Source of the DNA: Cylindrotheca closterium
Taxonomy: Eukaryota > Bacillariophyta > Bacillariophyceae > Bacillariales > Bacillariaceae
Assembly (NCBI GenBank): GCA_933822405.4
Contig: CAKOGP040001758.1
Span: 1-64,000 of the forward strand
Direction: 5' to 3'
Length of the DNA: 64,000 nucleotides
Below are positions 1 to 64,000 of this stretch, piece after piece. Positions within the stretch are counted from its first letter, which is position 1; each line of letters begins with the position of its first letter. Made by a program: the position numbers and the translations under genes. The notes beneath the pieces are model-generated. The model was not told where the DNA came from. It saw nothing but the letters and a program-made list of their open reading frames with translations, and ran no database searches.

Positions 1-342
1 TCATCGTTCATCGACAGCTTTCGTAAGCAGCCGATTTATCCTTACTACTCACAGACCGCTTACAATCGTACACGTTTGTATCAGTACGGCGCAGCTCGCA
101 TCCTATAGCACAGTCACCTTTATTTGGAACGACCACCTCACACGGCTGTCCATAAATACGACCTCTCTGCATCAGATCGCCACCAGATCCTACCTGAGTG
201 CTTGCTATTCAAGGATGTTGTGATTATTTACGAATCCATTTGCACAATTCCATTAGCTTCAAATTAGTACAAGGTACAGTAGAAATTAATCGTCTTCAGC
301 CTGCGAAAGAGATCGGTGGGCAATGACACCATACTGTCCACA
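1..342. other. Intergenic, 3' side of the phosphatase gene
   Basis: No open frame with recognisable content was seen on either strand. The part next to position 343 is expected to hold the 3' UTR of the minus-strand acid phosphatase gene. Nothing else can be supported. Confidence 0.4.
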
Positions 343-2709
343 TTACTCTACGCTGTCGTCTTTTGTTGAATGAGTGACCCAAACCTCGTCCAGCACATCT
401 CCAGCATGTGGGTCGTCATCTGGACCTGCCTGTACGAACTCAAAGTGCATCCAGGTCTCATTGTGGACCGTGATGCGTCCATAACCATATACCCCTTGAA
501 TATTCTTGACAGCCCATTCTTGGGAATACGACGGAGAATTATCCAACATGGCCCCCGCAGCTCCAACTACGAGATGTGTTGGACCCCCATTGTTGCATTG
601 GCTGTGCCAAAGACCCGCACAAGATCGAAAGTAGGAATGGACGTGCCCTGCCAAGACCAGATCCACGCCGTACCATCCCAACAAATTCTCAAATTCTTGT
701 CGCATGCCAATTCCCGTGGCAACATCTGGCCACAACGCCTCATTGCAATACAAGGGCCGGTGAAGCTCGACAACCACCCAGGGTGTTATAGTTCGATTGA
801 CCGTCGACAAGTCAGCTTCGAGCCACTGATACTGTACAGAAGATGAGGCAAGATCATGTTCGCTGGACAACACAATGGTATGTACGTTGGCCGAATCGTA
901 GGAATACCAAAAGACTCCATTGCTGTCAGGAGACGAAGCGGGCATTTGAAAGTGCTTGGAGGTCGGCACTCCACATTCACCTCCAGAGTCGTCTCCCATG
1001 TTGCCCCATGACGGCATGAATCCATGTACTTCGTCCAGACCACTGGGATCCTTTCCATGATCTCCGCCCGTGGTGTGATCGTATTCATGATTTCCAACGG
1101 CAACCATGAGTGGTAATTTGGTAGCAAAGGAACCCGAAACCATGGCCAACCACTCATCCCAAATATGTGCTGCTCCACGCGCATAACTCAAATCACCAAT
1201 GTGATGGACCTCTCGGGCGGTTGCCTCACGGGCCGCCATGGCAGCAGTCCACTTGCCGCCTTCTCCCCACCCGACAGAGGGACACCCTTGATCTCCATAG
1301 ACCAGATATGTATAGGTAGTATTATCGCCAGCCGTCTCATTGAAAAAGTTGGTCGTGGCAGGACTAGTGAAGATAAACGTATCCGACCAAACGACGCCCT
1401 GTCCAAAAGTCAATCCCACCTTGTAGGAATAGACAGTATTGGGTACCAATCCAGTCAATTCAACCGTGTGCAAAATTCCTGGATCGATGAATTTGCCAGT
1501 ATCGGTTTCATTCGCCGGTGCCGTACACATGTCTGTTGCATGATAGGTGGTGGAAGTGCCTTCCTCCTTTTGACTCACGTCGGTTCCCACCCCATACATG
1601 GCCAGTGGATGACCGTCTTGGACTGTTGAAAAGTGAACAATCATTTTGGTGGGATCGTCCCCTCGGGCCAAATGAATGTGGGTTGGCATTTCTTTTAGGA
1701 AGAATTCCAAAATGGGCGAGTGGGCAAGCATGGGGTACCGTTGTTCCTCCAATGTCTCGTCATCCGAATTGCTATTGCTATTGTTATAGACAGCCGAGGA
1801 GGAGTAGACGGCAAACCAACAATGGGATTCTCGCACCATGGGAAATGCCGGAATGACCCATTCGTCAAGATGATTCCGGTACAAATCTGGAGCATGTTTT
1901 TGAGATGTGGCCCTGGCTTGTGCAATCGTGGCAATCTCCATGGTCTTGACTTTGGAACTCATACTGGTGCAATGCAAGGCAATCAAATCATCTTCTTGCA
2001 GCAACGGAACACCAGCATCACTAAGAGTCGCAAGATGCTTCCAAGAAACGGTCAAAGATTCATGTGGACTGTGCATTTCAGTTTTGTCCAATTGGAGTTT
2101 CCACAATGAGGGCTCCTGTGATGAATCGTCTTCTGGTAGCGTTGTCAGAAGATTCATGGGCGTACCAATATTTTGTTGCCACTGTTTATACTGAGCATAA
2201 TGTTGCCGAATCCGAATATAGTCCATGCTTTGGGGATTCACAATGGAAAGAAAGGTAGGCTGTTGGTGGTGTCCCTTAGTATTACTGTCAGGTTTCAGGA
2301 CCAACCTCGAATGAAGAATGGCACGACCCAAATGATAGCCAACCACCAGAATGGTAAAAACCCAGAGGAATAATTTGCAAATTCCAAAATTGGTGGTGGT
2401 ATTCATACTTGTTGCTGCAACAGCAGTCTCCCACTTATTGTCGCGTTGTAGCTTCTCTTGGCTTGTTGATATTGATGCTGACGTTGATGCTGACGTTGAT
2501 GCTGAAGTTGATGAGATTGCATTGTAATTGTTGTATGCCTTCCCATTGCTGTTTTCAGTAGCTTCTTCCCGTTCTCTGGTTCTTCGACTTGTGCGTTTGA
2601 CTTCTGGTGGGGATGGTGGAGTTTTCGACGACACAGAAGCAAGGAGTGGCTTACTTTCTTCTTCTCCGGATCTATCTGTGAAATGCTGATTTGAATTTTG
2701 ATTCTTCAT
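343..2709 (-). CDS. Membrane-anchored purple acid phosphatase
   Basis: Single-exon metallophosphoesterase of the purple acid phosphatase family, about 788 aa from the start chosen here. The metal-binding blocks occur in family order: GDQG near residue 472, GDLSYARG near 505, GNHEYD near 539, then VELHRPLY and GHVHSY further on. A fibronectin-like N-terminal domain precedes the catalytic part. A long hydrophilic head (basic, then Ser/Thr-rich with a TSAS repeat) and one hydrophobic segment at about 109-128 suggest a type II membrane protein with the catalytic domain outside the cytosol. The frame stays open to 2943, but those 78 extra residues are lysine/tyrosine-rich and not signal-like, so the ATG at 2709 is preferred. 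Expected role: hydrolysis of organic phosphate at the cell surface or in endomembranes. Family is clear; substrate and location are inferred. Confidence 0.9.
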   Translation of the reverse strand: MKNQNSNQHFTDRSGEEESKPLLASVSSKTPPSPPEVKRTSRRTREREEATENSNGKAYNNYNAISSTSASTSASTSASISTSQEKLQRDNKWETAVAATSMNTTTNFGICKLFLWVFTILVVGYHLGRAILHSRLVLKPDSNTKGHHQQPTFLSIVNPQSMDYIRIRQHYAQYKQWQQNIGTPMNLLTTLPEDDSSQEPSLWKLQLDKTEMHSPHESLTVSWKHLATLSDAGVPLLQEDDLIALHCTSMSSKVKTMEIATIAQARATSQKHAPDLYRNHLDEWVIPAFPMVRESHCWFAVYSSSAVYNNSNSNSDDETLEEQRYPMLAHSPILEFFLKEMPTHIHLARGDDPTKMIVHFSTVQDGHPLAMYGVGTDVSQKEEGTSTTYHATDMCTAPANETDTGKFIDPGILHTVELTGLVPNTVYSYKVGLTFGQGVVWSDTFIFTSPATTNFFNETAGDNTTYTYLVYGDQGCPSVGWGEGGKWTAAMAAREATAREVHHIGDLSYARGAAHIWDEWLAMVSGSFATKLPLMVAVGNHEYDHTTGGDHGKDPSGLDEVHGFMPSWGNMGDDSGGECGVPTSKHFQMPASSPDSNGVFWYSYDSANVHTIVLSSEHDLASSSVQYQWLEADLSTVNRTITPWVVVELHRPLYCNEALWPDVATGIGMRQEFENLLGWYGVDLVLAGHVHSYFRSCAGLWHSQCNNGGPTHLVVGAAGAMLDNSPSYSQEWAVKNIQGVYGYGRITVHNETWMHFEFVQAGPDDDPHAGDVLDEVWVTHSTKDDSVE

Positions 2710-3706
2710 TTGCTGCTCCCTTAGCCTCTTTTTATGATATATGCTTCTACCGGTATCTATAAAGTATAATATGTCTAGGCCGGTGTTTGATGTTTGTTTC
2801 GACGTCGGAGTAGAGCTTATAGGTCGTGGCCCGGTTATATTGTAGAGTATATATTGTCTGATCAAAAATGAGAAGTATTTTTGAGCACTGCGCTGCGTGG
2901 AACTATATCGCTGTATTTTGAATTTTGGAATGAGACTACTCACGTACCTCTAATTGCAAACCAAATTTGGAGGAAATCTTGCAGTTAGGTACTCGTACTT
3001 GAGCCAGATATTGAACATGCTTGTGCCAAATTAAACTATGTGTGCATACAGTAATGTATTGTTTCCCATGCCATCTATAATGGTCATGAAAAATTATTCA
3101 ACTCAATTCCATGTCGGCATATCTCCTCTTCGATGCCATAGCTATAATCATGATGGCTTCCGCTTCTTGGTGCAAAGTGGTGATATGTCGGGAGATCCGT
3201 CTGCGGTCGAGAGGAATTATCCGTGGGTACAGTATTACAAGGAAGGCTCGACGGCCCAAAATATGATATTTGGGCGATATTGTCTTTGGATGGCCATCTT
3301 GTTTTCGAGTTCTTTCGAGTACAAGAAATTGTGAGAAAGTTGTGAGGAGGGTCGTACAGTAGTCGCATTGAATAAGCGCCACAATAAAACGTCGTCGCTT
3401 TCTTCATTCAAGAAATATTTTAGTATTGTAGATAATTTATCGAGAAACTTGGGTGTCATCAATGCTACTGCAACAGGGAAGACAGCGGGTGCACACATAG
3501 TGCAAAGTGTGCAAAGCACGTTCTTCTAACCAAGTGGGTTGTAAGACCTAAGTGTTCTGACGTCACAAATTGGGGCAGGTTCGTGCCGACACGAAAATAG
3601 CGTGTGCTCTCCTGTAATTGCAAATTCAGAAGATCCAAAATCACCTTTCTCTCTGTGTAAGAAATAACAAACTTGACACAATTGTCTTTGGGTCTATTTA
3701 CATATC
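2710..3706. other. Divergent intergenic region
   Basis: About 1 kb separates two divergently transcribed genes: the phosphatase (minus) and the cupredoxin-DUF305 gene (plus). It should hold both promoters and 5' UTRs. A TACCGGTA palindrome lies at 2748-2755. Short overlapping frames between 3038 and 3520 on both strands have no recognisable content and no paralogue in the window. Confidence 0.4.
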
Positions 3707-6242
3707 ATGATGTTGAAAACTACAATTGCTGCTTTCTTAGCTTTTGCTGCTGCTGCTGCTACCGCGGCCATCATCCATGAGGCCGAATGTACCCCATGCG
3801 AAGGAACTACTGGAACTTGTGTGGTCAAGTCCAAGGTTAATTTCTTCGCTGGCCAGACAGGTATGGAATTCTCTCTTGGCTGCTGACATCTGACGGATAA
3901 ATTGTTTTCTTTTTAGGCATGTTCTCTCACTCGTCATCCCATGATTTCTCAATGCTTTTATATACCAAAGGCTATTTCGAGTTTGAAGGTTGCGACGGAG
4001 TCAATCCAACCTTGTTACTCACAGTTGGACGCACCTACAAGTTCGACCAGTCGGATGACACCAATTGGTACCATCTCTTAGGATTCGCCTACGAAGCCGA
4101 TGGTGCTCACGTTCCAGTCGATGAGTTGGAGCCTGGTATCAGCCGCGGTGGAAACACTTGCGACATTGACGCGTCTTGCCCCGCTCCAATGTACTTCCGA
4201 AATGGTGAGTACGCCGGAAGCTACTCCAACATTCCTGAGATCAAGAACGTCACTTCCAACGATGAAGACTTTGGCTTGGATGCTGTGGAACCTCTTTTCT
4301 TCCACCCTTTCAGAGACTGGCAATCCTATGGTGCCATGGAGACCTATCTCAACTATGACTTCCCGTTGGCCCAAGACTTCTTTTATTTCTGCCATGTAAG
4401 TTCTTGTTTGCATTTTGAAGGACTTTGCTGCTCATCACGTAGCGCATCCTCTAATATTCGTTTCAGATCCACAGCGGTATGAGTGGACGGATCAAGCTAA
4501 TTGATGCTGATGGAAACAAGTTAAGTGCAGAAAACACTCCAGAACTTCCATACGAGTACAACAAGGTTGCGGAATTTGATGAAGTGTGCGGTACATACAA
4601 CCTCACTGACTTCCAGCCATCCAAGGACAACAACATGTGCCCACCGATGTTCATCTGCACCTCGGACGGTGCAGAAATGTCTCAGTATGCCAAGTGCGTT
4701 GAAGCCATGAACTGTCACATGATGTCTTCCATGACCACCAATGCTGGTGGAGGAGTCCTGGAACTCTTCAACCACCAGATGATCCCTCATCACGAGAACG
4801 CTATCAATATGGCCAAGTCATTCCTCAAGCTTCATGCCGAGAACGCTGTCTGCAACGAAGTGGAGGAAGGAGCTGAAGTATCGTGGGAGTGTGAGCTGAT
4901 CCCCATCTTCCTGGACATTATCAACGGCCAAAACAGTCAAATTATTGACATGAAGGATGCTTTGGAGCAACTGGGAAGCACTGAATACGCTAACTGCGAA
5001 GTCGATTTTAGTGGGGTTGTGGTATCCCGCAACCGAAGACTGCATGAAGAACCAGCTCCAGGAGCTTCCGAATCTGTCTTCGAGTCCGGCGTTGACTGCC
5101 AACCTTGCGCAGACACCTTTGGTGAATGTGAAGTCAAAGTAAAGGTCGACCTGATGGCTGGAGAGCTCGGATACTTTACTGTGGATGGATGTTCCGGAGT
5201 CAACCCAACTTTGCACTTATCCATAAACCGTACCTACAAGTTTGATCAAAGTGACAAGTCCAACTGGTACCACTTGATTGGATTCTCTTACTTTGCTGAC
5301 GGAGCCCACATTGGTGTTGATGAACTTGAGCCTGGCGTTGCACCAGGTGACTCTTCTTGTGCTGAAACCATGTCATGCCCTGCCCCCATGTACACCATGG
5401 ATGGTGTGTACCAAGGATCCTACAGTAACATTCCAGATATTCTCAATATCAGTACAGGAGAGAATGACTTCGGATTGGATAAAGTCGAGCCTCGCTTTTT
5501 TCATCCTCTCGGTGATTGGGAAGAGTACGGGCCGTTCGTCACATTCTTGAATTTCGACAGCAATTACGACCAAGATATCTTCTACTTCTGTCACGTCCAC
5601 TCTGAAATGACTGGTCGCATCAAGCTTCTCGATGCCAACGGCAACATGTTAAGCAAAGAAAATAAGCCTGAGATCCCATACGAATACAATGTCATTGGAA
5701 ACTATGATCAAACGTGCGGGACTTTTGATTTGGAAAGATTCTGACTACCAAATAATCAATGCCCTGAACACTTTGTTTGCGGTGATGAATCTGATACTAC
5801 CCTTGGAACATTCTCTAACTGCGTCGACGCCATGAATTGTTTCATGTTGGACGGTATGACAACCACGTACGGAGGAGATGGTGGCGGTAGCACAATTTCC
5901 AATGATGCAATCTTATTCCTCCGTCAAATGATTCCTCACCATCAAAATGCTGTCAACATGGCCAAGGCCACCTTGAAACTAGGCGGGATCTCGTGCGGCG
6001 AAGGTTCTGATGTCGGTGTAGATTGCCTCTTAGATCCGATCGTACGTGGCATCATCAACTCGCAGAACAAGCAAATTCAGACAATGAAATCCCTCTTGAC
6101 GGATGTTTTCGAAGTCTCAGAATTCGGCGACTGTGATGTGCCGAAAAATGCAACTGATAGTGGAAGAAGTGGTGCAAACAGTGTCTTCCGTGGAACTTTT
6201 TTTGCTCTTATTGCTGCCGGCGTTGCAATAACCTTCATGTAG
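3707..6242 (+). CDS. Secreted two-unit cupredoxin-DUF305 protein with an in-frame TGA (possible readthrough)
   Basis: Exons 3707-3860, 3917-4395 and 4467-6242; introns of 56 and 71 bp. The product opens with a signal peptide (MMLKTT, then an Ala-rich core) and has the order cupredoxin-like, DUF305, cupredoxin-like, DUF305. Cupredoxin units end in FCHIHSGM (about 210-216) and FCHVHSEM (about 585-592), with a Cys/His/Met spacing typical of type 1 copper sites; an upstream NWYH could give the other histidine. DUF305 units show MIPHHE (316-321) and MIPHHQ (about 699-704). A TGA at 5742-5744 ends the first frame after 636 aa, but the same frame continues for 165 codons and encodes the whole second DUF305 unit plus a C-terminal hydrophobic tail resembling a GPI-attachment signal. 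The base context is TGA-CTA. Alternatives are a nonsense mutation, a sequencing error or, less likely, selenocysteine. A role in copper handling is inferred from motifs only. Confidence 0.8.
5742..5747 (+). promoter_or_regulatory. Candidate stop-codon readthrough site (TGA CTA)
   Basis: This in-frame TGA followed by CTA sits between two homologous halves of one open frame. It lies where the first unit has an ordinary residue (DFQPS), not a cysteine, so selenocysteine is not favoured. UGA-CUA is the best-known leaky stop context in animals and fungi; its use in diatoms is an inference here. Confidence 0.45.
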
Positions 6243-6455
6243 TTTGAATAATATGCGATGTAATGTGGTTGCAAACGAACCTAAGTCAGTGCGAGACTAC
6301 TAAAGTACCACTCATTGCCGCAATAATATTCTTCAATATAAAAAATATATACCTTACTGTATTTAGATCTTCTTACTTGGTTGCTAACCAGATCTGAACA
6401 TACCAAGCTCAACTATGCATAATAAAATGTATCAACGATAACCATTAGAAATGGC

Positions 6456-8223
6456 TTAACTCAATTCCGCGTCGGTGGTAGGTTGCAAATCAGGTTGTTT
6501 TGCTGCAACAGTAGTGCTACCACCAGCAGCATTTCGTACAAAGCACGCGGCCAGAATGCTGACAAAGATAATTCCACCAAGTGCAGCCACAACACTGACA
6601 ATCAACAAGTCTTCGTCATCCATATCTCCAATGGGGCCGCATGGCTCGCCTCCCTCCCAGTAGTCGTTTATACCGTCATTCCACAATCCACCGACATCGG
6701 AACATTTTAATCCCAAATCACCGTACACACTCTCAAGAGCTTTCTTGACTTCCACAAAATTAGTTTTGTTGGCACCCACCTTCATGTTTTCATAGATGAC
6801 TTCGGCAGCATCTTGGTTTGCTGCATAGACTCGTGGGAGAATGGCGGCAGCAAAGACTGCACCTTCGGCAGCAGACTTTTCGCCACCGTCCCCGTTCAGT
6901 TCTCCGACACGGTAGGCATATCGCAAAGTACCTTGAATGAACGGAATGTACATTAATCTTGTAATCTCGCTGACTGTACCTCGGGCTTCATCACACTTTT
7001 TCCCTTGCAATTGGAAGTTGCCCAAAGCAAACAAATCAAAGAGGTCGGAGTTCAATTTGGCATTGCCTTCATTTTCATCACCGTTCTTGCCGCAGGTCTT
7101 GAAATCGTGGCATCTTTTGTCAGCCAGTTGATGCAGTAGTTTGCCATCTTTAGTCACTCCGTCTTGACCTTCAATAGAGCCCGTGTAGAAGCAAACCCCT
7201 TCGTCCCAGGAGTGGACAACGTCGTCGTTGCAATCCTCCACCTCACAGTCACGATCGCAATCATCCAATGCATCTTCAAATTCTCGAATAACGTACATGA
7301 AAATGTTGAAGAATAACATTCCCTTCTTAGCTGCTTCGACCTTGCCATCGTATCCATACACTGAGAAATCTGCGTTGCCCCGGACAAAGCTGGTCTCCTT
7401 GCCGTTCAGAGCCGCAGTGACCCATTGGTGTCCATAGTCATCAATTCCATAATATTCGTAAAAATATTGATGATCCTTGTAGGGACAGCCGTCACAAGTG
7501 AGGCGCATTTTTTCGCCAGCAACCTCGGAAAAACCGGCAATGGTGCGACCATTTTTGTTTTGTGTGGTCGGGTCGTATTCGTAGCTGTAGTTAGTGGCTC
7601 CAACCGAAATAGTGCCAACATTTGCCAAGCATCCATCCGTTTTCTGATTACTAAGAGGAAGGCCGCCTACCATGCATCCCACATGGTTATCTTGATCGTC
7701 ACTGGTTTGGTATGACATGCGGATGACAGTCGATCCTTGAACGTAGGTTCCATAGGCTTTGCCATTCACATCGAGGCCGTTGGATGCCTCACCCTGTATG
7801 AGTGTGCCTTCTTCAACAGTCGAGAAAAGCGGATTATTCAGGGTGAGCTCCGCATACGACTTGGAGGAGCCACCTTGATTGTAGATTTGTTCTGCGGCCT
7901 GAAACGAGCTGTCGGTTTGCTTGGACAATTCGATCTCAATGAGATTTTGATCCAGGTCAATGGCACAATGATCAGTCACCTATACAGAGGGTAAATCGGT
8001 TGTCAGTAAAGCATACGCAGCATCAGCAATGTATTCGATCACAATAGATCCAAAATCATAGAAGAATCCTGCGATTTTCCACAGAACATCACGTAAAATC
8101 CCCTACCTGAGTTCCTGGAGAATATCCTGCAATCTTTTCGAAGGAAAGACGCCGACGAAGGGAATCACTGACACCAGCATTGGCGAGGGAAAGGGAAGCT
8201 AGAGCCAACAAAGAAAACTTCAT
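6456..8223 (-). CDS. ISIP2a/Fea1-like phytotransferrin family protein (copy 1)
   Basis: Exon 1 8223-8107 and exon 2 7979-6456, with a 127-bp intron; 546 aa. Exon 1 encodes a signal peptide (MKFSLLALASLSLANA) and a conserved SLRRRLSFEKIAGY block. Exon 2 starts at VTDHCAID. The body is Cys-rich with blocks shared by all three copies: GGSSKSYAE, NGRTIAGFS, CDGCPY, DDYGHQWVTAALNG, FEDALDDC, WDEGVCFYTGSIE and LADKRCHDFKTC. One transmembrane helix near the C-terminus (around LGGIIFVSILAACFV) precedes a short cytosolic tail, giving a type I surface protein. I assign the family from the WDEG-FYTGS/LADKRC region, recalled from low-iron-inducible Fea1/ISIP2a proteins. If right, it binds ferric iron at the cell surface for endocytic uptake. 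It is tail-to-tail with the cupredoxin gene. Confidence 0.75.
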
Positions 8224-8624
8224 GTTGTTGATGTATGATGCAAGGCAGATATAATGCAAGATACACAATAAGAATATGATTCTGAAACCTCGATCGATGA
8301 TGTCGGAAGAAATTTTGCGCGAAAGTCGTTTTTCTCAGTCATAAATCCGCACGTGTCCGAAACGACGTACGTACGATATAGTACAAACATAGTCTCTAAA
8401 CTCCCACCATCGCTTTCCAGTACGTATGTTGTACCAGTAGATAGTGGAAGGTTGCATTGCTATTTTGACGAATCTGGCATACCGTATACCTTTTGCACCC
8501 ACATTCAAACTAGAAGCTACCCGTTTTCGAACCAGTTATAGTCCTACATATATTATATTCCTATTATTCCTACTATTATTATTATCATCATCATCATTGG
8601 TTGTACTGTGTGATAACATGGCAT
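8224..8624. other. Intergenic between tandem phytotransferrin genes
   Basis: About 400 bp holding the promoter of copy 1 and the 3' UTR of copy 2, both minus strand. An ATT/ATC-rich simple stretch lies at about 8550-8598. No gene is seen. Confidence 0.4.
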
Positions 8625-10419
8625 TTAGCTGACCTCGGCATCAGTTGTGGCTTCAAGATCTGGCTGCTTTCCTCCAGCACCGCTGCTCTTTCGCGCTCTC
8701 GAGAAGCACAAGAACAGGACGGAGATGAAGAAAAGTCCTCCAAGAGTGGATCCGACGATGATAACGATCAACTTGTCGTCAGTCATTTCGCTCATCAAAC
8801 CATTTTTGCAGGGTCCAGCTCCCTCGTAATACTCGCCAAGAGCAGAGTTCCACAATCCTCCAATATCGGAACACTTGATGCCCAAGTCCTTGTAGACAAA
8901 CTCAAAGGCTTCCTTGACATCAGCGAAATCAGTAGTTGAAACTCCAACCTTTACGTTTTCATAGATGGTATCGGCAGCAGCTTCATCTGCGGCAGCGATT
9001 CGGGGCAAGACGGCGGCGGCAAACACAGCTGCTTCGGCGGCGGACTTCTCACTGTCGTCACCGAGCTTGTCCATCTTGTATGCATATCGCAACGTACCTT
9101 GAATGAAAGGAATGTAGAGCAACTTGGTGATCTCGTTCACGGTACTTCTGGCCTCGCCACAATTTTTGGTTTGCAATTCGTACTTGCCCTTGGCGTACAA
9201 CTTGAAAAGATCATGATTCAATTTGGCCTGACCTTCTAGTTCACCGCCGTCCTTGCTGCATGTCTTGAAATCAGCGCATCGCTTGTCAGCCAGTTGGTGG
9301 AGAAGCTTTCCATCACTGGTGACACCATCTTGTGCTTCAATGGATCCAGTGTAAAAGCAGACGCCCTCGTCCCACGCATGGACGGCGTCGTCGTTGCACG
9401 CATCCAGGTCACATCCACGCTCGCAGTCGTCCAAAGCATCTTCGAATTCTCGAATGACGTACTGAAAAATGTTCAAAAAGACAGTTCCCTTCTTGACGGC
9501 CTCGGTACGACCATTCAGCGAATAGACCGAAAAGTCGGCATTGCCCTTGTCAAAGGTTGTCTTTTCGCCGTTCAATGCGGCAGTCACCCATTGATGCCCA
9601 TAGTCATCGACGCCATAATAGTTGTAGAAGAAGCGATGGTCATCGTACGGGCACCCGTCGCAGTTCAGGCGCATCTTTTGGCCAGCATCCGTGGAGAATC
9701 CGGCAATGGTTCGGCCATTGTTGTTGTCGGTGGTTGGATCGTAAGTGTAGTCGTAATCCTGGCCAGCAATGTTAATGGATCCGGATCCCGCCAAGCAACC
9801 AACCGTGGTTTGAAGATCGGTGGGAAGGCCACCGACCATGCACGTCACATGATTCGCCTGCATATCACTGGTTTGGTATTGCACCTTGAGGCTGGTGGTT
9901 CCTTGTGGGTAATCTTCATACGCCTTGCCGACGGTCGAGGAACCATCCGCATTCGTTCCGACAATGACAGCATCGTTTTGAATGGCCGACGACAAAGGAG
10001 TGCTCAAGGTGATCTGAGCATACGACTTGGAGCTTCCACCTTGGTTGTAAATATTGCCGGCGGTTGCAAAGCTAGAATCCGTTTGTTTGGCCAATTCGGT
10101 TTCGATGGCAGCTTGGTCCAAATCAATGGCGCAGTGATCCGTCACCTGCAGTGAGGAAAGAAAGAAAGAAAGAAGAGAATTGCCAAACAATGTCAGATGA
10201 GAGATGAGGATTGACTGTGGAATCGACACTACATGTGCCACTTTTGAACCATCATCATCAGAATCAACGAATGGAACAATCCGATGCAATACAGTAGCGT
10301 ACCTGAGTTCCTGGAGCATATCCAGCAATCTTTTCAAAGGAAAGACGACGGCGAAGAGAGTCGGTCAGGCTAGCGCTCGTCATGGAAAGGGAAGAGACAG
10401 CCAATAGAGAAAGCTTCAT
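8625..10419 (-). CDS. ISIP2a/Fea1-like phytotransferrin family protein (copy 2)
   Basis: Exon 1 10419-10303 (39 codons) and exon 2 10145-8625, with a 157-bp intron; 545 aa. It has the same architecture as copy 1: signal peptide MKLSLLAVSSLSMTSA, the SLRRRLSFEKIAGY block, a Cys-rich Fea1-like ectodomain with DDYGHQWVTAALNG, WDEGVCFYTGSIE and LADKRC, and a C-terminal helix (around LGGLFFISVLFLCF) with a tail ending in DAEVS. The exon 1 length, splice phase and junction sequence (GTQ|VTDHCAID) are identical to the other two copies, so they come from one ancestral gene. A continuous frame runs through the 3' part of the intron to 10337 but lacks a signal peptide, so the spliced model is preferred. 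Confidence 0.75.
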
Positions 10420-10865
10420 GGTATTGTTGTTGTTCGACAATCGCAATTGAAGCTAAATATATATGATGATGGGTGGAAGAGAGAGAAGACGTTTGAAATC
10501 CACCCATCGCATCGCCAGACATTCTTCTTTTTCGTCAAAAGATTTACCTCGTGCTTGGCGCGTGTCAATTACGAATGCCATCTTATTTCCAAAAACTGCT
10601 CGTGCTTCATTTATTCGATGCGATTTGGTTTGGACACGTGCCATCTCCATCACTTCTTCGTTCAGCATCCAGTCGATCTAATCGTACGCGCACCTCACTT
10701 CACGTACGTGTACGGGAAGTGAAGTCGATGGATCTCAACGGAAATCTTTTATTTGTCCGATCTACGAGTATTTTGAATGTCTGGAGGCAATAGAATCCCA
10801 AGACGATTAGGACAAGGGAAGTAGATAGATAGACTTTCACCTCAGTTTACAAAACATCAGACAAA

Positions 10866-10921
<56 letters not shown>

Positions 10922-11091
10922 CAATCTCTTTGAAACACGGCGTGTCCACAGTGAGTGAGTGAGTGAGTCTGATTTGAAGGATCGCAAGAAGGCACAATCC
11001 AAATCCACCACGACGAGTCAGTCCTTTAGACTTTTTCTTTTTCTTTGTCAGTAGAGGGAGGAAAAAAAACGCGCACATCGGATACGTTAGA
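10420..11091. other. Divergent intergenic region with microsatellites
   Basis: This 670-bp spacer separates divergent genes (phytotransferrin copy 2, minus; PLAC8-like/PrsW, plus). Besides the GATT repeat listed separately it has a GTGA run at about 10950-10968. No supported gene. Confidence 0.4.
10866..10921. repeat. (GATT)14 microsatellite
   Basis: Fourteen uninterrupted GATT units between two divergent genes, about 170 bp upstream of the plus-strand start codon. Probably length-polymorphic. Confidence 0.95.
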
Positions 11092-13441
11092 ATGCCGCTT
11101 CACGAAGAAGAGCAAGCCACATCATTGATTGCATCTGCCAAACAGCAGATGAGCAATGGCACAGCTGCCAAAAAGAAACGACGAAAGAAAAGGCGCCAGA
11201 ACAAACGAGAGTACAGGGGCATCTTTTCATCCTCGATATGCGACATGTTTACCTCTCCGGCACGTAGTAAAACCGATGCTTGTGCACTCGCATGTTGTGG
11301 CATTTGGTTGTGGGAACGCAATCAGTTCTTGTTGCATGGCAAGCATCCCAAAAAGTGGACCCAACGACCACTGGAAACCGCCCTCTTTTTGCTCTTGATT
11401 GCCACTCTGGTCCTAGCCTCCATCGATTTGGAATCCAAAGCTTTGAAGATTTGCGTCATCATCATTGTGGCCATTGGTATTTGGCGTTTGTTGGAATTTG
11501 AATATTCACGATCTAGGTTTCGCAAGGAACTGGCGGAAGAAGAGTTTCATCGACAAAACTTGATTCACAACAATGCAACCGCGGAAGACGCCATGGTGCT
11601 GGAGCCTGGGCACGCCCAGCGGCGATTGTCACCCACGGCGACGGAACGAACTGATATTGGACAAGAAGAGCATCTGAAACAATTTCTGTCATTGCACTGG
11701 AATGAAATCAATCGGAGACATAATCTATTGAACTGTGTGCGCAATGACACCCATGTGGTAGTAGACGACGATAATGATGAAGAGTACGAGGACGAGGACG
11801 AGGAATTTGATGTAGACGATGAAGATAATCGTGACTTTTGTCAACGACTTTGGAACTGCTTTGCCAATGTGCTTTGCAATACCTGTTGCATGTGTTGGTG
11901 TGTTTGGTGTGGTACGTATGATATTGCTCATTTTTTGCGAGACAATTGAAGTATAGTCATTCATGTGAACTCACCCATACTTATCTTTCCGATCTTATCT
12001 AATCATTTTAGGAATGTGCGCCATTGCCCAAGAACACCGACACTTGGCCAAAGTGCTGCCCAACACACCTTCCTTATGGCAACGGGATTACATCACCATG
12101 CAACCTTGGAGCGAGTACTTTCCAAGCATTCTCGCATTGAGAAACTCGGAAAATATGTCGTTTTGGGCCCATTGCAAAGCACTCTCGGAATTATCGTCCA
12201 AACTTCTCAAGGCTTGTGGCATCTTTTTACTATTTGCCATCCTCTTAACCATGTTCTTGCCGGTCCAATATGAAAAGTGGCAACTTGGAATCATGTTTGG
12301 AGCTCTGGTCGAACCTATCGCCATTTTATTCTTAACCTACTGGTACTGGAATCGTCTCGATGTATCCTTGGATGCCATTGTCAAGTACTTTTCTTCTGGA
12401 TTCTTCCTCTGTACTAGCATGGTATTGGTATACGAATTCTTGGCGTCCATGGTGGCGAGTTTTGCCGTGGTCACTTATTCCTTTCTGGGAACCCTCATGT
12501 TGGTGCTCTTTGGAGACGTGGAAATTGATAATTTTGAAGATGTCAACATGGACGAGCAATCCATCTTTGATGTTATGGCGCCTCCAGATATGGGTGGAAA
12601 CACAACAACCACAACAGCCACAGACGAAGCAGAAAATACTTTGAAATTACCTACCGCCTTTGTCTTGACCATTGCTATTTTGGGAGCACTCTTGAATGCA
12701 TTTGGTGTCGCGGCATTGGTGGAAGAAACTTTTAAATATCTTTCCTTCTGGATGGTGGAGCACCCAGATATGGAAAACAATGTGTCCTTGGTTCCCCTAT
12801 CCGCCGACGACGAACGCCACCAAGGAGAAAACGCAGGATTGCTTTCCGCTGGTAGCCAACCAACGACTCACAGCAGTGTCGACCCCTCGGCTCAATCATC
12901 TTCCAAGCATCCGATTAGTCTCGAATCTCGCGGTGCGGCTATTACTGTGTCAATGATTGCGGTCGCTGCTGGGTTTGCATGTGCCGAGAACTTGTTGTAT
13001 ATTTTTGTATATACAGAAAATGACTTGGCCGCCGAAACCACAACTTTGATATTGCGGGCTCTCTTTCCAGTGCATCCTCTCTGTGCAGCCATTCAATCCA
13101 TTGCCGTCGTCCAGCGGGACATTGAAAAGGATCGCTCGGTGGGAGTTGGTCGAATCATCTTTGCAGCCTTTCTGTTGCACGGAAGTTTTGATTTCATCCT
13201 CATGGCGTATGCTTCTGTTATGCGAATCTTGAAGGGAGACGATGAATCCGATACTGACGAAGAGGCACAGACTTCCATGGCGGATTGGATTGTCTTTGGT
13301 TGCTCGTTGCTGATTCCATTGATGGGATTGGAATTCTACTTTTACTATGCTCGAAAACAAACCAAGCGGCTTGTCGATTTAGACACTGGAAGAGTTAGCA
13401 GCAGTCAACAAGTGGGTGATGAACCACCAGAAGTTGTGTGA
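11092..13441 (+). CDS. PLAC8-like Cys-rich / PrsW-family intramembrane protease
   Basis: Exons 11092-11911 and 12012-13441, with a 100-bp intron that rebuilds a glycine codon; 749 aa. The N-terminal third is basic, then has Cys-rich PLAC8-like stretches (ACALACC-type near 62, and CCMCWCVWCGMCAIAQEHRHL spanning the splice junction) around paired hydrophobic segments. After an acidic Asp/Glu run the C-terminal half is a multi-helix membrane domain with the PrsW peptidase signatures: EETFK at about 511-515, ENLLY at about 599-603 and HGSFDF at about 663-668. PrsW proteins are membrane-embedded proteases that clip membrane proteins, such as bacterial anti-sigma factors. The eukaryotic substrate is unknown. 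The gene sits between phytotransferrin copies 2 and 3. Confidence 0.8.
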
Positions 13442-13669
13442 GTTAAATCCATAGAAGGCAATACGACGAACGACAAGTGTAATGAAATAGATTATTTACG
13501 AGGCACCAATTCTATTATGACTTCGATCACTTCGACCAAAGTGTCATCTTTCAAAATCTTCTCCCAAAATTCAAAATAAGTTCGCCATACTCGCATTTTT
13601 ATACATCATCATCGATCGTCGCGCACAGTCGTCACATCACCAACACTTCACCATCACCACCGTATCGCC

Positions 13670-15381
13670 ATGAAGTCATCCTTGGTGGCTCTAACTGCAC
13701 TTTCCCTGGCAAATGGCAATACCAGTGATTCGCTTCGCCGTCGTCTTTCCTTCGAAAAGATAGCCGGATACGCTCCAGCCACCCAGGTATGGATGATGGC
13801 TTCTCATCGCTCTGTGCATATGGAGGAGAATGAATAGTACACATATCGATAGCTTCTTTGTTCCATTTTATCTGACACTGCGATCGCAATGTGCCGCTCA
13901 TCGTGGACTATACATAGGTGACAGATCACTGCGCCATTGATCTGGATCAACAGGCCATCGAGCTTGAGCTTGTGAAGCGAACCCAACAATCCCTTGAGGC
14001 TGCGCAACGAATTTACAACGAGGGCGGCAGCTCCAAGTCATATGCGGAAATCACATTGGCTACACCCCTACTATCGGATGTTCAGAAAGGGACTCCCATG
14101 GCCGGTATAACGGCCGACGGTACCGAAACTGTGGGCAACGCATATGACTTGTACGTTGCAGGAACCACAGAGATTCGCATGCAATACCAGACCAGTGATG
14201 ATCAATCGAATTATGTCCACTGTGCCGTTGGTTCTCTTCCTCCTATTGCCCAGACAAAGGATGGATGTCTAATTGGAGCCGGCATTATTGGCATTGACGG
14301 GACCGGGTACTCTTATCAATACGACCCGATCAACCAAAACAAAAACGGGCGGACTATTGCTGGGTTTTCAACGTCTGCTGGTGAAAAGATGCGCCTCTCT
14401 TGTGATGGATGTCCGTACACAGACCATGATTATTTTTTCCAATATTACGGAATGGACGATTATGGACACCAATGGGTCACGGCTGCATTCAATGGCCAAG
14501 AGACTCAGTTTGAAAACGGGAATGCAGACTTCTCGCTGTATGGGATGGATGGCAAAGTCGAGGCCATCAAGAAGGGAACTGTGTACTTGAACATTTTCAT
14601 GTATGTCATCCGGGAGTTTGAGGATGCTCTAGATGATTGTGAGAAGGGCTGCGCGACAGTTGACTGCAACAACGACCCCGTGAATGCGTGGGATGAAGGA
14701 GTCTGCTTTTACACTGGGTCTATTGAAGCTCAAGACGGGCTGACTTCCGAAGGAAACCTTTTGCATCAGTTGGCAGACAAGCGTTGCGCTGATTTCAAGA
14801 CCTGCGGCAAGAACGGTGACCAGAATCAAGGAGTGGCAAAATTGAACTACGATCTGTTTCAATTTTATGCCCTCGGAAAGTTCCAGTTGCAGACTGGAAA
14901 GTGCGACGATGCACGCGTGACGGTCAGAGAAATTACAAAGTTGTTGTATGTCCCCTTCATCCAAGGCACCTTGCGCTATGCATACAAGGTGAGCGAACTG
15001 AACGACACGACCGAAAAGTCCAAGGCGGAAGGAGCCGTTTTTGCGGCTGCTGTTCTGCCCCGAATCTTTGCCATCAATGAAGAACACGCCAACGTCATAT
15101 ATTCGAATATGCGAGTGGGTGCACTTAGTACCAACTTTGCCAAAGTGAAGCAAGCCTTTGAATACACCTACAAAGAAATCGGAATCACCTGTGCAGATGT
15201 TGGTGGCGTATGGAACGAGGCCCTTGGCGAGTATTACAAGGGTGCTGAACCATGTGTGGATGAATCGGAGGATAGTCGTGAAATGGCGTCGATATATATC
15301 TCTAGGGGCTGCTTTTGGTGGACTCTGCCTTGCTTGCATACTGGCATCGTGCTTTTTCTGGACTCTGGGCAGGGCCAATAA
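13670..15381 (+). CDS. ISIP2a/Fea1-like phytotransferrin (copy 3), anchor out of frame
   Basis: Exons 13670-13786 (39 codons) and 13918-15381, with a 131-bp intron; 526 aa as read. Signal peptide MKSSLVALTALSLANG, then the SLRRRLSFEKIAGY block and the same Fea1-like ectodomain as copies 1 and 2 (DDYGHQWVTAAFNG, WDEGVCFYTGSIE, LADKRCADFKTC, GVWNEALGEYYKG). Near 15290 the frame leaves the family alignment. The expected membrane helix (LGAAFGGLCLACILASCFF) is encoded one frame over and would end at 15436. The break falls in a TATATATCTC run, so a two-base slippage is an easy cause. As read, the protein ends in an unrelated tail and may be secreted rather than anchored. A sequencing error is the other option. 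It lies on the opposite strand from copies 1 and 2. Confidence 0.7.
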
Positions 15382-15677
15382 CGACAAATCTGAAGGTGCG
15401 CATCAGGCTACAAATGATGGCATAATGAGTAACTAGAATCCATGGTATCCGGAAAGCAAACACAAATCTGTCAAAAATGCAATGCAACGCTAGTAATATT
15501 TTACTTGCGAAACCTTCCAACATCCACGATTTCAGGACGGGCGGATTGCACTCTCGTGCTGGGGGATGAAAAAGAGCGAGTCGGTGCCCTGCCCAGCATG
15601 ATTGTTGCAAGCTATTCGGCCCTCCTATTTCACATTCCAAGTTTACGACCGATGGTGATTTTCATCATCCAAATCGT

Positions 15678-16929
15678 TCAATGAACCGTACCAGTACTCT
15701 TTGGATGCCACACCATGGACAGTGTGGTGCTGCTCATCTTGGAATAATCAATGAAAGCTGTTCGAGTGCCCGCGTCCCACGTTACTTGATCTTCAAACCT
15801 ATGCCCAACCATTATGTCTTCTAAATGATAGACCGCCTGGCCGAATACCTCGTTTTTGGTGGCCCTTTGAATGGCTTTCACATTCAAAGATAGAGAGCGA
15901 ATGGTATTTCCTGGAAACTCATCAAAGCGGAAGCCATACAACGGACTCTTGTCATCAATGAAATGTCGCAGTGTCCAAACGTCGTCCAATCGGTGTCTGG
16001 AATTGACAAAAAGTTCCAACTCTTCTGTTTCTTCTGTCGTACGAAGATTGAATTCGTGTGGACATCGATAATGTTGGATCGATGTCACACACAAGCTAGC
16101 ATCAGCGTTGATAAGCTTGTTGGCATTCCCGTCTGCATTGCCTACTCGAATCTCAAGACAAGGATGACCCATCACGTTGGAGAGAGTAATGACCTCGCTG
16201 AAACCTAGTTAGCCCAAGATATCTGATGAAAAGCAAAGTCAAAGAAGGTGTTGCACCATTCCTCGGGACGTACCTGAATTGAAAATTAGCAGAGGGTGTA
16301 ATAAACTTAAAGAACAACAATCCAGCGTAAACGGTAGCCAAGCAAATTGCCAATACCGTCTGCAGGACCACCAACGCGTTGTTTAGACGTCCTTTGGGGC
16401 GGTATCCACCGTACCCGATGGTGGAAGATGTCTGGACTGCAAAATCCAAGTGGTCCCAGAATGTCATGGTAGGGTCATCACAACAACCGTCGGTCTCGGC
16501 TGACCATAACAAAGCGAAGACGGCGTTCATGATAAAGAATGCAACAAGGTAGAGCACTGTCAAAGATGGAACATTCTTTTTGGTCAAATATCTTTGCAGA
16601 CGGTGTCCGAATCGGCCAAGAACACTGCTTTTTTCGGGTTCCACATTCAAGTTCACACATTTGGCCCTCTTGATCTTGGTGTGACTAATCTTAGGTCTTT
16701 GCGTCACATTACTCATCATGGCAAAGGTAACCGTTCGGCCCCCTTCGATGTCGACTGTTGACTCTTCTTCTGGTGGTTTCTCAATGAAGTTACAAGATGT
16801 ATCGAGATCGACGGCGCCATGTAGAATGGAAGTCGTCAAACGATAATTGCGAAGCTTCCAACCATGATGATGATGATTATTATTATCACCTCCTCCTCCA
16901 GCATTGATTGCGGTTGTAGCTGGTGGCAT
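15678..16929 (-). CDS. Inward-rectifier-type (Kir) potassium channel, copy 1
   Basis: Exon 1 16929-16274 and exon 2 16197-15678, with a 76-bp intron; 391 aa. A hydrophilic N-terminus with a His/Asn run leads into a Kir fold: helix 1 at about 121-143, a pore loop with the K+ selectivity signature TSSTIGYGG (TIGYG at 170-174), helix 2 at about 184-209 ending LLFFKF, and a C-terminal cytoplasmic immunoglobulin-like domain with EIRVGNADG, LRHFIDDKSPLYGF and VGHRFEDQ. All are characteristic of Kir and KirBac channels. The intron separates the membrane part from the cytoplasmic domain. Expected role: K+ conductance that sets membrane potential. The 3' end of this gene was the source of the rearranged copy at 18.3-19.2 kb. 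Confidence 0.9.
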
Positions 16930-18059
16930 TCTTCAGCTATTCTATTTGTGTCGTGGTCGTGGTGTATTGGGTTCTTTTCCTTTTTCGCTTGGGAAAAATA
17001 TTGTCAAAGAAGGTATTGATAGGATACTACCGTAGAATGATGAAGAGATCGAGAGGTGCTTGAAATTGTGATGTCGAGAGTGAGTGAAGCATTATTTCCT
17101 GTTGGGCTGAAAAATCTCCACTGGAAAATGAGACATAAAATTTCGAGCTTAACAGTTACTGGCACTGGAATTCCATCATTGATAAAAATTAATGATCGCG
17201 CGATATGCGTATTATCATAGGTTACGCGTTCCCTCTCCCGGGGAAACAACAATGTTCATGCGCAGCAGAAATGCTAACCAATCGCATAAAAGCAATTACC
17301 GCCACGTATCCACAACCGACAGAACTCTTCCAGAGTCCTCCTAGTTTTCAACCTCCAGCCCTCCTTTTTAGCGTGCCCTCCTCCTCCTCGTGATTCGCGA
17401 CGGCGGCGAAGTACCGTACTACCAGTGCTTGCGTGGCTCCTTTTTTATCGCCCACATATACCGGTATACCGGTACTATGGACATTGAACCCTGCTGTGTT
17501 GCGTTCCGTCTCTCGACGAAAGGAGCGTTACGATGAGAACAGCCCAGCTTTCGTCGGCAGTGTGAAAGCCCAATGCGGTTAATTAAAATCGTTGCGCTCT
17601 TCTCCTCCAGTCGATATGCGTGGCCCAAACGAAATCACGTCATCGTAAGAGTCAAACATCCCATTGTAGGTACGCTTGTTGTACGGGAGGTCTATCCTGG
17701 TTCACCGTACGACATCCAGACACCATACTTTCCATAGATCCTCCTACCGGTATCTTCACTACATTCCTCATCATCTACATTGCATTTGCATCAGGACTAG
17801 TCACGTCTACTACGACAACGCTTTTCTGCCTCTCCTCCATGAAGCCGTTGAATATGTGCTGCCCAGAAGGAAAATGATGACGAGGCATGAAAGTAGATCC
17901 TTTCGAGACTGATGTCGATGGAAGTGCTGTGGCGTTTGCCTTATCAGACAACGTTGTCGCTAGCATGCGCTTCAGAAGATCAGTCAAAGTCGGCGCAGAT
18001 GCATACCACAGTTGTCAACCTTAACATGAATTACAGCAGCTGTAGAGACGAACGGGCCA
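16930..18059. other. Intergenic, no gene supported
   Basis: About 1.1 kb upstream of Kir copy 1. It includes several TACCGGTA-type palindromes (17457-17475, 17746) and a CCT-rich stretch near 17330-17390. Short frames have no recognisable content. Confidence 0.4.
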
Positions 18060-18310
18060 GAGAATCCATTATTACTCTCACAACTTTGCATATGGCTGCC
18101 TTTCTCTCGCAAAAATAACCCTTGGCCCTCTTCTGGTACAGGGAAAGGGAGCAGATGATCATCCTGACTTGCCGTCTGCCGAAACCTTTGAGTATGCAGT
18201 TCAGAAATCTTCTACCATCGCCTTCAATATACTTTACAAATTGATGGTTTTTTGTCGTCCTCTGCTACGCTAGACTCCTGTTCTTCAAGTCTACTACAAA
18301 GCCGTCATTG
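18060..18310 (+). pseudogene. Relic of a Kir channel pore region
   Basis: Around 18184-18225 the sequence still reads like the Kir pore helix (TFEYAVQKSSTI against NFDFAVQTSSTI in intact copies), but the GYG filter is gone. At about 18278 a remnant of LLFFK follows after an internal deletion. The upstream part is only weakly alignable. Judged a decayed Kir copy; the 5' limit is approximate. Confidence 0.45.
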
Positions 18311-18344
18311 TCGTTTGAAATGAAAAATTTGTTGGTGACCTTTG

Positions 18345-18797
18345 AAGCTAGTAATAGCATAATGAGTAACTAGGATGAGCTAACACAATTCTTTCAAGTA
18401 ATTCAAAGCAGTGCTAGTATTGCTTTACTTGCGAAAACTTTCAACCGCCACCGCGAAGGCCGAAACTTTGACAAAGCGTAATAGGTGTTGTTTCCGTGGA
18501 GCTGCCGGTCTCGAAAAATCCGATAAACTTTCGTTGGGGCGGGACCAACCGAAGAACGAGTCGACAGTAGAAATTTAGCGTAGAAAGGCGAAATGTTGCT
18601 TTGATGACCGACGACCAACGCTTCAGATGGATTGCAGCAAAGTCACAGTCTGTACCTGGTATATATTGGCCCTCCCATGTCACATTCCCAAGTTTACGAC
18701 CGATGGTGATTTCAATCATTGATCAAGCGTGGCGAACCGTGCTCTTTAGATACCATACCATGGATGGTGTGGTACCGCTCGTCTTGGAATAATCCAA
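18345..18797. repeat. Degenerate direct copy of 15420-15752
   Basis: Blocks recur in the same order and orientation as at the phytotransferrin copy 3 / Kir copy 1 boundary: a GCATAATGAGTAACTAG block, then TTACTTGCGAAA, then CACATTCC-AAGTTTACGACCG, then the last codons of Kir copy 1 up to GTCTTGGAATAATC. The material between the blocks has diverged strongly. Confidence 0.65.
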
Positions 18798-19205
18798 TGC
18801 GGATGGGAATGCCAACAGGCTTTTCAACGCTGATGCTACTGTAGCTTGTTCGTGGCATCAATCCAACAACTATACCGATGCCCACACGAATTCAATCTTC
18901 GTACGACAGGAGAAACAGAAGAATTGGAACTTTTTGTCTGTTCCAGACACTGCGACATTTCATTGATGACAAGAGTCCGTTGTGTGGCTTCGCTTTGCTT
19001 GACGAGTTTCCAGGAGATACCATTCGTTCTCTGTCTTTGAATGTGAGTGCCATTCAAAGGGCCACCAAAAACGAGGTATTCGGCCAAGCGGTCTATCATT
19101 TAGAAGATATAATGGTTGGGCATATGTTTGAAGATCAAGTAACGTGGGACGCGGACACTCGAACAGCTTTCATTGATTATTCCAAGATGAGCAGCACCAT
19201 CACGC
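18797..19205 (+). pseudogene. Inverted fragment of Kir copy 1 cytoplasmic domain
   Basis: This is the reverse complement of about 15751-16150, placed directly after a direct copy of the neighbouring sequence. It still encodes recognisable stretches (LRHFIDDKSPL, IQRATKNEVFGQAVYHLEDI, VGHMFEDQVTWDADTRT), but it lacks the membrane part, carries a small deletion before LRHFIDD and has several frame changes. It is not a functional channel gene. Confidence 0.8.
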
Positions 19206-19604
19206 GCCACAATGATGCGCCCTACATCCAACTTGGCTTTCTTTGCTGAATGCAGTCTTGGCCAATGCTAGGAGACCTTCCCATGGTTCTTTAATCGTGT
19301 AACAGAGATGGACAGCCGAGAGAAACATGGGAATTCCAAAATTAAGTTTTGGCACCTTCCAGAAAGCATCAGCATTTTCCGCACCAGTGCCCTTGATTTC
19401 ATTTCCATGGTGGATACTAGCATTTACAAACCCCCGTCGTTGTATGTCCACGTTGAGGCTTTATGCTGTCATGAAATTATAAAATGATTTACGAAGCTAC
19501 AAACGGTTGAATCGAGATGTCAGCAAAAATACTGCAGCACGTCGAATAAAAACTTCGAGATTTCAGAACTTACAATTGTGTCGGTCGTGTATGTTTTGCG
19601 TATT
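19206..19604. other. Intergenic with a possible minus-strand gene fragment
   Basis: A minus-strand frame at 19451-19200 (83 codons) has a protein-like composition with a hydrophobic middle (FWKVPKLNFGIPMFLSAVHL), but I recognise no family and see no complete gene around it. It may be a remnant. Confidence 0.3.
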
Positions 19605-20012
19605 TTAACATTGGAATTGACGACTGACTCTTCCCCCCGTATCATACGCGTTCAAGAATCTAAGTGCTGCCTTGTTACAATCAAACTGCTCACATCGAAG
19701 GAACGCAAGTCGAAAATCTTTGTCCTGCGTATATGCTGGAGCCAGTCGTTCAGCAATGTCGCATGCTTTCTTGTCCGGTAAACTGTCGATTTCGTGCTGT
19801 AATCTCAATAGACTGTTACGAATCAGTTCTGGAGTCTCCGCTATAAAGTCATCTGGTATCCCATGGACGGCCATGTACACCTTTTCTCGATCAGTGACTG
19901 ACAGCTTTGCCATTTGAGATGCAATCAAGGAATCAGCACTTTCGGGATCAGAAGCGTTGGAAGGAACTCGTACTTTTGCTCTCATTTGGCGTGATATTGG
20001 TGTCGGTAGCAT
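19605..20012 (-). pseudogene. Truncated CRAL-TRIO-like N-terminal protein
   Basis: This 135-aa frame matches only the N-terminal region of the two larger proteins at 37.7-41.4 kb. Shared features are the LT-x-E-R helix, HG(I/V)-x-(D/E), an AERL-P-Y segment and FRLAFLRCEQFDCNKAALRFLN, which resembles the N-terminal helical part of CRAL-TRIO proteins. It stops shortly after this block, where the relatives continue through a central lipid-binding-like domain and DUF6824. No downstream exon was found between here and the next gene, so it is probably a truncated copy. A short functional gene cannot be excluded. Confidence 0.55.
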
Positions 20013-20668
20013 CCTCTTGAGTTAGAAAGTAATCGCCCCACAAAGAGTCGACGTCCCACATTTTTTCTCCTATCATTGGACTACAGATTTTTGAACCATA
20101 AGCTGCATCATCCATTGCTTTTCTATTTTAATTTTAAAATGACCAATATTCAATATGCAGTCGAGCGAGTTTTGATATTTTGGTTTTCGCCAGTCCGTCG
20201 ATATGATACTGTGGTTATTTCTAATGCATGCACGATTGATCACGCGTCACCGCACACGATGCTGTGAGGTTTCGTCAGTCCGTCGATCTGCTGCATAACC
20301 TCCTCCTTTTTCCGACGTGAGCAGGTACGATACTCTCGTATCGTAATACATATCTATAGGAAGGGATCGGCTCTATATACCTACGGTATGACTCCAGATG
20401 AAGCAGAAAAGCAGAAAAGTGAGATACGACCCTGGAAGTCAGTGAGGCCATTGCTTTATTTGAATGTAATGTTACCGATCATCTCTGAACATTGGGGAAA
20501 TGGTGGAAGGTTCTGATGCTTTCGCCATATGTGAAGCAACCATATGCATAGCCTTTACATGATTGAACAAGATAATTTATAAAAATTGTTCTAACATTAA
20601 AAATGTGCAACAATGATGCACTCTAATAATTCATGATTTTTGTACATTCTACAAGAAGAAAGCCTCGA
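20013..20668. other. Intergenic, AT-rich
   Basis: About 650 bp between the truncated CRAL-TRIO-like frame and the 3' end of the Rheb-like gene. No supported gene. Confidence 0.4.
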
Positions 20669-21401
20669 TTATTGTATGAGGCAAGGACTGGGGCCGGTTT
20701 CGTTGAGCAGACCGTCATCTTTTTCGATTTCCTTTAGTAATGTGTGAAAGACATCTGCCACATTGTCACCCGTCTTGGAAGAGCATTCTACATACGGCGC
20801 CCCGATGGATCGAGCAAAAGCTGAAGCTTCTTCATGGCTAACTTGTCTCATACCATCGAGATCCTTCATGGAGCCAACCAATACTCTCGGCACTTGATCC
20901 TCTGGGGCATCTCCCAGTGTATTCAAGAGCACATCGTTCACTTGAGACACCGTGTCAAGCGATTGCCGCGATGTAATCGAAAAGACTAACACGTACCCAT
21001 GTACTCCCAAAGAAGCATTCCGAGAGAGACTTGAGTATTCGTCCTGAAAAAGAAGATAGATTAGGATTGTGATACGAAGGAAGATTTATGAAAACAGTTT
21101 TGTTCCGCGTACCATGCCAGCTGTGTCAACTATATCGCATTGAAAATGGACCTTTCGAAATCTTACAAGCTTTGACATTGTCGCTTCTATCGTTGGATCA
21201 TACTGCCATCGCTTTTGTGAGAACATAATCTGAATGATATTTAAAAAAGGGCGAATACCGCAGAAGTTACTTCGTTCTTACCGCCTCTGAGAACGACCCA
21301 TTGACAAAAGAGTTTGTAAGTGAGCTCTTTCCAACTGCCCGAAAACCCAAAACTGCGAGTTTCCGGTGGATTAGTGGTGGACTCTTGTTGTTTCCGCTCA
21401 T
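20669..21401 (-). CDS. Rheb-like small GTPase with CaaX box
   Basis: Exons 21401-21282, 21229-21113 and 21043-20669, with introns of 52 and 69 bp; 203 aa. G1 is GFRAVGKSSL (P-loop) at about 19-28, the switch I region has YDPTIE, and G3 is DTAGMDEYS, split by intron 2 right after DTAGM. The order and sequence resemble Rheb (GYRSVGKSSL, YDPTIE, DTAGQDEYS). The C-terminus CLIQ is a CaaX box for prenylation, implying membrane attachment. The G4 guanine-specificity motif expected as NKxD reads SMKD (in VGSMKDLDG), a notable departure that could weaken or alter nucleotide specificity. In other eukaryotes Rheb activates TOR signalling; that role here is inferred. The ATG at 21401 is chosen because the P-loop then sits at normal distance. 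Confidence 0.85.
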
Positions 21402-21867
21402 GATTGTGTATGGGAGGTTCAGTGTTTGCTCTGACACAATGATGCCGCCGGTGTCAGCATTCGTATATCTGAATTTTGAAGATTCCGGCAGTGTCGACCC
21501 ATATGACTCCACATACGGGTTACCATTATACCAGCTGCGTAGATATTCAATACACCGGTATGCATCGCATCGCATATATATTATTACACAACACATCATA
21601 TATCCGTACATCTTGGTATCATGGCGATACGTTGAACCTTCACCATTACTCAGCAGACAGTCGACTATCAACAAAGTTAACTTTCCAAGCTTATCTTGAC
21701 GTCAAACAACACAACATATAGCTGAAAGGCCTCAATTCCGGCCTCGGTTGCATCATTACGCGGTCACACTTATATTATTCGTCAGGCTCACTCTCATTTA
21801 ATTGAATCATATGTACCTTATGCTTTCATCAGCAACGGGATCAAACAATATATAAGTACACTTCAAA
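21402..21867. other. Divergent intergenic region
   Basis: Promoter space between the Rheb-like gene (minus) and Kir copy 2 (plus). A minus frame continues upstream of the Rheb start to 21674 but has no recognisable content. Confidence 0.4.
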
Positions 21868-23019
21868 ATGCCTGCTAGAACAGGAAAAAGCAAAGGTGCT
21901 AGCGCCAATTCAGGATGGAAACTCAGGACAAGTGGCTCGAACTCTGTGCTTCATCGAGCTCTGAAAAGGGCCAATAATAAGAACAAGGGGGGTGAACCCG
22001 CAGAAACCACTCGAACCGCCACTGTGGATGGCAAAAAGGTCACCTTTTCCTTGGTGAAGAATGTCACGAAACGTCCAAAAACCAGTCGCATGGAGAGAAC
22101 AAAATTTAACTGCAGGAGTGTCAATGTGCATCAGACAAATCCTATCGGAAGACTCGCGGTTGGGGTCAGAAGATGGCTCACCAAGAGAGATATTCCAATG
22201 CTGACGTTGCTCTATATTGTATCATTCTTGGGAATGAATGCTGTATTCGGGGGCCTTTTCTTCATCCAAGAAGGAACGTGCTGCGAAGATGACTCCATGA
22301 CATATGCCCAAAACTTTGATTTTGCAGTTCAGACATCTTCTACAATTGGATATGGAGGATATTGGCCTAAGGGATACGTCAACAATGCATTGGTTGTATT
22401 TTTGTCATTATTGTCCATCCTTCTATCTACAATGTATGGGGGGTTACTATTCTTCAAGTTTATAGTCGCAGAGGCCAACCTCGAGTTCAGTGAAGTCCTG
22501 ACACTTTCCAATGTTTTGTATGAGCCATGTTTGGAGATTCGTGTTGGCAATGCTGATGGCCTGGATAACCCACTCATCAATGCTGAAGCTAGTTTAAGTA
22601 TCATATCAACGCAAGAATACCGATGTGATGATGACAATTCCAAGAAGAGGTTATCCCAAACGGAAGAGTTGCCCTTGGCTGTCAGTTCTCATCATCGATT
22701 GGATACCGTCTGGACACTGCGACATTTTATTGACGAGAAGAGTCCACTGTACGGTTTTCGTTTTGATGAATTCCCAGCGACTACCATAACCCTCATCCAG
22801 CTCCATATCAAGGCGATCCAAGTACGGACCAAAGGGGAAGTTTTCAGTCGAGCCTTGTACCAAACTCAAGATATTATGGTTGGTCATAAATTCGAAGATC
22901 AAGCCGTATGGGATCTACAAGCAAAAAAAGGTTCTTTTGATTTTGCCAAACTTAGCAGCACACGTCCCTCACTTGTATGGTACCCGAACTCAACAGACAT
23001 TCTTGGAATGGAGAAGTGA
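21868..23019 (+). CDS. Inward-rectifier-type (Kir) potassium channel, copy 2
   Basis: Intronless, 383 aa. A basic N-terminus is followed by KKVTFSLVKNVTKRPKTSR, conserved among the copies. Helix 1 runs at about 110-133 and the pore loop reads AVQTSSTIGYGGYWP (TIGYG at 159-163). Helix 2 ends GGLLFFKF. The Kir cytoplasmic domain has EIRVGNADG, LRHFIDEKSPLYGFRFDEFP and VGHKFEDQ. It lacks the intron found in copies 1 and 3 at the membrane/cytoplasmic junction, reading straight through (FIVAEANLEFSEV), which indicates intron loss in this copy. Expected role: K+ channel subunit. Confidence 0.9.
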   Translation: MPARTGKSKGASANSGWKLRTSGSNSVLHRALKRANNKNKGGEPAETTRTATVDGKKVTFSLVKNVTKRPKTSRMERTKFNCRSVNVHQTNPIGRLAVGVRRWLTKRDIPMLTLLYIVSFLGMNAVFGGLFFIQEGTCCEDDSMTYAQNFDFAVQTSSTIGYGGYWPKGYVNNALVVFLSLLSILLSTMYGGLLFFKFIVAEANLEFSEVLTLSNVLYEPCLEIRVGNADGLDNPLINAEASLSIISTQEYRCDDDNSKKRLSQTEELPLAVSSHHRLDTVWTLRHFIDEKSPLYGFRFDEFPATTITLIQLHIKAIQVRTKGEVFSRALYQTQDIMVGHKFEDQAVWDLQAKKGSFDFAKLSSTRPSLVWYPNSTDILGMEK

Positions 23020-23456
23020 AAAAGTAGGGGACTGCTGCTTTCGCGATGAATTTCATCACACTGTAAAATTGGGGACTTCATTGTATGATAAGTATTATGG
23101 ATCTGTGCACTAAATAGAGCAACGGTAAAGATAACGAAACTTGATACTGCTGTATTTAGATTGGGTATCTATTCTCCACGTTGTACTACGGTACTGGTCA
23201 TGGATGTTTTGGCAATAACAATATTAATCTACCAGTGACCATAATAGCACCATATATAATAGTAACTATTGCGTCGTCTGGCCGCTGTAAGATACAAGGT
23301 GTCAAAACGAATTTTCGCAATTCGCATGCTGTTGTAACACCATACCGTTATATTCGCATCTACAGTACTTCAATGCAAATAAAATATATTACCGGTAATA
23401 CGACCTTCTATGTTTATATTGGAACGCAGATGGGTTGAAAATCCTAATTTGAAATC
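23020..23456. other. Intergenic between Kir copies 2 and 3
   Basis: About 440 bp, AT-rich, containing an ATTACCGGTAAT palindrome near 23390. No gene seen. Confidence 0.4.
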
Positions 23457-24692
23457 ATGTCGAGAAGAACTTCAATGATCGATGCTATGAAGCTTCGATC
23501 GACCCGCAATATGGAGTCCTTTCTGCATTCTGCCTCAGAATTATCGAACCATGACAATGACATTGAAAAACCGGCGGAAAAGAAGCGATGCGTGGATATT
23601 GATGGCCACAAGGTGATCTTCACTTTGGTGAAGAACGAGACACAACGACCAAAGGCTAGCAGGAAGGAGCGACAGGAGTTTGAAATAACCAACAAGAATG
23701 TCAAGTTGCCAGGCAATTGTCACGAACGAAAGATCAGGAGGTTCTTATTGACGTTTGACATCCCAGCCTTGACTGTCATGTACCTTGTTTCATTCGTGGT
23801 CATGAATGCTTGTTTCGCTGGCTTATGGTCAATTGAGAGTGATGGGTGCTGCGGGGATGGGAGTATGACATTTTGGCAACACTTTGACTTTGCCGTGCAG
23901 ACATCCTCAACCATTGGATATGGCGGGTATTGGCCGCGAGGCTATTGGAACAACACTTTGGTTGTCCTTCTCACTGCATTTTCCATCCTTTTTTCCACTG
24001 TTTATGCTGGACTGGTTTTCTTCAAGTTCATCACGCCGGAAGGTAAGTCTTTTAAAGAAGGTGAATTCAACACTTTTGCTCGTTGAGAAATTTTGTCTAA
24101 CAATAAGTCTAAATATACCGGTCCTGTAGCTAACATCGAATTCAGCGAGGTCATGACCTTGTCCAATGTGATGGGCCAATCTTGCATCGAGATTCGTGTT
24201 GGAAATGTAGATGCCAGTAGCAACAAGCTAATCAACGCCGAGGCAAGCTTAACTGTCGTATCGCATCAAGAATATCAAAGCGAAGACGAAGGTGACAAAG
24301 TTCTAAAGATATCGCAACCTGAAGATTTGAAGCTAGCAGTTACTTCACAACACTTGTTTTTCGGTGTTTGGACTTTGCGACACTTCATTGATGAAACTAG
24401 CCCATTGTATGGTTTCCGATTTGACGAGTTTCCTGGAAGCACTATTATTGGATTTCAACTGAACATCAAGGCGATCCAATCATTGACAAAGGGGGAAGTA
24501 TATGCACAAACTAGGTACCAGGTGGAAGACCTCTTGGTTGGACATGCCTTTGAAGACCAAGCAATTTGGGAGACTGCCATTCAAACTGCAGTTTTCGATT
24601 ATGACAAGATGAGTAGTACACGTCCATCTTTCGTTTGGTACCCACAAAAGAAGGATATTTTGGACTGCGGCGATGCAGTTGTCAGCGCCTAA
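23457..24692 (+). CDS. Inward-rectifier-type (Kir) potassium channel, copy 3
   Basis: Exons 23457-24042 and 24130-24692, with an 87-bp intron; 382 aa. Same layout as copies 1 and 2: helix 1 at about 102-125, a pore with TIGYG at 152-156, helix 2 ending LVFFKFITPE, then a cytoplasmic domain with EIRVGNVDA, LRHFIDETSPLYGF and VGHAFEDQ. The intron sits at the same place as in copy 1 (after the FFKFITP segment) but in a different phase by eye. The last codons and the following spacer were copied together with the downstream GluR gene (see 28855-29232). Confidence 0.9.
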
Positions 24693-25069
24693 TAACTAAC
24701 GTAGCAATGAAGTGACAGGAAAGTACTGGATTCAAAACATGATAATTCGAAAAGAATAAACTCATATATAGTTCACTTCACTCTTGGTTCCAATTTATGT
24801 ACCCCTTCTGAGAGCATCGGATCAGATGTCAGTAACTGTCTACTCGCTCGCCCGGCTCCAGCGTGAGATGACCTTATCGACCTCTTCTTTCTCTTTCCAG
24901 TTGTTCCACATATGAACAGTTTCCAATCGCAGTTGAACTTGTCAGATTCATCCAATATTTCCCCCTTGCAACTGAATCATATCCACGCAAGAAAAATCAC
25001 CACATACTGTACCGGTAGAAATATACCGTATTATAAATCTGTATACCGGTACTTAGATGTGATGGCTAT
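24693..25069. other. Intergenic between convergent Kir copy 3 and GluR copy 1
   Basis: About 380 bp of 3' flanking sequence. It is the template for the homologous stretch at 28920-29232. TACCGGTA-type palindromes occur near 25011 and 25043. Confidence 0.5.
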
Positions 25070-27211
25070 TTAACTCCAATAAATGTTCTCAGCCCCGCCT
25101 GGAGTCTGAGACTTGGCCTCACCTTGACACTCTTTAGACTCAGATACATCCAAAGGATCCAATCGAAGTGATTCTAAGTTGTCGCTATCATGCCCCGATG
25201 CAACCTCTCTTGTCGTGTTGTTTGGTGTGTTTGATCCTCGACTGCTAATATTATCAAATAAGCCTCCTTTTCGGCCATTATTTGGGGTGCTCGGAGCCAT
25301 CATCATGGAGCTTCTGGCCAAGACCATAGATTGTCGTTCTTCTATGATGGATCTCATTTGAACTTCGGATTTCCGATGCATCCCAGTTTCTCGATGTTCT
25401 TCAAAGAATCGGTCCATTTGTGCCACCAGTGCCAACATATCCATCTTCAACGCGTCATACTTCTCGTCCAGTTCATATTTGGCGACCTTGCTACTATCAC
25501 TTCCAAAGACCTCTTTCTGCCGAGCCTGTTGTTTCTGCATATACGTTTTTCGAAAATGCGTGTAAAGAGCAATGAGAATAGCAATGCCAGTTCCAACGGC
25601 ATGTACAGCGAAGACCCCTGCCATGCCTGTAATCGTGAGAGATGTATCCGTTGGTACCTCCTCTGAGAAGGAACTAGAGCTCGCAGCTGAGGTCTTTGCT
25701 GCTCCTCCTAGCTGCCGAGAAACCATCGGTTCTGATCTTGGAGGTCCATACACGTCGTCGATTTCTGTCATCCGTCGTCCAGATATCTGCCCGCACATTC
25801 CGTTGCGACTATTCAGATAGTCGTCCCAGAAAATTGTCATGTTCCCGTCAACAGTCATTTCATTCAAATGGATGTTGAGGACATGGGCCAACACTGAATC
25901 GCAATTGAGAGGATCAAACTCGATCGCAAAACTGGCAGATCCTCCAAGCAACTCGACACCTGCCTGTACCAGATTACATCCATACTTCTCCTCCCTCCGA
26001 AAGATTTCGTATTCTTGCCGTGTTCCAACCAAGATTTCGCATGAGCCTTCCGCCAAACGTTCATACAACTCCGGAACAGTTTTAGTCTTGACGAGATTGG
26101 GATATCCCTTAAAAAATGGATAGGAGGTTTCCATAATCGTTTCACTGGCACTACCTTCGTGAATACAAATCGACAACTTGGCATCCATTGCAGATTCGAT
26201 GCTCTGGATAGGGCTGGACAAGGCATTTTCAACCAACAGAGAAGCCAAGTTAGCCGTGTAAGTTGCACCAATAAGGGTGGCCCAAAAGGCAAAGGACGCC
26301 AAGAAGACCCGTCCGGCTGCAGATGTGGGGTTAATGAAGAGGAATTGCTGCGCGAAGGCCAGAGTTGTCAAATACAAATGATCACTGAACCACGATTTCA
26401 TCGTACGCCCATCTCGTCTGTTTTCCAGTGATTCAATCACAATCATGATAATAGCACTCGACAAAACTGTACCAGCAATCGCAAGCCAGACACGAGCTCC
26501 AAACGGATCCGCAAAGCCAAACCAGTTGATTTCAGGCTTGTCGCCCGTGTCAACAAGAATTAGAGATGCGTCAAACCAAGAATGAAGAAAGACAGTTTCA
26601 TTTTCCAGCCGTTCGGTTGTCAGGCGCCTGAAGAAAACAACACGTTGAGAGCCAGACTTGCCGTTCAGTACACAGCTTCTCATAAGTAACAATAAAAGAC
26701 ATGATCACACGTACCATTTGTCAACAGCCACGTCGAAGAAACGGGTGGTTTCTTTCAACATTCTGTCCCACTTTCCTGTACCAGCCCCGACTAGAAGATC
26801 AGCACTTGTTGCGTTGTAAGCAACAAATGAGCTCCTCCAAGAGAACCCTGCTCTACTGGCCAATTCATCCAAAACATTTGCTATCATCCCCGTCGGGTTT
26901 GTCTCAGATAGTGGTTTGTCGGGGTCATATTGGAAGAAATCAAATCCAGGACCATATTGAGACGCAATGGAAAGGTTTCTCCCACGCAAAGCATCGTTGA
27001 GTGCAATTGAATTATCACGAACCACATCGCAAAAGTCTGCCCCTTGAGCACTTCCGACACCAGGCCCTACAAAGGCGCCGTCTGGTATCTCGGTCCAATT
27101 CGTTCTACCCTCCCAATTGCCACTCCATTCAATGTTTGATTCTACCTTCTGTATTGTTAGGAAGAAAAGAAGTGCCAGAACGCATTGAAGCGACTTCATC
27201 AGTCTATTCAC
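25070..27211 (-). CDS. Ionotropic glutamate receptor-like channel, copy 1
   Basis: Exon 1 27211-26715 and exon 2 26627-25070, with an 87-bp intron (junction KW|R); 684 aa. Signal peptide (MKSLQCVLALLFF), then a ligand-binding half (S1) with GPGFDFFQYDP and NPTGMIANVLDEL. Helix 1 lies around 211-230, then a re-entrant pore segment, then a third helix with ATYTANLASLLV (about 286-297), the counterpart of the SYTANLA gating motif. The second ligand-binding half (S2) has IHEGSAS and EFDPLNCDSVLAHVL. A final helix (around GVFAVHAVGTGIAILIAL) leads to a cytosolic tail with a predicted coiled coil. The large amino-terminal domain of animal and plant receptors is absent. Expected role: ligand-gated cation channel; ligand unknown. 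Either Met 1 or Met 5 could start; the longer form matches copy 2. Confidence 0.87.
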
Positions 27212-27470
27212 TATTCAAAGCTCAAAGCTCTCGCAAGTGATTCGTATCTGTTGTGGTTGATAATATGTGCAGATCTCACTACTTTTTGAACATGCGGATT
27301 GATTCATTGAAATGTGCCTTCAGAATAAAAGGTCACAAACGAAAAGTCGCAGAATGCCAGGTGGCGGTTATAGCCACATTTCGCCGAAATGATAAAATTC
27401 AATTTTTTTAAAAAGGGTTTTTAATTTTAAAAGTAAGAAGACTCATCGAATAAAATATGCCGCGCAAAAA

Positions 27471-28679
27471 AGGCTGTTTCCACGCGAACCGAAAACCGAG
27501 TGTTTTGGGTCTTTTTCGTTTCTCGGTTTTCGGTTTCGTAAAAAAAACACGTCCACACGAACATTTTCCCTCCAAAACTGAGTCGGCGCCCGGATTTTGG
27601 TTGGTCGGCGGCCGAATATTTGGGCAATAGCTCGGCGCCGAAAACCGACAGCCGGATTTTGCCTGTCTCAGCTAATGCGTAGGTTCTGACACAACCAAGT
27701 GCCTCCAACACCTCATATCAAGCAATCTACTGGATTCCAACAACATTGACAATATGGACCACTCGTCCTACCAACCTATGAGCTTCAATAGTGATGATGG
27801 CAGCAGTAGAACCAGTGGTAGCGATGGTACTAGCAACAGCAACAGCAGTCGCGACTCCACCAGCAAACTTTTGAGTGATAGCAGTCAGGACTTAAGCAAG
27901 ATCTCCATTTGCACCTTTGAGGCACCCTTCCAATTTGAATTTGATATTGGTTTTGATTTCTTCTGAGACTTGGACCTCACTTTGAGGATCTTTCTGCATT
28001 TGTTTGATCTTGGTGTCATTGATGGTGAGGGTTCGTCCCAAGGCGATTCGTCAGTATCATCAGTGGACATGAGGGGACGGGACCCAAGAGCGCCAAGAGT
28101 CAAAAGCGATGTCTACAACTCTCCATTTTACAATTTCTACAACACGAATTCCGCCGACCACTATCAGCATAGAAACGAAGATGCTATTGCAGCTATTGAT
28201 TCAGTTTGGGACGAAGACAGCACTCGTCCTAAAGGTTTCGACGAAGGTTTGGCATTCCCTACAGCTACTTTGATCAAGTCTACAATGATTGGAATAGAAG
28301 TGTTGAATACAGGGAAGAAAAGAGTAGGAGTAGAAGAGCAAGAATTGACATCCGAATTTTTATCATGGAAATAGAAATAGCACGACATAAAACTAATGTA
28401 TTTTGACTTGGGCCTAACTATAAAAATATGAATAGCCTTTCTCACGCGTTAAATTTGTAGCCTTCGCATTAAAACTTTTGTGCGGTAAAATATTTCATAT
28501 CTGTTGGTTGGAAAATGTCAGTTTCTGATTGGCTGAGGCAGGTAGAATCCGTATGCCGAATTTCGTTTTCGCGTGGAAACGTGTTTTTTACCCGCCATCT
28601 GATTTTCCAAAACCGAAAATCTCTGGCTGGATTTGGCATCTTCTCGGTTTTCGAAATTCGGTTCGCGTGGAAACATCCT
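27471..28679. mobile_element. 1.2-kb inverted-repeat element (non-autonomous transposon candidate)
   Basis: The ends are inverted copies: the left end reads AGGCTGTTTCCACGCGAACC, and the right end, read backwards, AGGATGTTTCCACGCGAACC, each continuing into GAAAACCGAG-type sequence. A second inverted pair lies inside (CGTAAAAAAAACACGT near 27537 against the reverse of ACGTGTTTTTTAC near 28580). No transposase is seen. A small frame is carried inside. No clear target-site duplication was identified. Its position between two duplicated GluR units suggests recent activity in this region. Confidence 0.6.
27754..28374 (+). CDS. Hypothetical Ser-rich frame interrupted by TGA
   Basis: One frame starts at ATG 27754 (MDHSSYQPMSFNSDDGSS), runs Ser/Asp/Asn-rich for 70 codons, meets TGA at 27964-27966, and continues in the same frame to 28374. 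I do not recognise it. It lies inside the inverted-repeat element and could be a captured gene piece or non-coding. A minus-strand frame overlaps the TGA region (28103-27885). Whether either is translated is unknown. Confidence 0.3.
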
Positions 28680-28854
28680 AACATTCAACACACAGTAAAC
28701 CATCGATAGCGAATTCTGATTGGTTCATTAGGACTAGAAGAGACTGGCATGCTACCACACTCTCAATAAGCGCGGGATCCAAAGGCGCAATCAATCTCCT
28801 TGATTGGAAGCCACATCATTTCTCTTAGCTATCTACACAATAAGAGTGCGATGA

Positions 28855-29232
28855 TTTGGTTTGGGACCCTCAAAAGAAAGATATCTTGGACTGCCATGAT
28901 GAAGATGACAGGGTCTATTAAGTAGCAACGAATTGATAGGTTCAAAATGTGATGATTCGCAAAAAACCTATTCATCTATAAATCTTTTCACTCTTAGTTA
29001 TAATTCATGTACCTCCTTTGAGAGCATCAAATCAGACTGCAACACCTGCGCTCTCAGCTCAGGCAGTATTAGACGCTCTTTTTGTCGACCTCTCGCTTTC
29101 TTTCCAGAGGTTCCGCGAATCCATGCTGATACCAACAGTTTGTTGTTCCCAATAGCAGTACAATTTGTCAGATTCATTCAACTCCCCTTTTTGTTGCCAT
29201 CGAAATACTGTGGAAAATACTACGCCGATGAA
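28855..29232. repeat. Duplicated Kir copy 3 tail plus spacer
   Basis: The first ~65 bp match the last codons of Kir copy 3 (ATTTGGTTTGGGACCCTCAA against TCGTTTGGTACCCACAAAAG and onward through the ATTTTGGACTGC-like part). The rest matches the spacer 24693-25069. It marks the left end of a segment duplicated together with the GluR gene. The Kir part is a pseudogene stub. Confidence 0.75.
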
Positions 29233-31392
29233 TCATCCACGCCAGACACCAGATAGACCAGTTTTGGAAAGTAGTATGTTCTCAGCTCCGCTAGGAGTCT
29301 GAGATTTGGCCTCTTCAGATTCGTCCAAAGGATTTAATCGAAGTGATTCAAGGCCGCTGCTATCATGCCCGAAAGCAACATGTTTTGTCGTGTTCCCTGG
29401 TGTGTTTGACCTTGGCGTGTTTCCTCGGCTGCTAAGATTCAGATTGTCAAAGAAGCCTGCTTTTCGGCCATTATTTGGGGTGCTAGGGGCTACCATCACG
29501 GAGCTTCTAGCCATGGCCATGGATTGCCGAGCGTCCATGATGGATCTCATTTGAACTTCGGATTTCCGATGCATCCCAGTTTCCCGATGTTCTTCAAAGA
29601 ATCGGTCCATTTGCGCCATCATCTCCATCTTCAGCGCGTCGTACTTCTCGTCCAGTTCATTTTTAGCAACCTTCTTACTATTGACTCCAAAGATTTCTTT
29701 CTGTCGAGCCTGTTCCTTCTTATTCTTTTTTTGAAAATGCGTGTAAAGAGCAATGAGAATAGCAATGCCAGTTCCAACGCCATGTACAGCGAAAACCCCT
29801 GCCATGCCTGTAATCTTGAGAGACGTATCCGTTGGCTTTGACACATCTGAGAAGGTACTAGAGCTCGCAGCTGAGGTCTTTGCTGCTCCTCCTAGCTGCC
29901 GAGAAACCATCGGTTCTGATCTTGGAGGTCCATACACGTCGTCTACCTCTGTCATCCGTCGTCCAGATACCTGCCCGCACATTCCGTCACGTTTATTCAG
30001 ATAGTCGTCCCAGAAAATTGTCATGTTCCCATCAACAGTCATTTCATTCAAATGGATGTTGAGGACATAGGCCAACACTGAATCGCAATTGAGAGGGTCG
30101 AACTCAATTGCAAAACTGGCAGATCCCGCATGCAACTCGACACCTGCCTGCACAAGATTACATCCATATTTCTCCTCCCTCCGAAAGATTTCGTATTCTT
30201 GCCGTGTTCCAACCAAGATTTCGCATGAGCCTTCCGCCAAACGTTCATACAACTCACGAGTCGTTCGTGTCTTGACGAGATTGGGATAACCCCTAAATCG
30301 TGGGTAGAAGGATTCCATGACCGTTTGACTGGCACTGCCTTCGTGAATACAAATTGAGAGCTTGGAATCCATTGCAGAATCGATGCTCTGGATAGGGCTG
30401 GACAAGGCATTTTCAACCAACAGAGAAGCCAAGTTAGCCGTGTAAGTTGCACCAATAAGGGTGGCCCAAAAGGCAAAGGAAGACAAAAAGACCCGTCCTG
30501 CTGCAGATTTGGGGTTAATGAAGAGGAATTGCTGCGAAAAGGCCAGAGTTGTCAAATACAAATGATCACTGAACCACGATTTCATAGTACGCCCATCTCG
30601 TCTGTTTTCCAGTGATTCAATCACAATCATGAAAATAGCACTCATCAATACAGTGCCGGCAATTGTGAACCAGACACGAGATTCGAACGGATCAGCAAAG
30701 CCAAGCCAATTAATTTCAGGCTTGTTGCCCGTGTCAACAAGAATTAGAGATGCGTCAAACCAAGAATGAAGAAAAACCGTCTCATTTTCCAGCCTTTCCG
30801 TTGTCAGAAGCCTGAATAAAACAATAGCTTACGCGTCAGACTTGCCGTTCAGTACACATGCCATAACTAGGACAGCACATCACCAAACATACCATTTGTC
30901 AACAGATAAGTCGAAGAAACTGGTGGTTTCTTTCAACATTCTGTCCCATTTTCCTGTTCCAGTACCGACTAGAATATCAGCAGTTGTTGTGTTGTACGCA
31001 ACAAATGAATTCCTCCAAGTGAATCCTGCTCTACCAGCCAATTCATCCAAAACATTTGCTATCATCCCTGTAGGATTTGTCTCCGACAGTGGTTCGTCGG
31101 GGTCATATTGGAAGAAATCAAAGCCGGGACCATACTGAGACGCAATGGACAGGTTTTTTCCACGCAAAGCATCCTTGAGTTGAAAGGACTTGTCACGAAC
31201 CACCTCGCAAAAGTCTGTCCCTTGAGCACTTCCAACACCAGGCCCTACAAAGGCGCCGTCTGGGACCTCGGTCCAATTGGTTCTACCCTCCCAATTGCCA
31301 CTCCAGTCAATGTTTGATTCCACTGAAGGCACTTCTAGGAAGAAAAGAAGTGCCAGAACGCATTGAAGTGACTTCATCAGTCTATTTGCCAT
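29233..31392 (-). CDS. Ionotropic glutamate receptor-like channel, copy 2
   Basis: Exon 1 31392-30893 and exon 2 30811-29233, with an 81-bp intron; 692 aa. Very similar to copy 1 along its whole length: signal peptide MKSLQCVLALLFFL, S1 with GPGFDFFQYDP, LTTERLENETVFLHSWFD after the splice junction, channel helices with ATYTANLASLLV, S2 with IHEGSAS and EFDPLNCDSVLAYVL, a last helix and a coiled-coil tail. Differences cluster in S1, in the region facing ILVDTG, and in the tail, which is extended by about ten residues (ending GVWRG). Intron position and phase match copy 1. It arose by the segmental duplication that also copied the Kir 3' tail. Confidence 0.87.
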
Positions 31393-32397
31393 TGACAGTA
31401 AGAAGCTCTCGCAATAAGGTATTCGTATCTGTTGTCGATAATATTGAATATGCTGAAGCTCTCACTACTGTACTTTTTACCAGTACCGTATGTGCATGCA
31501 ATCACGTCCTCAATATATATACCGTAATATATCGTTTGATTCTTCTCGATGTTCTTTTTTTATTTATTGCTGAGTGTGCGCTCTTCGCAATGGATGGAAA
31601 CCCTGTTATGGGGCTTACACAAATGCGAGACTCAAAACGGGGGTGAGGGAGTTTTCCGCCTCACGGGACACAGACAGACAAATGACATTTTCGACTAACT
31701 TGACCGATTGACGGCTGACGGCTCGACCATTGCATATCATACCAGGTGCTGTGGTACCGGTTCGTACCTGGTACTTCAAGGCACTGGTACAATACCGGGC
31801 GGTTCGATTTACTCCTCCGCAGGAACTTGTTGACCCATTCACAACGCGTCTAAAAACATTTAGAGGGAGATATCAACACCGTTGATAAACTGCCTTTCCG
31901 CTGAAGGGGTCCTGTGGCCAATTTTGTTATCGTTTCGAAGCCGAAGAATGCTCAAAACCAGATCGTGAGCGATGAGAGGCGCACGTACCATTCTCCATCT
32001 GCATTTTTGGCAAACCTCCGAAAATGTCCACAAACTCCATAAGTGCAATTTGTCTTACCAAATCCCAATACAGGCAAGGGAGTTTTATATTCGCTTTCGT
32101 CGATATCCAACATTCAAATTCTTGATGTATTTATGGGACTCGCAACCACAAGGCTCAAAAACTTAACCTTCTGTTCGGTGGATGCTGCACGCGGCCAAAA
32201 TTCGGGACGATTTTTCGAAGTTCGCAACATCGAGAGAAGCCTGAAATCTCGTTTTCTCAAGTATAATCGTATACCTGTTCAACGGCGGAGGGTCTTGTAA
32301 CAAAGATCCAATTGCATTCATTCACTCTCATAATTTATCCTTCGCATCACTATTGACCATTGACCATTGACCATTGACCATTGCCCATCAAGCCATT
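31393..32397. other. Divergent intergenic region
   Basis: About 1 kb between GluR copy 2 (minus) and the cyclin gene (plus). A strong hairpin-forming stretch lies at about 31739-31800 (TACCAGG...CCTGGTA pairs). No gene recognised. Confidence 0.4.
32353..32380. repeat. TTGACCA heptamer x4
   Basis: Four exact TTGACCA units end 17 bases before the cyclin start codon, in its 5' leader. Confidence 0.9.
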
Positions 32398-33459
32398 ATG
32401 ACATCAACGCAACGCCAACTAGATGATCAAAAGCATCGATCCAAAGATGGTGCGGACGGCGTGATCCCAAGCAAAACAATGCAAGCGAATAAGGAAACTG
32501 AAGATAGTGATCAGCAAGATGCTTTGGAGTCCATCCGAACTATGCTGAACCGGGAACAGACCTCGTATGTAATACAGACTGCTGATGATAATTTATCATC
32601 AGCCAATAAGCCATTCTCTGCGTTCGTAAAGCCTATTCAGCGAAAACGAATGATTGAATGGTGCCTCGCCATGGTAGGCACCATGGAACTGAGGCGAGAA
32701 ACAATTGAACGAGCCATCAACCTCATCGATCGATTCATCCTGCTGAAGGGTGGAAGGATCCTGTTGTCGGATCCCATACTCTATCAACGTGCTGTTATCA
32801 CAGCATTGTACATTATGATCAAGTGCCACGAGGAGGAAGCCATCCCTATTGAAGATATGGCATATGTTTGTGGTGGTGGAGATGATAATGGGAAAACCAG
32901 TGCCGAGGATCTTGCTCATACATCTGAACAGTTGGAAGCAATGGAAGTCGTGCTCCTTAATGAACTCCAGTGGGAAATCAACCCTCCCACATCGTTCGAA
33001 TACATTGCACACTTCTTGAAGTTGCTCAAGCTTCCCGTGTCCGATCGTTTATTCGATACAGTACAACAAGATGATCACGAAGAAGACGAAGGCGACGAAG
33101 GAACTCAACCTGATGAAGCTGATGATAGCGAAACCAAATGGCTCTTCGACTTGGTTACCTTTGAAGTTGAAGAGTATTTTGTTGACTACGATTGTTGGAA
33201 GAAGGGAGCCTTTCACAACGCTTATAACGCTTTTATGGATGTGCTTCCGATGCGACAAGGAGGGGAAGAACTGGCTCAACGTTTGGCCTCTTTGCTTGCT
33301 GTCGCAGTGCCAGAGTTGGAAAGATATCGATCAACTCATTGCTCCTCCAATGCGTCTACATCAACAACGAGCCATACTTCTTCCAGACTCGGCATCGTTG
33401 GAGACGAGGCAGAAGATGCTTCAAGCTTGGCTGGGTTGGACTATCAATCGGCTTCCTCC

Positions 33460-33490
<31 letters not shown>

Positions 33491-33801
33491 CTTCCGATGA
33501 CGGCTCATCGTCAGATGATTCTGCGTCCATGTCTAGCAGCGAGACGAGTTCCGTTTCGAATACCCTCCCAGAAGGAGAACCATTGGAGACAGTGATATCA
33601 ATAAGTATTACCAAGACAGGGTCGTCCACGGAAACACAAGAGTCATTCATAAGTCAGCACACTCGTACTGCACTGGGCAATATTAAGCTTGACCTGGAAG
33701 ATAACGAAAGTCCGGCCTGCGTCATGGATAGAGGTCTATCAACGCTGATGCAGACCTCATTGGTGGCGCAGACCGCAGATCTATTAGATGCCGAAGACTG
33801 A
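32398..33801 (+). CDS. Cyclin (diatom-type, cyclin box N-terminal domain)
   Basis: Single exon, 467 aa from the first ATG; a non-ATG frame opens 24 bp earlier. The cyclin box occupies about residues 60-210, with RKRMIEWCLAMVG, then a helix with ERAINLIDRF, then YQRAVITALYIMIKCHEE (counterpart of the KLQLVAVTCLLIASKYEE helix), and LLNELQWEINPPTSFEYIAHFL, the usual fifth helix. A second hydrophobic region follows. The C-terminus is low-complexity with a run of Asp (GAT repeats at about 33463-33488) and Ser. It would partner a cyclin-dependent kinase in cell-cycle control or nutrient response. The exact cyclin class cannot be fixed by eye. Confidence 0.85.
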
Positions 33802-34051
33802 TAACTGAATTGTTCAGGTGTGGGTTGTGCTCAATTGAACTCTTCAATTGGACATGAACTCTTTTAATTGGTTAAGCCGACAATTTCATAAAACAAATTG
33901 TAAAAAAATAAAAGTTTGACAGAGTAGTACAAATACAAGTAGTACCTCTAGTGTATGCATCTATGATTCTATTTCGGATACAAATATAGATGATGATGAT
34001 TCGCCGAGCTGGCCTCGCAAGACATGAAACAGCCCTTATATTTCGTCCCGC

Positions 34052-36161
34052 TTACAAGTCATGCAAGTCATTCCAATCATCATATACGTCTCCCGTGTCC
34101 ATGGAACTGTTGCTGTGCACAGTCTTCGATATTTGCCCCGTATCGCGACTCGTCCTTACTTCTCTGCTGTTGGTAAGCTGCCGCTGTTGCTCCATCCCAA
34201 GGTCTGCCGTGCCATTCGACACGGACTTGCGATGAAGTTCAAAGAAGTTGTCCATTTGTGTCATCATGTCCAATTTCATATTTTGCATTTGCGTTGTCAT
34301 CTCGCGCTTCATTGACAGGTATTTGAGATTTAACTCGGATTCCACAAAAGAATTGTCATCAAAACGTTTGCCTTTGCCCAACGCGGCGGCGGCCTTTCGC
34401 TTTCTTTTTCTCCGATAAGCCGAATAGATTGCTAACAGAATCGAAAGACCAGTACCCACAGCATGTATCAGGAAGATGCCCGCCATACCAGAAATTGTAA
34501 GAGCCTCGTCATTTCCACTTCCATTTCCCGATACAGCGGAAGTAGCAGATGGTACTCTTGAAATCAGCTTGCGGCGGTTCTTGAGATTAGCGGGTGGCGG
34601 TCGTGGCGGTCGTGATGTTGGCAATTTGGATGCAGTCCCGGCTGAGGTGTCTTTTCCATCCATCTCTACCATTCGTCGACGAATGCCCATCAATTGATCC
34701 TGTTCGTCAGTGCAAGTATCCTCCTCAATGTTATCCAAATAATTTTTCCAGTACTTGGTCATGTTTCCATCTACATCGATGCTATTCAGATGAATGTTCA
34801 GCACGTAAGCCAGCACAGAATCGCAGTTCAACGGATCAAATTCGATGGCGAAACTTGCTGCACTTGAATGCAGTTCCATTCCAGCTTGGACCAAGTTGCA
34901 TCCGTATTGCTGTTGACTCCCGAAAATTTCATACTCTTGTCTGGTTCCGAGCAATATATCGCACCCCCCACTCTGCAAGTTTTCATACATAAGTTGTGGG
35001 GTCAATGTCCCAATAAACTTGTCATAGGTAATTGATTCTGGAATTAATGAGTGCATGATGCTTTGACTAGCACTCCCCTCGTGAATGCAAATCCAAAGGT
35101 CATTGTCCATAGCAGACTCGATACTATTAACGGGACTAGCCAAGGCGTTTTCGACCAACAGACTGGCGAGATTAGCAGTGTATGTGGCACCAACAAGCAT
35201 GGACCAAAAGGCAAAGGAGGAGAGAAAGACTCGGCCAGCTCCAGTTTTGGGGCTGGGAAAAACAAAGTGCTGCGAAATGGCCAAGTTGCTAAAGTACAAT
35301 TGATCGCCCAACCACCACGCATAAGAACGACCACCCCTTCGGCCCTCAAAGCTTTCAATGACCATTGAAGATACAGCACTGAAGAAAAGAGTGAAAGCAA
35401 TGGCCATCCAAACGTATCCATCAAACGGTGCCGCAAATCCCAGCCAATTGAGATCCGTCTGGTCCCCCTGATCCACCAAGATCAAGCCGGCGTCAAACCA
35501 GGAATGCAAAAACACAGTTTCATTTTCCAGTCGCTCCGTAGTCAGGATCCTAGAACGCCAATCCAATTAACAGCGGAGGTGCAAAACAATGTCAGGTTTC
35601 GAGTTCCATATGATTCATTCATTCATTCACCGAATCTTCCAATTCAGCTACGTACCACTTGTCGACACTCAGATCAAAAGTGGATATCGTCCAATTCAAC
35701 ATTCGATCCCATTTGCCATCTCCTTCACCCACCAAAGCGTTGACCGTATTGGTATCGTATGCGACAAAGGAATTTCTCCAAGAAAATCCACCTCTTCTCC
35801 CCAGTTCATCCAACATGGTGGCAATCATTCCTCTTGGGTTTGACGGTGAGAGTGGTTCGTCAGGCTTGTATATGAAGAAATCAAAGCCAGGCCCATACTG
35901 GATGGCGATGGATAGGTTGCGGCCCTTCAAGGCGTCTAACAGCGGCATTGAATTGTCGCGTACCACATCGCAAAAGTCTGTTTCCTGGATTTGTCCGACA
36001 CCTGGACCCACAAATATGCCTTCAGGCACTGTTTCCCAATCAATGTAACCGTCGACTGATGATGGTGATTGTAGTATACATGACAGGAGAAGCAACGATG
36101 AAGCAACACGGAAGACTGAAGCTATCATTTTCCCGCTATGATAATTCGTTTCTCCTATCAT
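34052..36161 (-). CDS. Ionotropic glutamate receptor-like channel, copy 3
   Basis: Exon 1 36161-35656 and exon 2 35549-34052, with a 106-bp intron at the same position and phase as copies 1 and 2; 667 aa. A signal peptide probably starts at the internal Met near 36128 (MIASVFRVASSLLLL). S1 has GPGFDFFIYKPDEPL, then ILTTERLENETVFLHSWFD, channel helices with ATYTANLASLLV, S2 with IHEGSAS, and EFDPLNCDSVLAYVLNIHL. A final helix and a Lys/Arg-rich juxtamembrane stretch (RRKRKRKAA) precede a coiled-coil tail. It is clearly more diverged than copies 1 and 2 are from each other, so it represents an older duplication. Confidence 0.87.
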
Positions 36162-37728
36162 ATATTCTCAAGGTTTTTGACAAAATTATGATCAAGTCTT
36201 TAGATGATCGTTTCGAATCCACGCCGGAGAAACAGTTGCAGTCTCTCGTCGACGCTTCGTTCTTTGTTTCAAGTTTGGGTTCAATGATGAAGGTTCCTGA
36301 TAGTTTGAAGTTGATCACGCACGATCGGAATACTGCGTAGAACGTGTATACTCAGCGATTTGTCCCTACCGGTATTCAGCAACCGGCAACTGAAAATTCG
36401 GGGGAGAGGCATGGTGGAGACAAGAGGAGGAACGGCCGGGAAATAGAAATTTAGCATACAATTCTTGGGAGTAAATATTGATTTTCCCGGCCGTCCCAGT
36501 CTAGACTATATTGTATTATATCCCCCGCGGGGGGAGAGAAAAGAAGGGGAAAGGAAGAGGAAAAGGAAAACGAAAGAAAAAGGAAAACGAAAGAAAAAAC
36601 GAAAAGAGAAGAAAAGAAGGGAAAGGAATAGGAACGCAATAAGGAGATCTACTACACAGCACTGGCGCCCCATGTCTGCATAGCGTCGGAAGGTGATATA
36701 CTCTATGATCCTGGCTATCGCCAGGATTTAGAGCGATCTTGAACGAGGTAACAATCAATGAGTGTTGACGAGGATGTGATGATCGATGCGCCTGAATTCA
36801 TTGAAATGATGCTCAGGCACCTCGAATAATAGCGTTGTCCATATATTCACATTGCAGAGACTCAATCGAAAATTGGAGGCACATCATAATGTGAATTTTG
36901 ATATCTCGAATACCTCAAGATGCGGAGCATACCGTCATACATGACAGAAACCTGATTTGAGTTGACAACAAACCTTGAAAGTAAGGTGAATCAGGGCATG
37001 AACGAAAACGCGACTCCGCCAGCTGAAAATGTCATTTGTGCGAGGCTTGTGACAAAGAAGCGGCATTGGGTTTGATTCGCAGATTATCTCATTCTTGCGA
37101 TGGGCTCAATATTTGGAGAACAAAGAAAGATGAGGAAGGGCCAACAAAGAAAGCTGTAATTCATCCAAAAGAGACTGCATAGGTATAGGACGGTTGAAGA
37201 CATCCAACAATCAACAGGTCCTGTAAGATCCAAAGCGAAAACACAGTCAAAACATTACCTGGCCTGTGCCCGCCGTACACATGATAGTACTGTATACATA
37301 CTGACGGCACCATGCGAGCCATGACTGCACTTATAACAGTCCCAATTTGAGAAAGGTTGAGAAAGGCAAAAGGAGAATGTCTGCCTTTTGTACCGGTGTT
37401 ACAACTTTACTGGTAAAGATGTAAAATTGGAATTAAAATGCAAAAGAATAAACCAATTCGCAAAAGAATACAACACCTGGGATTCCAACGTGGTCCCCCA
37501 CCGTAGTACTAACCAGGCCCGAACATGCTTAACTTCGCTGAGCGGACGGGAAGCGGTGCTGTCATGTTGGTATGGTCGTATCCAACAAACAACGCTTCAA
37601 TTCGCTTACAAAAACCCACCGCTTATTATTCTCGTCGAAGAGGTACTACCGATGCGGATGCCAACATGCGTCGCATCGCAGTTTCCATTCGCACCCATCC
37701 TCCTCCATCATCACAGGCACCACGTCTT
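36162..37728. other. Long intergenic region with purine tract
   Basis: About 1.6 kb. A nearly pure A/G tract runs from about 36529 to 36640 (GAAAAGGAAAA-type units). TACCGGTA-like palindromes occur near 36368 and 37392. The plus frame upstream of the next gene to 37525 lacks family similarity and is not included in the gene. Confidence 0.45.
36529..36640. repeat. Polypurine tract
   Basis: About 110 bases composed almost only of A and G on the plus strand, with imperfect GAAAAGGAAAACGAAAG-like units. It could form unusual DNA structure; no function is claimed. Confidence 0.8.
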
Positions 37729-39549
37729 ATGAGCGTATTCGACCAGCAACGCGTCAGTAACAATACAGCGAGCTGCTTTGGTTTTTGCTTCAGCCCAGAG
37801 GACCCGAACCACGATGTTTTCACGCAGCAAAAGAACAGCCAGCATAAGGTGACAAGGGACGAGGAGAGAAAGAAGAAAGAGGTGGATGACCATTTCACAG
37901 CTGCTTTTAACAAGCTCACGTTTGAGGAGCGACAACGTCAGCAAGAAGTCCTGCATGGAGTGGATGAACAGATTGCGGAAGAAGCAACGTTCATCCACTC
38001 GACTCTTCAAGAACTTGATAATCATCTCAAGAGAATCAAACAAGGAAGTGCTTATGAAATGGCGGAACGATTGGATCCTGAATATGTGAGTGCACGAGCA
38101 TTCCGAGTGATGTTTCTTCGAGGCAACAAGTACGACGCGAGAATATCAGCGTCCCAAATGCTTCGTTTTTTCGAGGTGAAGCAGAAGCTCTTTGGAGTGG
38201 AAAAGATGGTCAAAGACATTACGCTGGAAGACCTGGATGAGGATGACCGAGCATCGTTGCGCTCTGGATGGCTTCAGCTTCACGGGAAAGATAGATCTGG
38301 AAGGTATGACAAAATCATCGGCGTGGGACCATGCAAATCACCTTCATGAATGATACTCACGATCACGAGTCGTTTTAGATTGATATTCGTTCAATATCCA
38401 GGGCTTAGACTCTTCAAGAATCTAATAAATGAATTGAGAGGGAAATTCTACTTCATAATGAGGCTGGCACAGTCGGAAGAAGCGCAATTAAAGGGAATAG
38501 TGGGTGTTATCTACGCTGTAGAAGAGTTGAGAGACAGCACAGGTGGAATTGGATTTGTCGAGAATACCCAGGTCTCTCTTGCAATTCCAGTTTACGTCGC
38601 CGGATTTCACACCTGCTGTAGCGATGTGCGCGAGTATGCGCTTTTTAGCCTGGTAGTGAAGGTATACAATGCTTGATGTTCTGTTTTTCTGAAACGCTAT
38701 CGACAAGAACTCACTTATTTTAAATAACCCAACTTGCAGGTATTACCCGCAAAATTGATCTCAAGAAATCGCATTCACTGCGGGTCGCATCTCGAATGTC
38801 AATATCGCCTATGTTCCTTTGGAATATCAAGGCTGCAAATCAACGCACTCAATCGAGGTCTCCTCATGCAGTCTTATCTTTTCGGGGGAGATGGGGCTAA
38901 CCTTCCTAACTCCACATCATCGATGGCCATACAACCAAACGCCAACGATGTTCTGTACACCGGCAACAAAACAAGCAACAACCCTGGAAACCATTACCTG
39001 AGAAATCTTGTCATAGAATTGTGGCAAGTATACGATTCTGCGTCAAACGAGAAAAAGCGAGTCGTTGTAGATGAAATGGTCGAAAAGATTAACAGCACTG
39101 GAGGGCGATTTCTAAGAACTACCAGTGATGAAGAACCATACTGGGTTGAATCTCCCATCGAGGAAGTACGAATAAAGGTCGCTCAGATGTTCCGCAATCA
39201 GAAGCGAGCAATAAAACGAGTATCGTCGCGTCAGATGAACGTCATCGATGGTACTCCTATTGCAGGCAGCCCACTCCCATCTGATGTGGTGTTTGGCAAG
39301 TCACACAATACTCGAGGGAAGGAGTATATGCACCATCAAATTCGGGAACGATCCGAAGAATACAATGCCTTGGACCGCGGAACGAAAGCAACTGTAGTCG
39401 TCGCTGTCATGGAAACAATCAAAGGAAAAGGTGGCCGCTTCCTGCAACCAATACCATACAGTGACGGTTTTTTGGAAGTGTCAGATGAGAAAGCTCGGGA
39501 GCGGATATCCAAGTATTTCCGAAACTATCGACGTATACGACACAAATAA
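37729..39549 (+). CDS. CRAL-TRIO-like protein with two DUF6824 domains
   Basis: Exons 37729-38303, 38379-38661 and 38740-39549, with introns of 75 and 78 bp; 555 aa. Order: charged N-terminus, helical block LTFEERQRQQEVLHGVDEQ to FRVMFLRGNKYDA (CRAL-TRIO N-terminal-like), a central region resembling a lipid-binding domain (YPGLRLFKNL, GFVENTQVSLAIPVY, GSHLECQYRL), then two DUF6824 repeats. These start NDVLYTGNKTSNNPGN and SDVVFGKSHNTRGKE; each has a GGRFL block and a basic end (MFRNQKR, YFRNYRR). DUF6824 is common in diatoms and has no known biochemical function. Start chosen by match with MSVFDQQ in the next gene. The first intron is absent from that paralogue. Confidence 0.78.
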
Positions 39550-40028
39550 GATAGTCTCTGGAGCAGATAGTAGTATCAGGGGGGCCCTACAGCAAAATTT
39601 GGAATTATTTTCGCTCATGCTGGTTATATGGAAATATTGGCAAGAAATTATGAGAGTTGGACTACCTGCGCTCATGCTGGTTATATGGAAATATTGGCAA
39701 GAAATTATGAGAGTTGGACTACCTGTAATTGGATGTAGTAGTGTAAATTATTTTAGTACCGGTAGCCATGACCGAGAGGGGACTTTTATTCATTTCAAAT
39801 ACAATACCGATGCTATGTGACGACTTCAGACTATAATATGGTACCTGGTACTGAGTACAGTATTCGTCCGTCAGTTGTCGTCCGTGGGTGATTGATAACA
39901 TGGCGGCGAAATAAACACTTATTGCACTACGCCACGCAGAACAGGACCATCGCCTACCATCACTCACTGTAAACTTCGCTTTCTGTTGTTTGGGTGTCAC
40001 TATCGGCGAGCGAGACCACATATATACC
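39550..40028. other. Intergenic with a 57-bp tandem repeat
   Basis: Spacer of about 480 bp between tandem paralogues. Apart from the repeat listed next, only short frames without recognisable content are present. Confidence 0.45.
39612..39725. repeat. 57-bp direct tandem repeat, 2 exact copies
   Basis: The unit starts CGCTCATGCTGGTTATATGG and ends GGACTACCTG; copy 1 is 39612-39668 and copy 2 is 39669-39725, with no mismatch seen. It lies just downstream of the DUF6824 gene stop codon, probably in its 3' UTR. Confidence 0.95.
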
Positions 40029-41448
40029 ATGAGCGTATTTGATCAGCAGCTGAGCAGCACGACGGGTTGCTTTGGCTTTGGCTACAGCTCAGAGGACCCT
40101 GATTATGTCAGCTTGACGCAGCAGATGAATCGCCGCCAAGACACTACGTTGTCCAGAGAAGATGAGAAAAAGAAAAAGGAGGTCGATGATTTGTTGTCAG
40201 ACGCAATGAATGAACTCACTTTTGAGGAGCGACAACGTCAGCAAGAAGTTCTTCATGGAGTGGATGAAAAAATTGCGGAAGAAGCAACTTTTATCCACTC
40301 GACCCTCCATGAGCTTGATAATCATCTCGTGAGAATCAAACGAGGCAGTGCTTATGAAATGGCCGAACGAATGGATGCTGCATATGTCAGTGCTTGGCCA
40401 TTCCGAGTGATGTTTCTCAGGAGCAATCAGTACGATACGAGGGCTACCGCAGATCAGTTGCTTCGTTTTTTCGAAGTAAAAAAGAAGCTCTTTGGTGCGG
40501 AAAAGATGGTGAAAGATATTACGCTGGAAGACCTGAATGAGGATGACCGAACATCTTTGAGCTCAGGGTGGCTTCAACTCCTTGGAAAAGACAGGTCCAA
40601 TAGAGTAGTCTGCTGTCAATTTCCAGGTCATAGAACATTCAAGGATCTGCGGAATGAACTAAGGGCGAAGTTTTACTTCATGATGACATTGTTAAAGAAC
40701 AAAGAAACCCAGCTAAGGGGAGTTGTACATGTTCTGTACGCTATCGAGGAATTCAAGGACAGGACGAACGGGATGGGATTTGTTGAGAATGTACAGGTTG
40801 CTCTTGCAATTCCAGTTCATAACGCCTCAGTTCATTTATGCTCTTCTGATGTGGGACAGTATGCAACTTGCTACATGGCTGTGAAGGTAAGATCGTCTGT
40901 TTATTTCTTTAACGATACCAGCGAACACTAATACTGTAACTATCGTTGCAACTCCAATATAGGTGATGCCCGCAAAGTTGCGTTCAAGATTAAAAGTCCA
41001 CTTTGGATCGCATCTCGAGTGTCAGTATCGCCTATCTACATACGGAATCTCTATGCAACTTCATTCAAGCGGCCAAATGATGAATATGGATCATCGCAAA
41101 CAATTGTTCCCTCAAGCCATGCCCGTTACCAGTATTGGGTCCCAGTCATCATCACTGATCACGCAACCAAGCGCGAATGATGTCATATATACTGGAGCTG
41201 GAAAAAGCAACAATGCGGGGAACCAACATCTCAGAACGCTAGTTCTGAAATATTCACCAGCATATGATGCTGGAAACAATGAGACGAAGCGAAATGGTAT
41301 AAATGCCATTATTGATGAGATTGAAAGGAATGGCGGTCGCTTTTTGCAATATGCAAATGAGGAAGAATCAGTTTGGGGTCCAGTTCCAAAGGAGGAGGTC
41401 CGACTTAAGATAGCCCAAATGTTCCGAAACCGGAGACGTAGAAGATAA
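40029..41448 (+). CDS. CRAL-TRIO-like protein with one DUF6824 domain
   Basis: Exons 40029-40886 and 40963-41448, with a 76-bp intron; 447 aa. It aligns with the preceding gene from MSVFDQQ onward: helical block LTFEERQRQQEVLHGVDEK to FRVMFLRSNQYDT, a central region (FPGHRTFKDLRNELRAKFYF, GFVENVQVALAIPV, GSHLECQYRL) and one DUF6824 domain (NDVIYTGAGKSNNAGN, GGRFLQ, MFRNRRRRR). The second DUF6824 of the neighbour is missing. The intron before MPAKL is shared; the neighbour's first intron is not present and the coding sequence is continuous there. Exon 1 is 858 bp, equal to the neighbour's first two exons combined, so the only difference is the intron. Confidence 0.78.
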
Positions 41449-41759
41449 GCTGCACGCGGAATAAGATGTTACTAGATTATATCTACCGATAGACCGCATT
41501 GAATTGGTATTTGGTTTTTTTACATTACCAGACAGTACTGTAGGAGCAAGGATGGGGTAGTAGGTACATGGATAGCGTTAAAGTATTGACTTCGTTTGAT
41601 TTTCAATTTGCGATGAATCGGCAAATTGGATACACGGCGAAGTGGAGAATATGGAGAGCGTCGCACACCTCTGACACATATTGAAAATGCTGGCATATCA
41701 TCGCCATCATCAATCATCACCCTCGTTATAGTATTAGGTAAAACGCCGCATCGATAAAA
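41449..41759. other. Intergenic
   Basis: About 310 bp between two plus-strand genes. Nothing recognisable. Confidence 0.4.
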
Positions 41760-42692
41760 ATGACGCAGCCTCCTCCATTTTTTCATAAGCTAGCGTCAAG
41801 AACCATGCGGAGTCGGCGGCAGATGAACAGAACACAATTTGGATGCCAAAGCAACCCTTCGCTTCATTACTTTTTCCTAATTGTCTTCAGTCATTGTTGT
41901 GTTATCCTTCTTTCATCACCTGTCACGGCCTTGATCGCCATTCCGCCTTCGCCGACATCTGGTGGGCGATCAGCAGTGAAGATAAGATCCCGACAAAATT
42001 CATCATCAAGCAGCGAACTGTGTTCGACTCTTTCCTTCTCGGGAGATGCCAGCTGCACTCTGGAAATGAAAGATGCGTCGGTGGAATCAGTATCCGATTT
42101 TTTGCAGTCTCCTAGCAGTGACATATATCTGCTTGGCACCAGCAATTGTTCCAAGCAAGATGAAGAAAATACAGGTCGTAGCAAGCAGGAGAAGAAGACG
42201 AAGGAAGATGGCGAAAGCCAACTTTGGGAATGCAAGCAACCCGTCGTGGATTTCATGGGCCTGACGCTACAACCGGTCTTTGTGAATAAAGTACTTCGGG
42301 CATCTCAAGGCCGCGTTGTAGTATCCATTGAAGATGCAAGAACCGATATTGTGAAAGCATCTAAAAGTCCCGGAAGCCGAGCAGTCACCTCGATATTGGA
42401 ATCATCCACCTTTAAAGGTGAAAGTGTCTTTAGTGTTCAATCTCCACATGATGGCGAGGATAATTTGGATGAAAGCTGTACAATATCCATCGAGTTGCGA
42501 TTGACATTGCTTATCCCGTTACCTTCGTATATGCCAGTACCTCCAGGGTTCAATGCATTGGGCAGTGCCATTGTCCGTCGGACAGGCAAATCACGAACGA
42601 AGAAACTACTTCGTCGCTTGCGTGAGGCATACTACGAAGACTGCGAAGAGAAAAGCCAAAATCCGACTTCAAATAAGTCTGTTTCAGACTAG
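41760..42692 (+). CDS. DUF1997-like protein, copy 1
   Basis: Single exon, 310 aa. A basic N-terminus and a hydrophobic segment (YFFLIVFSHCCVILLSSPVTAL) suggest a signal or targeting presequence. The body carries blocks shared with the gene at 50196: VSDFLQSPSSDIYLLGT, ECKQPVVDFMGLTLQP, TFKGESVFSV and IPLPSYMPVPPGFNALGSAIVRR with a basic end. The pattern (a DFL/YLLG start and a final PPG helix ending in a basic segment) recalls DUF1997, a family of cyanobacterial and plastid proteins with a SRPBCC-like fold, but the assignment is tentative. No biochemical role is claimed. Confidence 0.65.
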   Translation: MTQPPPFFHKLASRTMRSRRQMNRTQFGCQSNPSLHYFFLIVFSHCCVILLSSPVTALIAIPPSPTSGGRSAVKIRSRQNSSSSSELCSTLSFSGDASCTLEMKDASVESVSDFLQSPSSDIYLLGTSNCSKQDEENTGRSKQEKKTKEDGESQLWECKQPVVDFMGLTLQPVFVNKVLRASQGRVVVSIEDARTDIVKASKSPGSRAVTSILESSTFKGESVFSVQSPHDGEDNLDESCTISIELRLTLLIPLPSYMPVPPGFNALGSAIVRRTGKSRTKKLLRRLREAYYEDCEEKSQNPTSNKSVSD

Positions 42693-43167
42693 CTAGAATT
42701 AGTTGAAGCGAGAAAGGCAAGAACAAGAACTCGCTCCCAAAGGCGAACGAAAATGTACTGGGAGTAGAACATACCTGACAGTGAAACCTAGATGGTTCTT
42801 GCGGTTTGGAAGAACTAGCTTATGCCAACTACTGTAGAAGAGTGAAAGCTAATCGGGGTATCGGTGATGTCGTTGGAGGTCATGCACACTGCTGCTTGGC
42901 TCGCCAATGTTGCTTCTTCGGCAGACAAGTGCAATTAAGCAGTGAGGAGCTTTCTACATTTGGATGCAGCGATTTGTTCAGATGCGTCTAGTACCGGTAC
43001 AAGGACCAGCGGGCAATAGATCTCATATTTAGTACTCACCCTTGTGTTACAATCTGACGACATAGGTAAATTCAAATATGCATTATAAATTATAAAGTTG
43101 CTTTTGTAGGATACAATGAAAGTTGAGAAAGAAATCTTCAGTGGAAACTACTCCCAGCGCACAAGGT
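42693..43167. other. Intergenic
   Basis: About 475 bp between convergent genes (DUF1997-like, plus; LRR protein, minus). It has a GTACCGGTAC palindrome near 42991. No gene. Confidence 0.4.
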
Positions 43168-45108
43168 CTAAAAATCCGGACAGTCGGGGCCACAGCATGT
43201 GCAACAATCTCCCTGACCACAGTCAACATTACCAAGACCGTCACAGTCGGCCTGCAAGTATGTCAATCTGCCAAAAGGAAATCGTTCTTCACAAATTGCT
43301 GAAGGCATTGCACCATTCAAATTATTCCCTTGCAAATGCAACCGTTCCAAATTACCTAAATTCGCAAACTCTTGCGGAATAAGACCAGTCAGATCGTTGT
43401 TGCTCATCCACGCCTGTCGCAGCATTTGGAGGTTGCCCACGGTCGACGGGATTGTCCCAGAGATTTGACACAGGGTGAATGACAAGGATTCCATCGAAAC
43501 AAGGTTTTCAATCGTCGTCGGAATTGTTCCAGTAATGGCATTTTGGTCAATCCATATCTCTTCCATGCCAGTCAAGTCGCCAATGAAATCCAAGTTACCT
43601 TTAATGTTTGTAAACTCGGCATACAAGAACTTCAAATTTGGCAATTGAACCAAATCATTGGGCAAGGCACTGTTGTATTCATTTCCTCCCATTGCCAAAA
43701 ATTCCAAATTCTGCAGAGGTTGAAATACACCAGGCTTGAGTTCGCCATACCACAGCATGTAACTAACATCCAAGTCAACGAGACTTGTCATGGCACCCAA
43801 TTGGGGTGGAATCCCATCGTAGGACAAATAATTGAATCCCAATTTCAATATCTGTACATTGGTCAGGTAATTGAAAAAGTTGTATTCCCCGTATCCAATA
43901 TTGGCCAAATAATTCTCTCGGACGTCCATGTACCGCAAGGAATCTTTCAGCAAACCAATTTCGTTGGGAATTTTTCCACTCAGCAGATTGTCATTCATGA
44001 CAATGGCTTCCACCAATCCATCTTGGTTGCAACCAATTCCGAACCATTCCGAACAGACTGTGGAAGCTGAGGATAACCAGCCGTCCTCATCGAACCATCC
44101 TGGTAGTTGGGTAGTACCCGCCGGCAAGTTGGGCAACCAGAATTCATCCGTCGCCAAGTTGGCCACTCCATTGGTGTTGTAATACCAACAGGCCAATGCG
44201 TACAATTGTTTGGCTTCTTGTTCCAAGGACAGATTGACCAATCTTGACCCTTGTCGTGCTGATACATCTATATGTGGATTGGATGGAACTTGTTGCGTCA
44301 TGAGCCAAGACAAGGCTTTGGATTGGTAACTCTCGGGATCTTGGAACTCATCACCTCCTTCAAATGCAATAGTAAGAATGTAGTCACGGATTGGATCGGG
44401 GGAGAAGGATGGTTGCGCCGATGGCTCTGCCACTGGCAAATTGGTGGGACTCGCAGTTGGGATTCCATTGTTGGCGGTTGGGGTTGGTGTCGTCACCGTG
44501 ACACTGCTGGGGAATGGTGTCGGAAGGCGGGTAGGTGTCTTGGTTGCTGGCACACCGTTCGAAGGGGCGGGTGTCATTTGAGGTGGATCCGTAGTGATGT
44601 CGTCATCTCCATCACCACCACCACCACCACCACCCAATCCACCAGGACTTCCTGCAACCGGTTTTCGGGTCACGATGGGAGCTGGTGATCGAGTGGGCGA
44701 GGGTGGCGACGAAGGTGCTGGTGCCAGAGGTGCAAGATTGGATTCTGAATTCAGGCAGGTGTCAGGTGAGAATCATCACATTCCAGTGTCATGTATGAAG
44801 CTACCATGACTAAATTCAATCAATAATACAAAGAACTCACCTTTAGAAGTATTCAATAAATATGTCGGAACCAGATAGGCTGCCATTCCAATAACAGCCA
44901 ACCAGATAAAGGCACAAAAGCAATACCATTTGGTCATTCCTTTGCCTTCCTTGTTGGTCATGCGTCTACTACTGAACGCGTAGTTTGCCTCCTCGTCATC
45001 CTCCGGAAAGTGCGGGCGCTTTTGTCCTTTCTTCTTCGGAGAGATATTATAGGTATGTTGCGCCAATGAAATCTCTTTGCCCTGAAATTCGTCAGAAGCT
45101 TCCGTCAT
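43168..45108 (-). CDS. Type II membrane leucine-rich-repeat protein
   Basis: Exon 1 45108-44841 and exon 2 44744-43168, with a 96-bp intron; 614 aa. A charged cytosolic head is followed by one transmembrane helix at about 62-82 (FIWLAVIGMAAYLVPTYLL), then a Pro/Ser/Thr-rich stalk with a Gly run (coded by a CAC/ACC repeat at about 44617-44632). The ectodomain has an LRR N-cap-like stretch (CSEWFGIGCNQDG), about nine plant-type LRRs (LSGKIPNEIG, ITGTIPTTIE, ISGTIPSTVG, LTGLIPQEF), and a Cys-rich end (CGQGDCCTCCGPDCPDF). There is no kinase domain. Diatoms encode many such proteins; roles in recognition or adhesion are inferred. The ATG at 45108 follows a GAATGAATG repeat and is preferred over the open frame upstream. 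Confidence 0.85.
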
Positions 45109-45597
45109 GATGAATGAATGAATGAATGAATGAATGCTTTTTCTCAGTTGTGTTTCAAATATTGTGAGCCACTTCTTCCTTCTAAAGTGGGATGATGGCT
45201 TCCGCAATGATCTCGTTGTCTTGTTAAACAATCACTGTGATCACACAACCGACTGGTGAGTGACTGAAGAGATGCGCACTTGTCACTTGGTAATAATCTT
45301 CAAAAGTTTCCAACTCTTGGCATCCAACTTTGCATTATCAAAAAAGGCGCCGGCCAGAATACTTAGACTGACACATGAAAGCAAGCCGGCGAAATTCTAA
45401 CCGTTCTATCGCCTACTACGCATCCCGCATTCCGACCACTCAGGATTTGAAAATTTGGCATCACACTATTTTTTATCAAAAGATTAGTGATGCATATACT
45501 GCTACCGGTGCCGGTACCAGTACAGTACCTCCAGTCCTCTTCTCACACCTACATATATTACAGATATCTACAATAGATACTAATCAACATTTTCCAC
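45109..45597. other. Intergenic with a GAAT repeat
   Basis: This holds the 5' leader of the LRR gene, with about six GAAT units at 45111-45136, and the 3' flank of the DGD gene. An overlapping GCCGGTACC palindromic cluster lies near 45500-45520. Confidence 0.45.
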
Positions 45598-48543
45598 TCA
45601 AGCACGGACGGTTTCATCTGCAGTCTCTTCGGCTTCCTTTTCATCGGTTTCAGACTCGGATTTTCGCTCTGGTGAGGGCGGATTACCAAAGAGGGATCCC
45701 CATGCGTGACCTCGAATGCCCAACTTGTTGTACATTTTGGCAATCCGGTCGTCCTCGTGACCCTTTCGTGCCTTTGCCCGTACTCGGGCTTCTTTCATGG
45801 TGATGGCAGAGTTGACAATCAATCGTTCCGTCGCAGCCTCCCAGGTGAAGATATACGACAAGTCTTCGGTCAACGGTTCGGGATCTCTGGTCAAGGCATA
45901 TACCAACTTGGTAACAAACTCGACCTTGTTCTCATAGGCGACTGTCGAAAGAGATATCACATTTAGTGTGAGACAAAATAAAAGTCAATTCATGAAAGGC
46001 CAGTCAGAACAGGCAAATATGCAAATACGTACGACAATTTGGAAATTGCAAAAAGAAATCGTTCGATGGGTGCTTGGGAATAATGGCAAATTTTCCCATC
46101 GCCAAGGCTTCGGCAGTCGTCGTGCACAAGACTTCGGTAACGGATGGATTGATAATCACCTTGTATTCGGCGCAAAAATGGGCATGATCCTGCCGACCGT
46201 GAAACTGTCCTGGGACCTTTCCAGTTTGCATCTGTAACGATGTCGGGACCTCCAATACATTTCCAAGCTGTTCCGTCACTGCACCCCAAGAGAACTTGAT
46301 GGCATCGCTACTAGCTAGGACTTTGCGAATTGATTTGCCATCGAGACCCAAATAGGTGGCCTCAATTTCGGTCCGATCGGGACCATCCCCAATGATGTCA
46401 ATGGGAAAGAATTCTCCTGTGATCTCCTTATAGAAATACTGTAACCTAAGCAAGCGATCCAATCCCTTTTCCCATAATAATTTCCCAATGAAATAGGCCA
46501 CTGGTTTTTCATCACCTGCGCCAGTAGCATCCACTGCAATATTTGTATTCGTTGGCGATATGGGCTGCTCCAATGCTCTCCGTGCACCAATGTCCAGAAA
46601 GTCTGATATTATCCAACGATATTGACAACAGCATTAGACAAGATCAACACATCGACGATAATAGGTGTCATAGGCAAATAAGCTTACCAGATCGAACACC
46701 ATGAACGTTGCAGACAACCTCCTTTTCCGGCGAGTAGGTTTGCAATGTTGCTGACAACTTGATGACCTTGTCGCAATATGCTCGAACCATCAATGAACTC
46801 AGACCGGAAACAACAGGGGCTGCGATTGCAGCTGTGGCCGAGGCATAGGCCTTGTAGTTGGTATGGATGACGCCCACCACATGATTGAATTTGTCGGTCC
46901 AAATCTCTCCCTCTTCTTCGGCAGACCGGATCCAATTGAGATGTTCCGGCTCTTCTAAAATACAAAAGTCGGCATCTTCCTTTGGAATTTGTTTGCAAAT
47001 GTCACCAGATGGAAAAATAGACCCCAGCGCAGCATAATAGCGAGACGGATACCACATGATTTGAATTCCATTTTCGGGATCTGCTTCTTCTGGCATTCCA
47101 GCCTCACTCCGCAACCACCCTCGGACATGTTCCTCTTGCTCTAGTTTGTTTTCAAAGGTGTGCTTACTTCCATATACCTTTAATCGATCCGTTTCGCGGG
47201 CCAGCCATGGGATCACCAAGGTAACGCTGTTCTTGGGACGTCCTTTTTTTAGATACGCCACTCGCAACAATGGGTTCACTGCCGTACCAGTCCTGGTAGC
47301 AAGAATTGATCACACAATCACAAGATCTTAGTTACGGAACAACACTCCAGCAGAGAACAAACGATTTTTTTCTTCATTTGACTTACATCCATGGCAGAGC
47401 AGCTGTCGTGACCACAAAGATCTTGCGGTCCAACCGAGTGAGATCGGAATCGTACGAGACTTGATCGTCATCTCCGAATTGAATGGGCACTTCGGTTTCC
47501 CCACCCAACTTTTTCATAAACTTGCGGAAGCGATCTCGTTTGCGCTCTTTTTGTCGCGTGACAACTTCGGCAATGCTCCCCGGTTTCGTGGAAACTTCTC
47601 CTTTCTCACTGGCCTCTTTATCAATTTGCGGTGGCAAATGGAGTTCCTCGTATATAAATGTTTGGCTAGTATCCCGAGTGACATGACGTAGATTGGGATC
47701 AAAGTGTGCGCGGAAGTTTGGCACGTTGAGTTCCTTGTCGTCCAGAAATTGCAGCGTTTTGGCACCCCCACCCTGACTCCGCGGGTAAAAGATGGTGACG
47801 CTTTGATCGTTGGGATCCAGGGGCCGTCGTAACACCGGTTTTAATAGAATCACGCCATTAATCTCGAGTTGGTCCCTTCGATCGACAAACGCCTTGGGCT
47901 TGATGGTCAACGCCGTGCTGGGCGACGCAACGTTCCCAGCGGTATTCCCTACTGTTGGCGTCGCTGGAGCAGACGATACGTTGACTGTCAGGTTGCTGAT
48001 AGTGACTGCAGCGGCTTCCAGGGCATCCGAAGTTGGTTCCACCAGTTTGCGTCCAAAGACGTCCACTTCCGGTGGCATCAAGAGGGCGCGGTGTGGTACC
48101 CATTCGGTCAGTCCATTCGCAACAAGGATGTTGTAAAAGTGTTGACGATCTTGTAGATTGCGATCAAGATCGTAGTCCGTCCACACAAGTACATCGGTTA
48201 TTGCAGCTTCCTCTTGTTGTTGGTTGCATTCATCATCATCATCAACTTCGCCACTTCCTCGCCCTTTCAGCTTTTGCATGGACGATTGAATCCATTTGGA
48301 AGTTTCTTTGCTCAATCCGAGTGAACAGCAGAGGACTAGCAATGCCATTTCGTTTGGGAAGGGTGATCCCACGGTCAATTGGTGCGCACAAATGCGGTCT
48401 GGAAACAATCGACGAAGCTTCTTGGTAACTTGACTTGATTGTTTATTATTGTTGTCCTCATTATCATCACTGACGATTCCAACCTGAAGCTGCTTGACCG
48501 CATATCCCAGCGCTGCAGCGTGTGCATCGGATGTTGACGCCAT
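45598..48543 (-). CDS. DGD1: Digalactosyldiacylglycerol synthase (DGD1-type glycosyltransferase)
   Basis: Exons 48543-47387, 47292-46688, 46602-46033 and 45941-45598, with introns of 94, 85 and 91 bp; 891 aa. The enzyme moves galactose from UDP-galactose to monogalactosyldiacylglycerol, making the main bilayer lipid of plastid membranes, at the plastid envelope. The GT-B domain begins at IFVVTTAALPWMTGTAVNPL. Family blocks follow: VTLVIPWL, CILEEPEHLNW, HVVGVIHTNY, RAYCDKVIKLSAT, NVHGVRSGDFLDIG, AYFIGKLLWEKGLDRLL, YKVIINPSVTEVLCTTTAEALAMGKF and HPSNDFFLQFPNC. A long N-terminal region (about 375 aa) without clear similarity precedes it, as DGD1 rather than DGD2 enzymes have. The C-terminus is charged. 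Splice joins were chosen to keep these blocks continuous. Confidence 0.92.
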
Positions 48544-49123
48544 TTCGCTTTTCTTCTTTGTGAGATTGTGCCTCTCAGATCGAAGCTATGATGATATTAG
48601 GGTAGCGTCAAGTATTCTTCGACTCATGTATCGTTCAAGTCTTTTATGTAGTGATTGGTGGTTTTCTTTTGGATCTAATAGGTATGTTCAGCTCAGCTCA
48701 GCTCAGCTCAGATGACGATGACAATGATGTGACATTTCAACCTGTTTCTGATACCCGGCGATGTACAGACTACCTTTTTTGAAATTTCAAAGAAATTGAA
48801 ATGGTGACAAAGAAACAATCCAGCGCATGATGAAAACGGAATGTATCGTATCGCACAGGTATTTCTTATTGGAACCGCATTCAAAGTAAATAGAGCCGTC
48901 TATAAAATACATTATCCGTCATCAACGGTAAAGGTCCAGAACTTCATGCGATGTCGATGCTAACGCAGATTCTTTCTTGTTGTTCGTGAATGAAAAATTA
49001 GAACAAACTGTTCATTCGGTACCGGTACACGTACTGTGCACGGGTACTAATAATAATTTATACTTCGATAGCTCGCAGCAGAGTTATTACACTACCTACA
49101 TTAGTTTGGTAAAGTAGTTACAT
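48544..49123. other. Intergenic with short repeats
   Basis: Upstream region of the DGD gene. It holds a TCAGC pentamer repeated about five times (48688-48711) and a GGTACCGGTACAC palindrome near 49018. No gene. Confidence 0.45.
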
Positions 49124-49799
49124 TAGTGGTAGTCAAAGTACGCGATACGACTATTTTTTGAGTTTTGGGAGGCTGTGATTGGCTGAGAAAAAACAAAAAA
49201 TAGTCGTATCGTGCCCACAACTAAAATTTAAAAGTGTCCATTTGGGGCACGATACGATTTTATTTTTTTCGGGACACAACACAACTATTTTTTATGTTTT
49301 GATATTCTGCATAAAAGAATCTGAGTCTTTCTCGAATTATGGATATATGGTGCGAGAGCGCTTCTTTTTGAATAAACGCAGCCCAAAATAAATCACACGA
49401 ATAGTTGGGTCATCACATTTCTATTTTACGTCTGCACTAATTCTCGAAGTACACCTAGCCGAAAGTCAAATCACGAGGTTTGGTCGTGCTATTTCTATTC
49501 CATATCTGATCTCCCTGTTGGAAGCTCCAATTCCCACCACATCGCTTCTACATACAACATTGCCACAGAAATCAAGTGGAGCGATGCGTCGGGAAGCACT
49601 TAGGAAAATATCTAGTGAAAATTTTTTACGCGAAACATCGTAGTCCTGTACTACTGAGGTTTTTCCAAAATACATTCGTATCGTGTCATCAAAATGACCC
49701 AAAAATGGGGTATTCAAAGTTCTCATGAAAACCATGCGATTCTATTGGTTGATTGAAAAAAACAAAAAATAGTTGTATCGCATACTTTGACTACCACTA
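49124..49799. mobile_element. TA-flanked MITE with ~45-bp terminal inverted repeats
   Basis: The left end reads TAGTGGTAGTCAAAGTACGC and the right end, reversed, TAGTGGTAGTCAAAGTATGC; similarity continues through GATAC(G/A)ACTATTTTTTG. The outermost TA on each side could be the target duplication, as in Tc1/mariner elements. Inside, a second inverted pair is built from GTCGTATCGTGCC (49203) and GGCACGATACGA (49245). There is no transposase frame, so it is non-autonomous. Confidence 0.8.
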
Positions 49800-50195
49800 T
49801 TTTCTTCTTTAACCATTTTCTTCAATCATCAGTCAATCCTCAAACTTCATTATCTGTACAAGAGCGTGCCTGACATCAGAGTTGCGGGACCCATCTCTAA
49901 CAAAAAAGAATAATCGAATAGGCCCAAGGTTTGAGGAATGTTGGCAGCTAATACGCATCAAATAGCGTGGAAAAGAATGTCGAAAAATTGTCGCTAAATG
50001 TCACAAATGAGGTTCTCTGACGTGTTCCCTGGAAATTAGTGTTCGGCTTCTGTACCGGTAGGGGCCAACCATAACAGTTGCTGTACTTTGTCTCACACAA
50101 CTCACTCTGCACAATAGGCATTTGTTCGGCATTTCATAAAATCTACGGCTTGTTTTCAATCAATCATTCATTGAGCATCAAGCACCTAAGCAGTC
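49800..50195. other. Intergenic
   Basis: About 400 bp upstream of the second DUF1997-like gene. It contains GTACCGGTAG near 50053. Nothing else recognised. Confidence 0.4.
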
Positions 50196-51278
50196 ATGAC
50201 GCTCGATCAACCCTCCAACAACATGTCAGGTTCGCGGAAACGACGATACCAAGACCGTCGAGAATTTCGAGCCTCGCGATCATCATTCTCCAGTGTCAAT
50301 TCATGGCTGCTGACACCCTTGCATTGTTTCGCAATCCTCCTTTTGCACACTGGTGGTGCAATGGCCAACGTGCAAGTGGTAGCTCTATCCTACCAACATT
50401 CTCCTCGAACGTCCGCATCTCCAGCCTTTATTATACCATCTCACCCGTTAGTACCACCAGTGCGCAACACGGCCACTAGTAGTAGTACACCCAAGAAGCA
50501 GAAGACCGTCACGACTTCACAACGAGCAGCCAAGTCAACCACCGCAAGTATTCAGAATAACAAAAGTGGTACCAATAAAAACGAGCACAAATCGTCCGTC
50601 ACTTTTGTTGGAGATTCTACCACGACCTTGGAATTGGACGCCCCCATGGAATTGGTACAAGAATTCCTGCAGTCCGATAGCAGCAACGTTTACTTGCTAG
50701 GAACCGACGACATCCAGTGTCATGACGACCATGACGAAAGTCAACAATTATTATACGAATGCAAACAACCCATTATCGAATTCATGGGCCTGCAGTTGCA
50801 GCCTACCTTTCGTCACAAACTGTATCGCCAACCCAATCAGGTGACGGCAAGCATCGAAGAAGGTTCCAAGGCGGAAATTGTGACACACTCGAGGCATCCC
50901 GCCAAACGAGTCATTTCCAGTTTGGTCCATGACGCTACCTTTGTCGGTGAATCTGTGGTAACCGTCCATCCACAAGAGGCACAGGACCATGCAACACAGA
51001 AGTGCAAACTTTCCATCAACCTGAGTCTTTCCCTTCAGATTCCAATGCCCCGATTCATACCCATACCCCCTGGATTCAATGCCCTAGGTGGTGCCATTGT
51101 TCGAAGGGCCGGGCGACTTCGGACCCAGCAATTGTTGGAGCGTCTCAAGGCAGCCTATTACCAGCATCAACAAGAACAACAACAGGAACAACAAGGCAGA
51201 AATCCTGCTCCGACAATCACAAACCCAAGCGTACCATCGTTTGAGGACAATTTTAGAAGAATATTAGCAATGGCATAA
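50196..51278 (+). CDS. DUF1997-like protein, copy 2
   Basis: Single exon, 360 aa. A basic, Arg/Ser-rich N-terminus and a hydrophobic stretch (WLLTPLHCFAILLLHTGGAMA) suggest an organelle or secretory presequence. A low-complexity Ser/Thr/Lys linker follows. The conserved body matches the gene at 41760: VQEFLQSDSSNVYLLGT, ECKQPIIEFMGLQLQP, TFVGESVVTV and IPMPRFIPIPPGFNALGGAIVRRAGR. A Gln-rich stretch (CAA/CAG repeats at about 51168-51198) lies near the C-terminus. A second ATG ten codons in (MSGSRKRR) is also possible. Family naming is tentative, as for copy 1. Confidence 0.65.
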   Translation: MTLDQPSNNMSGSRKRRYQDRREFRASRSSFSSVNSWLLTPLHCFAILLLHTGGAMANVQVVALSYQHSPRTSASPAFIIPSHPLVPPVRNTATSSSTPKKQKTVTTSQRAAKSTTASIQNNKSGTNKNEHKSSVTFVGDSTTTLELDAPMELVQEFLQSDSSNVYLLGTDDIQCHDDHDESQQLLYECKQPIIEFMGLQLQPTFRHKLYRQPNQVTASIEEGSKAEIVTHSRHPAKRVISSLVHDATFVGESVVTVHPQEAQDHATQKCKLSINLSLSLQIPMPRFIPIPPGFNALGGAIVRRAGRLRTQQLLERLKAAYYQHQQEQQQEQQGRNPAPTITNPSVPSFEDNFRRILAMA

Positions 51279-51817
51279 GAATAAACTGTTAACTTAGATT
51301 CGAATACATAGCGGTAGCCAAACACAATGATTGAGATGGTAGACTAGAAGAAGTTCGGTATTATTGTAGTATCATAAAACCGGTTTAGGATATAGCTATT
51401 CTCGAATCCTTCGACTAAAAGGTCCGAAAATGACCGAGTTCTTGAAGCGGCTCAGAGTGCGGTAAGCTGGAGCGGTATGGGCTCCCAACAGCTCCTGTCC
51501 TTTTCACAGAATTCTCAAGCGCGGTAAAATCGGAACCAAGAGTCACAGCGAGAAGCAACTGGCGAATGCCAACCTTGATCTTCTAAAATCACCTCGTGCA
51601 TCTCAACCTGAGTATTATTATCACAGTCAGTCACTTTGAATACATCTTGGTGTCTTTACTGTTGTCATATTCCTTTGTTTTTCTATTTTTGAGAGGAACG
51701 AAGCAATTCTAACAGCAAGTCAAGAATCCCATTCGATTCAAAGTGGAATATTTGGATAAAAGTTTCAGCAATCTTGCGAACCTCCACAGCATCAACCCAC
51801 ACCAACGAGCATCAATC
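51279..51817. other. Intergenic
   Basis: About 540 bp. The frame of the following gene is open back to 51743 but begins there with a non-ATG codon, so it is treated as 5' leader. No other feature. Confidence 0.4.
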
Positions 51818-53842
51818 ATGTCTCGACGTCCTCAAGTCCCGCAGTCTAATGTTCCCAACCGACGCCCTCGTCGTCCCCAAGCTCCTCAACCCAGTCAATC
51901 GCTGGTCCCAAGAGAGGAGCGCCGCGGAAGACCACAATCGATTAACCAATTGGCAGTGGCGGAACCTCCTCCGCGCCGAGGAGCTCCCTCTGCCCTGGTG
52001 CCCCACAAGCCCCGAAAAAAGCAAAGCCCCAACGCGTTGGTGGCCTATGAAGAGCCCGACGAACCTTCCTACCATGATGAGTATTACGAACCGCCCCCTG
52101 CGCGGCCGTTGATGGCCCAGTTTTGTCAACCTCGTTGTTGTATTCTGCTTCTCCTCGTGCTTTTCTTTGGGTTGCTCCTCCTCATTGCTATTATTCTCTT
52201 GGTCATGAGCATTGACAAGGGAGATCCAGAGGGCATTGCAGGATGGACCTATCCTATTCCAGCGAGAGATCCAAATGGTACGATCATATTGTTGTTGTTG
52301 CTGTGTACAATGTGCAATGTGTTTGCCTTTCATGTTTTCTCATCAACTACTTTTGTGCCTCTCGTTCTCTTTGCCTTGTTTTCCAATACTACCCGCAACA
52401 CAGGTTACAGCAATGACCAGGCCGGAGACAAGTTTGGTACTGCACTCGACAGCGCCGGCGAATTTTTGATCATTTCTTGTCCTGAACGACAGAATCCCAA
52501 TGGTTCTCGTGGTGCCGTCTTCATGTACGTTTGGTTGGGCAGTTACTGGGCCGTCTATGGCAATGACGGTATCTTGACGCCCCCGGATGTCGACTACGAA
52601 CCCAATACGTGGGTCAACTTTTACAAGCAGGACCAAGTTCAAACTCGCAAGCAGAAGGAGGCCAACCGAGTTCACTTTGATAACGACAGCAAGAATGCTG
52701 TCAAATGGGCCGACAATGGAGACCGAGTCGCCATTGGAGTGCCTTCCAAAAACTCGGTGGTACTCTACCAGTTTACTCATCCCCTCAAGGAATCCGATTA
52801 CATGGAATCGTTAGTGGTGGAAGGACCGTACCAAGATGCTGGACGTAACATTGCCATATCCGCCGATGGAAATCGTGTGGCTGTGACGGCTCTGTACAAT
52901 GAAACCTTGGCCAACATGACCAATATTACCAATATTACTGCCCCTCCTGCTGCTCGTTACCTAGACGAAATCATGGCTCTCAACATGACAAATACTACCA
53001 ATACTACCAATATAACTCTACCTGGAGTTGTGTTGGTCTACGACTACGATGAACAAAACAAGACTTGGTACCCTGCAACCGAGCCCATTGTTCCCCAAGG
53101 CAAATCTGCAGAGTCACCCGAACATTGGGGCGATAACATGGTCATGAGCTTTGATGGTTCCACTATTGCCGTCAGTAATCCTTCCTACGAAGACGAGCTG
53201 GGTATTGTAGATGTCTATCGCATCATGAATGCCACCAATGGTACCTACGAATACTCTACGACCTGGGAAGGAGATGTTCCGGGAGGAAAATTTGGCTATG
53301 CCATGGCCAGTAGTGCTGATGGTAGGGTGATTGCAGTCAGTGCCCCCTTTTTTGACAAAGGAAATGTCGCTGTCTTTGAGTTCAATGAAGGATCCTTCGA
53401 GCAGAATGGTCAAATATTTACTACTCAAACTTGGAGTCAAAAGGGTTTCACTGTGGGAGATGATCCTGGTGAATGGTTTGGATACGATGTGGACATGGCC
53501 GAAAATGGTAATTCCATGGTGGTCGGTGCTCCAAAGGGAAACGGAGGAATCGGAAAGATGATTATTTTCGACTTTGTCCTGGGCCGATGGTATCCTTATA
53601 CAGATATGCCCCAAAAGGATCAATACGGTAAATATCAAGGAAGTGGCAACTACGGTAGCAGTGTGGCCATGACCAACAATGGAGACTCCATCACCATTGG
53701 TGCACCTAACCATACAGCGGCTGAGGAAACGATGGATTACGTCGAGTTCTTTGACAAGTCTCCCAAGGGTATGAATCTCACGGGACGCACTCGACCAGCC
53801 CATGTATTGGCCGAGCACCCAGATGGATACTTTGGACGTTAG
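51818..53842 (+). CDS. Type II membrane beta-propeller (FG-GAP-like) protein
   Basis: Exons 51818-52277 and 52404-53842; 632 aa when spliced. An Arg/Pro-rich cytosolic head precedes one transmembrane helix (ILLLLVLFFGLLLLIAIILLV). The ectodomain carries repeated blades of the type (D/G)xFGxxxxxxxDGxxxxxxxP, for example AGDKFGTALDSAGEFLIISCP, WGDNMVMSFDGSTIAVSNP, GGKFGYAMASSADGRVIAVSAP and GEWFGYDVDMAENGNSMVVGAP, resembling integrin-alpha FG-GAP repeats. Many NxT/NxS sites occur. The intron (GTACGA...ACACAG, 126 bp) is a multiple of three and has no stop, so retention would add a 42-residue hydrophobic insert after the transmembrane region; splicing gives the normal join NGYSNDQAGDKFG. A surface or endomembrane location is inferred; no ligand is known. 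Confidence 0.78.
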   Translation: MSRRPQVPQSNVPNRRPRRPQAPQPSQSLVPREERRGRPQSINQLAVAEPPPRRGAPSALVPHKPRKKQSPNALVAYEEPDEPSYHDEYYEPPPARPLMAQFCQPRCCILLLLVLFFGLLLLIAIILLVMSIDKGDPEGIAGWTYPIPARDPNGTIILLLLLCTMCNVFAFHVFSSTTFVPLVLFALFSNTTRNTGYSNDQAGDKFGTALDSAGEFLIISCPERQNPNGSRGAVFMYVWLGSYWAVYGNDGILTPPDVDYEPNTWVNFYKQDQVQTRKQKEANRVHFDNDSKNAVKWADNGDRVAIGVPSKNSVVLYQFTHPLKESDYMESLVVEGPYQDAGRNIAISADGNRVAVTALYNETLANMTNITNITAPPAARYLDEIMALNMTNTTNTTNITLPGVVLVYDYDEQNKTWYPATEPIVPQGKSAESPEHWGDNMVMSFDGSTIAVSNPSYEDELGIVDVYRIMNATNGTYEYSTTWEGDVPGGKFGYAMASSADGRVIAVSAPFFDKGNVAVFEFNEGSFEQNGQIFTTQTWSQKGFTVGDDPGEWFGYDVDMAENGNSMVVGAPKGNGGIGKMIIFDFVLGRWYPYTDMPQKDQYGKYQGSGNYGSSVAMTNNGDSITIGAPNHTAAEETMDYVEFFDKSPKGMNLTGRTRPAHVLAEHPDGYFGR

Positions 53843-54189
53843 ACGAATAAAAGTGGGGGCTTTCACTTCATATATAAATAGTTCATTCCCTCTGGATTGG
53901 GATCAGTGAAACAGCGTTAAAATCTAATTGTGAATTGCATGTTCAACTCAATTGTCTAGACACGTATCCACGCTGTAACATATATTTCTTTGTTTTTTAA
54001 AACTGTTGCACCAATTTATGGGCGCTCACCCTTCGCACCTGCTACCCTAATCTTTTGTTGGTTCCATTTGTCTCACTCACGTGCCTTTGAAGTAGAAGTT
54101 GCAATCATCCTCAAAATCCACTGCAGCAACAAGTGTTGTAGCCGTAATACTTGTTTCTTTCAACAAAATGAGACTTCTACTTCTTGTCA
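53843..54189. other. Intergenic between convergent genes
   Basis: About 350 bp of 3' flanking sequence for the beta-propeller gene (plus) and the kinesin gene (minus). No gene. Confidence 0.45.
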
Positions 54190-56490
54190 TCAAACGGCTG
54201 GCACCATGGGTAACGAAAAGAGTGGACCCGTCATGAGCTCTGTCATGTGCTTCAGTAACTTCTCGCCTTGTTTCGAAAAGACATCATGGAATAACTGTTC
54301 CGCAACCAAATCTTGTTCAATACTTTCCCGCTCCACGCTTAGCGCATCCTTGATGCCTTCCACACTTTCTGACCGATTCTCGATTTCGTCTTCCACTTCG
54401 AGCAGTCGTGAATTGAAGAATTTGATGTGCTCTGACAGCAACCTTTGCCGTAATTCCTTTTCTTCCACAATTTGCTTTTCCCGATTTCGATTCCCCCACC
54501 ATCCGGCACCAGCATTCACAGTTGGCCTTATCATGGTCAAGATATCCGGAGATTCCACCACTCGAACGACCATTTCAAAGTAGTCTCCCAGCAGTCTCAT
54601 TTGCTCTTTGAAAGAGGCCAGCATAACCACAACAAAATTGACCCAGCGCTCTTCCAAACGCTTGTTAAAGTACATCATACGGTCCTTATTGATTTCGTCT
54701 CCACGGAATCCAGTAACACTCTTTTGCTTTTCCATGAAATCGGACAGTTGTCGGGCTGCTAGTAAGGCAGACTTGCGGTCGTCTCTGGCTTGTTCCAGTT
54801 CTGCCTGCAATTCTTCCGTTTCAGCCTCGAGTGCGTGACTGTTTTCCAGTTCGTCTTCCAACATCATGACACGGACCTTGAGTGCTGGAAGTTCAATGGC
54901 GGAATCTCGTACAGACGCCTTGACATCCCTCTGAGCTTGGCGTAACTTGAGATGCAAGGCATTGTTTTCAGCCTCCAAATCAGAATACGATTTCTTATCA
55001 CGGTCAGTAAGGACACTGACGTTATCGTCATTCTGCTTGGAGAAGACATCGTCGATGCCCATGCTCGTCGTTTCCCTATCATCATTTCCAGTTGTTTCTT
55101 CCTTGACTTCATCCATATTCTTGATTGGCACATCGTCATCTTCTGGCAGAGCACCATCAGGCTCCAATTCTTCTTGACTTGGAATCGATGCCAAGTGTTT
55201 GCTGCGATCCGAACTACCACCATGGTTTGCTTGTTCGGCCTTGATCATATCCATACTTCGATTCATCTCTTCTGGTGTCACATCGGAGTCCTCTGTCAAT
55301 TTTCGAATCGTCTCTTGTAGTTCTGCAACCTCTTGCTTGAGCAATGTATTTTCACGCTGCAACTTCATGGCCTCTTCTTGAGAAATCGTCTTGATGACAT
55401 TGGCAGTCGCCGAGTTTTTGATATTTCGTGCCTGTGTGGCATAACGGAGCGTATTAACGGTTTCTTCTGTATTAAAGTCAGCTGGACTACAACAGGCAAT
55501 CATAATGGTACGTGAGTTTCCTCCCAAGGAATCTTGAAGCAATCGAGTCAGCTTGGAATCACGAAATGGAGGCTTTCGCTTGTATTTGGGTCGCTGTTCG
55601 GCCAATGCTCCCACAACTTGTCCCAGTACAAACAATCCCTTGTTAATACTAATTCCCTCCTTGGCTCGACTTCCTTCAGCACCCGTCTTGGCCATACGTT
55701 CACTTCCCGCCAGATCTACCAACGTTAATTTAGATTGAAACTTGGTATCGTCCAAGACTCCCTTGATGCGCAAAACGCATATGGCATGACTTCTAGAGCT
55801 GGTAGCATTCATTTTCGTCGATGCTACCACACGCCGACCACTGGCTTCTTCCATTAGTTTACCCACCTCGGCCGGACCTGCTACGGCCACAGCAGTCAAT
55901 CCACGCACATAGATTTCACCATTCAGAGTTTCTCTAATTCGCAGTTGCTGGCCAGACGAATCTGCGGTCATCAAATCTCTAATTTCTTCATTATAAACCT
56001 CAAGATAGCTCAATTCCACTTGTGCATTTCCGTCACATTTGGTCATGATATTCACAAACAAATCCATACAAGCTCTTGGAATCACACCATCCATTTCCTT
56101 AATTTCTGGATCTTGACCAGCAGCGGTTCCCATGGAGAATGTCTTTCCTGCTCCCGTTTGTCCATATGCCAAGATGGTACAATTGAAACCCTTGAACAGG
56201 TCTTCGGAAATTGCATTGTAAGCACCTGACTTTTCATACAATTGCTGTTGACTAAAGCTTTCATCCAACACAGCATCCAATTCAAAGAATCTTTTGTCGG
56301 GCTGATTCACCTGGACTGCTTCAGGGCCATCAGAGTCAGGATCTGCTACTGGAACCTTGAAAACCACTTGTTTGCAGCCTTTTTCCAATTCGTATTTTGC
56401 CATTGGCCGCACACGGAGAACGACTCGCACATTTCCCTCAGACGAGGCCTCTTTCTTCTTTTTGCTGCCTTCCTCTGATGGAGCCGTCAT
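54190..56490 (-). CDS. Kinesin motor protein with N-terminal motor
   Basis: Single exon, 766 aa. The motor domain spans about 20-370. It has the P-loop GQTGAGKT at 110-117, switch I with NATSSRSH at about 228-235, switch II LVDLAGSE at about 257-264, GISINKGLFVLGQVV, RDSKLTRLLQDSLGGNS and LRYATQARNIKN, the usual neck boundary. The neck and stalk have predicted coiled coils (LQRENTLLKQEVAELQETIRKL region and 500-580). The C-terminal region (630-766) is helical and charged. The end of the motor (RYATQARNIKN) resembles the kinesin-4 group, but class assignment by eye is uncertain. It would move cargo or act on spindle microtubules using ATP. Confidence 0.92.
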   Translation of the reverse strand: MTAPSEEGSKKKKEASSEGNVRVVLRVRPMAKYELEKGCKQVVFKVPVADPDSDGPEAVQVNQPDKRFFELDAVLDESFSQQQLYEKSGAYNAISEDLFKGFNCTILAYGQTGAGKTFSMGTAAGQDPEIKEMDGVIPRACMDLFVNIMTKCDGNAQVELSYLEVYNEEIRDLMTADSSGQQLRIRETLNGEIYVRGLTAVAVAGPAEVGKLMEEASGRRVVASTKMNATSSRSHAICVLRIKGVLDDTKFQSKLTLVDLAGSERMAKTGAEGSRAKEGISINKGLFVLGQVVGALAEQRPKYKRKPPFRDSKLTRLLQDSLGGNSRTIMIACCSPADFNTEETVNTLRYATQARNIKNSATANVIKTISQEEAMKLQRENTLLKQEVAELQETIRKLTEDSDVTPEEMNRSMDMIKAEQANHGGSSDRSKHLASIPSQEELEPDGALPEDDDVPIKNMDEVKEETTGNDDRETTSMGIDDVFSKQNDDNVSVLTDRDKKSYSDLEAENNALHLKLRQAQRDVKASVRDSAIELPALKVRVMMLEDELENSHALEAETEELQAELEQARDDRKSALLAARQLSDFMEKQKSVTGFRGDEINKDRMMYFNKRLEERWVNFVVVMLASFKEQMRLLGDYFEMVVRVVESPDILTMIRPTVNAGAGWWGNRNREKQIVEEKELRQRLLSEHIKFFNSRLLEVEDEIENRSESVEGIKDALSVERESIEQDLVAEQLFHDVFSKQGEKLLKHMTELMTGPLFSLPMVPAV

Positions 56491-56990
56491 GATAGTTGGA
56501 TTGCTAGATGCGTTATAGAAGTGGCTTTGCTTGACTAAAAGTGGATACGAGCAATGGAAATCCGATAATGACTATTCCAATACTACCACGCAAACTTCCG
56601 AATTTTTCCTTTTTCTGACGCTATAAAGCGCTTGTCGCTCTTGAGATTGCGATGAGATTGTCATTTTGGCATATCGTTGAAAATGACTCCCAAGATCATA
56701 CTGTACACGCGTACACGTACGTCATGTCGCATCAGACATAACGAGCCGGACGGCCAAAACCATTGCGGAGAAGTTTTTGAAAATTTGGAATCAGTTGTAG
56801 CATACTCTATCTGCCGTGACTAAACAATGACCATAGGAACGAAGCAGCATTGGTCTATTGGAATACTAATACTACATTAACGCACACATGCCTGCTTTTA
56901 TTTTCCCAATCCAAAAGTGGGTTTTTCCAAATTCTCCTCTCATAAAGTTTTGTCTCAAACTTTTTGTTCTTCTTTGAAATCATATTCATC
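56491..56990. other. Divergent intergenic region
   Basis: Shared promoter space between the kinesin gene (minus) and the zinc/IQ protein gene (plus), with a GTACACGCGTACACGTACGT palindrome-rich stretch near 56701-56723. No gene. Confidence 0.45.
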
Positions 56991-57611
56991 ATGACCGGCC
57001 CAACCTTTGTCCCAGTGAACAACAACGATATGGAAGTAAACAAACATACTCCCATGTTGGACGAGTCTACTGATCTCGAATCCGAAGAGAGCTCCCGAAA
57101 TGGAACTCCCAACAGCAGCCGCGTCGAACCAGAAGAACAAGGTGGTTTTGACTTTGCCACGTTTGCCTGTTGCACCTTTGGTGCCACTCGAGGAACCTGC
57201 CCACTTTGCCATCAGGTCATTGGTATGAGTGATGCGTTTTGCAACCTCCGAGGTCCCGATCCCAATGGTCAGGGGGAAATTTTGGCCCACATGGAGTGCT
57301 TTCATCGTCAGCAACGAGCCAAGGCCCACAATGCCACCAAGATTCAAGCCTTGGCTCGAGGAGGAAGGGCTCGAGACGATTTGCGTCGAGAAAGGGCCGC
57401 TCGTGAAGCGGCGGCTCGTCGTGCCTTTGAATTGGAACGAGAGGCGGAACGGGCGGCAGAATTGGCGGCCATGGAGGCGGACCGAGAACAAGCTCCAAAA
57501 AAGAAGAAGAGCCTCGCCAAGAAGCTCTTTGGATGTTTTGGATCCAAACCTGCTGTGGAAGAACGCGAAGAACCAAGAGTCACGTTTGAAGATGATGATT
57601 CCACCCAGTGA
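56991..57611 (+). CDS. Small Cys/His (zinc-binding-like) protein with IQ motif
   Basis: Single exon, about 206 aa from the ATG at 56991; the frame opens slightly upstream. After an acidic, Ser-rich N-terminus come CPLCHQVIGMSDAFC and HMECFHRQQ, spacings that could hold a zinc ion as in a LIM/zinc-ribbon type fold. Next is an IQ motif, ATKIQALARGGRARDDLRRE, which in other proteins binds calmodulin or myosin light chain. A Glu/Arg/Ala-rich helix and a basic KKKKSLAKKLFGCFG segment follow. No known named family is recognised. A calcium/calmodulin link is inference from the IQ motif. Confidence 0.7.
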   Translation: MTGPTFVPVNNNDMEVNKHTPMLDESTDLESEESSRNGTPNSSRVEPEEQGGFDFATFACCTFGATRGTCPLCHQVIGMSDAFCNLRGPDPNGQGEILAHMECFHRQQRAKAHNATKIQALARGGRARDDLRRERAAREAAARRAFELEREAERAAELAAMEADREQAPKKKKSLAKKLFGCFGSKPAVEEREEPRVTFEDDDSTQ

Positions 57612-58036
57612 GCCCCCAAGACTGCTCGAATGATGCATGTACGGTAATGGATCTACCTCTTGATATTTTGTTCAAGTAGCGATTGATTCGTAAAGAGAAG
57701 TAGTGGAATTTGAAACGTATCTGAATACATAGTGCTTGATCTTTTGGCTTCATGCTTGGTGTTCACTCTTGCCTTTTTCAAATAGGACTGACTCCTGTCA
57801 AATACTAGGCAACCGCATAGCATCAGCATCACCCAGTTCTGCAGTGAAGATCCCCGAATCCTCTTCGCAGTTTGGTGAGGTCTTATTTCAGTCTCTAGAA
57901 CTGTACTGTAGCCAGACCAACTCTTTCATTGGAATGGGGCAAGGGTGCTGAACAATGTGCGTGCATACTTCTTTGCCCCCATGCCAAGGCACAGTAGTTA
58001 CCAATATAAATTCAAAAGTCTACACTTGATGATTGA
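57612..58036. other. Intergenic between convergent genes
   Basis: About 425 bp of 3' flank. No gene. Confidence 0.4.
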
Positions 58037-59314
58037 TCATATTGGAGGATCCTCTCGAGGGTCCTCTGGAGGATCGACTCCTCTCTTCCCTTCAGCAAAT
58101 CCTAGCTCACGACCTTGATTCCTTCTCATTTGATCCAATTCCTTTTTCGTTTCCTCGCATTCTCGCTCCAATGCTCCCACTTTCTTTTCGTACGCAATTT
58201 TCGCCTTTGCTTTCTCGCGACGAAAAATGTTGACCTCGCTCTGTAGATCTTTAATTTCAATGCATTGGGCATCTACAAGATTTTGACGGTCTTCCAATTT
58301 CCTTCGGAGTTCGGCAATGATAGCATTCTTTTCCCGGTGCGAGGCACCAGTCATTCCATGAAGGCTGGGTCGTTCCCTTGTCTCATCAGAATCAGTACAA
58401 TGGCCTCCTCTTTGAGCGACAAGACTGCGTGAACGACTCACTGGAGGAGTGACAACGGCAGAGTGAATGGAAAAAGTAGACGCACTGCCAACAGTTGGGG
58501 CTTGAGTATTTGCTCCAGATTGAACTTGAGCAATGGGAATGCTTCTTGCCTGAGGTCGAGGGCTTGAATACGAATCACTCATCTTTTGGCGTTTCTTGGA
58601 CTGCTGCTGCTGCTTCGTGCTACCAGAATGGTGTTGGCGTTTCTCCTTCATGTTGGGAGTAGTCTGGGTTTCCGTCGCTTCCGTTTCATCATCAAAAGTC
58701 TCAGCTGCTATTCTTGCTGCAACAGGAACTCCAGGGGTCGGTGTACCTAATCTGTTGTAGGTCGGAGATGATACATCAACAGCATCCTGCTCAACTACTG
58801 TACTTTCGGCGTCTCGAACGAGACGACGGTACATTCTCCGGAAAGCTTTATCAGATTTCCATTTGCGCAAAATAGCTTCATAGCTATAGAATTTGCTGAC
58901 ACCGTCCTCTGCATTTTTGAGAGACTTCCCTTCTGCAAGGAAAACAAAAGTGTACTCCAATTTGTCACTATTAGTATAGTGCCATCCCATTGGTTTGAGA
59001 TACTTTGTGTAAATTGCTTTGCCCCTATTGGCTTTTTTACTCCGAATTTCATCGTCCAAATTTCGGGGATGGTTTCTACCAGGTTGGTCCATGCCGCACT
59101 GGCCATCGATTTCCATTTCAACGACCAGGCCGCTTTCGACCAGCGTTTGGTTCAACATAAACCGTCGTTGCTTGGGCTTCCGACCGCTGCGACGCAACGA
59201 ATAATGTGGTGTGGAATCATTGACATCATCTACTGGTGTTCTTGATTGGTGGCGCAAGCCACCGTTACTAGAATTGGACTGTCCCATGCTTGAATCTGCA
59301 GTTCTTTCCTTCAT
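58037..59314 (-). CDS. Hypothetical protein with basic conserved region and C-terminal coiled coil
   Basis: Single exon, about 425 aa from the ATG at 59314. The frame is open to 59440, but that part is Asn/Cys-rich and the inner Met (MKERTADSS) is preferred. I do not recognise the family. A basic stretch (RRSGRKPKQRRF) resembling an AT-hook or nuclear signal is followed by a compact region with YTKYLKPMGWHYTNSDKLEY and FYSYEAILRKWKSDKAFRRMYRR. A Gln/Lys/Ser-rich linker follows, then a coiled coil from about 330 (KNAIIAELRRKLEDRQNL to ALERECEETKKELDQM). The last residues repeat DPPEDPREDPP, coded by a GGATCCTC-type repeat at 58045-58080. A nuclear, DNA-associated role is a guess from composition only. 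Confidence 0.6.
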   Translation of the reverse strand: MKERTADSSMGQSNSSNGGLRHQSRTPVDDVNDSTPHYSLRRSGRKPKQRRFMLNQTLVESGLVVEMEIDGQCGMDQPGRNHPRNLDDEIRSKKANRGKAIYTKYLKPMGWHYTNSDKLEYTFVFLAEGKSLKNAEDGVSKFYSYEAILRKWKSDKAFRRMYRRLVRDAESTVVEQDAVDVSSPTYNRLGTPTPGVPVAARIAAETFDDETEATETQTTPNMKEKRQHHSGSTKQQQQSKKRQKMSDSYSSPRPQARSIPIAQVQSGANTQAPTVGSASTFSIHSAVVTPPVSRSRSLVAQRGGHCTDSDETRERPSLHGMTGASHREKNAIIAELRRKLEDRQNLVDAQCIEIKDLQSEVNIFRREKAKAKIAYEKKVGALERECEETKKELDQMRRNQGRELGFAEGKRGVDPPEDPREDPPI

Positions 59315-59720
59315 GGTAGAGATACGAGTGCAGTATAGATGCGAGACGATCAAAAACTTGCAGCCGCATTCGTTATTATTATTATCGCATACTGTAGCTT
59401 TTATTATTCTCACCGCATAAAGATTTTGGCTGACACGCATGCGTTGTCGAAAACGCTACCGTAGTACCTGCAAATAAAGCGTCTTGAGAGTATTACAATA
59501 TTCATCGCTATTCAAGTATTGCGGACGGAGTCTTTGTGGCTGACCCGCCTACCATGCTATTCGTAGTAACAACTTGGGCTGACCAGTAGATGATCATATG
59601 ATTCGTTTTATAACTAAAGTACTTGGAATGGCGACTTTCATTTTTGCGACATTTTCCTCTAGTCTTATTGTTGTTTTCTTGCAAAGCAAACAGAATCGCT
59701 CTACACTCTTCTTCAGTTCT
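59315..59720. other. Intergenic
   Basis: About 400 bp between two minus-strand genes: upstream region of the coiled-coil gene and 3' flank of the kinase gene. No gene. Confidence 0.4.
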
Positions 59721-60995
59721 CTATATTTTGTTAACAATTTCCGCGTCAACCTCAATCGGATTATTCAAGAAGGCTTGGACTTGTTCGTAGGTGGGTTGTG
59801 CGGCAATGGCACCTTCGTTCGTACACGTCAATGCGCCAACAGCTGCAGCAAACTTGATGAGCTCATGTATCTCTTTCTTTTTCTGAGCATTACATGAATA
59901 GAAGAATCCCGGACTGTCTTTCATGGCTTTGGATAGAGCATGCAAAAACCCAGCTGAAAAGGCATCCCCAGCCCCCGTCGTTTCCACCACAGGTACTGAG
60001 AAGGGCTCAATCTTACCCGAACACGTGCCATCATTCAGAAAAAAAGAATAGGCAGCGCCCTTTTCCCCAGCTGTCACCAATAACGCAAAGGCATCAGGAA
60101 AGAAAAGTTGATGAATTTTTTGTGGATCTGCCAATGCCATTTCAGGAGTAACCCCAGGCATCAACCATTCTGCTTCTTCATCTGTCATCTTGACAATCTT
60201 GGCTTGTTGGCAAAATTCCCAGATTTCACTTCGAGCTACTCCTTGCGGCGTGTCGGGCCAAAAGACGGGTCGCCAATTAACATCCACATACAGCCTGGCA
60301 CCTTGCTCCAGGGCATTCCTTACAATCTCACGAACAGCTGCGCCGGATTGTGGAAACGCCAGACTTAGCGTACTTGAGACAACCCAATCGATGTTGGCAA
60401 AAAGAGGTGCGTCGTCGTCATCATCTTGTGGCAAATCCAAATTGCAATCGGCAAAACCATCGGCATCTCTCCCTTCGTAAAACCCACCAAATTCCCGATC
60501 TCCCTCCATGGATCGTGTCACCATGACTCGCCGTGTCGGCATACTTTCGTCTCGTTGTACTAAGGAGGTATCCACTCCAGTTTCTTTCAACAGCGCTTCC
60601 AATTTATCTCCATCTTCATCTTGTCCGAGGCATCCAATATAGGCTGCCTTTGTACCGAGTTTGCAGCAGGCTGTAGCCACATTGGCGGGAGCTCCACCAG
60701 GAAATGCCGTCCATTTTTTGGCCTCGACCATTTCTTCGACAGTAAATCCACGAGCATCGTCATTAGCAATGCAGTCTAACAAGGCGTCTCCCACTGTCAA
60801 CACTTTGACATCGGGTGACAGACATAAGGATGTTATTGTTTTTGTATGAGGTCTTGATTCGGCTGTTGGATCTATTCTCCGGAAAGCTCGTGATGTTCTC
60901 AATCGATTTTGTGTGGAAGTGAATGCCAGAGAAAGCTGGTGACACTGTAGAAGGATTAATAGGGTGACGGGAAGGGTGACGGAAAACATCATCAT
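59721..60995 (-). CDS. PfkB-family sugar kinase (fructokinase-like), plastid-targeted
   Basis: Single exon, 424 aa. The N-terminus has a signal peptide (MMMFSVTLPVTLLILLQCHQLSLA) directly followed by F and a Ser/Arg-rich stretch (TSTQNRLRTSRAFRR). This is the A-F cleavage context of diatom bipartite plastid presequences, so import into the four-membrane plastid is expected. The kinase domain starts at VLTVGDALLDCIA. Signature 1 region is FPGGAPANVATACCKLG; signature 2 is VVETTGAGDAFSAGFLHAL, with the catalytic Asp in GAGD. Such enzymes phosphorylate fructose or related sugars with ATP; some plastid relatives act in transcription complexes instead. Catalytic residues look intact here, so enzyme activity is likely; the substrate is not determined. 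Confidence 0.88.
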   Translation of the reverse strand: MMMFSVTLPVTLLILLQCHQLSLAFTSTQNRLRTSRAFRRIDPTAESRPHTKTITSLCLSPDVKVLTVGDALLDCIANDDARGFTVEEMVEAKKWTAFPGGAPANVATACCKLGTKAAYIGCLGQDEDGDKLEALLKETGVDTSLVQRDESMPTRRVMVTRSMEGDREFGGFYEGRDADGFADCNLDLPQDDDDDAPLFANIDWVVSSTLSLAFPQSGAAVREIVRNALEQGARLYVDVNWRPVFWPDTPQGVARSEIWEFCQQAKIVKMTDEEAEWLMPGVTPEMALADPQKIHQLFFPDAFALLVTAGEKGAAYSFFLNDGTCSGKIEPFSVPVVETTGAGDAFSAGFLHALSKAMKDSPGFFYSCNAQKKKEIHELIKFAAAVGALTCTNEGAIAAQPTYEQVQAFLNNPIEVDAEIVNKI

Positions 60996-61461
60996 GCTAT
61001 TCGTAATAACTGATGTTAATGTGCGGTTCTATTCAATATGCTGCGATGTCACATCAAGCACATCACTATTGTTCGCGGTTGTCTGACTATGATGTCTGTC
61101 CTTTTACCTACCATACGTCGACGTTGGAGAAACGGAGAACTGCTTCAGGTTCGTGGTTGTTCCATTATTGCCACGATAACACTCATGCAAACCGCGACTC
61201 ACTCATCTAAAAGACAAGAATGTATACTGCCTGGGCTGTCAAGATGGAGAATACATGTGTTGGGTGCGGTGCGGTGAGTCTACCAGGTATAATAGTAGAA
61301 GCATGATCGAAACCAGTCGTGCGAATCAAATCGCGTCTAAAGCCCAAATTGATTCAGACGCAAACGTACCACACTGCAAAACATATATTCAGTTGCCTCT
61401 TTTGTTCTCATAATTTTCAGTTTGAAAGCAAACAAACTAAAACATAGAACTAAGCTGAATA
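60996..61461. other. Divergent intergenic region
   Basis: Promoter space between the kinase (minus) and the vWA-vWD gene (plus). Short frames lack recognisable content. Confidence 0.4.
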
Positions 61462-63249
61462 ATGAAGATCTACTTTTCTATTGTTCTATCTGCCGCCATC
61501 TTTGCCAATGTAGCAAATGCCCAATCCTTATTTGATTATTCTGCTCCTGCCACTGGGTCTGCCAAGTGGTAAGTTTGGAAGTTCGTGCCTCATCGATTGC
61601 GTTGATTTATTACTAGTGTCCAGCACCTAATACCTTTGTTTACACAACTAATCTGCAGTGCCTTGATCAACGTAATCATGGACGAATCCGGTTCCATGGG
61701 TGGCGATCAAACATTTCTCAAGAACGTGGCCCTCCCCAAAATGGCCACAGAACTTCACAGTTCCAACCACAACTACTCCGATGTCTTTGTCTGCAGTAGT
61801 GGATTTGGCTATTCCCGAACCAACAACGCCCAGGCCTACCGTCACCTTGGTTGTACCACCTATAACTCAGCTGGTGTCATTGCTAACTCTACCGCACTTG
61901 CGTGGTATGCCAACGGGGCGATCGAAGATGGTTGGTACGCCATGAAGCACGGCATGCAAGATGTTCCTTCTTCTATTAATGGAACAGACCTGCTTTCACA
62001 CTGTGCCAGGGTTGACAAGAACCTCATTCTGGTCACCGATGAAGACCGCGACGATGCTTACAGCAACGTTGACGCAACGAACATTGCCAACTTGATTGAT
62101 ACCAACGGATACATCTTGAATGTGATCGCCAACTATGGTATCAATAACAACATCAACGACTTTGGCATGAATATTGGGGGCGGTGGTTCCAACAGTACCA
62201 TTTTCCGCTTTGATTCTTCCGCTCCTGACAACCACATGACATATCAAGACTTTCGCCCATATGAAACCTATGTCACTTCTTTCGGAGGAACTCATCCCCA
62301 CTACACCGAGCTCATTGTCGACAAGCCGGGAGCTGCCTGGAACATTAACAGTCTTCGTTCCGGTGGTCTGCGGGCTCAAACCTTTGCTGATATTTTTGTG
62401 GACATTAAAGTCAAAGAGATCTCCAATGGAACTGGCGGGCCTTCAGGTGGCGGAGGCACCGTCCGTGTTGGTGGACCCGAAGCCGGTGGAGATCCCCACA
62501 TCACTACCTGGAACCATAAGGAACACTACGAGTACCATGGACAGTGCGACCTTGTCATGGTCAAGGATCCCACCTTTGCCGATGGTCTTGGACTTTATGT
62601 GCACATTCGCACCAAGATTGTCCGATACTGGTCATACATTCAAAGTGTGGCCATTCGCATTGATGATGACGTTCTTGAGATTGAAGGATCTGCGGATGCC
62701 CATGATGATCAGGCTCACTATTGGAAGAACTTTGAATACCAAGGCGACCTCGACACTTTTGCTGGTTTCCCAGTCACCCAAAAGCTTCCTTCCGTCTACA
62801 AGCGTACTTACACCATTGACTTGAGTTCCAAGTTTCCTGGACAAGAAATTACCATTCAATTGTACAAGGAGTTCGTCCGTGTCAAGCTCAATGGCAACGA
62901 ACAAGTCTTTGGGAACTCGGTTGGTCTACTTGGAGATTACAAGACTGGAAAGACCCTTGCTCGTGATGGCGTCACAGTCTTGGATGACTTTACTGACTTG
63001 GGTGACGAGTGGCAAGTCTTGCCCAGTGAACCAACACTCTTTCACGAGATTGCCCATCCTCAATTCCCCGAGCTCTGTTTGAAGCCCGAAGATCCTCGTG
63101 GAGAGCGCAAGCGTCGTTTGGAAGAGTCCAGCATCTCTGAGGAAGATGCCGAGAAGGCATGTGTCTCATTGAAGGATCCATTGGCGATCAAGGATTGTGT
63201 CTATGACGTGTTGGCAACCCAAGATGTCGACATGGTTGGTGCCTTTTAG
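61462..63249 (+). CDS. Secreted von Willebrand type A / type D domain protein
   Basis: Exons 61462-61568 and 61659-63249, with a 90-bp intron that rebuilds a Cys codon; 565 aa. Signal peptide MKIYFSIVLSAAIFANVANA. The vWA domain starts at INVIMDESGSMGG, where DESGS is the metal-coordinating MIDAS motif. A Gly-rich linker precedes a vWD domain with GGDPHITTWNHKEHYEYHGQCDLVMVKD and GNSVGLLGDYKTGK. The C-terminal region is acidic with two Cys in a short repeat-like end (ACVSLKDPLAIKDCVYDVL). vWD modules occur in mucins and in adhesive secretions; a role in adhesive or extracellular matrix assembly in a diatom is inferred. There is no membrane anchor. Confidence 0.88.
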
Positions 63250-64000
63250 AGATGGATAGTTCTCGCGCCAAGCGCAAACTTAAAATAGTAGAGAAGCTTC
63301 TTCCACACAAAACATATTGACCGTTCCTTTTGAGTTTCACATCAATGAAATATAATTGCTTTCATTCGCATGCGAGTCTTATCTCTGCATTCATCAACAC
63401 GAATAATGACTTCTTAAGCCCGCAATGTCACGTCGCAATACCGCCTTGAGTGCCGGAGCAACTAGACTCAATAACTGTTCGTTCCTCCCTGTCCTCTCTC
63501 CTCTGTCCATACTATGTTTGCACATAGTATACACGACAATCAGTTCCCTCATCCATGCCATTCCGGTTCACGAAGAGCCTTCTTCTCATCAAAGATCTGT
63601 GTGCTTCCGCACGCCGCTTCGTCTCAGTATGATCGTCCCCTTGTTGTCTTCGACGAATCTTGAGGGCTTCGAAGCTCGCAGCAGTACCGTCTTGAACCAA
63701 ACTCTGATCCCATTTTAGGGCCAAAATACTCTCATATAGACAATTGCTGCTACTTTGAGAAGAGCAATATACCGGTATTATAGAACATGGGGAGCAATTA
63801 CAGGAAACGGAAGAGACATCTTTGGGGTTGGAGGCGCTGACAGAAGGGGCTTGTGACCGGCGCCACGAAAATCAAGAAGACGCCTGGGATACGGAATTAA
63901 GTGAACAAGACGATCAATGGAAATAAGGTAATCATCCCCCTTTCAAATTTCCAGATCTTACCGAAAGGTTTCCAGAGAGGCTGTCTTAAATACTTTTGCA
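63250..64000. other. Unresolved terminal region
   Basis: A minus-strand frame (63724-63512, 70 codons, Arg/Glu-rich) and a plus-strand acidic open stretch at about 63787-63926 (ending DDQWK, stop) both have coding-like composition, but no family is recognised and no splice model links them convincingly. The gene may continue beyond the window. Confidence 0.3.

Follow-up and report, generated by a model that had tools for sequence, protein, structure and literature searches.

An in-frame TGA-CTA splits a conserved cupredoxin-like and DUF305 gene of the diatom Cylindrotheca closterium: a possible recent nonsense allele

A conserved diatom gene carries one in-frame stop

In the diatom Cylindrotheca closterium, an in-frame TGACTA at positions 5742-5747 (+) splits a conserved gene, with the TGA itself at 5742-5744. 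The stop is absent from the relatives we compared, and the frame downstream of it is conserved. We give a probability of about one half to the reading that this TGA is a recent nonsense allele confined to this lineage, whether fixed or still segregating, rather than a programmed device. Positions refer to the window, i.e. the whole stretch of 64,000 nucleotides that was analysed, and every part of the gene lies on its + strand.

The first exon (3707-3860) contains the start codon and encodes a hydrophobic, signal-peptide-like N-terminus (hydropathy of 1.56 over residues 3-21). It is followed by a 110-nt intron (GTATGG...AAAG, 3861-3970), a second exon with most of the first cupredoxin-like domain (3971-4395), a 71-nt intron (GTAAGT...TTTCAG, 4396-4466), and a third exon (4467-5744) that includes the TGA, which is codon 619 and ends the short product. 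The spliced translation, which begins in exon 1, is identical over all 618 residues to the NCBI protein P0001, which reads FAGQTGYFEF across intron 1 and stops at the same residue; P0001 is the annotated protein of this same C. closterium assembly and hence is not independent evidence. The TGA is preceded by 429 open codons, four of them from intron 2 and the rest from exon 3, and beyond it the same frame runs for 165 codons (5745-6239) until a TAG at 6240-6242, giving a long form of 784 residues. A previous sequence-only reading of this DNA had assigned 636 aa to the short form and ~802 aa to the long one. Both lengths are wrong, and the former is reproduced by counting the last 54 nt of intron 1 as coding (18 residues), i.e. 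by starting exon 2 at 3917 instead of 3971.

DUF305 (PF03713) is present on each side of the TGA, both times above the curated Pfam cut-off of 27 bits. The best stretch of unit 1 is located at 4659-4847 (31.6 bits) and has the motif MIPHHENAINMAK at 4779-4817 (residue 298), and the best stretch of unit 2 is located at 5910-6098 (36.0 bits) and has the motif MIPHHQNAVNMAK at 5928-5966 (residue 681). This agrees with the sequence-only reading, which had placed a second DUF305 within 165 in-frame codons past the TGA-CTA, as well as cysteines a few codons after the stop; the first Cys is six codons downstream. The cupredoxin-like domain of unit 2 (5082-5630) is rusticyanin-like in its model and includes NWYHL and FYFCHVHSEM. 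The copper ligands of rusticyanin-like cupredoxins are His, Cys, His, and Met, and the blue-copper ligand pattern (NWYHL plus FYFCHxHxxM) is present in both units, where metal binding is predicted. The product of this gene is probably secreted and copper-binding.

The short form is laid out as a cupredoxin-like domain, DUF305, a second cupredoxin-like domain, and then a stub of ~37 residues. The hydrophobic C-terminal tail that had been described for the long form is confined to it: the last 20 residues (6180-6239) have a mean hydropathy of 1.70, compared with 1.47-1.71 in the six relatives checked, all of which end in similar tails, and the tail is GPI-like by eye.

Two DUF305 domains also occur in CopM of Synechocystis, a periplasmic and partly extracellular copper-binding protein according to the available sections of PMC4335983 (PDB 5ffa and 5ffc). 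The diatom protein differs from CopM in that it interleaves cupredoxin-like domains, has a C-terminal tail, and misses the NCBIfam cut-off for the CopM metallochaperone (NF049983; 25.0 and 38.2 bits, under the curated 90 bits). In the model, CopM aligns over a stretch reaching from one DUF305 to the other, and truncation at the TGA would seem to take away half of a CopM-like bundle, which is a better fit to damage than to design. A single-sequence fold prediction was discarded (pLDDT 34.7). Among diatoms, DUF305 is likewise found in ISIP3 and in other proteins, with ISIP3 being discussed for iron in the available sections of PMC7966952; we liken our protein to ISIP3 by their shared DUF305.

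The stop is absent from relatives

In an alignment of 37 relatives, drawn from the best 120 hits of a first search, the residue at the site is Gln (29), Lys (7), or Thr (1), and none has a stop. Orthologues thus do not keep the TGA, and stop conservation, which is the key prediction of the programmed readthrough put forward in the sequence-only reading, fails among the relatives in this alignment. As far as these relatives go, the sense residue found in all of them makes the TGA specific to the C. closterium lineage, in a comparison that covers distant orthologues (at most 73.6% identity) and not strains of the species.

In total, 328 proteins were fetched, i.e. the best 120 each of 228, 217, and 570 hits, and among these P0001 alone ends at the site; the closest relative besides P0001 within these best hits is 73.6% identical. 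For the most part, the relatives are proteins from metagenomes. Sequences from 318 of the 328 align across the site (including P0001 itself and some in the register of the other unit), with Gln in 235, Lys in 25, Thr in 17, Arg in 11, Glu in 10, Ser in 7, other residues in 13, and Cys in none. Alignments with at least 60% identity (n = 14) have either Gln (7) or Lys (7).

Turning a Gln or a Lys codon into TGA takes two base changes under the genetic code, so the stop has no single-step origin from the state of its near relatives. It must have passed through an Arg codon or another stop codon, and this counts against a recent nonsense allele. Judging from the aligned proteins, the route via Arg, the residue found in 11 of the 318 alignments, is open.

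We also observe that four relatives of the extension, P0128 (153 aa, longest contig 1230 bases), P0131, P0173 (134 aa, longest contig 1507 bases), and P0174, begin at an internal Met. These may come from contigs that lack their 5' end, or from other genes split at about this point.

The extension is constrained

Across residues 620-760, the well-aligned portion of the extension, 0 of 35 near-invariant columns are broken, and the same is true of other parts of the protein (0/65, 0/31, 0/60, and 0/5); alone this is a weak test, with 9 of 12 inspected relatives also breaking none in the extension. On a fixed tree, the window branch represents 0.0161 of the tree length of the extension, compared with 0.0134, 0.0179, and 0.0229 for three upstream parts. 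Based on distances, the ratio of the window branch to its sister branches is 0.77 for the extension (0.52-1.10) and 0.90 for the upstream sequence (0.73-1.13; 60 bootstraps). Three incomplete relatives, P0014, P0032, and P0036, were excluded from this calculation; P0036 is the tree sister of the window (support 91). By this protein-level measure the extension is as constrained as the sequence ahead of the TGA, and the purifying constraint that had been expected downstream is indeed kept.

Given that the constraint is undiminished, a dead extension would have to be very young. Assuming that neutral change is 5 to 10 times as fast as constrained change, we estimate that any loss of function in the extension could date back no further than about 2 to 6% of the lineage branch, or 13% with the loosest bounds. 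Downstream constraint that equals upstream constraint is as expected for a young break; on these protein alignments, it would fit readthrough and a very recent break equally.

The same constraint bears on whether the short form could be the selected product, with the second DUF305 and the anchor having been lost adaptively. Relatives with a single unit and a length of about 450 aa are common, which is consistent with such a loss. They also indicate that a protein can work with just one DUF305, and this counts against a nonsense allele. However, a selected truncation of any age would relax the extension, and the extension is unrelaxed, so we consider an adaptive loss very improbable.

The TGA-CTA context and readthrough

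Functional UGA-CUA readthrough is an explanation we regard as tentative. According to it, most ribosomes would make the soluble 618-aa form, while a minority would produce the 784-residue protein with the second DUF305 and a membrane-anchoring tail. The claim of a leaky context in the sequence-only reading agrees with the literature, as the TGACTA at 5742-5747 matches the UGA CU(A) motif that drives readthrough in fungi and human cells (PMC4207609, available sections). Readthrough would also account for a constrained extension that has kept its Cys and its MIPHH motif, for a tail like that of the relatives checked, and for the lack of a usable intron over the TGA. By contrast, the sense residue in 37 of 37 relatives argues against it, as does a short form that seems to be without half of the modelled CopM-like bundle. 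Moreover, the +4 base at this site is C, whereas the available sections of PMC4207609 note G as important and favourable to readthrough at this position.

The leaky-looking context also weighs less because the CTA falls on a conserved Leu codon, this Leu being conserved in near relatives (FQLP, FKLP) and not family-wide. Specifically, of the 3894 Leu codons counted in long ORFs, 371 are CTA (9.5%) and 2310 are CTN, so that Leu codon usage alone would place a UGA here in the UGA CU context about 6 times in 10 and in the UGA CUA context about once in 10. The TGACTA hexamer shows no enrichment in the window (19 seen vs 25.7 expected), and the fold of the RNA past the stop is not more stable than that of shuffled sequences (z of -0.47 over 100 nt and -0.29 over 60 nt). 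As such, the contiguous, constrained frame and the context of the programmed readthrough proposed earlier hold up, whereas the stop is unconserved, no RNA fold signal is found, and the CTA is the codon of a conserved Leu; programmed readthrough is possible.

Published UGA CUA readthrough genes (PMC4207609, available sections) resemble our case in having the same stop and next three bases, a contiguous conserved frame, and a proposed switch of location. They differ in that candidates were picked for a conserved context and their readthrough was measured, whereas the C. closterium stop is found in one lineage and is known from sequence alone. In addition, the published extensions described in these sections are a targeting signal, while that of C. 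closterium is a 165-codon domain plus a tail, with C at +4. Among titles and abstract openings retrieved for diatoms or stramenopiles, we found no paper on stop codon readthrough in diatoms. We consider it slightly more doubtful than readthrough in general that this one diatom gene gives rise, via UGA-CUA readthrough, to both a soluble and a membrane-anchored copper protein, with the anchored form holding the second half of the CopM-like bundle and its amount being set by termination efficiency.

Introns, recoding, and additional copies

The TGA could be removed or recoded through a hidden intron, RNA editing, or selenocysteine, which we regard as highly unlikely. We found no usable intron that would remove the TGA, an outcome the sequence-only reading had raised: the candidates of 40-400 nt that span the TGA and keep the frame (n = 47) all extend at least to 5874 and have poor donors, with the best matching 4 of 6 bases. 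Diatoms have selenoproteins, which speaks for recoding. However, Cys is found in 0 of the 318 site alignments, and no SECIS is detected in 5600-8000 among Rfam matches up to an E of 10. A reassigned TGA is also rejected: in 99 ORFs of at least 300 codons, a mechanical stop-to-stop sample that includes antisense ORFs unsorted, 34 end in TGA, 36 in TAA, and 29 in TAG, so TGA is an ordinary stop in this genome.

A DNA search of the assembly recovered no second copy of the gene with a sense codon, and protein and family searches recovered no other DUF305 gene. The first of these results matters for the explanation that the TGA is an assembly base error, or one allele of a heterozygous site in a collapsed consensus, because with no second copy found a collapsed haplotype could not be seen. 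It is also in line with this explanation that P0001 derives from the same single assembly, and that near-identical copies exist for some other genes. However, one wrong base cannot make TGA from a Gln or a Lys codon, and the true codon would have to specify a residue that is absent from all 14 alignments with at least 60% identity. We therefore view an error or a collapsed allele as rather improbable; it differs from a nonsense allele only in whether the DNA of the strain truly has TGA on all copies.

Two neighbouring genes of the window, at 6456-7979 (-) and 8625-10337 (-), have translations that are clearly similar by eye, with a C-terminal hydrophobic segment, and by eye they represent a tandem duplication within one family. 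Separately, the same fragments of ORFs occur three times, 3,879 bases apart, at about 62445-62928 of the window and at about 2324-2807 and 6203-6686 of locus L009, which begins at contig base 64001. This spacing points to a tandem repeat that spans the end of the window.

Lone in-frame stops elsewhere in the genome

The window holds six same-frame ORF pairs with at least 300 bases on each side of a single stop. Among these, only the pair at 5742 was found to lie within a single conserved gene on both sides of the stop and to have no intron, with Pfam scans covering the upstream halves of two of the four pairs other than those at 5742 and 24084. The pair at 24084 belongs to an inward-rectifier-type K+ channel gene (23448-24692, +) with IRK_C after the stop (42.9 bits) and weak, sub-cut-off Ion_trans_2 and IRK before it. 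We rejected it as a split gene, as its in-frame TGA is within an 87-nt GTAAGT...TAG intron (24043-24129), which is divisible by three in length.

Stops are carried by 16 of 131 kinase matches, 12 of them with a single stop and 4 with several. Nine of the 12 single-stop rows have at least one mechanical intron candidate, two further rows without such a candidate have their stop no later than the third residue of the match, and one, in contig C552, has a mid-domain stop and no intron candidate. In other families, stop-bearing rows are found for 1 of 19 ABC, 0 of 29 kinesin, and 5 of 115 mitochondrial carrier matches. Five of the six ABC and carrier rows were inspected, the sixth being C1:804528, and these correspond to the gene's own end in one case and to introns by eye in four. 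Overall, 1 of 294 domain rows has a lone mid-domain stop without an intron candidate, with 5 multi-stop rows (four of them kinase) left out, which puts the frequency of single TGAs within genes that are otherwise intact at roughly one per few hundred domain matches.

The C552 kinase gene (151282-152139, -; locus L011) has a lone mid-domain TGA (TGAGGT) and two stop-free copies with 98% identity on C478. Compared with these intact copies, its TGA indicates that fresh TGA variants occur in this genome.

We also scanned 284 kb by codon usage for coding frames split by a stop. This gave 26 rows and was unusable, as its score discriminates poorly between coding and non-coding sequence, with 29% of the stop-bearing scan windows passing. 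In rows L033, L038, L046, and L048, Pfam scans on both sides of the stop matched only the upstream half of L048, below cut-offs.

Discussion

If the TGA is a nonsense allele, most ribosomes would end at the UGA and release the 618-aa protein, which would be without its second DUF305, i.e. half of the CopM-like bundle, and without its tail. A small amount of full-length protein may still be made owing to the UGA CUA context, and this would soften the loss. A nonsense allele is supported by a stop that is unique among 37 relatives, by the other lone TGA in the C552 kinase, and by the absence of an unusual RNA fold after the stop. Against it stand the youth that it requires of a dead extension and the presence of the best-known leaky context.

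A nonsense allele would serve as a warning that a stop, a leaky-looking context, and a conserved downstream frame are not enough to call readthrough, particularly where the CTA is a likely codon of a conserved Leu. Should readthrough be true, it would represent a domain-length, location-switching case in an alga of the stramenopiles, a group distant from the animals and fungi in which the UGA-CUA context was characterized, and it would concern a gene family that is tied to copper and perhaps to iron.
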